Shown piece by piece: positions 1 to 64,000 of a stretch of 64,000 nucleotides of DNA. The stretch covers positions 3,226,001 to 3,290,000 of the forward strand of contig NZ_CP082944.1 in NCBI RefSeq assembly GCF_019933155.2, written 5' to 3'. Positions within the stretch are counted from its first letter, which is position 1; each line of letters opens with the position of its first letter. The notes under the pieces were generated by a model. It saw only the letters and a program-made list of their open reading frames with translations, did no database searches and was not told the DNA's origin. Source of the DNA: Metabacillus dongyingensis (lineage in GTDB: Bacteria > Bacillota > Bacilli > Bacillales > Bacillaceae). Position numbers and translations under genes: made by a program.

Positions 1-744
1 TATTCCGAAAAAGCTATAATGTATGACATGCTTGCCCAATTTTACAAGTACAGCGATCCTCAGAAGCATGTCATGTATTATCAAAAACATTTAAATGAGA
101 TGCAAAAATGGATTTATAGCATGCAATATCAGGCTGCACGTTTTCCGCAGGCTCAATTGGAGCCCGGAATGTCAAGAGTAAGAGTGATTCATGCATCGCC
201 AGACGCCCCGGCTGTAGATATTTACATTAACGGGAAACTGACTCTGCAAAATGTAAAATACAAAGAAATCAGTGACTATCTCCAATTTCCTGCAGGACAG
301 TACAGGGTAGATCTTTATGCTGCCGGAACAACCAACCGTCCTGTTCTGACAGATATGTATATGCTGCTGCCGGGAATTACTTACACGATTGCGGCAGCAG
401 GAAATCTATCCGCACTCAGGCTGATTCCATTTGTTGATAGAACGTTCGTGCCGGCAGGCGAAGCAAGTGTTAAGTTTGTCCACTTATCTCCTGATGCTCC
501 TGCAGTTGACATTGCCGTTAAAAATGGTGACATCCTCTTTAAAAATGTTCCATTTCTCGAGGCTACCAAAAACATTAAAGTGGCTCCAGGAAGAGTAGAT
601 TTGGAAATTCGCATCGCCGAAACGGATAATGTCGTCCTGACTGTCCCTAAAGTTCAATTTAAGGCAGATACAGCCTATACGATTTTTGCTGTTGGCTTTG
701 CAAATGGCACACCACAGCTAGAAGTAATCGTAACTATTGGATAA
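1..744 (+). CDS. DUF4397 domain protein, 5' end possibly outside window
   Basis: The protein has two copies of a beta-rich module, each opening with a HxSPDAPAVDI motif (HASPDAPAVDIYI near residue 59 and HLSPDAPAVDIAV near 155), typical of DUF4397. The family is common on Bacillus cell surfaces and has no firm function. The frame is open to base 1. The first ATG (19) has no Shine-Dalgarno site before it, so the true start probably lies left of the window. No signal peptide is visible in the part present. The N-terminal 50 residues are rich in Tyr, Gln and Lys and may be a coiled or spore-associated segment; that is inference. Confidence 0.75.
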   Translation, partial: YSEKAIMYDMLAQFYKYSDPQKHVMYYQKHLNEMQKWIYSMQYQAARFPQAQLEPGMSRVRVIHASPDAPAVDIYINGKLTLQNVKYKEISDYLQFPAGQYRVDLYAAGTTNRPVLTDMYMLLPGITYTIAAAGNLSALRLIPFVDRTFVPAGEASVKFVHLSPDAPAVDIAVKNGDILFKNVPFLEATKNIKVAPGRVDLEIRIAETDNVVLTVPKVQFKADTAYTIFAVGFANGTPQLEVIVTIG

Positions 745-912
745 AAAAACAAATTTTAACAAATTGTAAAATTAATAAGCGAATGTAAAAAGCATGTTCA
801 GTTTTCGTAAAAATGACATTTTCCCTCCAAAAATCGATTATGATGAGTTTGACCAGCAGACATGCAGGTTAAAAAATCTCATTCAGATAGGTTACAAGGG
901 AGGAAAAAGAAA

Positions 913-1143
913 ATGAAGAAAGATATGCTATTAAAAGTTGGGGCTTCTTTATTGGCGATCTCATTAATGACTGCTTGTAACGACACAGAAACGGACGCAC
1001 CTGAAGAAGACAGCACGGAAGAAACAGAAGGTACAGAAGAAGAAACTACTACTGAAGAGGGCACTGAAGAAGAAACTACTGAAGAAGCTCCTGAAGAAGG
1101 AACTGAAGAAGCTCCTGAAGAAGAAACTGAAGAAGGCAAATAA
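913..1143 (+). CDS. Small acidic lipoprotein with Glu/Thr repeats
   Basis: The 76-residue product starts at the ATG at 913, nine bases after a strong AAGGGAGG site; an upstream in-frame ATG at 862 has no such site. It has a lipoprotein signal with lipobox LMTAC near residue 20. The rest is a low-complexity run of Glu, Thr, Gly, Ala and Pro with imperfect EETTEE and EEAPEEG repeats. It should be anchored on the outer face of the membrane as a strongly negative flexible tail. No enzymatic domain is present. A role in cation binding or wall spacing is only a guess. Confidence 0.7.
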   Translation: MKKDMLLKVGASLLAISLMTACNDTETDAPEEDSTEETEGTEEETTTEEGTEEETTEEAPEEGTEEAPEEETEEGK

Positions 1144-1160
1144 TAGTCAGATAGACAAAA

Positions 1161-1183
1161 AGGAGGCATACCGCCTCCTCTTT
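1161..1183 (+). terminator. Hairpin terminator after the acidic lipoprotein
   Basis: Stem AGGAGGC/GCCTCCT with a 5-base loop follows the stop codon by about 20 bases. The T-run is weak. Confidence 0.5.
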
Positions 1184-1191
1184 GTAATGGA

Positions 1192-1389
1192 TTAATTGTT
1201 TTTCTGTCTTTTCTTTTCATCTTTTAAATGAAGAGAATAAACCGCTGCACTCAGGAAAATTGCACAATATGAGACATTCATAAACACCTCATCTGTTTTT
1301 TCCTCTACATAGGCAAAATAAGCAATTCCTCCAAAATACATGGAAATGAATAAGCCCGCCACACTAAATAACATAAATATATCTTTCAT
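1192..1389 (-). CDS. Small membrane protein, two transmembrane segments
   Basis: The 65-residue protein has two hydrophobic stretches (about residues 5-27 and 37-55) joined by an acidic loop, and ends in a Lys/Arg-rich tail (KDEKKRQKN). It starts at ATG 1389 after AAGGGGTGA. It lies 13 bases downstream of the protease gene on the same strand and is probably co-transcribed with it. No family was recognised. Confidence 0.6.
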   Translation of the reverse strand: MKDIFMLFSVAGLFISMYFGGIAYFAYVEEKTDEVFMNVSYCAIFLSAAVYSLHLKDEKKRQKNN

Positions 1390-1402
1390 TCACATCACCC
1401 CT

Positions 1403-2518
1403 TCACTTTTTCTTTTCTTCAATTATTCTTGCCTGTTCATTTTCATATGCCACTATATAAGAAGCTTTATATTTCTGCTCAGTTTTTTTGCCGTTTTGTT
1501 TAATCTCAGCGATTATGTCTGCATCTACTTGAATCTTTTCACCTTTTTTTACTGTATTGAGATGTTGAATTTTGATGGACAACAAATTGTTAAACTGCTT
1601 TCTAAAGGCTTCATATGACAATTCAGACTGCAAACTGCTCCCTAATAATGAATAGGCCGTAACATAGTCATGGAAGTTAACACTTTCTATGTAGTAGCTG
1701 ATTAAATAATCAGCTGTTTCTAACTTTTTATTTTCACTTATTTCCTCTGAAACGTCAAGACCCAGATCTGTTGGAAGAGATTTCATCGGGTTTTGTGACC
1801 AGCTTTCTGCTAGTGGAAGTATATCTTCAATAGGTATGCTGAATCCGATTTCTCCTTCTTCCATTCTGGCGGAATTCATTCCGATGACTTGTCCATCTTT
1901 CCGATCCAAAAGGGGTCCCCCGCTGTTTCCAGGTGCTATGGGTGCAGAAATCTGATGAACTCCCGAATACTTGTAGGGAGGCAGATCAAAATCTCTGTTT
2001 GTTCCGCTGATGATTCCTGTAGTAACAGTATTTTGCAATCCAAGCGGACTTCCAAGCGCTAATATTTCCTCTCCCAGCTCTGCATCATGATGCTTTGATA
2101 TCCGCACCGGCTCCTGATTCTTTAATGCTTCTACTCTCACTAACGCCACATCTGTTTCAGTGCTGATTCCAATCACTTTCCCGTCAAATCCTTTCGCATC
2201 GGTGGTTCTGACTTTAACATCTTCAACACCTGCGACGACATGCGCGTTTGTGATAATGTCTCCCTTTTTATTATAAAGAAACCCTGAACCAACTGTTCCA
2301 TCTGCAAGCTCCACCATTACAACCTTCTTTTGGGCTTCCCTGATAATTTCTTTTAATTCAAGTTCCGTCTCCTTCTGCTTTTCATTCTTTTCAAGGAGGA
2401 TTTCTGACTCGGCGAATACATTTTCTGCTGCAGAATGCTGAATGCGGAAATAGCCAAAAACACCTGCTGAAATAATTAAAATAGACAATGTGATGCTTAT
2501 CACCCAGTATTTTTTCAT
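1403..2518 (-). CDS. Membrane-anchored trypsin-like (S1C) serine protease
   Basis: The 371-residue product starts at ATG 2518 (MKKYWV). One N-terminal transmembrane segment (about 5-24) is followed by a trypsin-like domain with the catalytic triad visible: His in TNAHVVAG, Asp in ETDVALV and Ser in APGNSGGPL. Family knowledge places such proteins outside the membrane in quality control (HtrA-like). Unlike HtrA/HtrB there is no PDZ domain. The last 105 residues instead resemble an NTF2-like fold (ADYLISYYIESVNFHDY onward). It is followed by a small membrane protein and preceded by the zinc-ribbon protein gene on the same strand, so the three may act together. Confidence 0.8.
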   Translation of the reverse strand: MKKYWVISITLSILIISAGVFGYFRIQHSAAENVFAESEILLEKNEKQKETELELKEIIREAQKKVVMVELADGTVGSGFLYNKKGDIITNAHVVAGVEDVKVRTTDAKGFDGKVIGISTETDVALVRVEALKNQEPVRISKHHDAELGEEILALGSPLGLQNTVTTGIISGTNRDFDLPPYKYSGVHQISAPIAPGNSGGPLLDRKDGQVIGMNSARMEEGEIGFSIPIEDILPLAESWSQNPMKSLPTDLGLDVSEEISENKKLETADYLISYYIESVNFHDYVTAYSLLGSSLQSELSYEAFRKQFNNLLSIKIQHLNTVKKGEKIQVDADIIAEIKQNGKKTEQKYKASYIVAYENEQARIIEEKKK

Positions 2519-2632
2519 ATTCCTGCCTTTCTTATCCTTTAATAAATTCGGCACAAAGCTGATTGCTAAATGGACCGACTGAAGCGGCCCATCGACGTCA
2601 CGTATTACAAATGCCCATCGGTAAAACAGGAA

Positions 2633-3781
2633 TTAGTCTTGGTACCATATGATATTTTCAATAGTGAAGACAACTTCGTCATTTACGCCATACGTGATGT
2701 GTTCAAAGGCTGCCTCTTTTCCCGGTTTCAATTCATTCGGATAGACGTTTGTTTTGCCTCTTTCAATCTCTTTTCCATCTTTGTCTGAAACCGTGAATTG
2801 GACGGTTATAGAGTGAATGGCAGATTTAGAAGTGTTTTTAATTTTTCCTGAGGTCTTTGCATCTCCGAATTCATCTACTGTCACTTTTGTTTCTAACACC
2901 TTAACAGCTTCATCTTTTAAGCGTTTTTCTTCTTTTGCAGCTGTAACAGCTCTCTCTATCCTTTTTTGTTCAGCCTGTTCGAATGCCGTTTTCTCAGAAA
3001 GGATCTTATCTTTTAAAGACAGTAGCTTTTCATTGTCACCATCATATTGCAATGCTTTATCCACTATCAAAATGGCTGAGTTGAATTGCTTTTGAGTTAA
3101 ATCCTCTTCAGCATTCAATGAACCAATCATCACCATTTTAGATTTGATTTGTTCTTTCACTATGTCTGCTTCAGCTGCATCAAGCACAGTGACCTCTTTA
3201 AGCTTTTCAGCTAACTGATCAATGGAATTCAGTTCATTTATTTGTTCTTTGATTTCTCCGACTGTCACATTCATGTCTGCTTTGCTGAGTTCAGACTGCA
3301 GACGGCTGTAAAGGGGAGATGTATGTCCGCTGATAATTCTGGTTAATAAATCTATCTCTGTTGAGGCTTGATTATAGTTGCTTTTTTGAATATGTTCTTT
3401 AATTTGTTCTAGATCCTGATTATATTCCTGAATGAGCATAATCAGCTCTTTTTCCTGTTTTAGCACATCATATCCACTTCTTAAATGGATGCCCTTTTCA
3501 GCATATTGAAGTGCTTTATTGTATTCTCCTGCTAAAGCTGATTGCTCTGCTTTTTTTTGAAGCTTAACTACTTCTTCATTTTTTGCTGCTTCATGCTCGT
3601 ATACAGCAAATAATAGACTTGAAACCAAAACAAAGCTCGCAGCAGGAAGTATGTATAAAGAACGTTTGGATAACCGATAGAGTTTCCGGTCCCTGTCATT
3701 CAGGAATAATTTATTTCCGCAATGCGGACAATAGTTTGAGAATTTTTCAATCTCTCTTTCTCCGCAATAATGACATTGCAT
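2633..3781 (-). CDS. Zinc-ribbon membrane protein with coiled coil and C-terminal FxLYD-like domain
   Basis: The 382-residue product starts at ATG 3781, nine bases after GAGGAGG. An N-terminal zinc ribbon (CHYCG near 3-7 and CPHCG near 23-27) is followed by one transmembrane segment (about 44-62). A long Glu/Lys/Gln-rich coiled-coil or TPR-like region comes next, and then a beta-rich C-terminal domain of about 90 residues (KVTVDEFGDAKTSGKIKN onward) that looks like FxLYD. The topology suggests a cytoplasmic zinc ribbon and an extracellular C-terminus. Function is unknown. The same strand and 114-base spacing to the serine protease suggest a link. Confidence 0.65.
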   Translation of the reverse strand: MQCHYCGEREIEKFSNYCPHCGNKLFLNDRDRKLYRLSKRSLYILPAASFVLVSSLLFAVYEHEAAKNEEVVKLQKKAEQSALAGEYNKALQYAEKGIHLRSGYDVLKQEKELIMLIQEYNQDLEQIKEHIQKSNYNQASTEIDLLTRIISGHTSPLYSRLQSELSKADMNVTVGEIKEQINELNSIDQLAEKLKEVTVLDAAEADIVKEQIKSKMVMIGSLNAEEDLTQKQFNSAILIVDKALQYDGDNEKLLSLKDKILSEKTAFEQAEQKRIERAVTAAKEEKRLKDEAVKVLETKVTVDEFGDAKTSGKIKNTSKSAIHSITVQFTVSDKDGKEIERGKTNVYPNELKPGKEAAFEHITYGVNDEVVFTIENIIWYQD

Positions 3782-4056
3782 TGAGGTTGCCTCCTCTGCT
3801 GGCATGTCCTAAACCGCCTAATTTTGACAAAATCTTTCATAAGTATACATGCTTCATTATGATCCTTCTACCCTCATTTTTTCTTATTAATCCACTGAAC
3901 ATATGACTTAATTCCTATACATCTAACTTAGGAATCTGTGAAAGCGTATGCTCCTGAAAATGATGTTCCTATCATAAGTAGCATTCATTCATTTTTACAG
4001 TCTTAAATTCACTTGAAGCGAATCATTCGGTGACTTTTGAATGATTTTCAAATAAA
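3782..4056. other. Intergenic stretch without a gene
   Basis: No convincing coding sequence or RNA gene is visible. It holds the upstream region of the zinc-ribbon gene; no clear promoter could be fixed. Confidence 0.5.
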
Positions 4057-4090
4057 TAAACACCATATTCAAGTCAGAATATGGTGTTTT
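4057..4090 (-). terminator. Terminator of ypmRS
   Basis: Stem AACACCATATTC/GAATATGGTGTT with a 6-base loop and A/T runs on both sides lies just after the ypmS stop on the minus strand. Confidence 0.8.
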
Positions 4091-4098
4091 TAACGTAA

Positions 4099-4683
4099 TC
4101 AATTTTGAATATCCATTGGAACAAACAATTTAAATTTTATATTGTCATTTTTCAGATCAAATGATTCTGCTTTAGCACGCAGGTTATTTTTAAATTCAAG
4201 CTCCGTAATTTGAACATCAATGCTTTCATTTTTCGGATCAATGTATACATATTCCGGCAATGGATAGGTCTTTTTAATATAGCTCATGACGTACGGAACA
4301 GGTATAGGCAGACGGCCTATAGATAATTGCTTTACTTTAAGCAGCATATTGCCGTCTTCTTTCACTTGAGGATCGAATGAAAGAGTAAGATCAACGTCTT
4401 TATTGAATGCTTTTACGGTTCCGTATAAATTCACTTCTTCGTCAAGCTCTACGCGGTAATTCAGCTCTTTTGCTTTTGCTTCTTTAACCAGGTAATAATT
4501 AATCAGCAAATTTAGATCTTTTTTTGAAGAACTCACGGTAAAAGGTACCGTATCTGAACTTGTCAGCTCTGCTGTCTCCGTTTTGGGCCTTTCAGCAGGC
4601 AGAAAAGGCGACACGATGATAAAAAGCAGAAAGACGAGGTTTAAGCTGAGTAAAACAATAAAGGCTGTTTTCCATTTTCTCAT
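4099..4683 (-). CDS. ypmS: YpmS-like membrane-anchored protein
   Basis: The 194-residue product has a single N-terminal transmembrane anchor (about 7-27) and a mixed beta extracellular domain, as in the YpmS (DUF2140) family of unknown function. The start MRKWK at 4683 is chosen because the family begins with a similar basic start; a start 5 codons earlier (4698) is possible. It follows ypmR after 26 bases on the same strand, so the two form an operon, as in B. subtilis. Confidence 0.8.
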   Translation of the reverse strand: MRKWKTAFIVLLSLNLVFLLFIIVSPFLPAERPKTETAELTSSDTVPFTVSSSKKDLNLLINYYLVKEAKAKELNYRVELDEEVNLYGTVKAFNKDVDLTLSFDPQVKEDGNMLLKVKQLSIGRLPIPVPYVMSYIKKTYPLPEYVYIDPKNESIDVQITELEFKNNLRAKAESFDLKNDNIKFKLFVPMDIQN

Positions 4684-4709
4684 ACAGTAATCATCCAATC
4701 TTTTTAAAT

Positions 4710-5498
4710 CTAGTCTGAGAGGTTTGAGTATACTCTGTCTGCTATTAATGAATACCCTGTTTCACTCGGATGAAACTCGTCAATATATAGAAGTTTTCCA
4801 ACTGATTTATTAGAAAAGAGGTCTTGGATAGGGACAAAAATGGCATTTCCATCTTCCATGATAATGCGGTTTGATGTCTGATTCCATTCTTCTACAATCG
4901 TGTCAATTTCACTGAGCTCAGGGAGCATATACTTAAAAGGGTTATATAAGCCTGTATAAACAATGATTGCATCAGGGTTTGCTGTCCGGATCGTTTTCAT
5001 GATTTTTTTGAACCGTTTTTCAAAAAGAGGCTGTTCCTCTCGGTATGGTTCAAGTTTAAGGTTTATTATATGATTGCGTGTAACCTTCATAATATCATTT
5101 CCGCCAATTGTCATCAAAATGATATCGGCATCTCTCAATTTTTCAATGACTTTTTCATTTCCAAGAACTTTTATCAAATCTGTCGTTTTATGACCTCTGA
5201 CTCCAAAATTAGACACATCTACAGAGGAAATGTTTTCTTCGCGCTGCAGCAAATCGCTGACATCCCCGACGTAGCCTCCATTATTATCGGCATCTCCTAC
5301 TCCGGCGGTTAATGAATCTCCAATAGCAACTACATTTAAATTACTTGGGACAAAGTTTTTGGGGATGGGTTCCTTCATCAGATGCTCTTTATTATTGACC
5401 GGTTTTGCAGCCATATCAGCAGGATTCCCTGATAAAGCATTACATCCGGAAAGAAGCATCAGTAATCCCATGAGCAAAATAAACAGATTCCGTATCAT
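4710..5498 (-). CDS. ypmR: YpmR-like SGNH/GDSL lipoprotein esterase
   Basis: The 262-residue product has a lipoprotein signal ending in LLSGC and an SGNH hydrolase domain. Block I is AIGDSLTAG (about 59-67) with the nucleophilic Ser. The Gly and Asn blocks are visible (GGNDIM), and the catalytic Asp-x-x-His pair is DEFHPSETGY near the C-terminus. The protein should be a surface-anchored esterase or lipase-like enzyme; the substrate is unknown. The start at 5498 is preferred over 5504 because it gives proper spacing to AAAGGGG. It leads the ypmR-ypmS operon. Confidence 0.85.
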   Translation of the reverse strand: MIRNLFILLMGLLMLLSGCNALSGNPADMAAKPVNNKEHLMKEPIPKNFVPSNLNVVAIGDSLTAGVGDADNNGGYVGDVSDLLQREENISSVDVSNFGVRGHKTTDLIKVLGNEKVIEKLRDADIILMTIGGNDIMKVTRNHIINLKLEPYREEQPLFEKRFKKIMKTIRTANPDAIIVYTGLYNPFKYMLPELSEIDTIVEEWNQTSNRIIMEDGNAIFVPIQDLFSNKSVGKLLYIDEFHPSETGYSLIADRVYSNLSD

Positions 5499-5861
5499 AA
5501 TCATCCCCTTTCACCGTTCTTTTAGCCTATGATTATATCATGTAATTGCGTACAGTTACAGTAAAAACGGATGAGTATGAGTCTATTCATTTATGCTTCC
5601 ATACAATTAACATTGATGCCTCATCTTGACAGGTTATACTTTCACTTTTTTTCGATCATCATTTTCCCTGTATTCAATTGATTCTCAAATATATGAAGGA
5701 ACCGTCTATGTAATAAAAGTTTTATAAAAAAACGCTATTTTCCCTCTTAGAAAAATAGCGTTTTTTCTATCGCTTAGATACTTAACATCTCATTCAGTGA
5801 TTTGCGCATATATTAAAAAGCAGATTAAAAAATTAAGCTGTTGATGAAAGGAGCAGGTATT
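5499..5861. other. Divergent intergenic region between ypmR and the oxalate-decarboxylase-like gene
   Basis: No open frame of note. The region should hold promoters for both divergent genes and contains one strong terminator-like hairpin (separate entry) with no gene ending near it. Confidence 0.5.
5727..5766. terminator. Isolated bidirectional terminator-like hairpin
   Basis: Stem AAAAACGCTATTTT/AAAAATAGCGTTTTT with a short loop is flanked by A and T runs. It sits between two divergent genes, where no coding sequence ends, so it may end a short untranslated RNA or insulate the two promoters. Confidence 0.6.
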
Positions 5862-7025
5862 ATGGAATCGCCGCTCTCAAAGAGATCCATTCGCAAAAAT
5901 ATACCCCAGCCCATTAGAGAAGATGGTGCCGGTGCTACAGATCTTGGTCCGCGGGACATCATGCGTGACATTGAAAATCCTGATTTACTGGTTCCGCCTG
6001 TAACAGATGCCGGAAGTTTACCGAACTTGAAATTCTCTTTTTCTGACACACATATGCAATTAAATCATGGCGGCTGGTCTAGAGAAATCACAATTAGAGA
6101 ACTGCCGATTGCTACTACACTTTCAGGAGTCAATATGCGTTTGACGCCGGGTGGAATTAGGGAATTGCACTGGCATCAGCAAGCAGAGTGGTCTTATATG
6201 ATTCTTGGCAAGGCGAGGATCACAGCAGTAGATCAAAATGGCCGAAACTTTATAGCGGATGTTGAGCAAGGAGATCTTTGGTATTTTCCTCCTGGAATCC
6301 CGCACTCCATTCAAGGGTTGGAAGAAGGATGTGAATTTCTGCTTGTATTTGATGATGGAAGCTTTTCTGATCTGAATACACTTTCGATATCTGATTGGTT
6401 TGCACACACACCGAAGGAAGTACTGGGAAAGAATTTCGGTGTGCCTGAAACTGCTTTTGCCCAAATTCCAACACAGCAAAAATATATATTTCAGGCACAG
6501 GTTCCTGGATCCCTTGAAAGCCAAACTGTACCTGATCCTTATGGTACTGTCCCAGAAAGTTTAATCCATAAATTGCATGAGCAAGAACCAATCGTAACAC
6601 CAGGAGGATCTGTACGTATAGTTGACTCTTCAACCTTTCCCATTTCAAAAACCATAGCAGCTGCTTTGGTAGAAATCAAACCTGGTGCAATGAGGGAAAT
6701 GCACTGGCATCCCAATAACGATGAATGGCAATATTACCTTACAGGTACTGGCCGAATGACAGTCTTTGCAGCTGATGGCAGAGCACGAACATTTGATTAT
6801 CGTGCCGGTGATGTTGGATATGTTCCATTTGCCTATGGCCATTATATTGAGAATACCGGCACTGAAACCCTGTGGTTCTTTGAGATATTTAAAAGCGACC
6901 GGTTTGCAGACATATCTTTAAATCAATGGATGGCCCTTACCCCAAAGGATTTAGTCCGTGAAAATATTAATGCTGTTCCAGAGCTGATGGAGGCTCTTCG
7001 TAAACAAAAGCGGCCTGTGGTTTAA
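5862..7025 (+). CDS. Oxalate-decarboxylase-family bicupin (OxdC/OxdD-like)
   Basis: The 387-residue product starts at ATG 5862, nine bases after AAAGGAG. Both cupin domains keep the Mn ligands: His103, His105, Glu109 and His148 in the first ([17 protein letters not shown]), and a second set in [10 protein letters not shown] and YGHYIEN. Arg100 before the first site is kept. Family members convert oxalate to formate and CO2; OxdD of B. subtilis is a spore coat protein. The flexible lid over site 1, SENS with catalytic Glu162 in OxdC, reads S-D-L-N here (residues 169-172), so activity or specificity may differ. No secretion signal is visible. Confidence 0.85.
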
Positions 7026-7111
7026 TAATCTGAAAGTGCTCAAATGTTCTGAGCCGCATGACTTTTAATCAGAATGCTTATTGGCTGAAGAACAAGTATC
7101 ATATTGTTCTA

Positions 7112-7744
7112 TTAATACCCAGTATAGTACCCGGCAGGTGCATATGATTGCCCATAAGACTGATGTGGATAATTTTGATGATAGGTTTGTTTTGTATTTC
7201 CTGCACGTTCTTGCCCGCAGTTCTTATAAGGACCAATATATGTTGATGGTTTAATCGACTCAGTTGCTTTTTTCCATTGATTTTCATCAAGACAATAAGT
7301 ATGAGCCATAATATTTGAAGGTGTGAATTTTAAGATATCAGACCCTAAAATCACCTCAGGGCTTGAAGCATCAAAAATAGCCAAAAGGTGAGTATGGTCA
7401 GCTGTTGCTATTTCGTAATGCCACCAGCCCTGGGGAACATTAGCCACTTGCCCTGGAGTAATCGGGTAATTGAGAATTTGTTTTGTATATGGGTTTAGGA
7501 TAGAAACAACAGCAGCTCCTGAAATACAATAGACCAGCTCGGCTGCATTTTGATGATAATGCGGCTCCACAACATTTTGAGCACTAAGAAATATATCAAG
7601 CAGAGATACATTTTCCAGACTATTTAGCTGTTTTATCCCTAAGACGTTTATATAATTTCTGCTGTCCTTTTTAAATAAGGTGCTTTTATTTACGTCAAAC
7701 GTGTATTGAACGGATGGAGAAGTATAATCTATATATGAAACCAT
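7112..7744 (-). CDS. Single-cupin protein with Tyr/Gln-rich tail, possible spore protein
   Basis: The 210-residue product has one germin-type cupin with metal-ligand motifs EPHYHQNAAELVY (two His and Glu) and a later His in PQGWWHYEI. The last 35 residues are rich in Tyr, Gln, Gly, Ser and His, a composition often seen in spore coat proteins. It converges on the bicupin gene. Catalysis is possible, but the substrate cannot be read from the sequence. A coat location is inference from composition and from the OxdD-like neighbour. Confidence 0.7.
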   Translation of the reverse strand: MVSYIDYTSPSVQYTFDVNKSTLFKKDSRNYINVLGIKQLNSLENVSLLDIFLSAQNVVEPHYHQNAAELVYCISGAAVVSILNPYTKQILNYPITPGQVANVPQGWWHYEIATADHTHLLAIFDASSPEVILGSDILKFTPSNIMAHTYCLDENQWKKATESIKPSTYIGPYKNCGQERAGNTKQTYHQNYPHQSYGQSYAPAGYYTGY

Positions 7745-7850
7745 ATCTTTCCCTTCACCTCTTTGATTTGATCGCCAATTTAGGTGTATTGTATTCTTCG
7801 TAAATCCAATAGGTGAAGATCAGATTTATTTTGAAACATTATCTGTACTA

Positions 7851-7879
7851 AAAAAAATCCGCAATTTGCGGATTTTTTC
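7851..7879 (-). terminator. Terminator of ypmQ
   Basis: Stem AAATCCGCAA/TTGCGGATTT with A and T runs on both sides, directly after the ypmQ stop. Confidence 0.8.
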
Positions 7880-7880
7880 A

Positions 7881-8453
7881 CTATTGTATCTTTTTTACAT
7901 CATCAATAATTTCATCATATGCTACATTTTCCACACCGTCATAGTCTTTCATGACCTTGCCGTTCTGATCAATTAAATAAAACAATGTTCCGTGAATGAC
8001 TTGATCCTGCCCTTCAGGCTTTTGAACAATCGTTTTAAAGCTGTTTTTAGCAAAGTTGTCGATTTCCTTTTGAGAATATCCGGTCAAGAAATCCCAATTT
8101 TCAAGGGAAAGAGGATATCTGCCTGCAAATTCCTTTAATTTCTCGGGTGTGTCAACTTCAGGGTCAACACTGAATGAGACAAGACGCACATCTAATCCAG
8201 CTTCTTTCATCTGCTTCTGCAGTTCGGTCATATGCGCCGTCATTGGCGGACAAACCGTATCACAGCTTGTAAAAATAAAATTAGCTACCCATACTTCCCC
8301 TTTTAGATCGCTTAAACCAACTTTCTTTCCATCCTGATTTATGTAGGAAAAATCATCAATTTCATAATTAAGAGCCCCTTTTATTCCGCTGGAACCGCAT
8401 CCTGATAAGAGAGTAATAGCAAGTAAAAATAATAGTATATAGTGTTTTTTCAT
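7881..8453 (-). CDS. ypmQ: Sco1/SenC-family lipoprotein YpmQ
   Basis: The 190-residue product has a lipoprotein signal with lipobox LLSGC and a thioredoxin-like Sco domain. The copper-binding CxxxC is present as CDTVC with the downstream His in VIHGTLFYLI. Sco proteins deliver copper to, or reduce, the CuA site of cytochrome c oxidase on the outer side of the membrane. B. subtilis YpmQ is the corresponding protein. The gene is single, with its own terminator. Confidence 0.9.
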   Translation of the reverse strand: MKKHYILLFLLAITLLSGCGSSGIKGALNYEIDDFSYINQDGKKVGLSDLKGEVWVANFIFTSCDTVCPPMTAHMTELQKQMKEAGLDVRLVSFSVDPEVDTPEKLKEFAGRYPLSLENWDFLTGYSQKEIDNFAKNSFKTIVQKPEGQDQVIHGTLFYLIDQNGKVMKDYDGVENVAYDEIIDDVKKIQ

Positions 8454-8564
8454 TGCAGGGTGTCACCTTTCCTATATAATCCAATATGAAAAGTTTATCA
8501 AAACATTGAGAGATTGGGAAGCATATGCTTGAAAGTGGTTACACAGTTCAAATGATTGACACAA

Positions 8565-8975
8565 TTACCTTCCCTTCATGATGCTCTCAAAATCAGCAAT
8601 AAAAGCATCATAGTTAAATTTAACCGCAATTCTGTGGACGGGGTAATCAGCAAGGGTTTTATAAGGTCTGAAGTCTGCTATACTCTGTCCTCTCGCATAT
8701 TCAGATTCAAGAATAATTTTAACAGGCTTTTCTACAAGAGTTATTTGCTTTTCATTCACTGCACCCCATAGGGTCAGCAGGTCGTGCAGAGGTCCTCCCG
8801 CTATTTTCGGGGTGTTTTTTTTATAAAAATTGGTATAAAATCAATCATCGGTTTTAGCAGCATTCCTACTTCGTCATTTTTCCGCTGATAATATTGATCT
8901 AAATCCGCTATCATCTTCTCGGGTATGATTGCATAATTGGTGACAGATACTGAGAAGCCTGAAGTTTGAGCAGAA
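8565..8975 (-). pseudogene. Nucleoside hydrolase remnant (N-terminally truncated, frameshifted)
   Basis: Two reading frames together spell the C-terminal part of an inosine-uridine nucleoside hydrolase. The first ends near 8820 with IIPEKMIADLDQYYQ. The second carries AGGPLHDLLTLWG and EYARGQSIADFRP, matching the family's HDP region and the later ARG motif. Adding one T in the T-run near 8823 would join them (D-F-Y-T-N-F-Y-K-K). The whole N-terminal half with the DTDxGxDD metal site is absent; the remnant abuts the terminator of the next gene at 8977. It is a dead gene left by deletion plus a one-base frameshift. Confidence 0.75.
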
Positions 8976-8976
8976 A

Positions 8977-9012
8977 AAAACGGATTTCCCAAAGTGGAAC
9001 ATCCGTTTTTTA
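8977..9012 (-). terminator. Terminator of the small membrane protein gene
   Basis: Stem AAAAAACGGAT/ATCCGTTTTTT with GGAA/TTCC in the inner stem follows the stop at 9016 on the minus strand. Confidence 0.8.
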
Positions 9013-9015
9013 AAT

Positions 9016-9186
9016 CTAGAATGAGTTTCCGTCTCCTCCATTGCTGTTCATTGCATTTCCTGATAGAAAACCTGAATGCTCATCCTGTTTTGAGTGTTCA
9101 GGAAGACTCATTCCGGATACTTTGTCAAAATAGATGGCGAGGGCAGATATAAGGAGCAGAGGTGTTAATAGAATGATCCAAAGCAT
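9016..9186 (-). CDS. Small single-span membrane protein (56 aa)
   Basis: The protein starts at ATG 9186 behind AGGTGAT. A hydrophobic segment fills residues 2-19 (LWIILLTPLLLISALAIY). A polar tail with Asn, Gly and Ser follows (NAMNSNGGDGNSF). The gene has its own terminator, which supports expression. Its position in the ypm cluster recalls the small membrane gene ypmT of B. subtilis, but I cannot confirm homology. Confidence 0.6.
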   Translation of the reverse strand: MLWIILLTPLLLISALAIYFDKVSGMSLPEHSKQDEHSGFLSGNAMNSNGGDGNSF

Positions 9187-9404
9187 TTTTGATCACCTGC
9201 TTCATAGGATACTTCCTATATATACGTTTGTCAGGATGGAAGGTTTCAATTTTCTGAAAACATGCACATAATCTTGCATATATCGCCTTTATACTGGTTA
9301 AATTATCAGGATCTATTGTGCTCCGATGATTTTAATAATTAATTCCATTACTTTCGGATTATACAAAATTAATTCCCTTTATAAAGTGAACTAGAAAGAA
9401 CTCA

Positions 9405-9434
9405 TAAAAAAACGCATGGATTTCCCCATGCGTC
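9405..9434 (-). terminator. Terminator of degV
   Basis: Stem ACGCATGG/CCATGCGT with a T-run in the minus direction, directly after the degV stop. Confidence 0.8.
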
Positions 9435-9441
9435 ATTATCT

Positions 9442-10284
9442 CTATTCAGCAAAATACATAAATCCTATGGCACCTGGACCAGTATGTGTTGAAATAACAG
9501 GTGTTGTGTAGCATATATCAATTGGATAGTCTGCATTCATTTCGAGGAGAGTATTTTTTAAGTTTGTTGCAAGGGCTAATGAATCTGCATGCGCGATGCC
9601 AACAGCTTTTACTGTTTTGTTTTTCACATCTTCCGCGAACTGTTTGGCCAGAAATTTCACAATTTGTGAGTGGCTCCGCACTTTTGTAACAGGAGTATAA
9701 ACGCCATCTGCAAGCGACGCAATCGGCTTGATATTAAGAAGTGAACCAATCATAGCTTTGCCTCGGCCAATTCTGCCGCCTTTCACCAAATTTTCAAGTG
9801 TATCTACTGTTACGAAAAGCTGGCTGTTTTTGCGAATGTGTTCAATCCGTTCGAGAATTTCCTGTTTGGAGGCACCTGCCTGGGCCATTTTTGCAGCTTC
9901 AATCACTTGAAAGGCGAGTGCCCTTGAAATAAACATGGAGTCGATTACTGTAACATCTGCATCTGTCATACCTGCTGCACTTTCAGCTGAACGAACGGTG
10001 CCGCTCATGCCCCCGGTCATATGTATAGAAATGATACTGCTGCCGTCTGCACCAAGTTCATCGTAAACTTGTGCAAACTTTCCAGCAGGCGGCTGAGAGC
10101 TTTTTGGAAGCTCGACCGCTTCTTTCATCTTTTTTATAAATTCTTCCGGCTCTATGTCCACACGGTCAAGATAAGACTCATCGTCAATCACGATCGTCAG
10201 CGGAATGACATTAATATCGTATTTTTCAATCATTTCATGACTTAGATCTCCTGTGGAATCAGTCACAATTTTAACCTTTGTCAA
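9442..10284 (-). CDS. degV: DegV-family fatty-acid-binding protein
   Basis: The 280-residue product starts at TTG 10284 behind GGGAAG. It shows the DegV signature: VTDSTGDL at the N-terminus, SQPPAGKF near 75, HMTGGMSGT near 103 and a C-terminal THTGPGAIG. Known members (FakB) bind a single fatty acid and present it to the kinase FakA for phospholipid synthesis. A second DegV protein is encoded at 27303-28148. Next to ypmP, it matches the B. subtilis order. Confidence 0.85.
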   Translation of the reverse strand: MTKVKIVTDSTGDLSHEMIEKYDINVIPLTIVIDDESYLDRVDIEPEEFIKKMKEAVELPKSSQPPAGKFAQVYDELGADGSSIISIHMTGGMSGTVRSAESAAGMTDADVTVIDSMFISRALAFQVIEAAKMAQAGASKQEILERIEHIRKNSQLFVTVDTLENLVKGGRIGRGKAMIGSLLNIKPIASLADGVYTPVTKVRSHSQIVKFLAKQFAEDVKNKTVKAVGIAHADSLALATNLKNTLLEMNADYPIDICYTTPVISTHTGPGAIGFMYFAE

Positions 10285-10429
10285 TAGTATCACTTCCCTA
10301 TTAATCTAACTATCTTGTATTATACCCTCAATTAAAGATGTTTCAATCTTATTTGCTTTCAATTCTTATATAAAACTCTTTCCTAGCTTTTAAATAAAAT
10401 GGATATTTTATTCTCATTTTAACAAAAGA

Positions 10430-10458
10430 AAAGACCGCAATTTGTCTATGCGGTCTTA
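10430..10458 (-). terminator. Terminator of ypmP
   Basis: Stem AAGACCGCA/TGCGGTCTT with T-run on the minus strand, just after the ypmP stop. Confidence 0.8.
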
Positions 10459-10465
10459 AGGCGTG

Positions 10466-10717
10466 CTATGCGTTATGTTTTAAAATGTCAGGTTGATAAA
10501 TGGCTTCATAATCTGGCCACTTTATTGTTTTTTTTAAGTAATCCCTGAACGAATAAATATCGTTTGGATGCTTATGTGCTGTGATTTTTGATAAAAACGT
10601 CTGCAGTCGGATTTGAACGAGAAATCGGTATTGATTATCTTCCTCCAATACTGGAATATCTGTGATTTTTACCTTATGTCCATTTAACAGCTTGAACTCT
10701 AGGCTCTTGAATAACAA
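10466..10717 (-). CDS. ypmP: YpmP-like DUF2535 protein
   Basis: The TTG at 10717, nine bases from AGAGG, gives 83 residues beginning LLFKSLEFK, the length I remember for B. subtilis YpmP. A GTG seven codons upstream overlaps the ribosome site and is less likely. The protein is soluble and mixed alpha/beta. The family has no known function. It lies between ilvA and degV, as in B. subtilis. Confidence 0.75.
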   Translation of the reverse strand: MLFKSLEFKLLNGHKVKITDIPVLEEDNQYRFLVQIRLQTFLSKITAHKHPNDIYSFRDYLKKTIKWPDYEAIYQPDILKHNA

Positions 10718-10819
10718 GTTATCAATCCTCTTTTTCACCCGTTTCTTATATTATAACCCAACTAAAAGCAGAAGTCTGTCTAATTGTGTCAGTAAAGGCT
10801 AAAATTTTCATCCAAAAAA

Positions 10820-12088
10820 TCAGATGAAAAGATGAAATAAACTGCTGTCTTTTTTCACTTCAGTAAATGGAAAACCTTTTCGCTGCATTCTATTCAGCAA
10901 ACCCGTGTAGTCCTCTTTGTTTTTCAGCTCAATCCCAACAAATGCAGGTCCGCTGTCGCGATTGTTCTTTTTCGTATATTCAAATCTGGAAATGTCATCG
11001 TTTGGACCGAGCACTTCATCTAGAAATTCTCTAAGTGCGCCGGCGCGCTGAGGAAAATTCACAATAAAATAGTGCTGCAGCCCTTCATACATAAGCGAGC
11101 GCTCTTTCATTTCCTGCATGCGGCCAATGTCATTATTACCTCCGCTCACAATACAGACAATGTTTTTCCCCTTGATTTCGTCTCTGTAAAAATCAAGGGC
11201 AGCGATTGGAAGAGCACCTGCAGGCTCCGCAACAATTGCATTCTCATTGTACAGGCTTAAAATCGTGGTGCAAACTTTTCCCTCCGGCACAAGGATATGA
11301 TCATCCACAGTCTGTCTGCAAATCGAGAAATTGTGATCTCCAATCCGTTTCACTGCTGCTCCGTCCACAAATTTATCAATATTGGCAAGCTCCACTACTT
11401 TTCCGGCTGTAATCGATTCCGCAAAAGAAGGTGCCCCCTCAGGTTCAACGCCTATGACCTTCGTGCCCGGGGAAACTTGTTTAAAATAACTCCCGATTCC
11501 AGATATCAGTCCTCCGCCTCCAATACTTGCAAATACATAATCAAGCTCTGCATCACAGTCATTAAGAATCTCAATGGCAATCGTTCCCTGTCCGGCGATG
11601 ACATCTAAATCATCAAATGGATGAATAAAGGCCCTATTCTCTGACTCGCTGCATTCTCTTGCCTTTTTATATGAATCATCAAACGTGTCGCCCGTAAGAA
11701 TAATCTCAACATGCCCTCGCCCGAAAAGCTCTACCTGGGATACTTTTTGTCTAGGGGTTGTAGACGGCATAAAGATTTTGCCATGAATATTCAATTGCTT
11801 GCAGGAATAGGCTACTCCTTGCGCATGATTCCCGGCGCTGGCACAAACAATACCATTAACGGTTTCTTCTTTTGTCAGCTGTTTAATTTTGTTATAGGCG
11901 CCTCTTAATTTGAAAGAACGGACTATCTGAAGATCTTCTCGTTTCAAATAGACGCTGCAATCATATTTTTCAGAAAGGCGTTCATCTTTTTGAAGAGGTG
12001 TATGAATGACAACATCTTTTAACAAATGGTGCGCCTTTAAGATGTCTGCCACATGTAGCGCGGGTTCAAGATTCATCATTTGTTTCAT
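10820..12088 (-). CDS. ilvA: Threonine ammonia-lyase (threonine dehydratase), biosynthetic
   Basis: The 422-residue product starts at ATG 12088 behind AAAGGA. It is a PLP fold-type II enzyme: the Schiff-base Lys lies in SFKLRGAYNK, the PLP phosphate loop is GGGGLISG and the SGGNND segment is present. A C-terminal ACT-like regulatory domain (about 330-422) is retained, so isoleucine feedback is expected. It makes 2-oxobutanoate for isoleucine synthesis. No T-box leader is visible in the 115 bases upstream. Confidence 0.92.
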   Translation of the reverse strand: MKQMMNLEPALHVADILKAHHLLKDVVIHTPLQKDERLSEKYDCSVYLKREDLQIVRSFKLRGAYNKIKQLTKEETVNGIVCASAGNHAQGVAYSCKQLNIHGKIFMPSTTPRQKVSQVELFGRGHVEIILTGDTFDDSYKKARECSESENRAFIHPFDDLDVIAGQGTIAIEILNDCDAELDYVFASIGGGGLISGIGSYFKQVSPGTKVIGVEPEGAPSFAESITAGKVVELANIDKFVDGAAVKRIGDHNFSICRQTVDDHILVPEGKVCTTILSLYNENAIVAEPAGALPIAALDFYRDEIKGKNIVCIVSGGNNDIGRMQEMKERSLMYEGLQHYFIVNFPQRAGALREFLDEVLGPNDDISRFEYTKKNNRDSGPAFVGIELKNKEDYTGLLNRMQRKGFPFTEVKKDSSLFHLFI

Positions 12089-12203
12089 AGGTAAAATCCT
12101 TTCTGCATCAATGATTTAATTGGAACATTATATCATGAATATTCATAATTAAAAGTTATTATTAAAAAATTCTCATAATTTCTTAACATTGGAGGTTCTT
12201 TTC

Positions 12204-12420
12204 TTGGAATTTGAACTTAAAGCTGCTGGGGTGGAATTCCCTGTATTGTTGCAGCAGATGAAGACAATGGCCGTTTTTTGATCATAAAAAGGATACGAGC
12301 GGTAAGGTTTTCAACTCGGAACACGAAATATCATAATGGATCAGTGAAAACTGGTCAGAGGAACAGTTTGAAAATCCTTCACAGTTTAAGAGGTTATTGG
12401 AACAGTTAAAAAGGGATTAA
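12204..12420 (+). pseudogene. Decayed small gene of unknown family
   Basis: A good ribosome site (TTGGAGG, 12189-12195) precedes a TTG at 12204 and 25 codons that run into TGA. Coding character continues in the other two frames: IPCIVAADEDNGRFL, then HKKDTSGKVFNSEHEIS, a TAA, and WISENWSEEQFENPSQFKRL to the stop at 12420. Two frameshifts (G-run near 12230, T-run near 12275) and one nonsense codon would restore a protein of about 75 residues. The end overlaps a terminator. I do not recognise the family. Confidence 0.55.
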
Positions 12421-12448
12421 TGCTCGATGACACAGTCCCTTTTTAACT
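12404..12448. terminator. Bidirectional terminator shared by two convergent remnants
   Basis: A 13-base perfect stem AGTTAAAAAGGGA/TCCCTTTTTAACT with a 19-base loop overlaps the ends of the two convergent remnants. Confidence 0.7.
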
Positions 12449-12601
12449 CGGGAAGCGACTTTCCTCTATCACCATTTCATCCCCGGGTAAAGCATGTTCT
12501 TTGAGCTCAGCCTGTCCTTTGATCTTAAAATTTCTTAAAAAAATAATTTTATTGGTTCCAATTAGTTCTGTTTGGGTGTTATAATAAACCCAATTAATCA
12601 A
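12443..12601 (-). pseudogene. Possible small gene or 5'-truncated remnant, convergent
   Basis: The minus strand has an open frame of about 57 codons ending at 12443 inside the terminator stem. The C-terminal part reads like real protein (KIKGQAELKEHALPGDEM, then VIEESRFPS). The only usable start is a TTG at 12601 without a ribosome site, overlapping the yplP ribosome site on the other strand. I take it as a truncated remnant, but a live 52-residue gene cannot be excluded. Confidence 0.35.
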
Positions 12602-12615
12602 ATAAGGAGCTGAAA

Positions 12616-13719
12616 ATCATCGAAAAACATGCATCCGCTTATTATTTTGATGATATTATTGGAGACCATCCTCTTTTCATTGAAAAAAAATATATAGCAA
12701 AAAAGCTCGCAAAAGCAGATTTGCCCATCATTATTGAAGGTTCAACCGGAACCGGCAAGCAAATGTTTGCAAATGCCATCCATAATGAGTCAGGGCGGGC
12801 ACAAAAGCCGTTTGCCGCAATAAACTGCAGTACATATTCAGAAGATGTCCTGGAATATGAACTTTTCGGCAATGTACAAGATAATAAACAGGGGCTTTTT
12901 GAAAAGGCTGATGGCGGAACTGTTTTTCTTAAAGAAATTTCAGGCCTGAGTATGAAACTTCAGGCGCAATTGCTTCGTGTTCTGCAGGAGAAACAAGTGC
13001 AGAGAATTGGATCTTCAAAGCCTGGTTTGGTGGATGTACGAATTATAGCCTCATCAACTGTTCATTTAAAAGCATTAATTGATGAAGGAAGCCTGCGCGA
13101 AGACTTCTACTATTATTTAAACGTATTAAAGCTGACATTGCCGTCTTTAAACGAACGGAGCAGCGATATTCCTATCCTGTCCGCTTCATTTATAAAGCAG
13201 CGGGGCCAGGACGTCCGCATGGATAAAACGGTTTTGGACATTCTGACGAAATATCAATGGCCTGGAAATGTGCTTGAACTGAAGAACACAATGGATTATT
13301 TACTGACAGTCTGTGACGGCCGTTCCATTCAGCTGCACGATCTTCCTAAAGAACCATTCATGTCGCAGGAGTCTGCCAAACAGAAAAAAGAACCAAAAAA
13401 TCAAAAGGATAAGCCGCTTACTCTCATGGACAAACAAGAATATCTTTTTATTCTGGAATCCATTCGTTCAAGCAATGAGGAAGGGGAACCTGCAAGCCGG
13501 AGAATAATCTCGGACAGCAGCAAGAATTCGCGTCATCCTCTAACTCCTCAGCAGGTAAGGCATCGACTCGATTTTCTCGAGAAAAATGATTATGTGACAA
13601 AAGGACGGGGACGTGCAGGAACGAAAATTACCCTTGAAGGCTTGGATTTTCTTCAGTCCTTAACGGAAAATCTTCAAACGATAAACAAGGAGGCAGCGCA
13701 AAATGGAGTACTCGATTAA
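12616..13719 (+). CDS. yplP: YplP-like AAA+ protein (NtrC-type, degenerate) with winged-helix C-terminus
   Basis: Homology to NtrC-type AAA+ domains begins at once (YYFDDIIGDHPLF), followed by Walker A GSTGTGK (about residues 43-49). A strong AAGGAG site (12604-12609) demands a start near 12616, but no ATG, GTG or TTG occurs in frame before 12721, where a TTG would cut off the domain start. An ATC at 12616 has ideal spacing. The GAFTGA sigma-54 contact loop is missing (GNVQDNKQ instead) and the Walker B Asp is Lys (VFLKEI), so classical activator function is doubtful. An arginine-finger-like segment and a C-terminal winged helix (LTPQQVRHRLDFLEKNDYV) remain. In B. subtilis yplP is tied to SigL and cold adaptation. 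It overlaps yplQ by 17 bases. Confidence 0.75.
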   Translation: MIEKHASAYYFDDIIGDHPLFIEKKYIAKKLAKADLPIIIEGSTGTGKQMFANAIHNESGRAQKPFAAINCSTYSEDVLEYELFGNVQDNKQGLFEKADGGTVFLKEISGLSMKLQAQLLRVLQEKQVQRIGSSKPGLVDVRIIASSTVHLKALIDEGSLREDFYYYLNVLKLTLPSLNERSSDIPILSASFIKQRGQDVRMDKTVLDILTKYQWPGNVLELKNTMDYLLTVCDGRSIQLHDLPKEPFMSQESAKQKKEPKNQKDKPLTLMDKQEYLFILESIRSSNEEGEPASRRIISDSSKNSRHPLTPQQVRHRLDFLEKNDYVTKGRGRAGTKITLEGLDFLQSLTENLQTINKEAAQNGVLD

Positions 13720-14344
13720 AGAAGAAATTGCAAACGCCATAACACATGGGATTGGTGTCCTGCTAAGTATACCCGCATTGGTCTATCTGATCATCTTTGC
13801 CTCAAAATACGGTGACGCCTGGCATATTGTCAGCTTTTCAATCTTTGGTGCAACTATGATCCTTTTATATCTTTTTTCAACCTTGCTGCACGCAATTCCT
13901 CACCGCAAGGCAAAGGATGTTTTTGAAATTTTGGATCATTCCGCCATCTATTTGCTGATTGCAGGCACATATACACCGTTTCTGCTTGTTCCTCTCCGGG
14001 GAACACTGGGCTTTACCCTGCTTGGTATTGTTTGGGGACTTGCAATTGCAGGAATCGTGCTGAAAATTTTCTTTGTTAAGAAGTTTGTTATTTTATCAAC
14101 ACTTGCCTATATCCTGATGGGATGGCTGATTATTATCGCCATAAAACCTCTATATGCATTTTTAAGTCCTGAAGGATTTGCGCTGCTCCTTACTGGAGGA
14201 CTGCTGTATACGATCGGAGCGATTTTCTATGTATGGCGAAAAATACCATATCACCACGCAATCTGGCACGGCTTTGTTTTAGCCGGCAGTGCAGCTATGT
14301 TTTTCTGTGTCCTGTTCTATGTACCGGATGTACCATTTATATAG
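13703..14344 (+). CDS. yplQ: Hemolysin III / PAQR-family membrane protein YplQ
   Basis: The 213-residue product has seven predicted transmembrane segments. Conserved PAQR/HlyIII residues are visible: NAITHGIG near the start, STLLHAIPH, ILDHSAIYLLIAGTYTPF and a late HAIWHGFVL, the His and Asp residues forming the presumed metal site. Function in bacteria is uncertain (membrane homeostasis, hydrolase-like). The ATG follows AAGGAGG inside the end of yplP, so the two are translationally linked. Confidence 0.88.
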   Translation: MEYSIKEEIANAITHGIGVLLSIPALVYLIIFASKYGDAWHIVSFSIFGATMILLYLFSTLLHAIPHRKAKDVFEILDHSAIYLLIAGTYTPFLLVPLRGTLGFTLLGIVWGLAIAGIVLKIFFVKKFVILSTLAYILMGWLIIIAIKPLYAFLSPEGFALLLTGGLLYTIGAIFYVWRKIPYHHAIWHGFVLAGSAAMFFCVLFYVPDVPFI

Positions 14345-14348
14345 GTAA

Positions 14349-14387
14349 TAAAAAAACTCTCAGATGGCTTTGCCTTTGAGAGTTTTT
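14349..14387 (+). terminator. Terminator after yplQ
   Basis: Stem AAAACTCTCA/TGAGAGTTTT with flanking A and T runs. Confidence 0.8.
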
Positions 14388-14584
14388 GCGATTATATCCT
14401 TTAATTCTTCAGCTGATTTTTTTATTAACCATTTCCTGAATAGTCTTCTGCCAAGAATGGCTTGCATACAGTTTGAAGGTTTAAACTTCCAGCCGTCATT
14501 CTTTTCCATAATGGCATAGGTCCCCTCAATAGCAGCATGACAAGAGGAAGACAGCCTGTCTTCTGTTTTTGCGGTCGCCTGCAC
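14360..14584 (-). CDS. Uncertain 74-aa open frame, possible remnant
   Basis: The frame starts at GTG 14584 with no ribosome site and stays open upstream to a TGA near 14620. It contains a plausible protein-like stretch (MEKNDGWKFKPSNCM, then RRLFRKWLIKKSAEELKD). Its stop lies within the yplQ terminator stem. In B. subtilis a larger gene (ypkP) sits here, so this could be a fragment of it; I cannot verify that. No family recognised. Confidence 0.3.
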   Translation of the reverse strand: MQATAKTEDRLSSSCHAAIEGTYAIMEKNDGWKFKPSNCMQAILGRRLFRKWLIKKSAEELKDIIAKTLKGKAI

Positions 14585-14663
14585 ACAATTAGAAAAAATC
14601 CGATTCCTTATATGACTGCAATAACATTCTCAACATCTTGTTTCTTCATCCAGTGTTCATAAG

Positions 14664-14692
14664 AAAAGCCCCTCATTTAGCGAGAGGCTTTT
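14664..14692 (-). terminator. Terminator of thyB-dfrA
   Basis: Stem AAAAGCC-CTC/GAG-GGCTTTT with T-rich 3' side on the minus strand, 12 bases past the dfrA stop. Confidence 0.8.
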
Positions 14693-14703
14693 GATTGAAT
14701 CTT

Positions 14704-15186
14704 CTATTTTTCAAAAACGATAAATTCATAATCATACGGGTTTTTTTCATCTTTTGGACCTTTTTCCCTATGAATGATTTTGTAAAGATCTTCTTTAAAC
14801 TCAGGAAAATAAGTATCTCCCTCAAACGTTTCATAAATTTTTGTCACATACAGTCTGTCTGCTGAATAAAGACACTCTTTAAAAATTTCAGCTCCGCCGA
14901 TGATAAATAGATTTTGATCTGCATAAGCTTCATTTACGAGCACTTCATCCAATGAATGAATAACTTTAATTCCTTCATGTGAATACTGCTCATTTCTAGT
15001 AAGAACGATATTCTCTCTGCCAGGCAGAGGTTTTCCAATCGAATCAAACGTTTTTCTTCCCATCAGGATGGGATGTCCCATCGTAACCTTTTTAAAATAA
15101 GCCAAATCTGCCGGGATTCGCCAAGGAAGATCATTGTTGCGCCCTATTAACTGATTTTCATCCATCGCCACAATCATTGAAATCAT
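14704..15186 (-). CDS. dfrA: Dihydrofolate reductase
   Basis: The 160-residue product shows the DHFR hallmarks: [18 protein letters not shown] at the N-terminus with the loop Trp, Asp/Glu region [24 protein letters not shown], and FIIGGAEIF. It regenerates tetrahydrofolate consumed by thymidylate synthase. Its ATG overlaps the thyB stop (ATGA), so the genes are translationally coupled. Confidence 0.95.
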
Positions 15187-15977
15187 ACGCTGACTGCTCC
15201 CTTAATATGAGGATGCGGATCATAGCCTTCTAATGTAAAATCTTCATATGTAAAATCAAAAATTGACTTTACATCAGGATTCAGTCTCATTTTTGGAAGC
15301 GCCCGTGCATCACGGGTTAACTGAAGATCTACCTGTTCAAGATGATTTTTATAAATATGCACATCTCCAAACGTATGAACAAACTCACCCGGTTCTAAAT
15401 CTGTCACATGAGCCACCATCATCGTTAATAATGCATAGGATGCAATGTTAAATGGCACACCAAGAAAAACGTCTGCAGAACGCTGGTAAAGCTGGCAGGA
15501 CAGCTTGCCGTCAGCTACGTAAAATTGAAAAAAACAATGACACGGAGGCAGTGCCATTTCATCGACATCTGCAGGATTCCATGCACTCACAATGAGCCTG
15601 CGTGAATCAGGATTGTTTTTAATTTGGTCTATCAGCTTTGAGATCTGATCAACCGTCTGACCGTCCGCCCCTGCCCATGAGCGCCATTGATGTCCGTATA
15701 CAGGACCAAGCTCGCCATTTTCATCCGCCCATTCATTCCAGATGCGCACTCCATTTTCCTGCAGGTATTTTACGTTCGTATCTCCCCGCAAAAACCAGAT
15801 TAGTTCATGTATGATTGACTTCAAGTGAAGCTTTTTCGTAGTCAAAAGAGGAAATCCTTCTTTTAAATCAAATCTCATTTGATATCCGAATGTGCTGATT
15901 GTTCCAGTTCCTGTCCGGTCTTCTTTTACGGTTCCAGATTGCAGCACGTGTTTGCATAAGTCCAAATATTGCTTCAT
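15183..15977 (-). CDS. thyB: Thymidylate synthase, ThyA family (thyB)
   Basis: The 264-residue length is the usual short form and matches B. subtilis ThyB by position. The catalytic Cys lies in [10 protein letters not shown]. The phosphate-binding Arg motif RSADVFLG and the [14 protein letters not shown] segment are present. It makes dTMP from dUMP using methylene-tetrahydrofolate, producing dihydrofolate for the coupled downstream dfrA. Confidence 0.95.
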
Positions 15978-16030
15978 TTAAAGACACTTCCTTCGTTTAG
16001 ATACTAGAGATAATTGTATAGGAAGTTACT

Positions 16031-16741
16031 CTAGTTTTCTACCGTTTTGTGAAGTTTTGAAATAAATCTATAAGACAGCGGAGCCTTTTGACGCAGCTCA
16101 TCTTTTGTTTTTTCATTCAAATAATACATAGCAAAAATCTCAGCAAAATATTCTTCTGGAAAACGCTGAAAGTATGTTTTTCCTGAAAAGAGCAAGCTGG
16201 CCTCCTTCTTCCATATATTCAAATAAAAAGGATTGCTTCTTATGTTTGAAAAAACATTCCGATCAGCGGCATGTGCAAACTCATGAAGCTCAAGCGAAAC
16301 TGAACCATGTCCCAGGCCATATTGACTGTGGCCAATCTTGACAAAGACTCTGTTGTTTTCCGTCATACCCGGCACACTGTCCCAATCTGATTTCGCTGAA
16401 TAGCCCCGGGGAGTCCGTCCTGATAAGTGCTCAAGTCCCTCTTCATCAGTCAGCTTCCCTGTAAACAATTTAATAGTCACGTTTTGCTGCAGAGCTTTTG
16501 TCAAAATCATAGGATGGACATGATTTAAATTGCCCAGCATAACTTCTGCATCCTTTTCCGAAAAGGAATTTTCAGGTAAATAAACCATTTTGTATAGCGA
16601 AGAGCCGGAAGTCAGCGAGACTTTAGAAGAAAGCGAATGATTTTCAAGAAGACTGCCTGACGAAGCATCTGCAAAAACAAATTGATAGATAGAAAACATC
16701 GATATAAGCGAGATGAAGAGAACAAGCAGTTTTATTTTCAT
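16031..16741 (-). CDS. Secreted lethal-factor/PPEP-type zinc metallopeptidase
   Basis: The 236-residue product starts at ATG 16741 (MKIKLLV). An N-terminal signal peptide of about 24 residues ends near FADASS. The single domain matches the anthrax-lethal-factor-like (ATLF, M34) fold: zinc site HEFAH at 153-157 followed by AADRNVF, then FPEEYFAEIFA (about 194-204) supplying the third ligand. Clostridial relatives cleave Pro-Pro bonds in surface proteins. The lethal-factor N-terminal domains are absent, so this is a stand-alone exported protease, not a translocated toxin. Upstream, AAGGAG lies 13 bases from the ATG. Confidence 0.8.
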   Translation of the reverse strand: MKIKLLVLFISLISMFSIYQFVFADASSGSLLENHSLSSKVSLTSGSSLYKMVYLPENSFSEKDAEVMLGNLNHVHPMILTKALQQNVTIKLFTGKLTDEEGLEHLSGRTPRGYSAKSDWDSVPGMTENNRVFVKIGHSQYGLGHGSVSLELHEFAHAADRNVFSNIRSNPFYLNIWKKEASLLFSGKTYFQRFPEEYFAEIFAMYYLNEKTKDELRQKAPLSYRFISKLHKTVEN

Positions 16742-16902
16742 AATATATGTGTAACTCCTTGAAGGATTTTCTGATTGTTTCGAACAATATATATATGAAA
16801 ATAGTAACATATTAATTTTGTGCCGAACAGATATTGGACTCTGTAACTTTTTTGCAAACTTCACCATATGATGGAAATTATCATGGAAATTGGGTGAAAA
16901 AC

Positions 16903-17064
16903 ATGAGGATGCTATTAAACAGGAATATTCCTTATCAACAGCGGCAGCAGCTGACACAAGAAGTGATTGAAGTTATGACGCTTAAAAGCTACATGGTTCT
17001 CGACGGACTCACATCAATCGGACTGATATCCATTTTTTATTTATATTTCAAAGGAATCCTTTAG
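16903..17064 (+). CDS. Small membrane protein (53 aa)
   Basis: The ATG at 16903 follows TTGGGTG. The N-terminal half is polar and Gln-rich (NIPYQQRQQLTQEVIEVM), the C-terminal half a single transmembrane segment (about 33-51). A terminator follows. An in-frame ATG at 16834 lacks a ribosome site. No family recognised. Confidence 0.55.
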   Translation: MRMLLNRNIPYQQRQQLTQEVIEVMTLKSYMVLDGLTSIGLISIFYLYFKGIL

Positions 17065-17082
17065 AAATACGAGGGCAAATAA

Positions 17083-17107
17083 AAAAAGCCGCAAATGCGG
17101 CTTTTTT
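17083..17107. terminator. Bidirectional terminator between convergent genes
   Basis: Stem AAAAAGCCGCA/TGCGGCTTTTT with a 2-base loop. Confidence 0.85.
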
Positions 17108-17116
17108 AATGACGGA

Positions 17117-17893
17117 TCAAACGCCAGTGCTATTGCTTTGACTTGATTTTTTGCGGTAATAGTTAAGAGCAAATGTACCTACGAACATCACTAGGATGAT
17201 GATGAAGAATACGGAGTGCTCAATATGAACACCTGCAACGCTTAATCCCATTTTGATAGCGATTAAAGCAATAAGAATATATGCAGTTGTTTCAAGTTCA
17301 GGAACTCTGTCGATCAATTTAAGGAAGACTCCTGCAACTCCGCGCATCATAAGAACCCCTAGAACTCCTCCGAGAAGAAGGACCCATACCTGCTCACTGA
17401 CGCCGAACGCTGCAAGTACGCTGTCTACAGAGAATGCAATATCCATTAATTCAACTGCAACAACCGTTCCCCAGAATGTACCGAAAAGACGGATAAGAAG
17501 ACCACTTTTATTAATGCCGCCGTGTTCTTCATCACCTTCAGCATTTTCTTTTGATTTATCAATGAAGTATTTCACAGCAAGCCAAGCGAGATATGCTGCA
17601 CCTAAAATCTTAACCCACCATAGTTTAATTAAGAATACACCGACACCTATCGCAATGAAACGGAAGATGTATGCTCCGAGCAAACCATAGAATAAAGCTT
17701 TTTTTCGCTGCTTTTCAGGTAAATGTCTTACCATTACAGCCAGTACAAGAGCATTATCTGCTGATAATAACCCTTCGAGAATAACTAATGTACCGATAAG
17801 TCCCCATGCAACTGGATCAGTAAGAACTTCTCCCCACATTTCCCAATTGAAAAATTGTGCGTACGTGTCAAGCATTCCTTGCAAAATTGACAT
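17117..17893 (-). CDS. TerC-family membrane protein (YkoY/YceF-like)
   Basis: The 258-residue product has seven or more transmembrane segments and the two TerC motifs with acidic residues: LEGLLSADNALVLAVM (about 39-54) and VELMDIAFSVDSVLAAF (about 147-163). In B. subtilis the YceF and YkoY proteins export manganese that loads secreted metalloproteins. No yybP-ykoY manganese riboswitch is seen in the short upstream region. It is a single gene. Confidence 0.85.
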   Translation of the reverse strand: MSILQGMLDTYAQFFNWEMWGEVLTDPVAWGLIGTLVILEGLLSADNALVLAVMVRHLPEKQRKKALFYGLLGAYIFRFIAIGVGVFLIKLWWVKILGAAYLAWLAVKYFIDKSKENAEGDEEHGGINKSGLLIRLFGTFWGTVVAVELMDIAFSVDSVLAAFGVSEQVWVLLLGGVLGVLMMRGVAGVFLKLIDRVPELETTAYILIALIAIKMGLSVAGVHIEHSVFFIIILVMFVGTFALNYYRKKSSQSNSTGV

Positions 17894-18051
17894 CTACCAT
17901 TTCCTCCTAAACATTACGTTAACTTTTTCATTATACTGAATAAAAGATTGCTTGTTAAGTATTTTGATGTTTCGTCATAAAATATACATCTTTATTCAAT
18001 ATCCTCCATATGCCTATACGTTTGGGCGGAGGAAAAGTTTCATATGAAAGC

Positions 18052-18080
18052 AAAAAAAACGCATGAAATGATTTCATGCG
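18052..18080 (-). terminator. Terminator of ypjP-ypjQ
   Basis: Stem CGCATGAAAT/ATTTCATGCG followed by T8 on the minus strand. Confidence 0.85.
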
Positions 18081-18090
18081 CTTTGAATCT

Positions 18091-18627
18091 TTATACTGTT
18101 GCCTGAGTCTGTCTGCCATCTGCAATATCCCGGGCCCGGTGTGCCATTCTGCTTGCTGCAGCAGCGGCAAGTGCTGCAACCAGATCATCAAGAAATGTAT
18201 TCACGCGATTTCCGCTGTGTTCATCCAGAGCCTTAATGATTCCAAATTTTTCTTTATCCAAATAACCAAAATTGGTCAATCCAATCGAGCCATATACATT
18301 TACGATGGAAAGCGGAATGATTTCGTCAATGCCATAAAGAGGTTCATCTGTTTCAACCAGATGCTGCAGCGGCTGCGGAAGCAATTTTTGCTCAGCTAGC
18401 TGATCAAGGGCAAGACCGGTTAAAACGGCATGCACAATTTCACGTTTATTAAGGACCTTCTCTACATTTTCAACACAATCTTCAAGTGTAATATTCGGGA
18501 TGTATTTTCGCTGCAGGGTCATCACAATATCAGCGATATCCTCTAATGTAACACCCCTATCATTCAGCATTTCTTTCGTCGTTTTTACCATTTCATCGAT
18601 TGTGTATTTGCTCAATGGACATTGCAC
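18091..18627 (-). CDS. ypjQ: Phosphatidylglycerophosphatase A family protein YpjQ
   Basis: The 178-residue soluble protein matches the PgpA-like YpjQ family (GLALDQLAEQ, GIDEIIPLSIVNVYGSIGLTN, NTFLDDLVAALAAAAAS). PgpA removes phosphate from phosphatidylglycerophosphate, but YpjQ lacks the membrane helices of enterobacterial PgpA, so the substrate is uncertain. It follows ypjP by 4 bases and shares its transcript. Confidence 0.8.
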   Translation of the reverse strand: MQCPLSKYTIDEMVKTTKEMLNDRGVTLEDIADIVMTLQRKYIPNITLEDCVENVEKVLNKREIVHAVLTGLALDQLAEQKLLPQPLQHLVETDEPLYGIDEIIPLSIVNVYGSIGLTNFGYLDKEKFGIIKALDEHSGNRVNTFLDDLVAALAAAAASRMAHRARDIADGRQTQATV

Positions 18628-18631
18628 CCCT

Positions 18632-19219
18632 TTAATGTGTCATCCAATTTGGCGGCATGTTCTGATTCCAGTAGATGCTGCCAAGTTCGTGATGCTTTTG
18701 AAAAGAATCGTGGTGCGTATGATAATGAAAATTAAACCAATACCCCTGCTTTGGCGGATGATCGCGGCGGACATGAAATCTAAGCACATCCTGTCCTGTC
18801 TGTTTGTTATACAGGTGAAAGATTTTCTCGCCTTTGCCGTCTGCAGGTTTTTTTGAAATGGCCAAATCCCGAATATCTTCATCAGAGTACTCTTCAACAT
18901 ATTGTTTTATGGCTTCTTCTATTTTCGGAAGAATGATCTGCCTGAATTCATCCTCAATGACGGTTCCGATTCTGTCTCCGAATTTTTGAAAGGACTGAAC
19001 CTCGGCTGCTTCAACAAAAGTTGAGATGCAGGACTCTTTAGGCTGTTGCCAGTAAGCGGTTTCATCAGTGAAAAAGTATTTGTCTGAGTTGGTTAATTTA
19101 GCGGTTGAATCTTCAGAGGAATGTTCCTCGACTGTGAGGGCAGCTGGAGGAGCGACCATTCCGAAGGTTGCAATAGTAAATAAGATGATCAGCGTTTTCC
19201 GCATCCATTTGTTCATCAT
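18632..19219 (-). CDS. ypjP: YpjP-like exported protein
   Basis: The 195-residue product has a signal peptide or anchor (about 6-28). A long soluble domain follows, ending in an aromatic and His-rich region (GYWFNFHYHTHHDSFQKHH). This matches the B. subtilis YpjP family, function unknown. The His cluster hints at metal binding. It leads a two-gene operon with ypjQ. Confidence 0.75.
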   Translation of the reverse strand: MMNKWMRKTLIILFTIATFGMVAPPAALTVEEHSSEDSTAKLTNSDKYFFTDETAYWQQPKESCISTFVEAAEVQSFQKFGDRIGTVIEDEFRQIILPKIEEAIKQYVEEYSDEDIRDLAISKKPADGKGEKIFHLYNKQTGQDVLRFHVRRDHPPKQGYWFNFHYHTHHDSFQKHHELGSIYWNQNMPPNWMTH

Positions 19220-19405
19220 TTTCTCTATTCCTCCCAGTCTTCCTATTATAATATTATTCTATCATAGATAAATTCTAAATTTATAGAAATTTTTCGCAAA
19301 AAAAGAAAATCTAGTGCCTTAAAGGGTTTTAAAAAGAGATGAAAAAGTTTACACTAAAGAAGACGTTGGAAATAAAATACTTTCACACTATTGGAGTGAA
19401 TCAGA

Positions 19406-19483
19406 TTGGGTTTTGAATCAGTATTTATTATTGCATCGTTCGTTACTCTGGCATATTTTATATTCGCAGAAATAACAGATTAA
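19406..19483 (+). CDS. Tiny single-span membrane peptide (25 aa)
   Basis: The TTG at 19406 lies eight bases after TTGGAGTG. The peptide is almost entirely hydrophobic (FIIASFVTLAYFIFA) with an acidic end (EITD). A perfect terminator follows two bases after the stop, so it looks like a complete small transcription unit. Such peptides often regulate larger membrane complexes; the partner here is unknown. Confidence 0.55.
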   Translation: MGFESVFIIASFVTLAYFIFAEITD

Positions 19484-19485
19484 AA

Positions 19486-19514
19486 AAACTCATGGCGCTC
19501 GCCATGAGTTTTTT
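19486..19514 (+). terminator. Terminator after the 25-aa membrane peptide
   Basis: Stem AAACTCATGGC/GCCATGAGTTT with T-run; also usable for the convergent small gene. Confidence 0.85.
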
Positions 19515-19519
19515 GCTGA

Positions 19520-19645
19520 TTACTGTTTCTGCTTTTTATTTGCTGAAGATTGCTTGCGGCCAGTTTCACTTACTGTCGTCCCCTGACCTTCAACTTCCGG
19601 AGAACCAAGCTGTGACTTTGATGGGTCACTTTTGCGTTTTGACAT
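19520..19645 (-). CDS. Small hydrophilic protein (41 aa), YuzL-like
   Basis: The ATG at 19645 follows GGAGGTG. The product is basic and rich in Ser, Lys and Gln (MSKRKSDPSKSQLG, then VEGQGTTVSETG). The pattern recalls the small Bacillus YuzL family, from memory only. A spore role is possible. It converges on the 25-residue peptide gene. Confidence 0.6.
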   Translation of the reverse strand: MSKRKSDPSKSQLGSPEVEGQGTTVSETGRKQSSANKKQKQ

Positions 19646-19672
19646 TAGATGAGCACCTCCTCATCCTATTTT

Positions 19673-20455
19673 TTACGAATCTTTTATTTCTATCACACCA
19701 AAATGGAATTTCGCTGATTTTCGTTTATAAACATGAAAGCCAAGTTTTTCAAAAGAAGAACTTTTGTAGTGGTTTTTTAAAACAATTCTTTTCTTGGCCA
19801 CCCGTTTAGCTTCTTTGATAATGTCTTCTGTAATCTCCTGATGCACACTCAGGAACCTTAATTGTTCGATCCCATTTGATTCATCTATTTGCTCCTCAAA
19901 CATTGGATCAAAATAGACAACATCAAATGAATTTGTGTCTAAGGATTGCAGGTATTTCGCATGATTCATTCCTATAACTTGGATTCTTCGCATACATTTA
20001 TCAAATTCGGCAATTCCTGTTTCCCATTTGCTGAGACCTTTTTCTACAAGGTAAGCAATGAAAGGATTTGCTTCAGCTGCTGTGACCATTCCTGTTTCAC
20101 CTGCCGCGTAGCTTGCTATTATACTGTCGGATCCAAGTCCCAATGTGCAATCTAAAAAACGGTCTCCTTCTTTTAAATCTGATGCAAAAATTAAAGGATC
20201 GCTCTCCCCTTTTTGCAATCGTTTCAGGCGGAACATGGCTGAGTTAGGATGGAAGAAGAAAGGATCGGCGTTCCCTTCCTCATGGAGTTCGAGCCGGTTC
20301 TGCCCAACGACGAGTACATCCGATTTATATTCTTCTTTCATTTTGGCAATGGATCGTTTTTTTCGGGCTTTATATTCAGCTTTTAAATCTGAAGAAATCT
20401 CTTCAGCAAGTTTGATCATCCCAAGATTTGTCCTGCCTGCTGTTGTTACAATCAA
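19673..20455 (-). CDS. ypiP: YpiP, RsmJ-like SAM-dependent methyltransferase
   Basis: The 260-residue product resembles RsmJ (16S rRNA guanine-N2 methyltransferase). An N-terminal extension carries ARKKRS; the SAM motif I region is FLDCTLGLGSDSIIASYAAG, with the acidic second strand AAEANPF. The catalytic-type motif is VVYFDPMF. An RNA substrate is likely from the family; the exact base is not known for YpiP. Confidence 0.8.
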   Translation of the reverse strand: MIVTTAGRTNLGMIKLAEEISSDLKAEYKARKKRSIAKMKEEYKSDVLVVGQNRLELHEEGNADPFFFHPNSAMFRLKRLQKGESDPLIFASDLKEGDRFLDCTLGLGSDSIIASYAAGETGMVTAAEANPFIAYLVEKGLSKWETGIAEFDKCMRRIQVIGMNHAKYLQSLDTNSFDVVYFDPMFEEQIDESNGIEQLRFLSVHQEITEDIIKEAKRVAKKRIVLKNHYKSSSFEKLGFHVYKRKSAKFHFGVIEIKDS

Positions 20456-20487
20456 AGTCTTTCACTCCGTATCATTCTTCATTCATA

Positions 20488-20516
20488 AAAAAGGATGCCC
20501 TAATAGGCATCCTTTC
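20488..20516 (-). terminator. Terminator of brxA-ilvD side
   Basis: Stem AAGGATGCC/GGCATCCTT with A-run upstream on plus (T-run on minus), three bases past the brxA stop. Confidence 0.8.
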
Positions 20517-20518
20517 CA

Positions 20519-20953
20519 TTATTTATTAGCTTCAAATGCATTTAATAAATTTTCCATGATTTGTTCAATTGAGCTGCCTTCAATTTCGTGACGAGGAATA
20601 AAGTGTACCACTTCTTTTCCTTTAAGAAGTGCCATTGAAGGAGATGAAGGTTCATAGCCTTCAAAGTACTCTCTCATCACAGCTGTTGCATCTTTATCCT
20701 GTCCAGCAAAAACTGTCACAAGATTAGCTGGTGCATGCTCAGCCTGCATAACAGCCTGAGTGGCAGCAGGTCTTGCAAGTCCTGCTGCACATCCGCAGAC
20801 AGAATTCACAACAACCAATGTTGTTCCTTCAGCTCGTTCCATAAATTCTTTTACTTCTTCTTCCGTTGTTAATTCGTTAAATCCTGCGTTCGTAAGCTCT
20901 GCGCGCATTGGCTTCACCATTTGACGCATGTATTCTTCATATGCCATTGACAT
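20519..20953 (-). CDS. brxA: Bacilliredoxin BrxA (YphP)
   Basis: The ATG at 20953, seven bases from AGGAGG, gives 144 residues, the B. subtilis length. The thioredoxin-like fold carries the CGC motif at Cys53-Gly-Cys55 (NSVCGCAAG). BrxA removes bacillithiol from mixed disulfides after oxidative stress. The protein is near-identical to the known family along its length. It lies 73 bases downstream of ilvD on the same strand. Confidence 0.95.
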   Translation of the reverse strand: MSMAYEEYMRQMVKPMRAELTNAGFNELTTEEEVKEFMERAEGTTLVVVNSVCGCAAGLARPAATQAVMQAEHAPANLVTVFAGQDKDATAVMREYFEGYEPSSPSMALLKGKEVVHFIPRHEIEGSSIEQIMENLLNAFEANK

Positions 20954-21025
20954 AGTCATTCCTCCTAAACCTTCGCATGTAGTAAAAGAATACTACAGGA
21001 GGAATGACAATTCAACAAACGAGCC

Positions 21026-22738
21026 TCAGTGTGTTTTCTGCGGTTCCTTAACATCTTCAAATGCATCTGTAACTGCACCCTGCGAAGCACATGAAACAGT
21101 TCTTGCATATTTTCCTAACACTCCGCGCTTTCTAAGCGGCGGAGCAGACCAAGTAAGTCTTCTTTCTGCTAATTCTTCATCAGAAACATGGAGATGAAGC
21201 TCACGGTTATCACTATCGACGGTAATTAAGTCGCCTGACTTTACAAGAGCGATCGGTCCGCCTACTTGAGCTTCCGGAGTAATGTGGCCTACTACAAGGC
21301 CATGAGTGCCTCCAGAGAAGCGGCCATCTGTCAGAAGAGCAACACTCTCTCCTAAACCCTTCCCTACAATGATAGAGGAAAGAGACAGCATCTCAGGCAT
21401 TCCAGGACCGCCCTTTGGACCTTCGTAGCGAATAATCAGAACGTCGCCTGCAACTACTTCATTTGTTAAAACGGCTTCTGTTGCTTCCTCTTCTGTATCA
21501 AATACTTTTGCAGGACCTGTCATCTTTGTAACTTTTAGGCCAGAAACCTTGGCAACTGCTCCGCTTGGAGATAAATTCCCTTTTAAAATAACAAGCGGAC
21601 CATCCTTTCTCAATGCCTGCTCAAGTGGATAAATGACTTTTTGACCCTCTCTCAGGCCTTCCTGCTCACTAAGATTTTCTGCAATTGTTTTTCCTGTTAC
21701 CGTTAAACAATCTCCATGAATCAAGCCATGCTCAAGCAAAAGCTTCATAACAGCAGGGACACCGCCCGCTTCGTGCAGATCCTGCATCACGTATTTTCCG
21801 CTCGGTTTTAGATCGGCGATGTGAGGAACGGTTCTTTGGATGCGCTCAAAATCCTCAAGAGATAGATCTACATCAATCGAATGGGCAATCGCCATTAGAT
21901 GGAGAATGGCATTTGTAGATCCTCCGAGAGCCATAACAACTGTGATGGCATTTTCAAATGCTTTTTTGGTCATAATATCTTTTGGATAAATGTCTTGTTC
22001 AAGCATGCGATAAACAGCTTGGCCCGCTTCATAGCAATCATTTTCTTTAAATTCTGATTCAGCAGGATTTGATGAGCTTCCAGGCAAGCTCATTCCCATT
22101 GCTTCAATAGCTGATGCCATCGTATTTGCTGTATACATTCCTCCGCAGGAACCCGCACCAGGACAGGCATGGCATTCAATCTGATGCAATCCGTCGCTGT
22201 CAATATCACCATTATTAAATTTTCCTACCCCTTCAAATGCAGAAACGATATCAATGTCTTTGTCGTTTAATCTTCCAGGTTTAATTGTTCCTCCGTATAC
22301 GAAAACAGCCGGCACTTCTGCACGCGCAATTGCGATCATACAGCCCGGCATGTTTTTATCACAGCCCCCGATTGCAACAAACGCATCTAAATTCTCAGCT
22401 CCGACAACTGTTTCAATCGAGTCTGCAATGACTTCACGACTTGGAAGTGAGTAGCGCATGCCCTCTGTTCCCATTGATATACCGTCAGAAACCGTAATGG
22501 TGCCGAAAATAAGTGCAGCACCGCCAGCTGAACTTGCGCCTTTTTTAGACAGCTTTGCAAGCTTATCAATATGAATATTACAAGGAGTGACTTCGCTCCA
22601 CGTAGAGGCAATGCCGATCATCGGCTTTTTAAAGTCCTCATCCTGAAGTCCTACCGCACGAAGCATGGCGCGGTTTGGCATTCGTTTCATATCATCGCTG
22701 ATTACTTTACTTTTGATTCTAAGATCTTTTTTGCTCAC
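21026..22738 (-). CDS. ilvD: Dihydroxy-acid dehydratase
   Basis: The GTG at 22738 has correct spacing to GGGGTG; an upstream GTG (22747) overlaps that site. The product is 570 residues. Fe-S ligands are the Cys in [10 protein letters not shown] and [16 protein letters not shown]. The [12 protein letters not shown] and [13 protein letters not shown] segments are typical. It makes 2-oxo acids for valine and isoleucine. The NMPG/GACGG-type motifs resemble the plant, archaeal and staphylococcal-like clade rather than the NCDKITPGM form I recall for B. subtilis. Confidence 0.92.
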
Positions 22739-22881
22739 TTTCTTCACCCCGTTAAATTTGTATTGTTATATACTATAGTCCGAATTCTTTAGTATTTCAA
22801 CAATATTCGCATAATTTTCAAAAATAATATGTTAAAAAAGCTAAATTTGTCATTCTGCTCTTTAATCAATCCTCCTTGATA

Positions 22882-22924
22882 GAAAAAAAAGCGACCTCTG
22901 TTTATGGTTAACAGAGGTACGCTT
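22882..22924 (-). terminator. Terminator of map
   Basis: Stem GCG-ACCTCTGTT/AACAGAGGT-CGC followed by T8 on the minus strand. Confidence 0.8.
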
Positions 22925-22936
22925 CTTTCCAAGATC

Positions 22937-23683
22937 TTATTGTTCTGTTAAAATCAACGGGCCGTTTTTGGTAATCGCAACAGTGTGTTCATACTGAGCA
23001 GACAATTTTCCATCAACTGTTCGTGCCGTCCAGCCGTTATCATCCATTTTAGAATACCATGTGCCTGCGTTTAACATTGGCTCTATTGTAATGACCATCC
23101 CTTCTCTCAGCCTTAGCCCCTTGCCTGGTTTGCCGTAATGAAGCACAGTCGGCTCCTCATGCATCGTTTTCCCGATGCCATGACCTGTAAAATCTCGTAC
23201 GACAGAAAAAGATTCTCCTTCTGCGTAAGACTGTATCGCATGACCGATGTCACCGAGACGGCTGCCGATGACAGCCTGCTCAATCCCCTTATACATGGCT
23301 GTTTTTGTAACATCCATTAACTTTTGCGCCTCTTCTGATATAGTGCCTGCAGAATGTGTCCAGGCAGAATCAGCCAATGCTCCATTTAAATTCACGACAA
23401 AATCGATTGTGACAATATCACCGTTTTTCAATGGTTTTTTACTGGGAAATCCATGACAGATTTCATCATTCACAGAAGCACAAGTTGCATATTCATACCC
23501 TTTATAGCCTTTCTGCTCTGCTGTTGCTCCATGTTTTTTCAAATAGTCATCTACGAAAGCGTCAATTTCAAGTGTCGTGACACCCGGCTTAATTAACTTA
23601 GCCACTTCTTTATGACATGAAGCCAGAAGTTTGCCTGCCTCATGCATTTGGTTAATTTCTCTTTCGCTTTTTAATATAATCAT
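22937..23683 (-). CDS. map: Methionine aminopeptidase type I (accessory, YflG-like)
   Basis: The 248-residue product has the full metal set: Asp in VTIDFVV, Asp in ADSAWT, His in TGHGIGKTMHE, Glu in TIEPML and Glu in YEHTVAI. It removes the initiator Met from new proteins. Position away from the ribosomal cluster suggests the second copy typical of Bacillus. Confidence 0.9.
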   Translation of the reverse strand: MIILKSEREINQMHEAGKLLASCHKEVAKLIKPGVTTLEIDAFVDDYLKKHGATAEQKGYKGYEYATCASVNDEICHGFPSKKPLKNGDIVTIDFVVNLNGALADSAWTHSAGTISEEAQKLMDVTKTAMYKGIEQAVIGSRLGDIGHAIQSYAEGESFSVVRDFTGHGIGKTMHEEPTVLHYGKPGKGLRLREGMVITIEPMLNAGTWYSKMDDNGWTARTVDGKLSAQYEHTVAITKNGPLILTEQ

Positions 23684-23704
23684 TGTTTATCTCCTCTTCC
23701 GTTC

Positions 23705-24424
23705 CTAATCTGCAAACTTTCTTGATGTTGCTTTTATGATAAGAAAATGAGGATTCGTCATGATATACTCATAGTTCTCTGGGTAATTTTCCTTAAAGCT
23801 TTCTGTGCCTCTTGGTTCAGAAAGTTCATCTATGACAAAAAAACGGCTTGTTTCGGTTACAATTTTCTCCAGCGGTTTTCTGTAAAAGCTGACCTCAAAA
23901 GATGTACCCGCTTTCTTCCAAGTATCATGAAGCAGCACTTCTTCAAAGTAGTTTTCACAATTAAATAGTTTAAAATCCATAAATGGATGATGCGTGGAAA
24001 AGAGCAGCAGCCCTTTTGGTTTCAGGACTCTGCTGAACTCTTTAAAAATAGGAAACCAGTCTTTACAATAATGCAGAGTGAGTGAACTGACAATCATATC
24101 AAAAGAATGAGCTTCAAAAGGAAGCGGCTGGTTTAAATCATGGCAAATAATACGGGCTGCACCTCCCGTTCTTCGTGCTGCTGCCTTCACCATTTCAGGA
24201 CTGATGTCTATTGCTGTTACGGCCGCGCCTTTTTCAAGCAACGTCTTTGTATACCAGCCTGCTGAACAGCCTGCATCGAGTATAGCCAGGCCTTCCAGCT
24301 TATCTGGAAGCATGCTCAGCATCGCAGGGCGTTCGTAATCCGTATTGTACGGACTGTCTTGTTCTACTTGCTGTTCATAAATACGGGCTAATTTATCAAA
24401 TGCATCCTTTGGGGAATGTGTCAT
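23705..24424 (-). CDS. Class I SAM-dependent methyltransferase
   Basis: The 239-residue product starts MTHSPKDAFDKLARIYE at 24424. SAM motif I is ILDAGCSAGWYTKTLL, motif II VTAIDISPEM, and motif IV-V VSSLTLHYCKDWFPIFKEF. It is a UbiE/Coq5-like small-molecule methyltransferase; substrate unknown. Its upstream region is the 52-bp repeat array, so its promoter must lie between the array and the gene or in the array. Confidence 0.8.
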   Translation of the reverse strand: MTHSPKDAFDKLARIYEQQVEQDSPYNTDYERPAMLSMLPDKLEGLAILDAGCSAGWYTKTLLEKGAAVTAIDISPEMVKAAARRTGGAARIICHDLNQPLPFEAHSFDMIVSSLTLHYCKDWFPIFKEFSRVLKPKGLLLFSTHHPFMDFKLFNCENYFEEVLLHDTWKKAGTSFEVSFYRKPLEKIVTETSRFFVIDELSEPRGTESFKENYPENYEYIMTNPHFLIIKATSRKFAD

Positions 24425-24480
24425 TCGTTCACCCATCCTTTTTTTCATAATAAAAAGGTTCGTTGATTACGCTAATTATC

Positions 24481-25345
24481 AATTTGACAAGTTTTGGGTT
24501 CTCATTTAGGTCCTTTGATTCCCCTTTTTCCCGATTAGAGCTGGCTTGAGCACTCATATAGACTCTTTGATTACCCAACTCCTCGATTTCAACTGGTTTG
24601 AGTACTCATACAGATCCTATGATTACCCTTCTCTTCGATCTCAACTGGTTTGAGTACTCATTCAGATCCTTTGATTACCCTTCTCTTCAATTTCAACTGG
24701 TTTGAGTACTCATTCAGATCCTTTGATTACCCTTCTCTTCAATTTCAACTGGTTTGAGTACTCATTCAGATCCTTTGATTACCCTTCTCTTCAATTTCAA
24801 CTGGTTTGAGTACTCATTCAGATCCTTTGATTACCAAACTCCTCGATTTCAACTGATTTGAGTACACATATAGATCCTTTGATTACCCTTCTCTTCGATT
24901 TCAACTGGTTTGAGTACTCATTCAGATCCTTTGATTACCCTTCTCTTCAATTTCAACTGGTTCGAGTACTCATTCAGATCCTTTGATTACTCATCTCTTC
25001 AATTTCAACTGGTTTGAGTACTCATTCAGATCCTATGATTACCCTTCTCTTCGATTTCAACTGAATTGAGCACTCATACAGACCCTTTGATTACCCTTCT
25101 CTTCGATTTCATCTGGTTTGAGTACTCATACAGATCCTATGATTATCCAACTTCTCGATTTAAACTTGTATGAGCACTCATACAGATCCTATAATTACCC
25201 TTTTTCTCATTTTGAGCTGCTTTGGGGACTCATACTGACCCTTCGATTCCCCTATTTCTCAAACTCAGCATTTATTAGGCTTCATACAAACACACATGCT
25301 AACCCTATTCTTCGTTTTGAGCTGTTTAAGTGCTTCATACAGGAA
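24481..25345. repeat. 52-bp tandem repeat array, about 17 units
   Basis: A CTCAT anchor recurs at 24501, 24553, 24605, 24657, 24709, 24761, 24813, (24865), 24917, 24969, 25021, 25073, 25125, 25177, 25229 and, degenerate, 25281 and 25334. Fifteen intervals in a row are exactly 52 bases. Central units are almost identical; both edges are diverged. Each good unit has the 10-base palindrome TGAGTACTCA (eight exact copies; three read TGAGCACTCA) followed by TCCTTTGATTACCC and a TTCAACTGG segment. The unit length is not a multiple of 3 and no credible gene lies inside. It separates ypgR from the methyltransferase gene. Confidence 0.95.
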
Positions 25346-25401
25346 AGACCCCAAGTATTCATCTTCCCAGAAATATCAGCGGCCTGATTTATCGCTCGCA
25401 A

Positions 25402-25435
25402 AAAGACTAAATCACATTAAGATGATTTAGTCTTT
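25402..25435 (-). terminator. Terminator of ypgR
   Basis: Stem AAAGACTAAATCA/TGATTTAGTCTTT with an 8-base loop just after the ypgR stop. Confidence 0.85.
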
Positions 25436-25440
25436 ACTCA

Positions 25441-26568
25441 TTACTTTCTGCTTTCAGTCATTTGCTTCCAGACCGAGCCTTTTGCTTCTTCTCCGCCTTC
25501 AATTCGCTCAATTGCCATTTTGATTTGAAGGCTTACTTCAAACTCAGGGTCATTTTCAGCTTGTTTTAAGGCTTTCAGAGCACTTTCATCGCCCACCTCA
25601 TATAAAAACATGGCCGCTCTCCATCTGACTAGCTTATTTTTATCTTTTAAGGCAAGCATCATTTCCTGCATGGCACTTGGGTCACCAATGTCTGAGAGAC
25701 AATCTCCCGCTGTTCTGCGGACCGTTACAGATTTATCTTTCAATGCTTTGTAAAGATAAGGAAGAACAGCAGGTTCTTCAATCATTCCTAAATAGACAGC
25801 AGCAAGTCTGCGTATGGACGCTTTCTCGTCATTCAGCGCTTTGTCTAAAACGGGCAAATCACTTTCTTTCGGGTTCATCTGCTCAAGATGCGCATAACGG
25901 ACAGTCCAATCGGGTTCATTAAGCATTTCCGAGGTAACTTCATACGATTTGCGGGCAGGAACCGGTTCTGATTTATCTTTTTGCAGCAGTGCTTCTGTCA
26001 TTTTTGTTAACCGTTCATCGCTGTACGCTGCCTGAAGCTCTTCAACAACATCCTTGCCGATTTCATCAAAATCTCCGTATCTGACGCCTTGTTCCTTCCA
26101 CTTTCTTTCCAGAACGACGTTATCTGCATTTTGCTGTGCCTGCAGGACGGCTTTTTGGAAGCGTTCCGGGAGTCCAAATCTTTTTTCAGTCTCCCCGTCC
26201 GAAAGCTTCACCTGCATCGGGATTCCGCTGAATATTTGAACGTGCACATTCACTTCTCCAAAATGTTCGTTGATCTGAGGTTTGTTTTCTGCTCCCTCTT
26301 CAACACTTTCTCCGAAGGCAGCACGGACTTTAGGAAGAATTTCCTTCCAGTCAAATTTCGCATTGCGTTCTACAGCAAGGAAATCAGCCACATGATAAAC
26401 GCCTTTTACGCCTTCAACTTTCAGGATTTCCTGAATAACCTTCGGCGCCCCTTCTGCCGTTTCTTTTTTATAATTATTGCTTTTTCCGCCTGGAAGCTCT
26501 TCGTCTAATATAACTTTCATCGTATTTGGACTTGGAGTCGGTTCAATCGATTTGATATTCAAAGCCAT
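25441..26568 (-). CDS. ypgR: YpgR, NifU-N/HEAT-repeat protein (conserved virulence factor C-like)
   Basis: The 375-residue product opens with a scaffold-protein NifU N-terminal-like domain (residues 1-90: IKSIEPTPSPNTMKVIL, VEGVKGVYHV). A middle region follows, then a set of HEAT repeats from about 225 (DWTVRYAHLEQM, ASIRRLAAVYLGMI, VTVRRTAGDCLSDIGD, KLVRWRAAMFLYEVGD). The S. aureus relative is CvfC. Function is unresolved; HEAT repeats suggest protein scaffolding. Confidence 0.88.
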   Translation of the reverse strand: MALNIKSIEPTPSPNTMKVILDEELPGGKSNNYKKETAEGAPKVIQEILKVEGVKGVYHVADFLAVERNAKFDWKEILPKVRAAFGESVEEGAENKPQINEHFGEVNVHVQIFSGIPMQVKLSDGETEKRFGLPERFQKAVLQAQQNADNVVLERKWKEQGVRYGDFDEIGKDVVEELQAAYSDERLTKMTEALLQKDKSEPVPARKSYEVTSEMLNEPDWTVRYAHLEQMNPKESDLPVLDKALNDEKASIRRLAAVYLGMIEEPAVLPYLYKALKDKSVTVRRTAGDCLSDIGDPSAMQEMMLALKDKNKLVRWRAAMFLYEVGDESALKALKQAENDPEFEVSLQIKMAIERIEGGEEAKGSVWKQMTESRK

Positions 26569-26640
26569 GTCACTCCTTGTTTAATCTCTGCACTCATTCT
26601 AACATAGCTGAAAGCGGTCGTGCCATTTAGAGAACCCGGC

Positions 26641-27291
26641 TTATAGTCCTCTGTTCGGTCCTTCCCATTCAAGGAAAAATTGAGACAAGTAGCCGACCAT
26701 GAATTGGTGACGCTGCTGTGCGAGCATTTTGCCTTCTTCCGTATTCATTAAATCCTTGAGCTTCAGCAGTTTTTCATAGAAATGATTGATCGATGTTGAT
26801 TTAATTGTTCGGTATTCTTCGTAGGTCATGCTCTCACGTGTTGGAATGGCAGGATCATAAATAAGGTTTCCTTTTGATCCTCCGTAAGAGAAGACTCTGG
26901 CTATGCCAATTGCGCCCATCGCATCCAGCCTGTCTGCATCCTGGACAATCTGTGCTTCTATTGAAGAAACCGCTCTCCCTTTTCCGCCTTTAAAGGAAAT
27001 GGTTGAAATAATGGTCAGAACTTCCTGAATCGAATCAGGATCGAGTCCTTCTTCTCTCAAGAGATTTGCAACCTCATCCGTTTTCATCCGGATGTCATCA
27101 CTCAGTTTGTCGTCGATTAAATCATGCAATAAAGCCGATAGTTCGATAATCGTTAAATCACACGAGTATTTTTTTGCAAGGTTTAGAGCCGTTCTGCGGA
27201 CTCTGTCAATATGCAGCCAATCGTGCCCCGTTCCCTCTGTTTCAAGACGGGATTTAACAAACTTTTCTACATTTTCTGCGATTTGTTTCAC
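26641..27291 (-). CDS. ypgQ: YpgQ, HD-domain nucleotide pyrophosphohydrolase
   Basis: The 216-residue product has an HD phosphohydrolase domain: His in GHDWLHIDRV, HD in SALLHDLIDD and a late Asp in VQDADRLDAMGAIG. B. subtilis YpgQ was reported to hydrolyse (d)NTPs. The GTG start at 27291 follows AGGAAG. It follows the DegV gene by 11 bases, so they are probably co-transcribed. Confidence 0.85.
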   Translation of the reverse strand: MKQIAENVEKFVKSRLETEGTGHDWLHIDRVRRTALNLAKKYSCDLTIIELSALLHDLIDDKLSDDIRMKTDEVANLLREEGLDPDSIQEVLTIISTISFKGGKGRAVSSIEAQIVQDADRLDAMGAIGIARVFSYGGSKGNLIYDPAIPTRESMTYEEYRTIKSTSINHFYEKLLKLKDLMNTEEGKMLAQQRHQFMVGYLSQFFLEWEGPNRGL

Positions 27292-27302
27292 ATTGACACT
27301 TC

Positions 27303-28148
27303 CTATTCTTCAAACCATGTCACGCCTACGACATCATCTCCTGTATGAACTCCAATTGTTGTACAGAGCGGAACAAGTTTGATATAAATGGCAGGAAATT
27401 CTTTTTGAAGTACTTCATACAGTTTAGAAGATTTGTCGAGTTTGGAGCTGAATAAAATGGCTATTTCATGAATGGCGTGATTTTGATTTCCTTCTTTAAT
27501 TAGATTGATAATAAACTGAAACCCTTTTTTCTCTGATCTTACTTTTTCTGCTGTAGAAAGCTTGCCTGATTCCACGCGGATGATTGGCTGTATGTTTAAT
27601 AGACTTCCCAGATAATATTGTGTCCCTGACATTCTGCCGCTCTTATGGAGCCTTGTTAAATCGCCGATCAGGACATATGTGCGGTGTTTTTCACGGAGTG
27701 TTTTAAGCTTTGATGCAATATCACCCGGTTCAAGCCCGGATTCATGCATTTTTACCGCTGCCTTAACCAGCCTTGTCAAAGGTTCTGATAATGTCAAAGA
27801 ATCGACAACAGTTACAGGAATGTCTACTTCAGCAGCAGCCTGTACAGCAGAAGTATATGTACCGCTAAGCAAACTGGATAGGTGGATAGAAACAATTTCA
27901 TCATAATCCTCTGCAAGCTTAGTATAAAGCTCCACAAATGCACCCGGAGGCGGCTGTGAGGTAGTAATGGCATTAGATGAGTCTTTTAATAAGACATATA
28001 GTTCTTCAGCCTGAAGATTCACTCCGTCAAGATATTCTTCATCATTTATGCAGATGACCATCGGCACCCAGTAGACGTCTGGATGATCTTTCAGCTCCGC
28101 ATCTATGCTTGCAGTGCTGTCAGTTACCCATGCAATTTTTCTCTTCAT
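27303..28148 (-). CDS. DegV-family fatty-acid-binding protein, second copy
   Basis: The 281-residue product has DegV motifs: VTDSTASIDAEL, TSQPPPGAF, HLSSLLSGTYTSA, VVDSLTLSE and a C-terminal IGVHTGDDVVGV. It should bind one fatty acid like the FakB proteins; the specificity may differ from that of the DegV at 9442-10284. It is the first gene of a pair with ypgQ. Confidence 0.82.
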   Translation of the reverse strand: MKRKIAWVTDSTASIDAELKDHPDVYWVPMVICINDEEYLDGVNLQAEELYVLLKDSSNAITTSQPPPGAFVELYTKLAEDYDEIVSIHLSSLLSGTYTSAVQAAAEVDIPVTVVDSLTLSEPLTRLVKAAVKMHESGLEPGDIASKLKTLREKHRTYVLIGDLTRLHKSGRMSGTQYYLGSLLNIQPIIRVESGKLSTAEKVRSEKKGFQFIINLIKEGNQNHAIHEIAILFSSKLDKSSKLYEVLQKEFPAIYIKLVPLCTTIGVHTGDDVVGVTWFEE

Positions 28149-28210
28149 ATATGACTACCCCTTTGTTTAGTATTCAAACTATCCCCTATCCTTTTATTAA
28201 GCAACCGCGA

Positions 28211-29074
28211 TTAAGATTCCTCTTTTAGAACAGTATTTAATTTTGGAAATAATGTCAGCGCATTCTTGTAAAAAAAGTTTTCGTGATGCTCCTCAGGTAT
28301 TATTTCCTTATACAAATCGATAAACGGCTTTACGCCAATTAATGGCCAGTCCGTACCGAATATAAGCTTTTCATAGTGTTCACAATAAGATAAGGCATGC
28401 ATCAGATGATCAAAAAACCTTGTTTTCTTTTTATCTGAAATGTCCTTTTCTGTGCCGACAATCAGTCCGGACAAATCTGCGAACATATTGTCATTTTTAT
28501 TGACAACTTCGGCCCCGTCCAGCACCCACGGATCTCCCAAATGCGCCATCATAAACTGAATATCGCGGTTTTCTACTGCCACTTCGTCAAGTGTAAGCGG
28601 ATGACTGTATTTTAAAAGGCCGCGTTCTGAGTATGTATCACCAGTGTGAAAGACAACTGGGAGCCTGTACGCTTTTGCAAGTTCATATATAGGTCCATAA
28701 ACCTTGTCATAGGCGTAATAAGGATAATATCCTAAATAGATCTTGATTCCGGCAGTCTGCGGATTCTGAAGCGATTTTTCAAGCAATAACAGGTTCTGAT
28801 TATTCAATTTATTTGGATTTATACCCGGACAATAAAAAAACTCTTTTGGAACAGGTCCATCGAGATCAATACCCATTGGCGTTTCCGCTTCGGAATCAGG
28901 AAAACCTCCAGGTTTTGTTTCTGTTACTCCCATGGCTACCGCAGCGACAACACCTGCTTCTTCATATTCTTTTTGCAGGCCGCCAATTGAGTAGTCGACA
29001 AATGATAATGTTTCAGCCGTTTGTTTAAAACTTTGAATATTTGAGATATGCATATGAGCATCAATGATTTTCAT
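28211..29074 (-). CDS. Amidohydrolase-family TIM-barrel enzyme
   Basis: The 287-residue product has metal ligands HxH in IDAHMHIS (7-9), His in VVFHTGD, His in FMMAHLGD and Asp in IFGTDWPL, the pattern of Amidohydro_2 (ACMSD-like) enzymes. Such enzymes hydrolyse or decarboxylate small acids; the substrate is not evident. It lies upstream of degV2-ypgQ on the same strand with a 60-base gap. Confidence 0.8.
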   Translation of the reverse strand: MKIIDAHMHISNIQSFKQTAETLSFVDYSIGGLQKEYEEAGVVAAVAMGVTETKPGGFPDSEAETPMGIDLDGPVPKEFFYCPGINPNKLNNQNLLLLEKSLQNPQTAGIKIYLGYYPYYAYDKVYGPIYELAKAYRLPVVFHTGDTYSERGLLKYSHPLTLDEVAVENRDIQFMMAHLGDPWVLDGAEVVNKNDNMFADLSGLIVGTEKDISDKKKTRFFDHLMHALSYCEHYEKLIFGTDWPLIGVKPFIDLYKEIIPEEHHENFFYKNALTLFPKLNTVLKEES

Positions 29075-29104
29075 GAAAAATCCTCCTTAGTCAAAGATAG
29101 AAGA

Positions 29105-29129
29105 AAAGAAGCCGATTGCTCAGGCTTCT
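29105..29129 (-). terminator. Terminator overlapping the end of bsaA
   Basis: Stem AAGAAGCC/GGCTTCTT includes the last bsaA codons; T-rich stretch follows on the minus strand. Confidence 0.65.
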
Positions 29130-29608
29130 TCTTTTAACAATTGCTGAATTTTCTCTTCCATTTCCTTAGGATCCGTATTTGGTGAAAACCTTTCGACAGC
29201 TTTTCCATGTCGATCTATAAGAAATTTCGTAAAGTTCCACTTCACAGCTTTTGAACCTAAAAGTCCCGGCGCTTCTTTTGTTAAATGTGTAAAAAGCGGA
29301 TGTGCATCAGAGCCGTTTACATCAACTTTTGCAAACATTGGAAATGTTACACCGTAATTCAATTGGCAAAAGCTTTTAATTTCTTCTTCGTCTCCCGGTT
29401 CCTGGCTCATAAACTGGTTGCACGGAAAGCCCAGGATTTCAAGCCCCTCAGATTGATAACGTTCATAAAGTTCCTGCAGCGCCTTATATTGTGGAGTGAA
29501 GCCGCATTTGCTGGCTGTGTTTACAATGACAAGAACTTTGCCTTTATAGGTACTCATAGATTGTTCTTCACCGTTAATGGTTTTAATTTTTATATCAAAT
29601 ATACTCAT
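29120..29608 (-). CDS. bsaA: Glutathione-peroxidase-family thiol peroxidase BsaA
   Basis: The ATG at 29608, seven bases from AAGGAG, gives 162 residues. The peroxidatic Cys lies in [11 protein letters not shown], with Gln in FPCNQF and Trp/Asn in [10 protein letters not shown], the GPx tetrad. A second Cys in FPCNQ could resolve it through thioredoxin. It uses Cys, not selenocysteine. The ATG overlaps the stop of the upstream gene (TGATG), so it is the last gene of fhs-X-bsaA. Confidence 0.92.
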
Positions 29609-30108
29609 CACTTTGCTCCTTCTTTTATTTTTTCGAGAGTATCGATGGCATGATCAGTCATAGTGATTAAGTCATCTACCTGTTCTTCTCCTATAAGCCG
29701 GTTGAAATGTACTTTAAATGTATGGTGATAGTGCTCAAAAGGAACTTTGTATGAAATCTGATGGGTAATTGAATAAACACCCCAAAGCTCTTCAACTATA
29801 GATTTGACAGTTGTTTCAGCAGATGATGATCGTGCTTGAAAGGTTAAGATAACTTCACACTCCGGAACAGCATTTGTTTTTAATAGTTCTCCGGATAATT
29901 GAGATAGGTTCATTGATAACTGAAATTCAGCAGAAACCGTTTTGTTTCCTTTTTTTAACTGAAACGTATTTTGATAGCATCTTGACATGGCTGCAAGATC
30001 CACTAGATCTTTACGTCCGATTACAGTTATGACGCCCCCAAGATCTGCGTCGTAAATAGCCCCTTCCAGTACAACCTTCAAGTTATCAAAAGCAGTTGGA
30101 TCAAACAT
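29608..30108 (-). CDS. Unrecognised 166-aa protein between fhs and bsaA
   Basis: The start at ATG 30108 overlaps the fhs stop by one base (TGATG), and its own stop overlaps the bsaA start the same way, so it is embedded in a coupled operon. The protein is soluble, starts [16 protein letters not shown], and has mixed alpha/beta character with a His-rich segment ([14 protein letters not shown]) and a helical acidic end. No family is recognised. Context points to folate or peroxide metabolism only loosely. Confidence 0.75.
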
Positions 30109-31793
30109 CAAAACAGCCCTCTTGCCTTCCCTTTTTCGTCTACATTCATCGAAAGCGCAGCAGGTTTTTTCGGCAGCCCCGGCATTGTCATAATGTCTCC
30201 AGTTAAACAAACCAGGAATCCCGCGCCAATTGATGGCTTCAGTTCACGAATTGTCAGTGTGAAATCCTTCGGACGGCCAAGAAGCTCAGGCTGATCAGAA
30301 AGGGAGTATTGTGTTTTCGCCATGCAAATCGGCAAATTTGACCATCCATACTGTTCAAAATCTTTTACTTGTTTCAATGCCTTTGAAGTAAAATCAACGG
30401 CTTTAGCTCCATAAACGGCTTTGGCAACTTTTTCAATCTTGTCCTTAATGCTGTCATTCAAGTCATACAAGTAATCAAAGTGATTTTCTGTATGCTCGAT
30501 TGTTTCAAGCACTTTTTCTGCAAGCTCTATTCCTCCGGCACCGCCTTTTTCCCAGACCTCCGTGAGAGCTGCAGGATGAGAATGAACCTCGCACCACTTC
30601 ATAAGAGCATCGGTTTCTTCCTGTGTGTCTGTCACAAAACGATTAACGGCTACTACATAAGGAAGTCCGAATTTTTCAATCGATTCTATATGCTTCGCAA
30701 GATTCTCTGCACCTGCAAGCATTGCATCTTTATCTGAGATGCCAAGCTGATCTTTTGGGACGCCGCCATGCATTTTTAATGCCCTTACAGTTGCAACAAT
30801 AACGACCGCAGCAGGTGAAAATTCTCCTGCACGGGTTTTAATATGCAGAAATTTCTCTGCGCCGAGATCCGCTCCAAACCCTGCTTCTGTAACAACATAG
30901 TCAGCAAGCTTTGCAGCCATTTTTGTTCCCAGAAGGCTATTGCAGCCGTGTGCGATATTAGCAAATGGTCCGCCGTGGATAATGGCCGGTGTATGTTCAA
31001 GTGTTTGAACAATATTCGGTTTCAAGGCGTCTTTTAATAAAAGTGTAAGAGCTCCTTCAAATCCCAAATCGCCGACTGTTACAGGCTCCCGCTGATAGGA
31101 AAATCCAATCACAATTTTAGAAAGTCTGTTTGTTAAATCCTTTAGATCAGACGCCAAACACAGGATGGCCATGATTTCAGATGCAACCGTGATGTCAAAG
31201 TGATCTTCGCGCGGTGTTCCGTTTGCAGGTCCTCCCAGTCCGATTACTATATTTCTGAGAGCCCGGTCATTTAAATCCATGACCCTTTTCCAAGTAATTC
31301 TTCTCGGGTCGATTTGGCATTCATTGCCTTGATGTATATGATTGTCAATCAATGCTGCCAATGCATTATTAGCTGTTGTGATTGCGTGAATGTCACCTGT
31401 GAAATGCAGGTTGATTTCTTCCATGGGTATGACTTGCGAGTAGCCTCCTCCGGCAGCTCCGCCCTTGATTCCCATTGTAGGTCCAAGTGAAGGCTCCCTT
31501 ATGGCAATTACTGCTTTTTTCTTAAGCTGATTAAGCGCCTGGCCAAGTCCGACAGTTACAGTTGATTTTCCTTCTCCTGCAGGAGTGGGAGTAATGGCCG
31601 TCACCAGGATCACTTTTCCGTCAGGATTCGTTTTAACACGATTTAAAAATTCCAAAGATATTTTCGCTTTGTATTTTCCGTAATATTCAATTTCATCTTC
31701 TAAAATATCAAGACCGCCAATAATCTCCTGAATCGGCTTGATTGGTGCTTCCTGAGCGATTTCGATGTCTGATTTATGTTTAATTTTTAACAC
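30108..31793 (-). CDS. fhs: Formate--tetrahydrofolate ligase
   Basis: The GTG at 31793 has good spacing to GTAGGG and gives 561 residues, the usual length. Motifs: ATP-binding [47 protein letters not shown] and the late [16 protein letters not shown]. It makes 10-formyl-tetrahydrofolate from formate and ATP, feeding purine and fMet synthesis alongside dfrA and thyB. I do not recall fhs in the B. subtilis segment, so it may be specific to this lineage. Confidence 0.95.
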
Positions 31794-31855
31794 ACAGCGC
31801 CCTACTTTCTGCTTATAAATATAGATTCCCCGCACAATTGTAACACAAAAGCAAA

Positions 31856-31884
31856 TTGAATTATTATTCTAAACTTTCTATAAT
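31856..31884 (+). promoter_or_regulatory. Sigma-A promoter of metA
   Basis: TTGAAT, 17-base spacer, TATAAT, 41 bases before the metA ATG. No S-box (SAM) riboswitch fits in the leader. Confidence 0.7.
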
Positions 31885-31924
31885 AGAGAAAACTCAGAAT
31901 GATAAAGAAAGTTGAGGTTCTTTC

Positions 31925-32833
31925 ATGCCTATTAATATTCCAGCTGACCTTCCCGCCAAAGAAATTCTCGAAAAAGAAAACATCTTCATTATGGATGATG
32001 CCAGAGCCTATCAGCAGGACATCAGGCCTTTAAATATTGTGATTTTAAATATTATGCCCGAAAAACAAAAAACAGAGGTGCAATTATTGCGCCTTCTCGG
32101 AAACTCGCCGCTGCAGCTGAACATTACCTTTTTGCGTCCTGAAACACATGTTTCAAAAACAGAAAAGCAGCAGCATCTTCAGCAGTTTTATACGACGTTT
32201 AATAAAATCCGCCATAAAAAATTTGACGGAATGATTATAACAGGGGCACCGATTGAGCATCTGGAATTTGAAGAGGTGTCATACTGGGAAGAGCTTAAAG
32301 AAATTTTCGAATGGACTAACCAGAATGTCACTTCAACTCTGCATATATGCTGGGGTGCACAAGCAGGACTTTACTATCATTACGGCGTAAATAAATATAG
32401 TCTGAAAGAAAAATGCTTCGGTGTTTTCAAACATGATATTTGTAATACTTCTGTAAAAATTGTCAGAGGCTTCGATGATCAATACTATGTGCCGCATTCC
32501 CGGCATACGGATATAAAGAGACAAGATATTGAAGCGGTTGAAGCACTGGACATTATCAGTGAATCTGCTGAAGCCGGGGTTTGTCTTGTCTCTTCAAAGG
32601 ATGCAAAACAAGTATTTCTGACAGGTCATCCAGAATACGATTTATTTACGCTGAAAGAGGAGTATGAACGGGATCTCTCAAAAGGCATGAAAACCACCAT
32701 TCCGCTGTACTATTATCCGGATAATGATACGGGGAGAAAGCCAGTACAGAAATGGAAATCCCATGCACATCTTTTATTTGCAAACTGGCTAAATTATTGC
32801 GTTTACCAGGAAACCCCTTACGAATGGGAATGA
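31925..32833 (+). CDS. metA: Homoserine O-acyltransferase MetA
   Basis: The 302-residue length is typical. The glutamine-amidotransferase-like fold has the acyl Cys in [16 protein letters not shown], and His/Glu in LTGHPEYD. It activates homoserine for methionine synthesis; Bacillus MetA uses acetyl-CoA. The start follows TTGAGG. Divergent from fhs. Confidence 0.93.
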
Positions 32834-32994
32834 TTCTGAAAAAATGCTTACAACAATTGGATTTTTTTGTTAAAATTAAGCGAAATTTAATTTAAATTTT
32901 ATGTAAACTTTATATTTCTTAAATATTCATATGTTACGCTTGTCATAGTTAATCATGTTTCTTTGTTTTTCAGATTAAATTTGAGGTGAATGCA

Positions 32995-34140
32995 TTGTTA
33001 AAAAAACCAAAAGTGCTTATCTTAACTGCAAAATACGGGAATGGACACGTTCAAGTCTCAAAAACACTTGTAAAGCAATGCAGGGAACTGGGCATCGAGG
33101 AAGTGGTTGTGTCGGATTTATATGCGGAATCGAATCCTGTATTTACAGAGATTACTCAGTACCTCTATTTAAAAAGCTTTACAATTGGAAAGCAATTTTA
33201 CCGCATGTTTTACTACGGCGTAGATAAAATTTACAACAAGAAGCTGCTTACTCTTTATTTTAAACTGGGCAACAAAAGACTGCACGAGCTGATTGAAAAA
33301 GAGCAGCCTGACATCATTATTAATACGTTTCCTATCATTGTCGTACCTGAATACCGCAGGCGCACAGGAAATATTATCCCGACTTTTAATGTTCTTACAG
33401 ATTTCTGCCTTCATAAAATATGGGTTCATAAAAACATAGACAAATATTATGTCGCAAGCAAAAGAGTAAAAGAAAAAGTCATGAGTCTTGGAATTCATCC
33501 CGCTTCGGTAAAGGTAACAGGCATTCCAATCCGCTCTCAGTTTGAAGAAAATTTAAATGAAGAGGCCATTTATAAAAAATATAACTTGGATCCATCCAAG
33601 AAAACACTGCTCGTCATGGCGGGAGCGCACGGAGTTTTAAAAAATGTTAAAGAGCTGTGCGAATCATTTTTAGAAGAACAAAACCTGCAGACTGTTGTTG
33701 TCTGCGGTAACAACACGGCATTAAAAGAAAGTCTGGAGAGCATTACCGGAAAAAACAAAGAAAACTTAAAACTCCTCGGCTACGTTGAGCGTGTTGATGA
33801 ATTGTTCCGAATCGCTTCATGCATGGTGACAAAACCAGGCGGTATCACCCTGAGCGAAGCAGCTGCAGTCGGTGTACCAGTTATACTTTATAAACCTGTG
33901 CCAGGCCAGGAAAAAGAAAATGCTCTCTTCTTTCAGGAAAACGAGGCGGCTCTTGTCGTAAACCGTTCAGAAGAAGTATATGAGGCTGTCAGCAACCTGC
34001 TTCAAAATGACAAAAAGCTGAGAAGAATGAAGAGGAATATTAAACGGCTTCATCATCCAAACTCTTCGCTTACTATTATGGAAGATATCGTGAAAGAAGC
34101 TGCTGTCTTTAAAGAGAAAAAATATATAAAAGCGCAGTAA
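32995..34140 (+). CDS. ugtP: Processive diacylglycerol glucosyltransferase UgtP
   Basis: The TTG at 32995, six bases from GAGGTG, gives 381 residues, matching B. subtilis UgtP (382). The N-terminal ILTAKYGNGHVQVSK and the C-terminal nucleotide-binding KPGGITLSEAAAVGVPVILYKPVPGQE are hallmarks of MGDG-synthase-type GT28 enzymes. It adds glucose from UDP-glucose to diacylglycerol at the membrane, giving the lipoteichoic acid anchor; in B. subtilis it also links nutrient status to cell size through FtsZ. Confidence 0.95.
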   Translation: MLKKPKVLILTAKYGNGHVQVSKTLVKQCRELGIEEVVVSDLYAESNPVFTEITQYLYLKSFTIGKQFYRMFYYGVDKIYNKKLLTLYFKLGNKRLHELIEKEQPDIIINTFPIIVVPEYRRRTGNIIPTFNVLTDFCLHKIWVHKNIDKYYVASKRVKEKVMSLGIHPASVKVTGIPIRSQFEENLNEEAIYKKYNLDPSKKTLLVMAGAHGVLKNVKELCESFLEEQNLQTVVVCGNNTALKESLESITGKNKENLKLLGYVERVDELFRIASCMVTKPGGITLSEAAAVGVPVILYKPVPGQEKENALFFQENEAALVVNRSEEVYEAVSNLLQNDKKLRRMKRNIKRLHHPNSSLTIMEDIVKEAAVFKEKKYIKAQ

Positions 34141-34189
34141 AATCTGCCCGATTCAGGATGAAGGGGAATTGAATCCTGGAGGTCAGTAC

Positions 34190-35203
34190 ATGGATACGAG
34201 CACACATATTACGATGGGATTTGGTCTTGCCGGTCTTGCTTTTATTGACCCTGCAGTTGCAGCTGGCACTGAACTGGCTTCAGCTGTTCTAATTGGTACC
34301 GTACTTGGGTCAAATGCACCTGATTTTGATTACGGAATCAAAATAGTAAAAGGAAATGGAATGTATACAGAGCATCACCGCGGACTGTCACATTCTATCC
34401 CTGCATGGTTTATGTGGACTGGATTGTTAACTGCTATTATCTATCTTTTTCATTCAAATCTCTCAATACCTGAACTGATTCATTTATCCGGGTGGATCTT
34501 TCTTGCCGTACTGCTTCATGTCATATTTGATATATGTAACGCATATGGCACACAGGCAGCCAGACCCTTTACGAAAAAATGGCTTTCACTGAATTTCATT
34601 TCTCTGTTTGACCCGTTTATTATATTTTTGCACCTACTTGGATTCGCTTTGTGGGGATTGCTCGATTCTCCGGGGATCATTTTCCTGTTGATCTATTCAA
34701 CAATAGGGCTTTATCTTTTAGAACGATTTTTCAGTTCCAGAAGAGCAATGACCATTGTGAAGAAGAAATTAGGCGGAAATGGCTCAATCACCATCATTCC
34801 AACCATTCTCTGGTCTGTCTGGCATATCGTCTCTGAAACAGACTCCTGTTTAAGATCTTTCGAACTGCGGTCGAAAGATCTTAAATTGATTCATACTTTC
34901 GAAAAGTCAGATCCAGAGTCTTCCATCATAGCTAATGCAAAAAAGGATCAGAATGTATGCCACTTTTTAAATAATTCAAAGCACGTTCAAACTGTTGTAC
35001 TCCCAATCCCTTCTGGCTATGAAATCCGATTTTTCGATTTGAGATTTCGCACGAAAAACCATTATCCTTATATGGCCGTCTGTCAAATGACTAAAGACGG
35101 AATGATCCTCTCCTCTTGTACAGGATGGTTTCACCAGGCAGATAAATTCAAAAGCAAGCTGATTTCACACGAGAATTCCGGGAAAAATCAATTAGAAGCT
35201 TAA
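34190..35203 (+). CDS. YfhP-like membrane-bound metal-dependent hydrolase
   Basis: The ATG at 34190 follows TGGAGG. The N-terminal half is the YdjM/YfhP (DUF457-like) membrane domain with metal-ligand motifs THITMGFG, GSNAPDFDY, EHHRGLSHSIPAWF and HVIFDICNAYGTQAARPF, plus about five transmembrane segments. The C-terminal 130 residues are soluble. The family has a phospholipase-like metal site, but the substrate is unproven. Co-directional with ugtP (49 bases). Confidence 0.82.
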   Translation: MDTSTHITMGFGLAGLAFIDPAVAAGTELASAVLIGTVLGSNAPDFDYGIKIVKGNGMYTEHHRGLSHSIPAWFMWTGLLTAIIYLFHSNLSIPELIHLSGWIFLAVLLHVIFDICNAYGTQAARPFTKKWLSLNFISLFDPFIIFLHLLGFALWGLLDSPGIIFLLIYSTIGLYLLERFFSSRRAMTIVKKKLGGNGSITIIPTILWSVWHIVSETDSCLRSFELRSKDLKLIHTFEKSDPESSIIANAKKDQNVCHFLNNSKHVQTVVLPIPSGYEIRFFDLRFRTKNHYPYMAVCQMTKDGMILSSCTGWFHQADKFKSKLISHENSGKNQLEA

Positions 35204-35207
35204 AAAA

Positions 35208-35260
35208 AAACAAAGGATGACCTTATGAACGCTAAGTGCGTTAATAGTCATCCTTTGTTT
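35208..35260. terminator. Strong bidirectional terminator
   Basis: Stem AAACAAAGGATGAC/GTCATCCTTTGTTT; the loop contains a smaller AACGC/GCGTT hairpin. Confidence 0.85.
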
Positions 35261-35435
35261 ATTGTTCTTTGTTTAATTCTTCTTCAAAATAAAAGGTTGA
35301 TGGATATTCCTTCAGAATATAAGAGTAGCGGTTCATATTTTTTATATATTTTGATTGCATGACAGTGACGCTTTCCCCTGTTTTCACAATTTGGACAGAT
35401 TCACCATTTTGAAACTTGCTGGCATTGCTCTTCAT
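35259..35435 (-). CDS. Small soluble protein (58 aa), unknown
   Basis: The ATG at 35435 follows AAAGGAAG. The sequence (SKFQNGESVQIVKTGESV, then KNMNRYSYILKEYPSTFYF) looks like a small beta-barrel: KOW/SH3-like alternation with a Gly-Glu turn. It ends in the shared terminator. No family recognised. Confidence 0.65.
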   Translation of the reverse strand: MKSNASKFQNGESVQIVKTGESVTVMQSKYIKNMNRYSYILKEYPSTFYFEEELNKEQ

Positions 35436-35526
35436 TCAGCACTTCCTTTCATCTTATCCCTATTATACCATAGCTTCTATGATTTTTAAGGAGAGGGAGA
35501 AAAGAATGAACAAAGCATTTCTCCCG

Positions 35527-36222
35527 TCAGCTTGTCGTTTCTCTGAAATACACCTCTTCAAAAGGCTGGACAATTACAAAGCCTTCTCCTTCAAATTTCA
35601 TTTGAATGGACTCTCCGCTGCCGCGGCCTAATATAGTTTTCAAAGAAATATCTGTTACAAATTCTGGAGTTAAATTGCCGGACCATGCAACAGTTGCATT
35701 CGGATCCGTATATACCGGATCACCGGGCTTCACAATAAGGGTTAATGGCTCATAATGAGAGGTAATGGCTATCAGCCCTCTTCCTTCAAGCTTCACATTA
35801 AATAAACCGCCTGAGAGCATGCCTGCAATTTTTCTCATCATTTTAATATCCCACGAAATAGATGGTTCAAATGCAAGCAAATCATTACCATTTACATATA
35901 ATTTTTCCCCGTTAAGGTTCAAAATCGAAATCTTTTTCCCTTGATCCGCTAAATACAGCTTTCCATTTCCAGTCGCCTTCATTAAAGAGGTGCCTTCTCC
36001 AGTAAACGCTTTTTTGAACATCTTGCCGATCCCATGCTCAAGTATGCCTTCCCGTTCATATTTAATTTGCCCCCGGTAAGAAACCATTGCTCCAGATTTC
36101 GCCCAAATCTGCCCATTTAAATTGATTTCCAGCAGTCTTTCTGTCTCAAGTTCAAATAAGCCCTGTCCTTTATCCTGCTGCTCAGTCTTTTCAACAAACT
36201 CTTCAATAGAATATCGATTCAT
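35527..36222 (-). CDS. AIM24-family protein
   Basis: The ATG at 36222 follows GGAGAG and overlaps the upstream stop (ATGA). The 231-residue product is all-beta with the AIM24/TIGR00266 pattern: [42 protein letters not shown] and a C-terminal FVIVQPFEE. The role in bacteria is unknown; relatives are linked to the membrane or mitochondria. Confidence 0.8.
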
Positions 36223-36917
36223 TCGATCTCTCCTTCTTTCTTCTGCAGCATAAACAGCCATAAAAATGAAAGGGACTGTTTTAATTCTGGTGAAAGCACG
36301 CGGGTCATTTCTTCCGTTACGCCCCGTTTGTAAACTCCCTGACTTCCCGCCAGTTCCCATCCATTCTCAATGGCCAGTTTTTCGAATTCCCAAGGCATCA
36401 TGGTGTTGCAGATGACAGGATTTCCATAAAGTCTGTCAAAGCTGTTCGTCCGTGGATGGGCAGTGGGTCCCAAAATGGCAATGCATAAATAGCCATCGGT
36501 TTTGACGATACGCTTTAATTCGTTTAATGCTGCTAATGGATTCTCCGTCCATTCTATACAATTAATTGTAAGCAGAGCATCTGCTTTTTCATCCTCAAAA
36601 GGAAGCTCCATTATATTCGCTTGAATAAATGTAAGCTTTCCCTCTTCTTCATGTTTCTTGGCGAGCTTAATCATTTCAGGCGAAAGATCTACTCCTGTAA
36701 CCTTCAGCCCCTCTTTCATCAATAGAAAAGAGCCATAACCGTCTCCGCAGCCAATGTCAATCACTTCTGCTTCCGGTTTTATATACTTCATGAAAAAAGG
36801 CACAATGGAGCTTCTGCTTCCCGAGTCCCACATCTCCTTGCTTCCTTTATTCCAGAACACAGCACGCTCATCCCACTTCTTTTCAGCTTCTTTTTCCCAA
36901 TTAAATTTATTCTTCAT
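36219..36917 (-). CDS. Class I SAM-dependent methyltransferase
   Basis: The 232-residue product has motif [16 protein letters not shown], motif [12 protein letters not shown], and [20 protein letters not shown]. It begins [19 protein letters not shown], as in several Bacillus small-molecule methyltransferases. It is translationally coupled to the AIM24 gene. Substrate unknown. Confidence 0.8.
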
Positions 36918-37038
36918 TTTTCAAAATCAGCTCCATAATTTATCATCTTCTACTATTTCTAGAAAATCAGCGGAAATCCTTTTCTGAGGAATAATTGATA
37001 TAAATAGTTGAACACTATGAAAGAAAGGAGTGCTGAAG

Positions 37039-37266
37039 ATGGAAAAAGAATCTTTTGTGGCTGCACAGAAAAATGGAGACGGAGATCTCGTCTCATTCAA
37101 AACATCAGCAGGAAGAACGCTCTCCTATCAAGAAGCACTGATGGAAATCGACAAAGGTTCGATTGCGGGTGTAAATACCTTTAAAGGAAAAGACGGAGAG
37201 ATGTATATTCGGAGCAACCCGGATCACAATAAAGCAAATAACCTTGATTCATTACCACCATTTTAG
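37039..37266 (+). CDS. DUF3892-like small protein (75 aa)
   Basis: The ATG at 37039 is eight bases after AAAGGAG. Sequence features: LVSFKTSAGRTLSYQEAL and GVNTFKGKDGEMYIRSNPD, the pattern of DUF3892. Function unknown. It is followed after 12 bases by another small gene. Confidence 0.7.
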   Translation: MEKESFVAAQKNGDGDLVSFKTSAGRTLSYQEALMEIDKGSIAGVNTFKGKDGEMYIRSNPDHNKANNLDSLPPF

Positions 37267-37278
37267 GAGGTCTTCATT

Positions 37279-37431
37279 ATGACAAAGAAATTTAACAAAG
37301 GCAGCGAAAACGGCAACTCCCCTAGAAAGGGCCACTTTCAGGAAGAATTCGGCCAAGAAATCATTTCTGGCGATAACAGCAAAGGAAACAAACGGAATAA
37401 AGATCAACAATCGAAGACTGCAGAAAAGTAA
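37279..37431 (+). CDS. Small basic protein (50 aa), possible spore protein
   Basis: The ATG at 37279 lies eight bases after TAGGAGG. The product is very hydrophilic (Lys, Asn, Gln, Ser) and contains GHFQEEFGQE, loosely like the GQFGTEFASE repeat of gamma-type small acid-soluble spore proteins. Own terminator. Spore location is inference. Confidence 0.6.
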   Translation: MTKKFNKGSENGNSPRKGHFQEEFGQEIISGDNSKGNKRNKDQQSKTAEK

Positions 37432-37437
37432 ATATCC

Positions 37438-37470
37438 TAAGGCCGGCTGCCTAAAGCAGCTGGCTTTTTT
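37438..37470 (+). terminator. Terminator of the DUF3892 operon
   Basis: Stem GCCGGCTGC/GCAGCTGGC with T-run. Confidence 0.8.
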
Positions 37471-37471
37471 A

Positions 37472-37803
37472 AATAGAGGTTTGGTTGCTGAATTTGGATC
37501 ACTATCTCACAGGAACGTTATGACCCGCCCAACTCGATTTTTGACCGTTCGCTGTTAGTTTTTACTGTCAAACAAGATTTCTGACCGTTCACCGTTTTGT
37601 GCCTATTCAGCCAATTCGTTCCATATTTCACTGCCCATTGAATGCTCTCCTTTATCTGCTCCATTCACCTGCTTTTACGCACTTTTTTCTACAGTAAGGC
37701 GCTTTTCTGCTTCAATCATCCCCATTAAGTATTATTTCTACTAAGATGTTTACTACCATTCATCCAGTTCGATCTAATTACAAGCGCCCTTGCATCTTAT
37801 ACA
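37472..37803. other. Intergenic stretch without a gene
   Basis: No coding frame seen on either strand. It holds two similar segments, TTTTTGACCGTTCGC and TTTCTGACCGTTCAC, about 45 bases apart, of unknown meaning. Confidence 0.45.
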
Positions 37804-37805
37804 AA

Positions 37806-37833
37806 AAAAACTGCAGACACAGCCTGCAATTTT
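37806..37833 (-). terminator. Terminator of the small acidic protein gene
   Basis: Stem ATTGCAG/CTGCAGT followed by T7 on the minus strand. Confidence 0.65.
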
Positions 37834-38025
37834 TCAGTCTTCCTTATCAAATTCAGCTTCATCATTTCTGCCTCTGTCAATTGTAATAGCAGCTGTTTCA
37901 TTATTCATGTACAGCGGTATTTGCATCTTGTCGCCGTTATCATAAAAGGCTTCATTGATTTTTTCGTTTGCCCTCGATGTTTCTTCACTGCCTAGATAAG
38001 ATGATTTATCCTTTTTCCGGGTCAT
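37834..38025 (-). CDS. Small acidic protein (63 aa), unknown
   Basis: The ATG at 38025 follows GGAGGCGAGCG. Product: basic start (MTRKKDKSS) and an acidic C-terminus (EAEFDKED). No domain recognised. It follows the HPr gene and its terminator. Confidence 0.55.
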   Translation of the reverse strand: MTRKKDKSSYLGSEETSRANEKINEAFYDNGDKMQIPLYMNNETAAITIDRGRNDEAEFDKED

Positions 38026-38068
38026 TCGCTCGCCTCCATTCATATTTATCATTCCCCATGAAATAAAA

Positions 38069-38094
38069 AAAATCTCCCAGTTCAAGGAGATTTT
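38069..38094 (-). terminator. Terminator of the HPr gene
   Basis: Stem AAAATCTCC/GGAGATTTT followed by T-run on the minus strand. Confidence 0.75.
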
Positions 38095-38104
38095 CCGGCA
38101 AGGC

Positions 38105-38371
38105 TTAAGCACCTAATTGTTCTGCTATGATCACACGCTCAACTGCCTCAATGGCGTCTTTTTCATCACTGCCTTCTGCAGATACCACAATTGTTGTACC
38201 TTTAGAGATTCCAAGAGACATAACACCCATGATTGATTTTAAGTTTACTTTACGGCCGTTTGCTTCTAAATTCACATCAGCTGTGAATGAGTTGACTGCA
38301 TTTACTAATGAAGTTGCAGGACGTGCGTGGATTCCAGATTCACTTGTAATTTCAAATGATTTTTGTATCAT
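38105..38371 (-). CDS. HPr-family phosphocarrier protein, outside a pts operon
   Basis: The 88 residues have the length of HPr. His15 in SGIHARPAT is the site phosphorylated by enzyme I, and Ser46 in NLKSIMGVMSLG is the HPr kinase site. Crh, the usual Bacillus paralogue, has Gln at 15, so this is not Crh. No ptsI follows; it is a single gene with its own terminator. It could carry phosphate in the PTS or act with CcpA. Whether the main ptsH lies elsewhere cannot be seen. Confidence 0.88.
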   Translation of the reverse strand: MIQKSFEITSESGIHARPATSLVNAVNSFTADVNLEANGRKVNLKSIMGVMSLGISKGTTIVVSAEGSDEKDAIEAVERVIIAEQLGA

Positions 38372-38449
38372 TGCTTACTTCCCCTCCCATATTGTTAACA
38401 AACAATATTATAATCGTTTTCGGATAAAAGAAAACTGTTTTTTTTGGAG

Positions 38450-38710
38450 TTACGCAAGCTTGACGATCTCCTCGTGCATGATGTAGCTGTGAAGATAAAT
38501 GGTGCATGTTTCTGTGCTCTTTTTTTCAATAATAATCGTATTTTGGAGCGGATCTTTAATTAGAATGAGCCGTTCATGCTCAAAATCCAGCAAGGACTCA
38601 AGTGTCTCAAGCTGGCGGCAGGCAAGCAGAAAACGCTCGTCACTCATTTTACGGTCTTTTTTAAAAATAACCTGTTTATCCCTAATGCTTGTTTTGTACA
38701 CGTTTCCCAC
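38450..38710 (-). CDS. Unrecognised 86-aa protein upstream of cspD
   Basis: Start GTG 38710 or GTG 38701 (the latter 11 bases from AAAGGG). Soluble, alternating hydrophobic: LLACRQLETLESLLDFEHERL helix, then beta strands (NTIIIEKKS, CTIYLHSYIM). The 5' end faces the cspD promoter divergently. Family unknown. Confidence 0.55.
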   Translation of the reverse strand: MGNVYKTSIRDKQVIFKKDRKMSDERFLLACRQLETLESLLDFEHERLILIKDPLQNTIIIEKKSTETCTIYLHSYIMHEEIVKLA

Positions 38711-38778
38711 ATCCCTTTACAAGTTATTCCACCTTATATTTAAAATATCTGAAATTTCAATAAAAAGCTATAGGCAAC

Positions 38779-38807
38779 TTGACGACAAATTTTCAATAGT
38801 GTATATT
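38779..38807 (+). promoter_or_regulatory. Sigma-A promoter of cspD with long leader
   Basis: TTGACG, 17-base spacer, TATATT, with TG just before the -10. The start codon is about 130 bases further on, a long leader typical of cold-shock mRNAs whose structure controls translation. Confidence 0.7.
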
Positions 38808-38939
38808 AAAATCATCATTTAGCTAATAGTTAGTGAGCTATTGTTGTAATAAACAATGTTTACGCATACATATTTGCTGCATGATAAATATTTCCAGGTA
38901 GCAACACCTTGTGCTACAGTATTAGGAGGATAAAGTACT

Positions 38940-39140
38940 ATGCAAAACGGTAAAGTAAAATGGTTCAACAACGAAAAAGGTTTCGGTTTTATCGAAGTTG
39001 AAGGCGGAGACGATGTATTTGTACATTTCTCAGCTATCGAAGGCGACGGCTACAAGTCTTTAGAAGAAGGACAGGAAGTCTCTTTTGAAATCGTTGAAGG
39101 AAACCGTGGACCACAAGCTGCTAACGTTGTGAAATTATAA
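38940..39140 (+). CDS. cspD: Cold-shock protein CspD
   Basis: The 66-residue OB-fold protein has RNP1 GFGFIEV and RNP2 VFVHFSAI, as in all Csp proteins. It binds single-stranded RNA and DNA and melts mRNA structure in the cold. Strong AGGAGG. Position matches B. subtilis cspD. Confidence 0.93.
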
Positions 39141-39178
39141 TTACAAACGTACATTATATTTGATCATATACGATGCAA

Positions 39179-39212
39179 GAAAGAGGCTGAGTTAACTCAG
39201 CCTCTTTCTTTC
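39179..39212. terminator. Perfect bidirectional terminator
   Basis: GAAAGAGGCTGAGTT is followed directly by its complement AACTCAGCCTCTTTC; serves cspD and the convergent gene. Confidence 0.85.
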
Positions 39213-39403
39213 GTGAAATCCTGGCTGATCATTAAGTATTCCACTGCCTTTATATTCTGTTTAAGCTTTTTTTCGATTCTGCTTACTTCAAACTGATTAA
39301 AAACATTTCCGTTCTTCGCCATAAACAGCAGCATGTCCAAATCTCCATATATCTCATAAAATGCATTTTTAACATCTTCATTTATGCTGACCCTGGTTCT
39401 CAT
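39197..39403 (-). CDS. Unrecognised 68-aa helical protein
   Basis: The stop lies inside the shared terminator. The sequence is helical and soluble (NAFYEIYGDLDMLLFMAK, FEVSRIEKKLKQNIKAVEYL). In B. subtilis degR follows cspD; similarity to DegR cannot be established by eye. Confidence 0.5.
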   Translation of the reverse strand: MRTRVSINEDVKNAFYEIYGDLDMLLFMAKNGNVFNQFEVSRIEKKLKQNIKAVEYLMISQDFTKERG

Positions 39404-39616
39404 GGAAAGCTATCTCCCTCCTTATCCAATCGTCCTTCTAGTCTAAAAGATTCAATTTTATTTTATATGCAACATAATTCTGTTATAAGGAACGAGAATC
39501 CTTCTTTTTAACGAATTATTTTTTATTCTGAAAATTCATTTTGTTCCTTTAGACTCATTTTTCAGATGTATATTTTAAGGAAGATGTCGAACGATAAGTA
39601 AGTGGAGGTGACTAAC

Positions 39617-39883
39617 ATGGACCAGATTAATCATACAGGCCTTATCAGCGGCTTCAATAATCTAAAACAATTAGAAATGGCTGTAGCAGCGGCACAAAAA
39701 ATGACAGGATCTGCAACGATGAGCATGGATCCTGAGGCGATTCAAAACGCGGAAAAAGCACTTCAGGATGCAAAAGCTATCTATCAGACTGCAGGGGATA
39801 CAGGAGTTGACCAGGACTTTCTCAGCAATCAGAATGAACTTCTTCTGCAATGCGAGCACCAGCTTAACGAGGCGAAACAATAG
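39617..39883 (+). CDS. ypzA: YpzA-like DUF2564 protein
   Basis: The ATG at 39617 is nine bases from TGGAGG. The 88-residue helical protein (NLKQLEMAVAAAQKMTGSAT, IQNAEKALQDAKAIY) fits DUF2564. Function unknown, thought sporulation-associated. Position between cspD and ypeQ as in B. subtilis. Confidence 0.75.
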   Translation: MDQINHTGLISGFNNLKQLEMAVAAAQKMTGSATMSMDPEAIQNAEKALQDAKAIYQTAGDTGVDQDFLSNQNELLLQCEHQLNEAKQ

Positions 39884-39892
39884 TAAGCATAT

Positions 39893-39929
39893 AAAAATCC
39901 GCTGAATTTAGATGTCAGCGGATTTTTAT
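39893..39929. terminator. Bidirectional terminator between ypzA and ypeQ
   Basis: Stem AAAATCCGCTGA/TCAGCGGATTTT. Confidence 0.85.
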
Positions 39930-40117
39930 GTCAGCTTCTTGCCGTATTCTTTTATTTTTTGACCAACCGTGCATTCTTCAATACAGAAAGAATGAGCATA
40001 CTTTTTTCCGTATTCCTTGCGAAAATGCTTCTTTAATAAACAATCCGTACAATAGGTGTCGAGCAGCTGGTCGATTTCACAAACAACTTGTTTTTTCTCC
40101 AATTCATTCAACTCCAT
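39926..40117 (-). CDS. ypeQ: YpeQ zinc-finger protein
   Basis: The ATG at 40117 overlaps the ypeP stop (TGATG). The 63 residues carry the Cys/His pattern CEIDQ..YCTDCLLKKHF..HSFCIEEC of the YpeQ zinc-finger family. Function unknown; coupled to ypeP. Confidence 0.8.
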   Translation of the reverse strand: MELNELEKKQVVCEIDQLLDTYCTDCLLKKHFRKEYGKKYAHSFCIEECTVGQKIKEYGKKLT

Positions 40118-40782
40118 CAATCGCTGTCAAGCTTCCATTCACTTGCAATTGTTATTCCTTTTAATCCTTGTCCTGCAAGCTTATCTGCTTCTTCGTTTTC
40201 TTTTCGAGCAATTTGCATGCATATTGGACGCACTTTCATTTTTTTCAGCGCTGCTTCAATTTTATCAAGCCAGCGGGTGTAAGCTTCTTCATAGACAGGC
40301 CACTCTCCGGACAGCTGGTTAAGCACAACTTGCGAATCTCCTTTGAACGTTACATCCTGATAACGTACGCCGAGTTCATCAAGTTTTTGCACCATAAAGT
40401 AAACCGCCATGTATTCTGCTTCGTTATTGGATTCTGCACCATCAGCTTTTGCACTGAATCTCATTCTTGTCCTTTTCTCGTTGATTGTATAATAGATCAC
40501 AGCGCCAAGACCTGCTTCTTTTGTTTGTTTATTGTAGTTGCCGTCAAAATAAGCTTCAACGTCGACAGGCTCATGCACGACTTCCAATTTTAATTTCTTT
40601 AATTCTTTAAGTGACCATGCTGTGCCGCGTGTATCAATAAATTCTATTGATTTCACCCTGCCGGTTTTTTCGAGATCATCACCAATTACAATGGCTGAAT
40701 CAAGATCTGTTTCGTTATCAGATGTAAAAAGTAAGTTCTTTTTTTTCGGGCTGATGTACATCCAGTGTATGAGATATTTCAC
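40117..40782 (-). CDS. ypeP: YpeP, RNase H-fold protein
   Basis: GTG 40782 lies eight bases from AGGAG; an earlier GTG (40791) overlaps it. The N-terminal 75 residues are unique. The RNase HI-like domain (about 75-215) shows EAYFDGNYNKQ, ESNNEAEYMAVYF, FKGDSQVVLNQL and ENEEADKLAGQG, giving the D-E-D-D acidic set. It may act on RNA-DNA hybrids, though such paralogues are often weak. Paired with ypeQ. Confidence 0.82.
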   Translation of the reverse strand: MKYLIHWMYISPKKKNLLFTSDNETDLDSAIVIGDDLEKTGRVKSIEFIDTRGTAWSLKELKKLKLEVVHEPVDVEAYFDGNYNKQTKEAGLGAVIYYTINEKRTRMRFSAKADGAESNNEAEYMAVYFMVQKLDELGVRYQDVTFKGDSQVVLNQLSGEWPVYEEAYTRWLDKIEAALKKMKVRPICMQIARKENEEADKLAGQGLKGITIASEWKLDSD

Positions 40783-40957
40783 CTGTTCCACTCCTAATTC
40801 GGCTGAGCATTATATGCATTAGTTTTGCTCATACCATCAAATGTATTCACTGTGCTATAATCATATTCGGTAATTAACCAATGCGCTTGCCGTTTGATCA
40901 AAAAACAGCCTATACGAAAGGAGCTTAACTAAACATTTAAGCAAGGAGAGAGACTGT

Positions 40958-41068
40958 ATCCCAATTGAAATCTTATGGCTTGGTTTCACGTAAATCAATT
41001 TTAGCATTGTTCTTTTGTTTTATAAACTATTCGGCAAAAGGGGATTGTTTGTCTGGATTTTCAATTAA
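40958..41068 (+). pseudogene. ypdP: ypdP (VUT/queuosine-precursor transporter) remnant
   Basis: After a ribosome site AAGGAG (40943), the frame reads IPIEILWLGFT, a TAA, INFSIVLLFYKLFGKRGLFVWIFN and then TAA at 41066. This matches the N-terminus of the YpdP preQ0/preQ1 transporter family, in which a single membrane segment ends in KxGLFVWI. One codon has become TAA and the rest of the about 230-codon gene is deleted; a possible C-terminal scrap (FVKIAAQ) lies at 41079-41102. It stands where ypdP stands in B. subtilis, just before ypdQ. Confidence 0.65.
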
Positions 41069-41124
41069 CCATTCGTCTTTTTTGTAAAAATTGCAGCCCA
41101 ATGAGTAAGGAGTTGAAGACATAG

Positions 41125-41520
41125 ATGATCGAAGTATATGTAGACGGTGCTAGTGCAGGAGATCCTGGGCCTTCAGGAGCCGGCATTTTCATTAAAGGGC
41201 ACGGCAAAGGGGAAAAGTTCTCAGTCCCTCTTGGCATCATGACGAATCATGAAGCCGAGTATCATGCCCTAATAAAAAGCCTGGAAATTTGTCTTGAGAA
41301 AGGATTTTCGATTATTTCAGTCAGAACGGATTCACAGCTTGTAGAACGTGCTGTTGAAAAGGAATATGTGAAAAATCCAGCTTTCGTTCCGCTGCTTGAG
41401 AAGGTTCTAGGCTTAAAAAATCAATTTGAGCTGTTTTTTATTAAATGGATTCCGAGCAAACAAAACAGTGTAGCCGATCAGCTGTCACGAGATGCCATTC
41501 GGCTGAATGGAGATACATAA
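41125..41520 (+). CDS. ypdQ: YpdQ, RNase HI-like protein
   Basis: The 131-residue product has an RNase HI fold: VYVDGASAGDPGPSGAG (first Asp), NHEAEYHAL (Glu), VRTDSQLVERA (Asp) and SVADQLSRDA (last Asp). All four acidic positions are present. It may cleave RNA in hybrids. The ATG follows AAGGAG. Its last 16 codons lie in a 74-base tandem duplication that also includes the start of the next gene. Confidence 0.85.
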   Translation: MIEVYVDGASAGDPGPSGAGIFIKGHGKGEKFSVPLGIMTNHEAEYHALIKSLEICLEKGFSIISVRTDSQLVERAVEKEYVKNPAFVPLLEKVLGLKNQFELFFIKWIPSKQNSVADQLSRDAIRLNGDT

Positions 41521-41620
41521 TGATGAAGCTGAAAAAATCTTCAGTTGCCGATCAGCTGTCACGAGATGCCATTCGGCTGAATGGAGATACATAATGATGA
41601 AGCTGAAAAAATCTTCAGTT
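41473..41620 (+). repeat. Exact 74-bp tandem duplication at the ypdQ-EamA junction
   Basis: Bases 41473-41546 and 41547-41620 are identical. Each copy has the end of ypdQ, the overlapping TAATG, and the start of the transporter gene. The hexamer GCCGAT starts both copies and follows the second (41621-41626), so slippage between two GCCGAT hexamers 74 bases apart explains the event. Confidence 0.95.
41520..41594 (+). other. 24-residue mini-ORF created by the duplication
   Basis: The first-copy transporter ATG (41520) overlaps the ypdQ stop (TAATG) and reads MMKLKKSSVADQ, then the ypdQ tail LSRDAIRLNGDT, ending in TAA at 41592-41594, which overlaps the real transporter ATG. It has the original ribosome site (GGAG), so it is probably translated and relays coupling. 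Confidence 0.6.
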
Positions 41621-42499
41621 GCCGATCTCAGTCTCTTGTTAGTAGCTTTTATATGGGGATCTACGTTTGTGATTGTCCAAAAAGCCATTCACTTTATGCC
41701 GCCGCACTTTTTTAATGGCATTCGTTTTTTTGCTGCAGCCGTTATTCTGACTATGATTAGTATAAGAGTAACCCGCTTTCGACTTTCAAAAGACACATTG
41801 CTTGCCGGAATGTCGCTTGGTGTCTTTTTGTTTTTAGGATACGCCTTTCAGACTGTCGGCTTGTTGTATACAACCTCTTCAAAAACTGGATTTATTACTG
41901 GTTTAAGTGTGATGATCGTTCCTCTATTGTCCATCTGGCTTCTTAGGGAACGCGCCAGAAAAACAGTTTATTTTGCAGCTGGACTTGGAACAGCAGGCTT
42001 GTATCTTTTAACCCTGAGTGATTTCTCATCACTAAATATTGGAGATTTGCTTGTTCTCTTTTGCGCCGCTGCGTTTGCTTTGCATATTATCTTTACAGGG
42101 AGGTTTTCCGGCAGTCATGATGCTTGGATGCTGACGATCGTTCAGCTTTCAACGGTTTCTATCCTGAGCTTTCTTGCTTCCGGGGTATTTGAAGCTGCAA
42201 ATGTGAAAGAGAATTTCGGCAGCATGTTTACATTTGAAGTTCTGTTTGCCCTTATCATTACCGCCTTATTTGCAACTGCATTCGCCTTTTTCGTTCAAAC
42301 AAAGCTTCAGCAGTACACAACAGCATCAAGAGTTGCTCTCATTTATGCCTCAGAGCCAGTGTTCGCTGCTTTAACCGCTTTTATTTTCATTGGAGAGCGA
42401 ATGACAGTATACGGCATGATCGGCTGTCTGCTTATATTGGCAGCTATGCTTACAGCTGAATGGAAGCAAAACAGCACGGAAGAATCTCTTTCCATATAA
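41594..42499 (+). CDS. EamA/DMT-family transporter
   Basis: The ATG at 41594 (or 41597) follows TGGAG in the second duplicate copy. The 301-residue product has ten transmembrane segments in two EamA repeats: SLLLVAFIWGSTFVIVQKA at the start and TASRVALIYASEPVFAALTAF in the second. Such proteins export or import metabolites; the substrate is unknown. Its start overlaps the mini-ORF stop. An earlier in-frame ATG (41507) is a by-product of the duplication. Confidence 0.85.
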   Translation: MMKLKKSSVADLSLLLVAFIWGSTFVIVQKAIHFMPPHFFNGIRFFAAAVILTMISIRVTRFRLSKDTLLAGMSLGVFLFLGYAFQTVGLLYTTSSKTGFITGLSVMIVPLLSIWLLRERARKTVYFAAGLGTAGLYLLTLSDFSSLNIGDLLVLFCAAAFALHIIFTGRFSGSHDAWMLTIVQLSTVSILSFLASGVFEAANVKENFGSMFTFEVLFALIITALFATAFAFFVQTKLQQYTTASRVALIYASEPVFAALTAFIFIGERMTVYGMIGCLLILAAMLTAEWKQNSTEESLSI

Positions 42500-42527
42500 A
42501 AATCCCGGGATTCCCGAGATTTTTTTA
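42498..42527 (+). terminator. Terminator of the EamA gene
   Basis: Stem AAATCCCGGGA/TTCCCGAGATTT (one mismatch) with T-run. Confidence 0.7.
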
Positions 42528-42560
42528 AAACGCAATTATAAAATTATATGAATTGATGGC

Positions 42561-42669
42561 AAGCGGAAGCGCCTGAATCCTCGTCAGAAGGCTCTCAAAA
42601 AAAGTCAAATCCTTACTTTTCCGTCGGAGCCTTGTCTGTCATGCCTGTGCGACAAATCCGCTTCCGCTT
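42561..42669. repeat. Interspersed palindromic element (109 bp)
   Basis: Perfect 11-base inverted ends AAGCGGAAGCG (42561-42571) and CGCTTCCGCTT (42659-42669) enclose a partly self-complementary core. Looks like a small non-coding repeat of the kind scattered in Bacillaceae genomes; related by its ends to the other copies listed below. Confidence 0.65.
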
Positions 42670-42674
42670 TCTAA

Positions 42675-42950
42675 TTAGATTAAATTCAGTTTTTGTGCCA
42701 CAAGAACTGCCTGTGTGCGGTTTTTTGCCTTTTCTTTTGTCAGCCTTTCAAGAAGTGAGACAAAGAATGAGCCGTCAAATTCCTTCTGTGCTTTTAATGT
42801 CAGCTCAATCGCAGCTATGACCAGCTCGTCCTCGGCACCAGTGTAATGTTTGCCGAACTCGATAAAGCCAAGAGCATCTTCCTTAAGCTGAAATCCTTTA
42901 TCTTTTAAATGCAGCAAATAATCTTTAACCGACTGTTTCGTATGTAGCAA
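42675..42950 (-). CDS. Small helical protein (91 aa), possibly DUF6123
   Basis: TTG start 42950, with AAGGCGGGG upstream. Helical and soluble: VKDYLLHLKDKGFQLKED, AAIELTLKAQKEFDGSFF, and a final TQAVLVAQKLNLI. The DUF6123 label is from memory. Function unknown. Confidence 0.6.
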   Translation of the reverse strand: MLHTKQSVKDYLLHLKDKGFQLKEDALGFIEFGKHYTGAEDELVIAAIELTLKAQKEFDGSFFVSLLERLTKEKAKNRTQAVLVAQKLNLI

Positions 42951-43029
42951 GCAGACCCCGCCTTAGGTGTAAAGTTTCATCCATCCTAATTTTAGCTGAT
43001 GGATAAAAAAATTTCTATACCATTTCTCC

Positions 43030-43692
43030 CTAGTAATAACCTATTTCATGAATTTCATCTGATTGAAAAGTGATAACGAGCGGATCATTATTTTGCGCTT
43101 CTTTAACCATTGCTTTTGCAACTGTTTTTGCATGGATGGGTTTCATTATTTTTAATTTTCCGACAAAAAGAAATCCAAAACTTTTAGCCATCCATACGCC
43201 TAACTTTTCTCCGAAACGAAATTCTTCCCTGTCACCAAGCAGCAGAGACGGCCTGAACAAGATAACCGAAGGCAGACCGAGATTCCTTAAGGCATCCTCC
43301 ATCTGTCCTTTTACTCGATTATAGTAAAACAGTGAATCACAATCGGCTCCGACAGCAGAGACGGCAAGGACTTTTTTAACACCTTGCTGTTTGGCCAGAC
43401 GGGCTGCTTCTACTGCATATTCAAAATCCACTTTATAAAACGCTTCCTTGGATTTGGCTTGCTTCATCGTGGTACCTAAACAAATAAACAATTCATCTGC
43501 GGCAAATTCACTGCCATACTGAGATAATTGATCAAAATCGGGTATGATTGTATTTTTATGTTTGGCATTTTCATGGGTTAATGGCTTTCTTGTAATCGTC
43601 TTCACTTCTGAGTACTGCTTAGATGCAAGCAGGAGGCTGAGCAATTCTGTTCCTATCAAACCGGTTGCTCCAATAATCAATGCTTTCTTCAC
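43030..43692 (-). CDS. NAD(P)-binding Rossmann-fold protein
   Basis: The GTG at 43692 is eight bases from TTGGAG and gives 220 residues. The dinucleotide motif IIGATGLIGTELL opens the protein; later VLAVSAVGAD and the YNRVKGQMEDAL (Tyr-Lys) segment suggest an atypical SDR of the NmrA/HTATIP2 type. Substrate unknown. Confidence 0.8.
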   Translation of the reverse strand: MKKALIIGATGLIGTELLSLLLASKQYSEVKTITRKPLTHENAKHKNTIIPDFDQLSQYGSEFAADELFICLGTTMKQAKSKEAFYKVDFEYAVEAARLAKQQGVKKVLAVSAVGADCDSLFYYNRVKGQMEDALRNLGLPSVILFRPSLLLGDREEFRFGEKLGVWMAKSFGFLFVGKLKIMKPIHAKTVAKAMVKEAQNNDPLVITFQSDEIHEIGYY

Positions 43693-43747
43693 GATCGCCA
43701 CTCCAATCTTATACTTAGAATCATAAAGGAATCAGAGCAATTAATCA

Positions 43748-43777
43748 AAAAAGAGAGGTCACATTGCCTCTCTCACT
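43748..43777 (-). terminator. Terminator overlapping the end of ypcP
   Basis: Stem AGAGAGG/CCTCTCT followed by T6 on the minus strand; the stop codon lies in the loop. Confidence 0.7.
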
Positions 43778-44655
43778 GCCAGGGCATCTGATAAAAACGT
43801 ATGCAGCCCTCTAAGTTCCATTTCCTCAATCATCTGAACAGCGCGGTTATGCTCAACGTTCAAAAGGGCTTCATTAAGCGGGCACTCTACTGGAACATCA
43901 CACGTAATTTCAGCTAGTTTCCTTGATAAATGAAGCATTTCAAGATCCTGTTCAATCTTAGATCGCTGAGCTTTGGTCAGCTCTTCTAAGCTGCTTAGCA
44001 GGCCTTCTATAGACTTGTATTTCGCAATCAGTTTATATGCTGTTTTTTCTCCAATCCCGCGAACGCCGGGATAGTTATCACTGCTGTCTCCCATTAGTCC
44101 TTTTACATCGATAAGATGAGCGGGAAGAATGCCTGTTTCTTCTGTGAAGAAGTCGTGCGTATAAACTTTATACTGCCCGATTCCTTTTTGCATTAGGACA
44201 ACCTGTACATCCTCAGTTAATAACTGCAGCAGATCACGGTCACCTGTCAAAATGGAGACATTCATTTCCCCTCCGTAAAGTTTCGCAAGTGTGCCGATGC
44301 AATCATCTGCCTCATAGCCTGCAAGTCCAACATTCGGTATGTTTAAAGCTTCAACAACTTCTTTAGCCAGATCAAACTGAGGAAGCATTTCAACTGGAGC
44401 TTCCGGACGGTTTGCTTTATAGTGGTCAAACAATTCTGTGCGATACGTTTTGCTCCCCATATCCCAGCAGCAAATCACATGACTCGGGTTAAAGTGTTTA
44501 ATTGATGCCAGTAAATGCTTTAAAAAACCGTTCACTGCATTCGTCGGCACCCCTTTGCTGTTGATCATAAAATTGCCGTAAACAGATGTTGCATAAAAAG
44601 CTCTAAAAAGAAGCGCCATGCCATCTACTATTAATAAATGCTGTTTATTTTTCAT
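43759..44655 (-). CDS. ypcP: YpcP, 5'-3' exonuclease / flap nuclease
   Basis: The 298-residue product matches the 5' nuclease domain of DNA polymerase I. Acidic metal-site motifs: LLIVDGMALLFRAFYA, GYEADDCIGTLA, ILTGDRDLLQLL and VKGLMGDSSDNYPGVRGIGEKTA (helix-hairpin-helix). It should remove RNA primers and flaps, backing up PolA. Confidence 0.92.
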   Translation of the reverse strand: MKNKQHLLIVDGMALLFRAFYATSVYGNFMINSKGVPTNAVNGFLKHLLASIKHFNPSHVICCWDMGSKTYRTELFDHYKANRPEAPVEMLPQFDLAKEVVEALNIPNVGLAGYEADDCIGTLAKLYGGEMNVSILTGDRDLLQLLTEDVQVVLMQKGIGQYKVYTHDFFTEETGILPAHLIDVKGLMGDSSDNYPGVRGIGEKTAYKLIAKYKSIEGLLSSLEELTKAQRSKIEQDLEMLHLSRKLAEITCDVPVECPLNEALLNVEHNRAVQMIEEMELRGLHTFLSDALAVREAM

Positions 44656-44739
44656 CTATTATCAAGTCTCCTATCTAAAAAAATCAAGTACCTCTATCAT
44701 ATCATAATAAGTGGGACAGACTGAAAGGGAAAAACATGA

Positions 44740-44770
44740 AAAAGACCCTCACCATTTGTGAAGGCCTTTT
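44740..44770 (-). terminator. Terminator after the dynA operon
   Basis: Stem AAAGGCCTTCAC/GTGAGGGTCTTT (mismatched) with T-run on the minus strand. Confidence 0.6.
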
Positions 44771-44782
44771 GTGTTTTGATAT

Positions 44783-44926
44783 CTATTTAGACTCCTGGTT
44801 CTTTTTGCTGTTCATTTTTTTCACTTCTGTTTCTGCATAAGAAGCGAATTCTTCGTTAAAGCCATTTTTCTTTTTAGCATTGTTGTTGCGCTGTGCATTT
44901 GCATTTCCGCTTTTCGTTCTGCCCAT
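44783..44926 (-). CDS. Small basic Asn/Lys-rich protein (47 aa), spore-protein-like
   Basis: The ATG at 44926 follows AAGAGGTG. The sequence is MGRTKSGNANAQRNNN, then NGFNEEFASYAE, the latter close to the GQFGTEFASE motif of gamma-type small acid-soluble spore proteins. In B. subtilis sspL lies at this position, but the sequence does not look like SspL. A terminator follows. Confidence 0.6.
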   Translation of the reverse strand: MGRTKSGNANAQRNNNAKKKNGFNEEFASYAETEVKKMNSKKNQESK

Positions 44927-44995
44927 TTTTAACACCTCTTTTCAGTTGTGCTAGTCTTAGGATTTCCGTAAAGCGGGTATGATTACACGCAGAAG

Positions 44996-45271
44996 TTATT
45001 GGTTATCTGCAGGGTATTTTCGCTGTACAAACTCTCGGACCATTTCATCAGAGACCCGTTTTCTTGTCGGTATGATGCCCTGTTTAGCAAGTTCATTGAT
45101 CTCAGCTGTAACGGCATTGATGCCGACAACAGAGAATGGCTGTGAGTGTCTGCATTGCTGAACGGCCTGTTCAATAAGCGCTTCTCTTTTTTCTTCTAAC
45201 GCTATAAATGCGGAAACAATCGCATGTTGTTTTTTACTGTGAGCTGAAATTTCTTCATGTACGTTTGTCAT
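44996..45271 (-). CDS. ypbS: YpbS-like DUF2533 protein
   Basis: The 91-residue helical product (HEEISAHSKKQHAIVSAFIAL, INAVTAEINELAKQGIIPTRKRVS) fits the YpbS family. Its start overlaps the end of the upstream four-Cys gene by 17 bases. Function unknown. Confidence 0.75.
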   Translation of the reverse strand: MTNVHEEISAHSKKQHAIVSAFIALEEKREALIEQAVQQCRHSQPFSVVGINAVTAEINELAKQGIIPTRKRVSDEMVREFVQRKYPADNQ

Positions 45272-45455
45272 TGGTCAAGTCTCCTCTTTTTTTCATCAGG
45301 TTCAGTACTTTTTCAGTAGGTGTCCAGCAATCGAAAGAATAATCCGGCTTTGTTTCAAAACCGAGCCGGCCGCAGCGGTACATCATTTTTCCGCCGCTGC
45401 GGAAGCTTTGAAAATGAGTACATGCGGCACAAACCTGATATTGTTTACTGTTCAT
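45255..45455 (-). CDS. Small four-cysteine protein in the dynA operon (66 aa)
   Basis: The start overlaps the dynA end by 11 bases, and its stop overlaps ypbS. Four Cys: CAAC near 9-12, C28 in YRCGRLG and C43 in FDCW, consistent with a zinc site. Family not recognised. Co-translation with dynA suggests a shared role. Confidence 0.7.
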   Translation of the reverse strand: MNSKQYQVCAACTHFQSFRSGGKMMYRCGRLGFETKPDYSFDCWTPTEKVLNLMKKRGDLTNDKRT

Positions 45456-48400
45456 CTCTTTCTAGCTCCATCATAATTTGCTTTAGAGTCAGATTTCCTT
45501 TTTGATGCAGGGTTAAATCATTGTTTGTATAAGCAGATAAAAGAGCCTCGTAGTAATTCTCTGCCTGATTGGCAAGGTTCTCAAGCAGCAGGCTGCATTC
45601 ATTCATGAACTGCTCTAGATAATACTCGCCAAATTGATCCTGGTGTGCTGATAAGATATCCGTTATCGGCGTGTCGAGTTTTCCCTGCAGCTCGTCACTC
45701 ATGGTTTTCTTTTCATTTTTTTCAAAAAAGGATTTCGTGTTTTTAAATTTTTTCAATGGCTGGCGGATTTCCGCTGATTTTATGTCTTTTAATGCAGCTT
45801 GCAGCTTTGGTGTATGAAACTTGGTGAATTCAGGCATTGATGTCCGGAGCTCGTTATTAGTCAATGCAATCTCCTTGGAATGACGCTTAAACACATTCTC
45901 AAGCAGCTTGTGGGTGTACTTTTCAAGCCTTAGTGTTGTTGCCTGCAGTTCTTGCAGAACATGAAATTGCAGCGATACAAGCAGGTCCTGCAGGCAGTTC
46001 TCAAGGATTTCTTTTGTTTGTTTTGAAGATCCCGCAAAAGCTCCAGGATGAAAGGATTCTTTAAATAAGTCTGGAAACCTCAGCATCGTCCGCTGTTTGA
46101 CATAAAAAAGCTGTTCTTTAATTTCCTGCAGAACCTGTTTTTGCTCAAGCTGGTGTTCATCTGTACGAAGCATGGATACGATCTCGGCACGTTCGGATGA
46201 CAGTCTCTTAAGTTCATTCTTTCTCTTTTCCTGATCATCATCTGCAGCGTTCAGGATCGACTGCAATTGCTGCTTTGCAATAGACAGCTCTACTTTGGCG
46301 GACATAATCATCGAAGCGGATAAGTCGTTATTGATAAAGTGCATAAAATCATCTTGGAACTGAGTGAATTCAGATATTGCAGGGTCTGACGTTTTTTCAA
46401 GCTCCATCAAACTTGATATGCCATAAAGACGCGGATGGCGTATCTCATGGGTAAGCAGCTGCCCGGTAATATACTCTTTTACCATTTCAATTTCTTCCTT
46501 GCTCTCTGCAAGATCAATGGCGTTGATGACAAAGAACATCTTATCCATGGTAAATGTATCTTTCACGCGACCAAGCTGTTTCAGAAATTCACGGTCTCCT
46601 TTTGAAAAAGGATGATTATAATACGTAACAAATAAAATGGCATCCGCATTTTTAATGTAATCAAAGGCTACTTCTGTATGCCGCGAGTTAAAGGAGTCTG
46701 CACCCGGTGTATCAACAATCGTAATTCCATTTCGAGTGAGGGGGCTGTCAAAATAGATGATGACCTCCTCTACCATGCAGGCTTTTTCTTCATTGGCGAC
46801 AAACTCTTTGTATTCCTCTCTCTCAACTGCTCTTACCGTTCCGCTGATTGAAGGGAAATCCTTTAAAGCATGAGTGTAGAGCGGGAGAAGGGATTTCAGC
46901 CTCTCATTCCCGCCTTCTAGCTCATTGAGTTTTGAAAGAGCTGAATGAACCGATTCTGCTTCTATCGAAAATAAATCGGCGATTTCCGTCAGAAATGCTT
47001 CTTCTGATTTAAACTTCACTTCAATTAAACCGTGAGGCTTATCCGCTGTAACAGGCACAATTTTGTTAATTGTCGCCGTAGTAGGCGTTGGAGAAGAAGG
47101 CAAAAGCTTTTCGCCGAGAAGGGCATTTGCAAATGACGACTTTCCTGCACTGAAAGCACCGAATAAAGCAACGGTAAAAGATTTATTTTGAAGCGATTGT
47201 GCCTTCTCTAAAAGAGAAGCCGACAGCATGTGAAAACCGGGAATATCCCGCATGGCATCTGAAGCCCTGGCAATCTGCATTGAAAAGAAATCCTGATCGA
47301 GATGGAGTTCATGCTTTGGCAGTTCTTCTGTAAGCTCATCTCTCAAGGCAGAAACAGGTTTATGAGGCTCAAGTACCCCTTCAACAGGCTCCTTCATAGG
47401 GTACTTCTGCAGCCACTCCGTAATATTGATATCTGGAAAGCTTTGCTGATCCATCAGTTCACTTAAATCATTTTTCACTTGTTCAAATGAAATCAGGCTG
47501 TGATAGGTCTCATTTAATTCTTCAAGCTGTTTGTTCGCTTCGTCAACTTCTTTTTCAAGGGCTTTTATCTGATCTGCACTCTGGTTCTTCAGATGGTGTT
47601 CAATCTCTTCGATAAGAGGCAGGACCTGCTGTTTGCACTCTTTTTTTACAGCCTCGCTTAAATCATTGGAATAGGTCAGCGTATATTGCGAGTTTACTGT
47701 TGCACCTTTATGGATTGAATCCTGCAGCAGCTGTGGCTGAATCTTTACATCGAACGATTGAATGTCATTTAAAATAACTGGATCATGGATTTCATATTCA
47801 GCACTTTTTTTCTTTAAAAGTTCAGACAAATGCCACGTTATTTGTGACTGCAAGTGACGTGTTATTTCATCAAAAAGGTCAGACTCGCGCTTTTGCCGCT
47901 CTTCCATTGTTTTCACTTTAGAGAAAAGCAGGCCGACTTTAAATCCGGGCTGTGCAGCTGCAATATATCGCTCCGCCTTGGACCTTGTTTCAAATGGAAT
48001 CAAATTCGCATTTTTTAGGATATACTGAAGCTGTTCCTTCATATCAAAAACTGCGCTGTTCACTTTATCAAACAGGCTTTGAAGTGCTGAAGCAGATGCC
48101 TCTCTGTTTACTTGCACTGATTCTAATCGCTGAATTAATTCCTCTGCCTGGATGTCTTTTATCTCAAGATCGTCCTCTTTCCACTTCAAAAATTCATTTA
48201 CTAATGATTTCAATGTGGACTGGGCACTCTGGACAACAAGATGATCTTCGGCGATTGTATCGCGAATGAGTTTTTTTACTGTCTGAAGCTGATTATGTGT
48301 ATTTTCATGATCTACTAAAGATGTATAAAAGATATGGTTTTTAGAAAGACCGGCTCCTCCAAATGTCGTTTCGATCTGTGATCTAAAATAAGAAAAAGAA

Positions 48401-49023
48401 ACTTCTTCCTCTCTATGTTTATCAATTTGATTCACAATCAGGTATACATTTTTGCCTTTGTGTATCATTTCACTAATAAAAGTCACATTCTCTTCAGACT
48501 GCACATGATTATAGTCTGTAACATAGAAAATCAGATCTGCAAGATGCAGTGTTGATTCTGTTGCCATCCGGTGGGCGGCATCTGTTGAATCAATGCCGGG
48601 CGTATCCATAATCACCACATTTTCAGGCAGAGCCTGATATAAATCGCTGATCTCAACTTTCATAATTTCTTCGCCCTGTTTACAATAATCTTTCACTTGC
48701 TGAATGGAATATTCTCCGTTCAATTTCAGCAGATTCCCGCTGCTGTCATGCAAAATGACCGACTTGTCCCCTTTTTGGAGCAGCACCACATTAGCACTGG
48801 TCGGGATCGGACTTGTAGGCAGAATAGATTCTTCAAGGATCGTATTGATCATTGTTGATTTACCGGCAGAAAAGTGACCGGTAAATGCAATGTGTTTTGT
48901 TTCTTTATGTACTTTATAAATAAGCTCTTTTACCTTATCTGCAGCGGCCTTATCTTCTTTCACTTTTTCGAAAACAGCAGCTGAACGCGGCAGCAGATGG
49001 TGTTTTAACGTTTTCGTGCTCAT
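45445..49023 (-). CDS. dynA: DynA, tandem bacterial dynamin-like GTPase
   Basis: The 1192-residue protein is two fused dynamins. GTPase 1 has P-loop GHFSAGKST (about 49-57) and DTPGID; GTPase 2 has P-loop GAFSAGKSS (about 620) and DTPGAD. Long coiled-coil stalks follow each. Length equals B. subtilis DynA (YpbR), which tethers and fuses membranes and protects against phage and pore-forming stress. It leads a chain of overlapping genes with the four-Cys protein and ypbS. Confidence 0.95.
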   Translation of the reverse strand: MSTKTLKHHLLPRSAAVFEKVKEDKAAADKVKELIYKVHKETKHIAFTGHFSAGKSTMINTILEESILPTSPIPTSANVVLLQKGDKSVILHDSSGNLLKLNGEYSIQQVKDYCKQGEEIMKVEISDLYQALPENVVIMDTPGIDSTDAAHRMATESTLHLADLIFYVTDYNHVQSEENVTFISEMIHKGKNVYLIVNQIDKHREEEVSFSYFRSQIETTFGGAGLSKNHIFYTSLVDHENTHNQLQTVKKLIRDTIAEDHLVVQSAQSTLKSLVNEFLKWKEDDLEIKDIQAEELIQRLESVQVNREASASALQSLFDKVNSAVFDMKEQLQYILKNANLIPFETRSKAERYIAAAQPGFKVGLLFSKVKTMEERQKRESDLFDEITRHLQSQITWHLSELLKKKSAEYEIHDPVILNDIQSFDVKIQPQLLQDSIHKGATVNSQYTLTYSNDLSEAVKKECKQQVLPLIEEIEHHLKNQSADQIKALEKEVDEANKQLEELNETYHSLISFEQVKNDLSELMDQQSFPDINITEWLQKYPMKEPVEGVLEPHKPVSALRDELTEELPKHELHLDQDFFSMQIARASDAMRDIPGFHMLSASLLEKAQSLQNKSFTVALFGAFSAGKSSFANALLGEKLLPSSPTPTTATINKIVPVTADKPHGLIEVKFKSEEAFLTEIADLFSIEAESVHSALSKLNELEGGNERLKSLLPLYTHALKDFPSISGTVRAVEREEYKEFVANEEKACMVEEVIIYFDSPLTRNGITIVDTPGADSFNSRHTEVAFDYIKNADAILFVTYYNHPFSKGDREFLKQLGRVKDTFTMDKMFFVINAIDLAESKEEIEMVKEYITGQLLTHEIRHPRLYGISSLMELEKTSDPAISEFTQFQDDFMHFINNDLSASMIMSAKVELSIAKQQLQSILNAADDDQEKRKNELKRLSSERAEIVSMLRTDEHQLEQKQVLQEIKEQLFYVKQRTMLRFPDLFKESFHPGAFAGSSKQTKEILENCLQDLLVSLQFHVLQELQATTLRLEKYTHKLLENVFKRHSKEIALTNNELRTSMPEFTKFHTPKLQAALKDIKSAEIRQPLKKFKNTKSFFEKNEKKTMSDELQGKLDTPITDILSAHQDQFGEYYLEQFMNECSLLLENLANQAENYYEALLSAYTNNDLTLHQKGNLTLKQIMMELERDEQ

Positions 49024-49199
49024 TGCCTAAACCCCTTTGTCTAGCGTATATTGCTATTTTACTTGATTTTTTGTCTTTTTCCCATCATATTATAGAATGT
49101 ATGAATGGTTCTCTAGAAACCTGAAACTTTTTTTAAGCATGACTCGTATAACGAGTAATTGCAAATAGTTTTTTCAATAGCTGAAAGGTGGGCATTTTC

Positions 49200-49592
49200 T
49201 TGTTGTTTGGAAAGGTATTGTGTAAATTTGGAGTCGGCTCTGCAAAAATTGATCTTGTTCTAAAAGGTGATACATACTGCATCGGCGATATGATCAAAGG
49301 CGAGTATATTATTAATGGCGGTGTTGTTGAACAGCGATTAAAACGAGTTGAATCAGATCTTGTGCAGACAACTTCAGATGATGACCGCAAAATAGTGATT
49401 CATACGAATACGATTTTCTCTTCAGCTATGATTTTGGCACAGGAAAAAAAAGTGATGGGTTTCTCTTTTAAGCTTCCATCTTCCCTTCAGCCATCTGATC
49501 ACCGTGTATCTTATAAATTTATTACACGGCTGGTTTTTACAGACGGCATCAGCAGTGTAGATCATGATGAAATTATCATTCAGCCTGATTAA
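49200..49592 (+). CDS. Half-size Spo0M-like arrestin-fold protein
   Basis: The TTG at 49200 is seven bases from AAAGGTGGG. The 130-residue product matches only the N-terminal arrestin-like domain of Spo0M: KFGVGSAKIDLVLKGDTYCIG, GEYIINGGVVEQRLKRVE, and a C-terminal SSVDHDEIIIQP. Full Spo0M has about 258 residues. The gene ends cleanly with a terminator, so it may be a stable short form rather than a break. Confidence 0.72.
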   Translation: MLFGKVLCKFGVGSAKIDLVLKGDTYCIGDMIKGEYIINGGVVEQRLKRVESDLVQTTSDDDRKIVIHTNTIFSSAMILAQEKKVMGFSFKLPSSLQPSDHRVSYKFITRLVFTDGISSVDHDEIIIQPD

Positions 49593-49600
49593 ACCCCGGC

Positions 49601-49634
49601 AAAAGGTGACGTTATGCTCAGGTCACCTTTTTTC
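49601..49634 (+). terminator. Terminator after the Spo0M-like gene
   Basis: Stem AAAAGGTGAC/GTCACCTTTT with T-run. Confidence 0.85.
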
Positions 49635-49637
49635 ATG

Positions 49638-49825
49638 TTTACAATTATCAATTTCAAGCCTTATTGAATACTTGCCAGGGCCTGCTCCATTATCGAGAAT
49701 ATGCGCTTTTTCAGGATGGTATTGTTTTATGTACCGGTAATTATTATATATTCGAGCGGTTCACGGTTTAGCCGTGTCCATTCTCGTTCAGCAAAACCGG
49801 TATCATAGTCAATCACTGACTCCAT
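49638..49825 (-). pseudogene. SAM-methyltransferase remnant (frameshifted, truncated)
   Basis: From ATG 49825 the frame reads MESVIDYDTGFAEREWTRLN, REPLEYII and then ends at 49727. In another frame the protein goes on: YRYIKQYHPEKAHILDNGAG, PGKYSIRLE, which is SAM motif I of a small Bacillus methyltransferase family. One missing A in the A/T run near 49743 accounts for the shift. Everything after motif I (about 180 codons) is gone, replaced by the terminator of the Spo0M-like gene. Confidence 0.72.
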
Positions 49826-49886
49826 CTTTCTTCACTCTTTACAAGGAATATTCATAAATTATACCATTTAATGTTTTTGCAATATG

Positions 49887-49918
49887 AAAAAACGCTCTAT
49901 AAATAGAACGTTTTTTTG
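49887..49918 (-). terminator. Terminator of khtTU
   Basis: Imperfect stem AAAAAACG-CTCTAT/ATAGAACGTTTTTT just after the khtU stop. Confidence 0.7.
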
Positions 49919-49923
49919 TTTAC

Positions 49924-51153
49924 TTAATTTTCCGGCTGTTTCATTTTAGACTCAGCTTTTTTCGTACCTTTCCATTTGAAGATTTTATTCATGAAAAGAT
50001 AGATGGCTTTTGACTCTTTCGTTAACAATGGGCCTAGGATTGCTAATATCAGCACATAGAGTGCTGAGAATGGTTTTAGAATCGGCATCAGACCCCCAGC
50101 TATCCCTAAGTTAGCCATGATGATCGAAAACTCTCCTCTTGAGACGATGGTCAGTCCGATGTTTAGTGAACCTTTATGAGATAACCCGGCTCTTCTGCCT
50201 GCGATCATACCTGCTGTGATATTACCGAAAATCGTCAGTACAACAGCGCCAAGAGCAAGCCATACAGCGCCTCCAAGTGAAAATGGATCAATGCTTAGTC
50301 CGAAGCTGAAGAAAAAGAGTGCTCCGAAAAAATCACGAAAAGGAACAACTAAATGTTCAATTCGGTCGCTGTGGTCTGTTTCTGAAAACACCAGACCTAA
50401 CAGCAGCGCGCCAATTGCTTCAGCAACATGGATTGTTTCTGAAAAACCGGCAATAAAGAACAGGGAAGCAAATACGACGATGATAAAGATTTCATCTGAA
50501 GAAATACTCAATAGTTTGTTTAGGATTGGTGTTGCTTTTCTGGCAACAATGAAAAATAAAAGCATGTACCCGAGGGCAATAAGAATAGAGGTTAATGCTC
50601 CGCCAATAGATGTTGCATCTCCAAGAACGAGGCCTGATACGACAGATAAGTAAACAGCTAAGAAGATATCCTCGAACATAATAATTCCCAAAATAAGTTC
50701 GGTCTCGGTGTTACCGGTTCTTCTTAAATCAACCAATACTTTAGCGACTATGGCACTGGAGGAAATTGTGATGATGCCTGCAATAATCAAGATTTCAAGC
50801 AGAGGGAATCCAGCAAGGTAGGCAAAAAGCAAACCTATAGAAAAATTTATTAAAATATAGATTGACCCGCCCATCACAATGGACTTTCCTGATTTGATCA
50901 ATTTTCCGATAGAAAACTCGAGTCCCAGGTAAAAAAGGAGAAATAGAACACCCATGCGTCCCATAAACTCGATTATTTCCGCACTCTCAATGAAAGTTAA
51001 ATCAATGACTCCAATCTTTGGAGCGTGAGGACCTACCAGCATTCCTAGGACTATGAGGAATGGAATAATGGAGAACTTAAATTTCCCAGCTAAAAGGGCT
51101 GCAATTGCTACTAAAACTAATGCTGTTCCTACTTCAAATACTAAATGATCCAT
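49924..51153 (-). CDS. khtU: K+/H+ antiporter KhtU (CPA2 family)
   Basis: The 409-residue product has about twelve transmembrane segments and CPA2 motifs: LFLLFYLGLEFSIGKL, SSSAIVAKVLVDL, MFEDIFLAVYLSVVSG and a C-terminal SRGEFSIIMANLG. It exchanges K+ for H+ at alkaline pH. It lies 16 bases downstream of khtT, its gating subunit, as in B. subtilis khtSTU. Confidence 0.9.
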   Translation of the reverse strand: MDHLVFEVGTALVLVAIAALLAGKFKFSIIPFLIVLGMLVGPHAPKIGVIDLTFIESAEIIEFMGRMGVLFLLFYLGLEFSIGKLIKSGKSIVMGGSIYILINFSIGLLFAYLAGFPLLEILIIAGIITISSSAIVAKVLVDLRRTGNTETELILGIIMFEDIFLAVYLSVVSGLVLGDATSIGGALTSILIALGYMLLFFIVARKATPILNKLLSISSDEIFIIVVFASLFFIAGFSETIHVAEAIGALLLGLVFSETDHSDRIEHLVVPFRDFFGALFFFSFGLSIDPFSLGGAVWLALGAVVLTIFGNITAGMIAGRRAGLSHKGSLNIGLTIVSRGEFSIIMANLGIAGGLMPILKPFSALYVLILAILGPLLTKESKAIYLFMNKIFKWKGTKKAESKMKQPEN

Positions 51154-51169
51154 CTATACATACTCCCCC

Positions 51170-51658
51170 TTAAGAAGATAATAAATTTTTAATTAGCGCT
51201 TTCAAATCCTTTCTTTCTCCTGAAATAACTAAAGTGTCACCAGCTTCGATCCGTGTTTCCGGTCCTGGATTCAATACTTTTTTCTGATTTTTTTTCATGA
51301 TAGCAATGACGGTTACGCCGTACTCGTTTCGAATATCAATGTCTAAAATGGATTTATTCACAGCAGGAGCACCCGGCTCTACTTTGAACCATTCAATCAC
51401 AAGATCATCAAGGGCAATTTCAATGGACTCCAAAGCTTTTGGCTTGTATACCATGCCGCCTAATATGGCTGCAACTTGTCTTGCTTCAGAATCATTAAAA
51501 GTAACACTTGAGATGCTTTCCTCATGATCATCCGCATCAAAATGATAAATTTCTCTTCTTCCATCATCGTGAATCACGATGACAATTTTATCATTTGTTT
51601 TTGTAATCACTTCAAACTTTCTGCCGATTCCGGGCAATTCACTTTCTCTGCAATTCAC
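51170..51658 (-). CDS. khtT: KhtT, TrkA-C regulatory subunit of KhtU
   Basis: The 162-residue product has an N-terminal domain (NCRESELPGIGRKFEV) and a C-terminal RCK_C domain (about 75-160) with NPGPETRIEAGDTLVISGERKDL. B. subtilis KhtT binds c-di-AMP in this domain and controls KhtU. Same operon. Confidence 0.92.
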   Translation of the reverse strand: MNCRESELPGIGRKFEVITKTNDKIVIVIHDDGRREIYHFDADDHEESISSVTFNDSEARQVAAILGGMVYKPKALESIEIALDDLVIEWFKVEPGAPAVNKSILDIDIRNEYGVTVIAIMKKNQKKVLNPGPETRIEAGDTLVISGERKDLKALIKNLLSS

Positions 51659-51687
51659 ACCTATTCCTCCTTCACATTTTGGGCAAA

Positions 51688-51715
51688 AAAATAGAGGCCT
51701 TTTATAAGGTCTCCA
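51688..51715 (-). terminator. Terminator between the YvsG-like gene and khtT
   Basis: Stem GAGGCCTT/AAGGTCTC followed by T-rich sequence on minus. Confidence 0.6.
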
Positions 51716-51795
51716 ATTTTCTTACTTTCATTGTATCGAACTTTTTTGATGTATTCAAATAGTTTGCACTTTTATTCACAAAGTATTCAAAGGTT

Positions 51796-52422
51796 CTAAA
51801 ACTCTTTCGATGAAAACGGCAAAAAGTATTTAACCCCTCTTCTATTAAATGGAAGTACCTTCATATCTGCAATCAAATGACTTGCATACCCCGCTGTGCT
51901 CACTATAAATAAATTATCCATCCCGATTGCCTGCTCAAATTGAAAGGCAATAACTGAAAAAAAAGCAAGGCCTGCAAGAGAATGCGTGTAGCTTCGATGG
52001 GGCACAAAGGAAGCAATCACGATAAATACTCCCAGCATGATAATCCAGCTCTCCTGTAAAGAAAGACCCCCAGCAAGAACCCCAATCCCTGTCATTGTCA
52101 GCATGTGTCTTTGCCTAAAAAAAGCAGAAAGAACGATAATGGCAGTGCCTGATCCCATTCCAATCCAGATTTCATTTCCTTTCCCTTGAAAAAAACTGTA
52201 CATAATCATTAAGAAACCAATAATTTGTGCAAGTGTGCGAACAAACTGATGGGAAAAAGTGATCCGATTACTTAATTTTCCGTCTATATCAATATCCGGT
52301 ATAAGTGCAGTCAGTCCGCCAAGACCTGATAATATCAATGTTGTCTGCAGGTCGGTCTGCATGGAGCTTGCAATAATAAATCCTGTTCCTGCCCCAATAG
52401 CCATATGTGATGTTCCATTCAT
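51796..52422 (-). CDS. YvsG/YdjM-like membrane-bound metal-dependent hydrolase
   Basis: The 208-residue product has about five transmembrane segments and the family's ligand motifs: GTSHMAIGAGTGF, ALIPDIDIDGKLS, PHRSYTHSLAGLAF and ASHLIADMKVLPF (His/Asp sets). Like the YfhP-like protein at 34190 it belongs to the YdjM-type family, but lacks the C-terminal domain. Substrate unknown. Confidence 0.8.
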   Translation of the reverse strand: MNGTSHMAIGAGTGFIIASSMQTDLQTTLILSGLGGLTALIPDIDIDGKLSNRITFSHQFVRTLAQIIGFLMIMYSFFQGKGNEIWIGMGSGTAIIVLSAFFRQRHMLTMTGIGVLAGGLSLQESWIIMLGVFIVIASFVPHRSYTHSLAGLAFFSVIAFQFEQAIGMDNLFIVSTAGYASHLIADMKVLPFNRRGVKYFLPFSSKEF

Positions 52423-52466
52423 AGATGCTTCCAGTCTCCTTTTTTGTTAATCCTATTATTCTAATA

Positions 52467-52497
52467 TAAAAAAGTCCTTCTGGGAGGACTTTTTTGG
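52467..52497. terminator. Terminator-like hairpin
   Basis: Stem AAAAAGTCCTTC/GAGGACTTTTT, upstream of the YvsG-like gene; no gene ends here directly, so it may back up the azoR terminator. Confidence 0.6.
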
Positions 52498-52626
52498 AAA
52501 AAGTTTCTGATTTATAGTTGGACTACTTTTACAGGTGACATTCCCAGTTAAGTTTTTAAAACACGAAGCACAATTTCAAATAACCTTTTTTCCTTGATCC
52601 AGTTGGGTCATTTCAGTATCCAATAA

Positions 52627-52654
52627 AAAAAGATCCCCCTACGGAGATCTTTAG
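52627..52654 (-). terminator. Terminator of azoR
   Basis: Stem AAAGATC-CCC/GAGATCTTT, three bases past the azoR stop. Confidence 0.7.
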
Positions 52655-52657
52655 CTA

Positions 52658-53293
52658 TTAAAACGAATGAGCCAAGTCTTTAGCGCGTGCAATACCATTT
52701 TCTTTGATTTCTTGTGCTTTATCAGGCATTGCTGCTTGACCTTCAATGAATAAGCCATCAAATGATGGAACTCCGAAGAAATTCATCATGATTCCAATGT
52801 AACGATGTCCCATTTCCATTTCAGCTGCTGGTCCAGTTGAGTAAATACCGCCGCGAGCCTGGATGTGAAGAGCTTTTTTATCTGTTAATAAACCAACAGG
52901 TCCTTGCTCTGTGTATTTGAATGTTTTGCCTGCAACAGCTACTGAGTCAAGATATGCTTTCATAACCGGAGGGAATGAGAAGTTCCACATCGGTGTTACG
53001 AAAACATATTTGTCAGCTGAAACAAATTGTTCGCTCAGTTCTGACAGACGTCCAACTTTTGCTTTTTCTTCTGCAGAAAGCTCCTCAAAGCCTTTACCGG
53101 TTTGAAGTTTGCCCCAGCCGCTGAATACATCAGCATCGATATGCGGAATGTTCTCTTTATAAAGATCGATGTGAACGACCTCATCGTTTGAATTAACTTC
53201 TTTGTAACTATCTAAAAATGCTTTTCCTGCTGCCATGCTAAATGAAGCTGTGTCGTCATGCGGATGTGCTGTGATGTATAAAACTTTTGCCAT
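52658..53293 (-). CDS. azoR: FMN-dependent NADH-azoreductase / quinone reductase
   Basis: The 211-residue flavodoxin-like protein starts [19 protein letters not shown], with FMN-phosphate loop at [10 protein letters not shown], the [20 protein letters not shown] segment and [11 protein letters not shown]. It reduces quinones and azo compounds with two electrons, protecting thiols. Upstream is an MhqR-like operator, as for azoR2 of B. subtilis. Confidence 0.92.
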
Positions 53294-53390
53294 TTTTCAT
53301 TTCACCTTTCCTTGTTTAAAATTAGAGACATTTTATTATTGTATTAAATCGAAAGATTAAAACAATAAATTATGAATCTTTAAATTAAAA

Positions 53391-53436
53391 ATCTTTAATT
53401 CGAGATAATAATATCGAATATTTTCTTCTTTGTCAA
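53391..53436 (-). promoter_or_regulatory. azoR promoter with MhqR-like operator
   Basis: On the minus strand: TTGACA (53436-53431), 17-base spacer, TATTAT (53413-53408), then ATCTCGAATTAAAGAT (53406-53391), which matches the inverted repeat I remember for MhqR (ATCT-cgaAtTCg-AGAT) and covers the transcription start. The rest of 53294-53692 holds no credible gene. Confidence 0.65.
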
Positions 53437-53653
53437 TTGATTTGAATTTAAATAAAAAAGAGATATGATTTTCCTCACTCTTTTCCTTTTGGCATCTGAA
53501 CTTTTTTGAAACATAAACTAAGTAACGAAGAAAAATAATATAGCTAAGACATAGAAAGCAAAGAGTTAAAAAATGCAAATCAACCCTGCATCAGACGAAT
53601 CTCACTCTTATAACTCGCACAAATTTTATCTTTTTTCATGTTCATAAAAAATG

Positions 53654-53674
53654 ACTGCCGTTCAGGACGGCAGC
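53654..53674 (-). terminator. Terminator of the SnoaL-like pseudogene
   Basis: Stem CTGCCGT/ACGGCAG with T-run on minus, 20 bases past the old stop. Confidence 0.7.
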
Positions 53675-53692
53675 CGATATAAACAGATATGA

Positions 53693-54132
53693 TCATTTTA
53701 TTAATTGTCTTAACTCTTTTGTCATTTGCTCAGTCAGCTCGGGTCTGCCGTGAAATTTGGCTGGGGTATTCTGAAAAAGCTGTATGAGCCATTTATCTTC
53801 TCTTTTTACTGCGATCAGCGTCTGGTGAGTATTAACATCGGGATTCAGATCTGTCTGCCCTGGCGGAACCATTCCTGCAATGGCACCAAAATGGCTGCTT
53901 CTGTATTGAGAAGCTGCACATTTTTCACTTTGGTGATAAAGGGGGCAGTAGTATGACTTTCAAAAATAGGGCTGAGATGCCCGTAAATATCGCTGCGCCC
54001 AATTGCCAGGCTGCCGTCAAACCCAATCATTTCTCCTACTTCTGCAAATAAATCGGCCATTTCACGTGCATTACGGTTATTCCAAGCTTCTATAAGCTGA
54101 TGATAAAGAATATGTATCGTATTCATGTTCAT
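53693..54132 (-). pseudogene. SgcJ/EcaC (DUF4440, SnoaL-like) protein, one-base frameshift
   Basis: The first frame runs from ATG 54132: TIHILYHQLIEAWNNRNARE, then NTEAAILVPLQEW, and ends at 53845. The other frame continues exactly where it should: VPPGQTDLNPDVNTHQTLIA, WLIQLFQNTPAKFHGRPEL, to TGA at 53693. Restoring one G after the GTG near 53890 (GTG-GCC-ATT-GCA-GGA) rejoins them into a normal 145-residue protein. A single recent deletion; start, ribosome region and terminator are intact. Confidence 0.8.
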
Positions 54133-54230
54133 TTCCTCCCTGCGTCCTTTATTCTGATTTTACATTAAATTATTTCTCATAGAAAACATCCAGGGTTCAA
54201 TACTATATAAAAAGTGAGAAGGATGAGATT

Positions 54231-54530
54231 ATGACCGAATTTCCTGTAATTCACACAAATGTTTGGGATGCAATCGTGGCGGTACCCGCAGTTTTGATCC
54301 TAACTCAAATTTTAAAGCTCTATTTCCATATTCCTGGAAGATACGTTCCCAGTCTTGCCGGATTGCTGGGAATGGGAATCTCCATTTTCATCAGCCATCC
54401 GCATCACTTATCTTCAGGAATTTTTATGGGTTTTTTTTACGGCAGTGCAGCAGTTGGTACCTATTCTTCGCTTAAGACTTCGATCTTGGCTTACCGCGGG
54501 CGATCAAAGTATGGTGATAAATCAACATAA
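54231..54530 (+). CDS. Small membrane protein (99 aa)
   Basis: ATG 54231 follows AGAAGGATGAG. Three hydrophobic segments (about 12-32, 38-56, 62-82) and a basic tail (AYRGRSKYGDKS). The pattern resembles phage-holin-like or small Bacillus membrane proteins; no family is certain. Confidence 0.6.
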   Translation: MTEFPVIHTNVWDAIVAVPAVLILTQILKLYFHIPGRYVPSLAGLLGMGISIFISHPHHLSSGIFMGFFYGSAAVGTYSSLKTSILAYRGRSKYGDKST

Positions 54531-54532
54531 AA

Positions 54533-54556
54533 AAAACTGCCATTATGGCAGCGAAT
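54533..54556 (-). terminator. Terminator of the 28-aa membrane peptide gene
   Basis: Stem CTGCCAT/ATGGCAG followed by T8 on the minus strand, four bases past the stop; supports the tiny gene. Confidence 0.7.
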
Positions 54557-54560
54557 ATAT

Positions 54561-54647
54561 TTAAGAAGCAGTATTTACCTTTTTAAGTATGTAACCAATT
54601 AATGCGCTGTAGACTAAGACGGTACCTAATAGAAATAACATTGTCAT
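54561..54647 (-). CDS. Tiny single-span membrane peptide (28 aa)
   Basis: ATG 54647; product TMLFLLGTVLVYSALIGYIL followed by KKVNTAS: one hydrophobic segment and a basic end. A terminator follows at once. The ribosome site (AAAAGG) is rather far. Function unknown; similar in kind to the 25-residue peptide at 19406. Confidence 0.5.
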   Translation of the reverse strand: MTMLFLLGTVLVYSALIGYILKKVNTAS

Positions 54648-54720
54648 TGTCTCACACAACCTTTTCACTGAGAATGATTCTTAAAATCAGTGTAGCACTA
54701 ATGAAAATCATTTTCAACAA

Positions 54721-54823
54721 GAAAAAAGGAACCGACTGTTCAGACTCGGGCAGACAGATAAGAATTCTACCGAAAAGTCCGGGTAAGAAAGTCCCGAAAG
54801 AGACCTCATGGTTCCTCTTTTCC
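54721..54823. repeat. Dispersed repeat copy overlapping the end of ypbQ
   Basis: Ends GAAAA..GGAACC (54721-54733) and GGTTCC..TTTTC (54810-54822) are inverted; the core has CAGACTCGGGCAGACAGATA and GAAAAGTCCGGGT, shared with copies at 56668, 56791 and 61413. The right end encodes the last codons of ypbQ. Confidence 0.75.
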
Positions 54824-55366
54824 AGGAATAAACCTTCTTTTATTTAAAAACGACTTCTTATAATCCGTATGCTGCATCAGTGCTTTTTCTTCTTCTCGAA
54901 TCCGGATGGTCAAAACTGCGGCATTGAGAACTGTGAAAAGAATGGCAGTAGCGTAAGCTTGAAAAAAAATTGGCAGAAAAAGAATTTCAACAGCTACAAC
55001 TAAATAATTTGGATGCCTCATAAACCTGTATGGACCTTTTGCAACGACTTCAAGGTCCGGGACGATAATGATCTTTGTATTCCAAAAAGCCCCTAAACTG
55101 ACGACCGCCCAGTACCTGATTATCTGAGTAATTAAAATAACCGGCAGGATCATCATCCAAAGCGGTGATACTTCTTTATTAAAGACAATTACTTCTAGTG
55201 TGAATGAAAGCAGAAACAGCAGATGAACGGCTACAATCAGCGGATAATGTTCCCTGCCGTGCTCTTTTCCTCCCATGCTTTTCATGTGTGCTTCGTTTCT
55301 CCTGGCAATAAATAATTCAGAGACTCTTTGAACAATGATAATAATAAGGAAGAAATAAAAAATCAT
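54806..55366 (-). CDS. ypbQ: YpbQ/BpsB, isoprenylcysteine-methyltransferase-like alkylpyrone O-methyltransferase
   Basis: ATG 55366 overlaps the bcsA stop (ATGA) and gives 186 residues; a start at 55381 is less likely. Four to five transmembrane segments and the ICMT signature GPYRFMRHPNYLVVAVEI near the C-terminus. In B. subtilis it methylates the alkylpyrone made by BcsA. The last four codons come from a repeat element. Confidence 0.85.
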   Translation of the reverse strand: MIFYFFLIIIIVQRVSELFIARRNEAHMKSMGGKEHGREHYPLIVAVHLLFLLSFTLEVIVFNKEVSPLWMMILPVILITQIIRYWAVVSLGAFWNTKIIIVPDLEVVAKGPYRFMRHPNYLVVAVEILFLPIFFQAYATAILFTVLNAAVLTIRIREEEKALMQHTDYKKSFLNKRRFIPGKEEP

Positions 55367-56463
55367 ACAGCTGTCTTCCATTCAACTAGTAAAAGCTCGG
55401 AGCAAAATCCTGGCCCGAGGGCTGCAATTATGCCTAAATCCGATTCCGCAGCAATCCGGCTGTTTAAGTATTCTTCCATTACGTACATAACTGTGGCAGA
55501 TGACATATTTCCATGATTTTTCAGAACTTTTTTGGAAACTTGGAGCTGTTCATCGGCAAATCCAAGGCTTGATTGATAGGCTTGAAGCACTTTCTTCCCG
55601 CCTGGATGTGCTAGAAAATGTTTAATTTGCTTAAGCGGAATGTTTTCTTCTTGCAGGTAGTCTGCAACGGTCTGTTTTAGCCAGTTTTTAATAATACTCG
55701 GTATATCCCTGGAGAAAATGACGTAAAATCCGTTATTTTTAATATCCCATCCCATGACGTCTTCAGAATCCTTCATAAAGGTTGAGCGCGTAGAGAGTGT
55801 ATTAGGGACAGTTTTAAGCGAAGAAAGCTCTTTTATCTTAATTCCTTCTCCTGCAAGCAGCGTACATGCTACACCATCTGCAAACAAAGAAGTGCCAATG
55901 AAGTTGCTTTTCGATAAATCATCATGCTGAAAAGTCAGGCTGCACAGTTCCACACAAACGACAATCACTTTAGCAAACGGATAGGCTTTGCAGTAGTCAT
56001 GAGCTCTGGACAGACCTGATGCTCCTCCTGCGCAGCCAAGACCCCAGATAGGCACCCTTTTTGTTGAATCCTTAAAAGGCAATTGATTCATTATTTTAGC
56101 ATCAATGCTCGGAGTCGAAATGCCTGTGCTTGAAATAAAGAATATCGCATCAATTTCTTCGCAGCCAATGTCTCTTTTTAAAAATTGTTTTGCAGTTAAG
56201 CAGTTGACTATCGCTTCTGTTCCAAGTGTAACCGCTGCTTCAATATACGTATTATTTTTATCCTCAAAAGAATGTTTAGAAGTATACCAGTCCATATTTT
56301 TCACGAACTGTCTGCTTTCAATGTCCCCATTTTTAAAAGCAGGCAGCAGTCTATTAATGTCTTTAAACGTTCCTTCAAATAGTTCCTTTGCGAATTCAAC
56401 GGTCGCATCCTGGGGCATTTGATTCGGCGGTATACTTTTTCCTACCGACAAGATATATGCCAT
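55363..56463 (-). CDS. bcsA: BcsA/BpsA type III polyketide synthase
   Basis: The 366-residue thiolase-fold enzyme has the Cys-His-Asn triad: Cys in WGLGCAGGASGLSRA, His in FLAHPGGKKVL and Asn in KNHGNMSSATVM. It condenses long-chain acyl-CoA with malonyl-CoA into alkylpyrones, methylated by the coupled YpbQ. Location matches B. subtilis. Confidence 0.93.
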   Translation of the reverse strand: MAYILSVGKSIPPNQMPQDATVEFAKELFEGTFKDINRLLPAFKNGDIESRQFVKNMDWYTSKHSFEDKNNTYIEAAVTLGTEAIVNCLTAKQFLKRDIGCEEIDAIFFISSTGISTPSIDAKIMNQLPFKDSTKRVPIWGLGCAGGASGLSRAHDYCKAYPFAKVIVVCVELCSLTFQHDDLSKSNFIGTSLFADGVACTLLAGEGIKIKELSSLKTVPNTLSTRSTFMKDSEDVMGWDIKNNGFYVIFSRDIPSIIKNWLKQTVADYLQEENIPLKQIKHFLAHPGGKKVLQAYQSSLGFADEQLQVSKKVLKNHGNMSSATVMYVMEEYLNSRIAAESDLGIIAALGPGFCSELLLVEWKTAV

Positions 56464-56547
56464 AAATACACCTCATTTTTCACCTAATAAGGGTACTTTT
56501 TCCATTTAGTATGAATTTTATGTAGGACTTTCCGGTGAACAAAAAAA

Positions 56548-56574
56548 AGCTCTTCCCGTTAAATGGGAAAAGCA
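56548..56574 (-). terminator. Terminator-like hairpin upstream of bcsA
   Basis: Stem GCTTTTCCC/GGGAAGAGC followed by T8 on minus; probably ends transcripts from the GNAT gene. Confidence 0.6.
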
Positions 56575-56667
56575 ACGTTTTAAAGGAGTTGTTGTTGTGC
56601 TCTTTTATTATAACCTTAAAATCCTGTTTGAAAAGAAAAGATTGAATGGGAATTAATGTATGTTAAC

Positions 56668-56878
56668 AAGAAAAGCGGAACCGACTGGGCAGCCCCGACA
56701 GACAGATAAGAATTCACCCGAAAAGTCCGGGTTTGACTTTCCTGAGGGAATTTGTTCTGGCCGAGGGGCTAGGAGGTGGAGCTGGACAACAAGAAAAGCG
56801 GAACCGGCTGGGCAGACTCGGGCAGACAGATAAGAGTTTACCTGAAAAGTCCGTGTTCTGACCGAGGAGTGGGGACTA
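56668..56878. repeat. Two dispersed repeat copies head to tail
   Basis: Copy 1 starts at 56668 and copy 2 at 56791, each with AAGAAAAGCGGAACCG, GGCAGACAGATAAGA and GAAAAGTCCG. Copy 1 also has GGCCGAGGGGCTAGG and GGAGCTGGACA at its end; copy 2 is shorter. Confidence 0.8.
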
Positions 56879-56907
56879 CATATAAATACGCAAACTTTTA
56901 TACTTTC

Positions 56908-57450
56908 CTATGCTGTAAAAAAATAGGCCATATGAATTTCATCATCAAACTTTCCATTTAGAATTACCTGATCACGCTGAATTCCTTCACTAACAAAACC
57001 ATATTTTTGATACAGCTTCAGTGCAATTTCATTAGATGCAAAAACAGTTAAGCACAGTTTATGGAGATTGTTTGTTTTGCACCACTCAAGCGTAGCACTC
57101 ATCAGTTCTTTGCCAATGCCAAGTCCTTGAGCAGAATCTGAAAGCCACGTCCGGAAAAGTCCTGTATGCTTTTTCATCTCCAATTCACCGCGGATGACTC
57201 TAGCAATGCCGACAATTTTACCTTTTAGTTCAACACCTAAGTAAAGGTTGTTGTTTTCTCTCATTTCGGAAATAAAGTCCACTTCTTCCTGAATAGACCT
57301 CGGTCGTTCTTTTTGTATGTACGTCCCGGAATCAATAATGCTTTTTACGGCTTGGATAATATCTTCCGCATCTTCTTCTCTTATCGGACGCAAAGTCACC
57401 TGTTCACCGTTCTTTGCTGTAAATACTGTTTTAATCTCTTGAGTAATCAT
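56908..57450 (-). CDS. GNAT-family N-acetyltransferase
   Basis: ATG 57450 is preceded by AAGGAG; upstream in-frame starts are not. The 180-residue product has acetyl-CoA motif A (LSDSAQGLGIGKELMSATLEW) and motif B (FASNEIALKLYQKYGFVSEG), ending with DEIHMAYF. It resembles SpeG/YkkB-type acetyltransferases; acceptor unknown. Confidence 0.82.
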   Translation of the reverse strand: MITQEIKTVFTAKNGEQVTLRPIREEDAEDIIQAVKSIIDSGTYIQKERPRSIQEEVDFISEMRENNNLYLGVELKGKIVGIARVIRGELEMKKHTGLFRTWLSDSAQGLGIGKELMSATLEWCKTNNLHKLCLTVFASNEIALKLYQKYGFVSEGIQRDQVILNGKFDDEIHMAYFFTA

Positions 57451-57526
57451 GATGTTCAGCTCCTTCGGTTTAGTATATCTCAGAGACCTAAGAAGTAACA
57501 CATTATACATCTTGATTCTCATTTTT

Positions 57527-58180
57527 TCAAAGCATAAGTCTGCCAGATTGGCGCAAATATGCTTCAACTTCTTTAAAATTGTTTACACCAACATATTTGA
57601 TTCCCTTTTCTTCTAACAGCCCGCAAAGGGAATCCTTGGCGAAGGTTGTATCCGCATATGCAGCAGGGTGAGAGTCAGGTTCGCTGTCTCCAAAGAAATA
57701 AACGGTTTCATATTTTTCCTTCAGCTTTAAAATTACTTTCGATTTATCAATGCCGTATCGCTCTGAATATTTCCAGTCTTCTTTGTCAATTTTCAAATGG
57801 ATATTCCTGCCGTGGTAATATCCCTCATTCGAAAAAATTTCTACATCCAGAGCACCAATATCATCAAGAATATGCCGTATGTAGTAATCTGTACCTGCAC
57901 TTAAAATGAAAAAATCTCCCCCATTTTTTTGAACAAGTTGGATAAATTGTCCAATATGCTCATCCATAGGCATCGTCAGGATCGATTTTATAAGCTGCTC
58001 TTCCTCTTCATGGATTGAGGTGAAAACATGGCTTAAAAAATCAATGTCGAGCATCTGCCCAGCCTTCCATTTTTTATATAGATCATCACCCTCTGGAAAG
58101 TAATTTTCTATGACATGATTATAAAAATCTTTCTTGGAGATGGTGCCGTCAAAATCTGATACAAAAGCCCACTTTTTCAT
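57527..58180 (-). CDS. HAD-IB phosphatase, MtnX-like
   Basis: The 217-residue product has HAD motif I SDFDGTISKKD, motif II LSAGTD, and motif III-IV FFGDSEPDSHPA. Closest remembered family is MtnX of the methionine salvage pathway, but no other mtn genes are near, so the substrate may differ. It lies upstream of the GNAT gene on the same strand. Confidence 0.78.
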   Translation of the reverse strand: MKKWAFVSDFDGTISKKDFYNHVIENYFPEGDDLYKKWKAGQMLDIDFLSHVFTSIHEEEEQLIKSILTMPMDEHIGQFIQLVQKNGGDFFILSAGTDYYIRHILDDIGALDVEIFSNEGYYHGRNIHLKIDKEDWKYSERYGIDKSKVILKLKEKYETVYFFGDSEPDSHPAAYADTTFAKDSLCGLLEEKGIKYVGVNNFKEVEAYLRQSGRLML

Positions 58181-58281
58181 TGAATTGACCTCCTGAGATT
58201 AATTTTCAATATTTGGATATATACAGGGAGTATTCTCATATGATGTAGTAATTGTTTTTTATTATTACATCAAAGGGGATG

Positions 58282-59043
58282 CACATGAAAAAAATACTCG
58301 TTATTTTCACCTTGGCGCTGATTATGTTTTTTGGCGCGGGAATCAGCAAAAGCTATGCAGCTGGAAATGATTTTATCATCATCAACAAATCAAAAAATCA
58401 GCTAGCCTACTATCAAAACAGCAAATTAAAAAGCGTATTCAGAGTAGCTACAGGCAGGCAGCCTTCCTACACCCCGGAAGGAAAGTTTAAAATTGTCAGC
58501 AAAATTGTCAACAGACCTTATTACAAAAAAGGCATTCCAGGAGGCGATCCCCGCAATCCGCTGGGTAACCGCTGGCTTGGAATCAATGCCAGAGGAACTT
58601 GGGGCACTACTTATGCTATTCACGGCAATAACAATCCAAATTCAATCGGACAATACATCAGTGATGGATGCATCCGTATGTATGACAGCGAAGTTGAGTG
58701 GCTTTACAGCCAGGTGAAAATGAACACACCTGTAATTATCACCACTTCAGGCAAAACATTCGATTCAATTGCGCTTTCAAATGGCTACAAAGTCAGCGGA
58801 AGCAAAGGAGTCCCTTCTAAACCAGCTGCATCTTCCGGCCAAAATCTAAAAAAAGGCAGCCGGGGCAGCGAAGTAAAGCAGCTTCAGCAGCTATTGACAT
58901 CAAAGGGCTTTAATACAAAGGGCATTGATGGAATTTTTGGAAACAATACTGATAAAGCGGTCAGATCATTCCAAAAGAGCAAAAAGCTTGTTGTTGATGG
59001 AATTGTCGGCCCTGCGACTAAAAAAGCACTTAGTATGTATTAA
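58282..59043 (+). CDS. Secreted L,D-transpeptidase (YkuD) with peptidoglycan-binding domain
   Basis: ATG 58282 follows AAAGGGG. Signal peptide ends near SYA-AG (about 27). YkuD domain (about 27-150) has the active-site HGNNNPNSIG and SDGCIRM with the catalytic Cys. After a Ser/Pro linker, a PG_binding_1 domain fills about 190-252 (LKKGSRGSEVKQLQQLL). It crosslinks or modifies peptidoglycan, possibly in the spore. Confidence 0.92.
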   Translation, partial: HMKKILVIFTLALIMFFGAGISKSYAAGNDFIIINKSKNQLAYYQNSKLKSVFRVATGRQPSYTPEGKFKIVSKIVNRPYYKKGIPGGDPRNPLGNRWLGINARGTWGTTYAIHGNNNPNSIGQYISDGCIRMYDSEVEWLYSQVKMNTPVIITTSGKTFDSIALSNGYKVSGSKGVPSKPAASSGQNLKKGSRGSEVKQLQQLLTSKGFNTKGIDGIFGNNTDKAVRSFQKSKKLVVDGIVGPATKKALSMY

Positions 59044-59048
59044 TAGAT

Positions 59049-59087
59049 TATGAAAGCCCTAAAATTCATTTTTAGGGCTTTTTTCAT
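59049..59087. terminator. Terminator of the L,D-transpeptidase gene
   Basis: Stem AAAGCCCTAAAA/TTTTTAGGGCTTT with T-run. Confidence 0.85.
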
Positions 59088-59368
59088 GATATCTCCATCA
59101 ATTCGAGATGAAAGTCACCTGTTGCATCTTTTTCATATAAATTTGTCAGCGAGGCCGTGTAATTAGTGATGGTTCCTTTAAAAGAAAGATTTCGATCAGG
59201 AATATCCACATCAAATGTCTGATTATATAGCAGGGTCGTAATGGCATGATAGTTTTCAGAGTGAACTTTAAAGTCCATTGTTACTTTCTGTGCGCCGTTT
59301 TTGGCAGCCTCTTCTTTTAAAAAATAGGGATTGATCTCAGTTTGATTTAAGAAAACCGAATAGGTCAT
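59084..59368 (-). CDS. ykvR: YkvR-like DUF3219 protein (94 aa)
   Basis: Soluble, beta-rich: VFLNQTEINPYFLKEE, DFKVHSENYHAITTLLY, GTITNYTASLTNLYEKD. This fits DUF3219 (YkvR) from memory. Function unknown. Confidence 0.65.
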   Translation of the reverse strand: MTYSVFLNQTEINPYFLKEEAAKNGAQKVTMDFKVHSENYHAITTLLYNQTFDVDIPDRNLSFKGTITNYTASLTNLYEKDATGDFHLELMEIS

Positions 59369-59451
59369 TTCTCCGCATCTCCTGTAAGTTGATAGGGGAA
59401 TGGTAACATGACTGGGTTAATAATACCAAGAATACAGCTCGGTATATAAAT

Positions 59452-59481
59452 AAAAAAACCTCGCATTTTATTGCGAGGGGG
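59452..59481 (-). terminator. Terminator of xpt-pbuX
   Basis: Stem CCTCGCA/TGCGAGG followed by T7 on minus, nine bases past the pbuX stop. Confidence 0.85.
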
Positions 59482-59489
59482 CCAAACTA

Positions 59490-61531
<2,042 letters not shown>

Positions 61532-61561
61532 AATGCGCTAATTTAATGTTCCTTAAAACAA

Positions 61562-61600
61562 AAAACGGCATTGCCTCACATAGAGTGAGGCAATGCCGCT
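61562..61600 (-). terminator. Terminator of the xpt guanine riboswitch
   Basis: Perfect 14-base stem CGGCATTGCCTCAC/GTGAGGCAATGCCG followed by T-run on the minus strand. Its upstream arm (CCTCACTC on minus) can pair with GAGTGAG of the P1 3' strand, the antiterminator. Confidence 0.88.
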
Positions 61601-61663
61601 ATATCCGGAAAAAAGAAAAGAAGTTCCCTATAAGGACCTTTTTCGAATAGAAACAACACTGCT

Positions 61664-61734
61664 CACTCATAGTCAGATGATTTACGGTCATCCGGTAGAA
61701 ACTTGCAGGCCATATCCCTGCGATTATATGAGTG
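61664..61734 (-). ncRNA. Purine (guanine) riboswitch aptamer
   Basis: Minus strand: P1 CACTCAT/ATGAGTG, core TATAATCGCAGGGATATGG, loop 2, TTTCTACCGG, loop 3 and TGACTATG. The specifier position is C (GACTATG), giving guanine/hypoxanthine sensing. Near-identical to B. subtilis xpt. Binding of ligand stabilises P1 and so the downstream terminator. Confidence 0.95.
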
Positions 61735-61755
61735 CTCGTTTATTTGATTAGTTGC

Positions 61756-61784
61756 ATTATAACAAGGATTTTATAGTATGTGAA
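61756..61784 (-). promoter_or_regulatory. Sigma-A promoter of xpt-pbuX
   Basis: Minus strand TTCACA (61784-61779), 17-base spacer, TATAAT (61761-61756); transcription starts near 61749, just before the aptamer. Confidence 0.8.
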
Positions 61785-61798
61785 GTACTTTTCCGGAG

Positions 61799-61845
61799 AA
61801 AATACGAATAATAGCACCGAAAAAGTTTTTAATTATTCGTATTTT
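61799..61845 (-). promoter_or_regulatory. PurR operator (two inverted PurBoxes)
   Basis: AAATACGAATAAT and its inverse ATTATTCGTATTT, 19 bases apart, upstream of the -35. They fit the CGAA-containing PurBox pair bound by Bacillus PurR, which is released by PRPP. Confidence 0.75.
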
Positions 61846-61924
61846 CAAACAAGTTAGATATGATTTGGTTATGATCTATTTATGATTTTGTGTAACTCAT
61901 CTTCCAGGAAACACCATATTAATC

Positions 61925-62170
61925 TTACTTCTCACTGACTGAAGAGGCTGCAAGCGGCATTAATACGCTGCATCCTTTTAATAGTTTTTCAAAGGCGTAA
62001 CAAGCAACAAAAAGGAAATTGCCGGTGTAAAAAAAAACATGCTGGACGATGCTGTCGATACACATGATTTCCTGCCCTTTTAAAGTATACAATGCTTGCA
62101 GGACAGATCCGTTTTCATGATGATGGATGCTGTTTATCTTTCCTTCAAAAATAGATACATAATCATTCAT
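61925..62170 (-). CDS. Unrecognised small protein (about 81 aa)
   Basis: The frame is open from 62257, but that end lies in the ypwA terminator, so ATG 62170 (MNDYVSIFEGKINSIHHHEN) is preferred; its ribosome site (AGAGG) is too close. The middle carries a hydrophobic stretch (HVFFYTGNFLFVACYAFEKL). No family recognised; start uncertain. Confidence 0.45.
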   Translation of the reverse strand: MNDYVSIFEGKINSIHHHENGSVLQALYTLKGQEIMCIDSIVQHVFFYTGNFLFVACYAFEKLLKGCSVLMPLAASSVSEK

Positions 62171-62241
62171 CGCCTCTTCAGTTTTTCTGAAAACATAAGA
62201 AACGGCATCACTTTTTGTTGATTCAGTCCATTCTCTCCTTA

Positions 62242-62283
62242 AATAGAAAGACCGCACCTCTATACTGTGCGGTCTTTCTATTT
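62242..62283. terminator. Terminator of ypwA
   Basis: Perfect 15-base stem ATAGAAAGACCGCAC/GTGCGGTCTTTCTAT with T-rich flanks on both sides. Confidence 0.88.
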
Positions 62284-63800
62284 TATTTTGCAGCCTCTAA
62301 TTGGTAAAGCTTTGCATATTTCGTTTCAAGATGCTCAATCAAATATTTGGCATTCAGGCCTTCACCTGTGACATCATGAAGGATTTCAAGCGGCTGTTTC
62401 ATTTTTCCATATTGATGGATGTTTTCAGTAAGCCAGTTTTTAATCGTGCCGAATTCTCCATTTTCAACAAGCTCATCAAAATTTGGAAGGTCTTTCAGCA
62501 TTGCATTTTTAAACTGCGCTGCATACATATATCCCAATGCATATGAAGGGAAATAGCCGAACATCCCGCCAGACCAGTGCACATCCTGAAGAACGCCTTC
62601 TCCGTCATTTGATGGTGTTACCCCTAAGTATTCCTCATATTTCTCATTCCAAATACGCGGAAGATCTTCAACTTCAATCTCGTCGTTAAATAAACCTTTT
62701 TCAATTTCATAACGGATCATGATATGAAGCGGATATGTCAACTCATCTGCTTCAATTCGAATAAGTGAAGGCTTAGATTCGTTTACGCCTCTATAAAAAT
62801 CCTCTAAAGAGACATCATCAAATTGACCTCCGGCATGCTGTTTCAAAGAATCATAGTAGCGATTCCAGAAGCCTGGATTTTTCCCTATGAATTTTTCATA
62901 GAAGAGTGACTGTGATTCATGAATTCCCATTGAAGTTCCGTCACACAGCAGCGTACCTTCAAGCTCTTCAGAAATATTCTGCTCATATAAGGCGTGCCCG
63001 CACTCATGAATGGTGCCAAATAACGCTGTGCGGAAATCCTTCTCTGCATACTTCGTTGTGACCCTTACGTCCCCGCGGTTTAAGCTGATTGCAAATGGAT
63101 GCACCGTTTCATCCAAACGGCCTGCTTCAAAATCATAGCCAAGCTCTTTTAAGAAAAATTCAGAGATTTGACGCTGTTTTTCTTTTGAGATCGGCTCATA
63201 TAAAAAACCCGTTTCAGGCTGATTAGGAGATTCTGTAATACTCTTTACGAGCGGAACAATGCGTTCCCTGAGCTCACCAAATACACGGTCAAGCACTTCC
63301 ACCGTTACACCAGGCTCATATTGATCCAAAAAAGTATCATATTTGTTTTCTTTATATCCCCAGTACTCAAGAAACTTTTTGTTTGTTTCAACAAGTTTCT
63401 TTAAATATGGTGCAAACAAGCTGAAGTCTGATTTATCTTTTGCTTCCTCCCATACGGATTCTGCTTTTGATTTAAGAATGACGTATTCCTTAAATTCATC
63501 CTGTGGAATCACTTTGCTTAGCTTGTATTCTTTCTCGCACTCCAGCGCTGCTTTATACGCAATTTCTGAAACTTCATCTTTCGCCTGTAAAACCTGATCA
63601 ATATATGATCTCATCTGATCAGACGTCGCCATTTGAAAAACTTCTGTAGACAGGACACCAATTGCCTGAGACCGCTGCTCAACAGCTTTCTTAGGCGCCC
63701 CTGTTCTAAGATCCCAGAACATGAGAGAAATTGCTTCATTATAGCTTTTCATTTTTTGAAGGTACTCTAAAAATTCTTTTTCAACGGATTGAATGGACAT
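62283..63800 (-). CDS. ypwA: M32-family metallocarboxypeptidase YpwA
   Basis: ATG 63800 is nine bases from GGGG; 505 residues (B. subtilis 501). Zinc motif GTIHECGHALYEQN (HExxH), then GIHESQSLFYEKFIG for the third ligand; DPNxR-type and HPFAISLNRGDVRVTTKY segments mark thermostable carboxypeptidase 1. It trims C-terminal residues of peptides in the cytoplasm. Confidence 0.93.
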   Translation of the reverse strand: MSIQSVEKEFLEYLQKMKSYNEAISLMFWDLRTGAPKKAVEQRSQAIGVLSTEVFQMATSDQMRSYIDQVLQAKDEVSEIAYKAALECEKEYKLSKVIPQDEFKEYVILKSKAESVWEEAKDKSDFSLFAPYLKKLVETNKKFLEYWGYKENKYDTFLDQYEPGVTVEVLDRVFGELRERIVPLVKSITESPNQPETGFLYEPISKEKQRQISEFFLKELGYDFEAGRLDETVHPFAISLNRGDVRVTTKYAEKDFRTALFGTIHECGHALYEQNISEELEGTLLCDGTSMGIHESQSLFYEKFIGKNPGFWNRYYDSLKQHAGGQFDDVSLEDFYRGVNESKPSLIRIEADELTYPLHIMIRYEIEKGLFNDEIEVEDLPRIWNEKYEEYLGVTPSNDGEGVLQDVHWSGGMFGYFPSYALGYMYAAQFKNAMLKDLPNFDELVENGEFGTIKNWLTENIHQYGKMKQPLEILHDVTGEGLNAKYLIEHLETKYAKLYQLEAAK

Positions 63801-63916
63801 ACTGCTCACCCCTTGATTTTTTATGTAAATAAATAGTAATAATTTTCTAACATTTTCAGATTAAATGATAGGAAAGGTTTTTGTCAATCATTTTTATCGA
63901 CTGGTTAGTCTGTTTT

Positions 63917-63960
63917 AAGAAAAGCGGAACCGACTGTTCAGACCCGAAAGAAACCGAATT
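63917..63960. repeat. Partial dispersed repeat copy
   Basis: AAGAAAAGCGGAACCGACTG and TTCAGACCCGAAAG match the start of the copies at 54721 and 56668; the rest diverges or is truncated near the right edge. Confidence 0.6.
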
Positions 63961-64000
63961 AGTTATTAAGCCAGGTTGCAAAATGAAGGGCATGAAGAAA

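Follow-up and report, generated by a model that had tools for sequence, protein, structure and literature searches.

A dispersed family of phased 52-bp tandem arrays in Metabacillus dongyingensis that may be read by a trans-acting protein

What kind of element is a row of 52-bp units that keeps its phase between two genes of a bacterial chromosome, with a perfect palindrome in one unit after another? Tandem repeats in bacteria are usually classed as neutral minisatellites or phase-variation loci. The row considered here lies in a 64,000-nucleotide stretch of the Metabacillus dongyingensis genome (GCF_019933155.2, contig NZ_CP082944.1, positions 3,226,001 to 3,290,000), which we call the window and whose numbering we use below; an earlier note on its letters had likened the row to iterons, partition sites or arrays bound by a dimeric protein.

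The window array and its relatives in the same genome

Tandem Repeats Finder returned positions 24493-25202 as a single array with a period of 52 bp, 13.7 copies, 0% indels and a score of 993. Repeat finding together with register reading delimits a core of 15 units in exact phase (24493..25272, no strand), that is, 14 exact 52-bp intervals, whose units match the consensus at 34 to 51 of 52 positions. On its left stands a decayed unit, still in phase (24441..24492, no strand), in which the second of the two boxes described below is discernible as GTTGATTACG and which shares its first 8 bases with the start of a methyltransferase ORF; on its right the array ends in decay (25273..25345, no strand), with one in-phase unit followed by a remnant shifted by +1. 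With the decayed units at 24441 and 25273 added, the phase holds over 16 intervals, and only the last remnant, at 25325, is out of phase, by one base. The strict phase over at least 15 intervals described in the earlier note is borne out by this reading, as is its count of eight perfect palindromes: TGAGTACTCA occurs 8 times exactly in the 64-kb window and every copy is inside the array (starts at 24599, 24651, 24703, 24755, 24807, 24911, 25015 and 25119). Reading unit by unit also agrees with its description of middle units that are near identical and edge units that have decayed.

Absent from the earlier note was a second box in each unit, of the TTTGATTACCC type, inverted and 21 bp downstream of the first. 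Each 52-bp unit carries two boxes of about 14 bp. Box A resembles TTTGAGTACTCA (GxGxAxTCA), and box B, which is inverted (TGAxTxCxC), follows at a distance of 21 bp; the conserved letters are G.G.A.TCA in box A and the reverse complement of these, TGA.T.C.C, in box B. A typical unit, located by motif scan, runs from box A, TTTGAGTACTCATT, which includes the palindrome TGAGTACTCA (24649..24662, plus strand), through a variable spacer of 7 bp (24663..24669, no strand) to box B, TTTGATTACCCTTC, inverted relative to box A and 21 bp from it (24670..24683, minus strand), and then through a 17-bp linker to the following unit (24684..24700, no strand), which puts box B and the following box A at a distance of 31 bp. 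Because boxes A and B are reverse complements of each other, the window's perfect palindrome amounts to a special case of an inverted pair that in most genomes reads GxGxAxTCA-N11-TGAxTxCxC and is repeated every 52 bp. The perfect palindrome stressed in the earlier note is a variant belonging to this genome, and it is the inverted box pair that is conserved from genome to genome.

The window array lies between co-directional genes. To its left is a SAM methyltransferase-like gene (Pfam Methyltransf_11; 23705..24448, minus strand) with its start towards the array, and to its right, with its end towards the array, a gene for a protein with Nfu_N, Virulence_fact and HEAT-repeat matches in the domain scan (25441..26568, minus strand), which is present in 7/7 genomes of the genus. 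Between this HEAT gene and the array we read a terminator-like inverted repeat, AAAGACTAAATC...GATTTAGTCTTT (25401..25435, no strand), and each of the other six genomes of the genus has a similar one 3' of the HEAT gene. Elsewhere in the window, a perfect 74-bp tandem duplication (41473-41627) is found where ORFs 41125-41520 and 41507-42499 overlap, and Rfam identifies a purine riboswitch aptamer on the minus strand at 61650-61751.

Is this array alone? The earlier note had proposed a genome-wide search for the palindrome at 52-bp spacing, and such a search uncovered other arrays. In the 5.42-Mb genome (G000), TGAGTACTCA has 152 copies against 3 for a reversed-pattern control, and two copies lie 51-53 bp apart 78 times against 0. 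Fourteen of 15 stretches fetched around TGAGTACTCA matches carry arrays, 16 in all and 17 with that of the window, and all of these repeat at about 52 bp; in the remaining stretch (L069) one palindrome stands alone within an open reading frame. Forty 20-kb stretches sampled at near-even spacing (760 kb from contig C1 and 40 kb from contig C2; omitted were the grid points at 5.014 Mb and at 3.250 Mb, the latter lying in the window and array-bearing) contained 6 loci with 52-bp arrays, all of them on C1, from which we estimate about 40 arrays in the chromosome. The 40 kb taken from C2, a contig of 362 kb, contained no such array. In one C2 stretch a DUF3231 gene of about 1 kb is 80-90% identical to sequences in 20 plasmid records from Priestia, Cytobacillus and other Bacillaceae, whereas a second C2 stretch gave no match. 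Exact inverted pairs in this 800-kb sample were inside arrays in 25 of 25 cases.

Other tandem rows of at least 100 bp in the sample have periods of 18/45/180, 225 and 249 bp, alongside short rows of 42/21 bp and of 50 bp. Repeats of 21 bp, about two helical turns, occur at two loci (L139:2364-2764, CGGAAAAAAGTGTGGAAGTCT; L144:6285-6522, CGGAATTAAGTTGAAAAGTCT), where open frames traverse them, and C2 carries a 481-bp tandem repeat with 4.0 copies and 97% matches (L170:14980-16893).

Spacing, conservation and pairing of the boxes

A motif scan of the 17 arrays of this genome showed that the boxes alternate at 21 and 31 bp. The 576 intervals between neighbouring boxes comprised 258 of 21 bp, 229 of 31 bp, 30 of 32 bp, 7 of 30 bp and 5 of 20 bp, together with 39 of 52 bp, in which one box fell below threshold, and 8 other values found once each. 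The 21-bp spacing is less variable than the 31-bp spacing (5/263 against 37/266 deviating; Fisher p=1.6e-7, in a count where units of the same array are not independent). Distances of 21, 31 and 52 bp correspond to about 2, 3 and 5 helical turns, and in L063 intervals of 20 bp stand in place of 31, a change of about one turn. Because the boxes of a pair are two turns apart and successive pairs three turns apart, all boxes of an array should face one side of the DNA.

Within arrays, diversity is 0.077 in the box cores and 0.221 outside the boxes, and it is lower in the cores in 16/16 arrays (p=3e-5; L073b, with 2 units, stood outside this test). Between arrays the corresponding values are 0.217 and 0.682 out of a possible 0.75, as calculated from 17 array consensus units, across which eight box positions are invariant while the linkers are nearly unrelated; box conservation is somewhat inflated here, the boxes having been found via a motif threshold, and for one box of the two in L062, as in L070, the register was set from position alone. 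We also examined 64 repeat rows from 13 genomes with no box letters assumed, in which adjacent rows of one array are counted apart and to which L114 (G241) and L116 (G251) contributed no row. The period was 52 in 54 rows, 51 in 7 and 53 in 3; these loci had been chosen with a 52-bp model, so that the period is preselected there, and the near-even sample of the M. dongyingensis genome is free of such selection. A letter-free 8-mer inverted-repeat score in these rows peaks 19 bp apart, with a mean of 6.61 against 4.88 for shuffled rows, and reaches at least 7 of 8 in 53% of rows.

A pair of inverted boxes could also act as a stem-loop, which would make the array a row of hairpins in a structured RNA (regulatory, terminator or antitoxin-like) or in single-stranded DNA. 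The arms are indeed complementary, and in several other genomes the complementarity is perfect (GGGAATCA/TGATTCCC in G159, AGTAATCA/TGATTACT in G233), and slid stems pair less (at most 41.6% and 43.2%), as follows from the boxes being inverted copies. Yet in 61 aligned 87-bp stretches of the M. dongyingensis genome box pairing is below that of shuffles (72.4 against 76.4% at 21 bp, 71.5 against 75.9% at 31 bp), RNAalifold returns a consensus of 0 pairs for the 61-row alignment, and neighbouring boxes in 16 arrays show no more complementarity than boxes partnered at random (Stouffer z -1.2 and -0.2). Moreover, no Rfam family reaches its gathering score over the array, the riboswitch being the only such match in the window, and a row of hairpins requires neither a 52-bp phase nor fixed TCA/TGA letters. 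We consider a hairpin function improbable.

The REP/BIME elements of enterobacteria and pseudomonads are dispersed, intergenic, paired inverted palindromic motifs, some of them in tandem and often at gene ends. The arrays described here differ from them in their fixed 52-bp helical phase, their 21/31 spacing and their locus-specific linkers, and a REP/BIME-type stem-loop with compensatory change was not seen in the pairing tests on this genome. A search of 14 genomes for the Y1 transposase domain (Y1_Tnp, PF01797) gave matches in 8, namely the array-bearing G002, G108, G159, G241, G247, G251 and G276 and the array-less G003, and 0 matches in G000, G001, G004, G005, G006 and G233. A RAYT/REP system was rejected on the ground that the four genomes with most array matches (G000, G001, G005, G006) are without this domain.

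Distribution, orthologous loci and genome-specific boxes

To follow the family into relatives, we searched with a four-box model based on sequence only, scoring up to 150 candidates in each genome. At E<=0.01, arrays are found in 5/7 genomes of the genus including M. dongyingensis, with at least 190 matches in G000, at least 183 in G005, at least 154 in G001, at least 146 in G006 and 13 in G002; G003 and G004 gave no match at this threshold. That two of the seven genomes are without a match and one has 13 suggests that the function of the arrays is dispensable. Order-wide, under stricter filters, 12/299 genomes match at E<=1e-4 (8/116 genera), our own and G001 included, and one of the twelve, G045, matches barely above one unit.

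Narrower patterns give a narrower spread. The inverted pair pattern, which overlooks some dialects (that of G159, for instance), occurs 259 times in the M. dongyingensis genome (control 0), 55 times in G001, 54 in G006, 22 in G233, 5 in G241 and 4 in each of G283, G259 and G407, and 0-2 times in the remainder of 397 genomes of the order, where the control also gives 0-2. Two of these, species other than M. dongyingensis, show clusters of four pairs of the GTGAATTCA-N11-TGATTTCGC type at irregular spacing (G407:C1:440109-440671 and G259:C1:4048965-4049572). A strict array pattern, which misses other dialects, matched 2 of 398 genomes of the phylum, our own and G001, both of this genus, in a sample with few genomes of the order. 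Exact palindrome pairs were found in 2/60 relatives (our own and G005), and TTTGAGTACTCAAA, with 57 copies in the M. dongyingensis genome, was found in that genome only among 80 of the family.

Orthologous loci reveal how single arrays change. At the HEAT locus there are arrays in the same place, with 14.9 copies in G005, 5.8 in G001 and 13.7 in the window, about two decayed units in G006 as judged by eye, and no array in G002, G003 or G004. The DNA-alkylation-repair locus has arrays in G000, G005 and G006, a weak one in G001 (2.1 copies) and none in G002, G003 or G004. Overall, orthologous arrays resemble each other in their linkers more than other pairs do (Mann-Whitney p=0.001, the pairs being non-independent); taken singly, 4/9 orthologous pairs reach p<0.05 in linker similarity and 5/9 are not significant. 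These linker comparisons, like the dialect tests below, were limited to arrays with 9 or more of the 12 core positions, which excluded L107 and L109 of G001; L174, which has other arms, and L097 were excluded from the copy-number, linker and dialect comparisons alike.

The boxes themselves come in genome-specific variants, or dialects. In G000 the core is mostly preceded by GAG or GGG, and the commonest core is TACTCA (307), followed by GAATCA (159); G001 has mostly GTG+GAATCA, G233 GAG with mostly TAATCA, and G159 mostly TGG or AGG+GAATCA. Across 41 arrays of four congeners, non-orthologous arrays are more similar in their boxes within genomes (0.777) than between them (0.713), a difference that 0/2000 permutations reached when L121 of G247, same-locus pairs and pairs with a linker score of 12 or more were also excluded. 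The linkers of the same 41 arrays show no within-genome excess (p=0.86). Because box letters are genome-specific while linkers are not, the boxes appear to be read by a trans-acting factor; a reader encoded by the genome predicts such a pattern, in which the box would be set by the genome and not by the locus.

These data bear on the earlier note's suggestion that the sites are constrained and helically phased rather than a neutral minisatellite, and support it: 17 arrays share the same spacing, box positions are conserved and box dialects are specific to genomes. A minisatellite kept uniform by unequal crossing over only would account for the near-identical centre, the decayed edges and the copy-number change between species, but not for box positions that are near invariant where linkers are nearly random, for boxes specific to genomes, or for one spacing rule across 13 genomes; we regard it as very improbable. 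The earlier note had held that free variation in copy number, with no conserved palindrome, no other arrays and no bound protein, would point to a neutral minisatellite. Copy number does vary between species, but the boxes and their phase are retained and the window array is not the only one.

In some arrays the geometry is the same and the arms are different. One in the M. dongyingensis genome (L168/L174) reads TGCTTCA-N11-TGGAGCA, and in two other genomes rows of 51 bp (G159, L100:1726-1933, arms GGGCACTATT/AATAGTGACC) and 52 bp (G251, L101:1596-1714, arms TGTCCGCA/TGCGGCCA) adjoin arrays of the usual type. One protein with one specificity cannot explain all the arrays, since some combine the same geometry with other arms. 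Either several readers of one family exist or geometry outweighs letters, and these arrays are the main weakness of a single-protein model. In L174:4084-4747, at about 4.780 Mb of C1, two unit types partly alternate.

Genomic context, known systems and a possible role

If the boxes are read, is it for the benefit of the genes next door? Among 42 arrays with both neighbours read, convergent genes flank 18, co-directional genes 19 and divergent genes 5, a count that omits L101 (contig end), L114 (under two units) and the fetched loci L076, L086, L087, L090, L097, L098, L100, L107, L115, L116 and L118. The convergent share exceeds the 17.8% of 377 intergenic gaps of at least 60 bp in the M. dongyingensis genome, which alone provides the baseline (p=1e-4), and the divergent share stands against an expected 22% (p=0.07). 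The convergent excess is what a local regulatory or insulating element at gene ends would give, for example a block to read-through between convergent genes. However, the 19 co-directional arrays, that of the window included, and the 5 divergent ones do not fit such a role, and promoter avoidance alone gives the same orientation bias; we see little chance that the arrays are local elements. Autoregulation was rejected as well, no isolated site pair being present in the 800-kb sample of this genome.

The neighbours are diverse, as seen in 37 proteins near the arrays of this genome and in another 10 from four other genomes, where five loci were covered (the domain scan omitted the 97-aa ORFs closest to L067 and L075 and a 70-aa ORF at L063), and these scanned proteins are too varied to point to a neighbouring gene as the partner. 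A GNAT acetyltransferase gene adjoins 4/17 arrays of the M. dongyingensis genome (L068, L071, L072, L074), which may be more than chance would give. Two arrays of different families, L074:2971-3627 and L121:3421-4122 of G247, both lie 3' of a DNA-alkylation-repair gene (PF08713).

C1 starts, as judged by eye, with dnaA, dnaN, recF and gyrB. Among the 24 known loci of this genome, which are not a random sample, the largest gap (1.86-2.87 Mb) is not significant (p=0.14), and distance from the C1 start shows no significant trend (KS p=0.18), with 2/24 loci in the outermost fifth.

Several known systems combine repeated sites with a dedicated protein. Plasmid iterons and partition-site arrays are tandem, helically phased protein sites. 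The arrays differ from these in occupying many chromosomal loci whose scanned neighbours are without a rep or par domain, and the earlier note's proposal of plasmid-style iterons or partition sites is not upheld. A plasmid origin was likewise rejected, there being no plasmid-record match and no replication or partition domain among the 37 proteins near the arrays of this genome. So was a phage-borne element: 0 viral contigs match a strict two-unit pattern representing one dialect, and phage records gave no match. A CRISPR array was rejected because linkers repeat within an array and scanned neighbours are without a cas-type domain, and a type III toxin-antitoxin RNA repeat because no toxN-like domain is present among the scanned neighbours.

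In Bacillus, parS, the Noc sites and the RacA ram sites are short palindromes spread across the chromosome, each kind with one trans-acting protein; they are single sites, and their motifs, as we take it, differ in sequence from the array boxes. The sites of SlmA, too, are to our understanding single and not 52-bp arrays. SlmA is a nucleoid-occlusion factor of TetR-like structure, and its E. coli site, given as GTGAGTACTCAC, is reported in 50 copies in K-12 outside the Ter macrodomain (PMC3116907). The core of this site, TGAGTACTCA, is identical to the palindrome of the M. dongyingensis genome, and both cases would involve tens of chromosomal sites and, for SlmA, one TetR-like protein with a role in the chromosome and division (PMC3116907). 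In contrast, SlmA sites avoid the terminus (PMC3116907) and our arrays are without significant positional bias, the flanks of the array boxes are TTT/AAA-rich in the position weight matrix of the M. dongyingensis genome, and the boxes of other genomes are not palindromic. A protein of the TetR type would fit the palindrome of this genome. Because what look like TetR-type operators elsewhere share the core, the resemblance says more about which protein family to consider than about function; we treat the core match as a lead only for a possible chromosome role, and it fails for the other dialects.

Such operators turned up in a scan of contigs from named genomes, where 6 contigs have two TGAGTACTCA 51-53 bp apart and none is an array. 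Five of the six (L077, L078, L079, L080 and L082) were classed by eye as TetR-type operator pairs. Those in Gottfriedia, Fictibacillus and Bacillus sp. EAC are like the arrays in having TGAGTACTCA twice, 52-53 bp apart, and unlike them in consisting of one locus with two AGTGAGTACTCACT sites immediately ahead of a gene start, with no array. In L079 an ATPase-like open frame follows the double site. The sixth contig, from the Bacteriovoracia, has its pair within an open frame.

The main rival to a reading of the boxes by a host protein is a selfish satellite, whose boxes would be recognised by an amplifying enzyme such as a recombinase or nuclease and which would spread and expand without host function. 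The geometry of the pair, two inverted arms around a 7-bp centre and 21 bp apart, presumably resembles a tyrosine-recombinase core site. Linkers are shared between different loci of one genome (L064, L073 and L075), which indicates that arrays are also copied to new places; copy number at orthologous sites differs strongly between congeners, with some sites empty, and the spread is sporadic, at the 12 of 299 genomes of the order given above. On the other hand, no scanned neighbour has a transposase, integrase or recombinase domain (a single NERD, or nuclease-related, protein is encoded between the two L073 arrays), linkers are for the most part found at one locus only, and the site of an amplifying enzyme needs no strict 31-bp spacing between pairs. 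We judge a selfish origin unlikely, though more plausible than the hairpin or local readings.

The explanation that we favour, at a probability of roughly 0.6, is that the window array belongs to a dispersed satellite family whose boxes are read at about 40 loci by a trans-acting, dyad-symmetric protein. Architecture, phasing, conservation, multiplicity and genome-specific box dialects are features of the family that we observe directly, and from these it is very probable that some protein binds the arrays. The unit would be an inverted box pair two helical turns apart, with successive pairs three turns apart, and a dimeric or tetrameric protein of dyad symmetry would occupy many pairs side by side, building a nucleoprotein row at each of the loci. 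Unequal recombination would make arrays grow and shrink while the protein holds the boxes and the linkers drift. As to what such rows are for, a role at the scale of the chromosome, in its organisation, anchoring, segregation or division control, is tentatively the likeliest single use, and control of neighbouring genes is less likely to be their purpose.

In eukaryotes, centromeric satellites with CENP-B boxes are tandem, carry a conserved protein box in a drifting linker and have species-specific variants. The arrays differ in being bacterial, many and dispersed, with paired boxes; the likeness is one of sequence layout. In the open-access literature, as covered by titles and the openings of abstracts, we found no description of such arrays. 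A box that changes genome by genome, in linkers that do not, is the pattern expected of a protein and a satellite evolving together. It is conceivable, if somewhat doubtful, that some Bacillales-type bacteria have a true chromosomal satellite whose dialects co-evolve with a dedicated binding protein and whose arrays serve as foci for chromosome organisation, segregation or division control. If that is true, the family would be a bacterial counterpart of box-containing centromeric satellites. The arrays offer ready-made baits for finding the binding protein, and make it testable whether bacteria mark or fold their chromosomes with repeated DNA.
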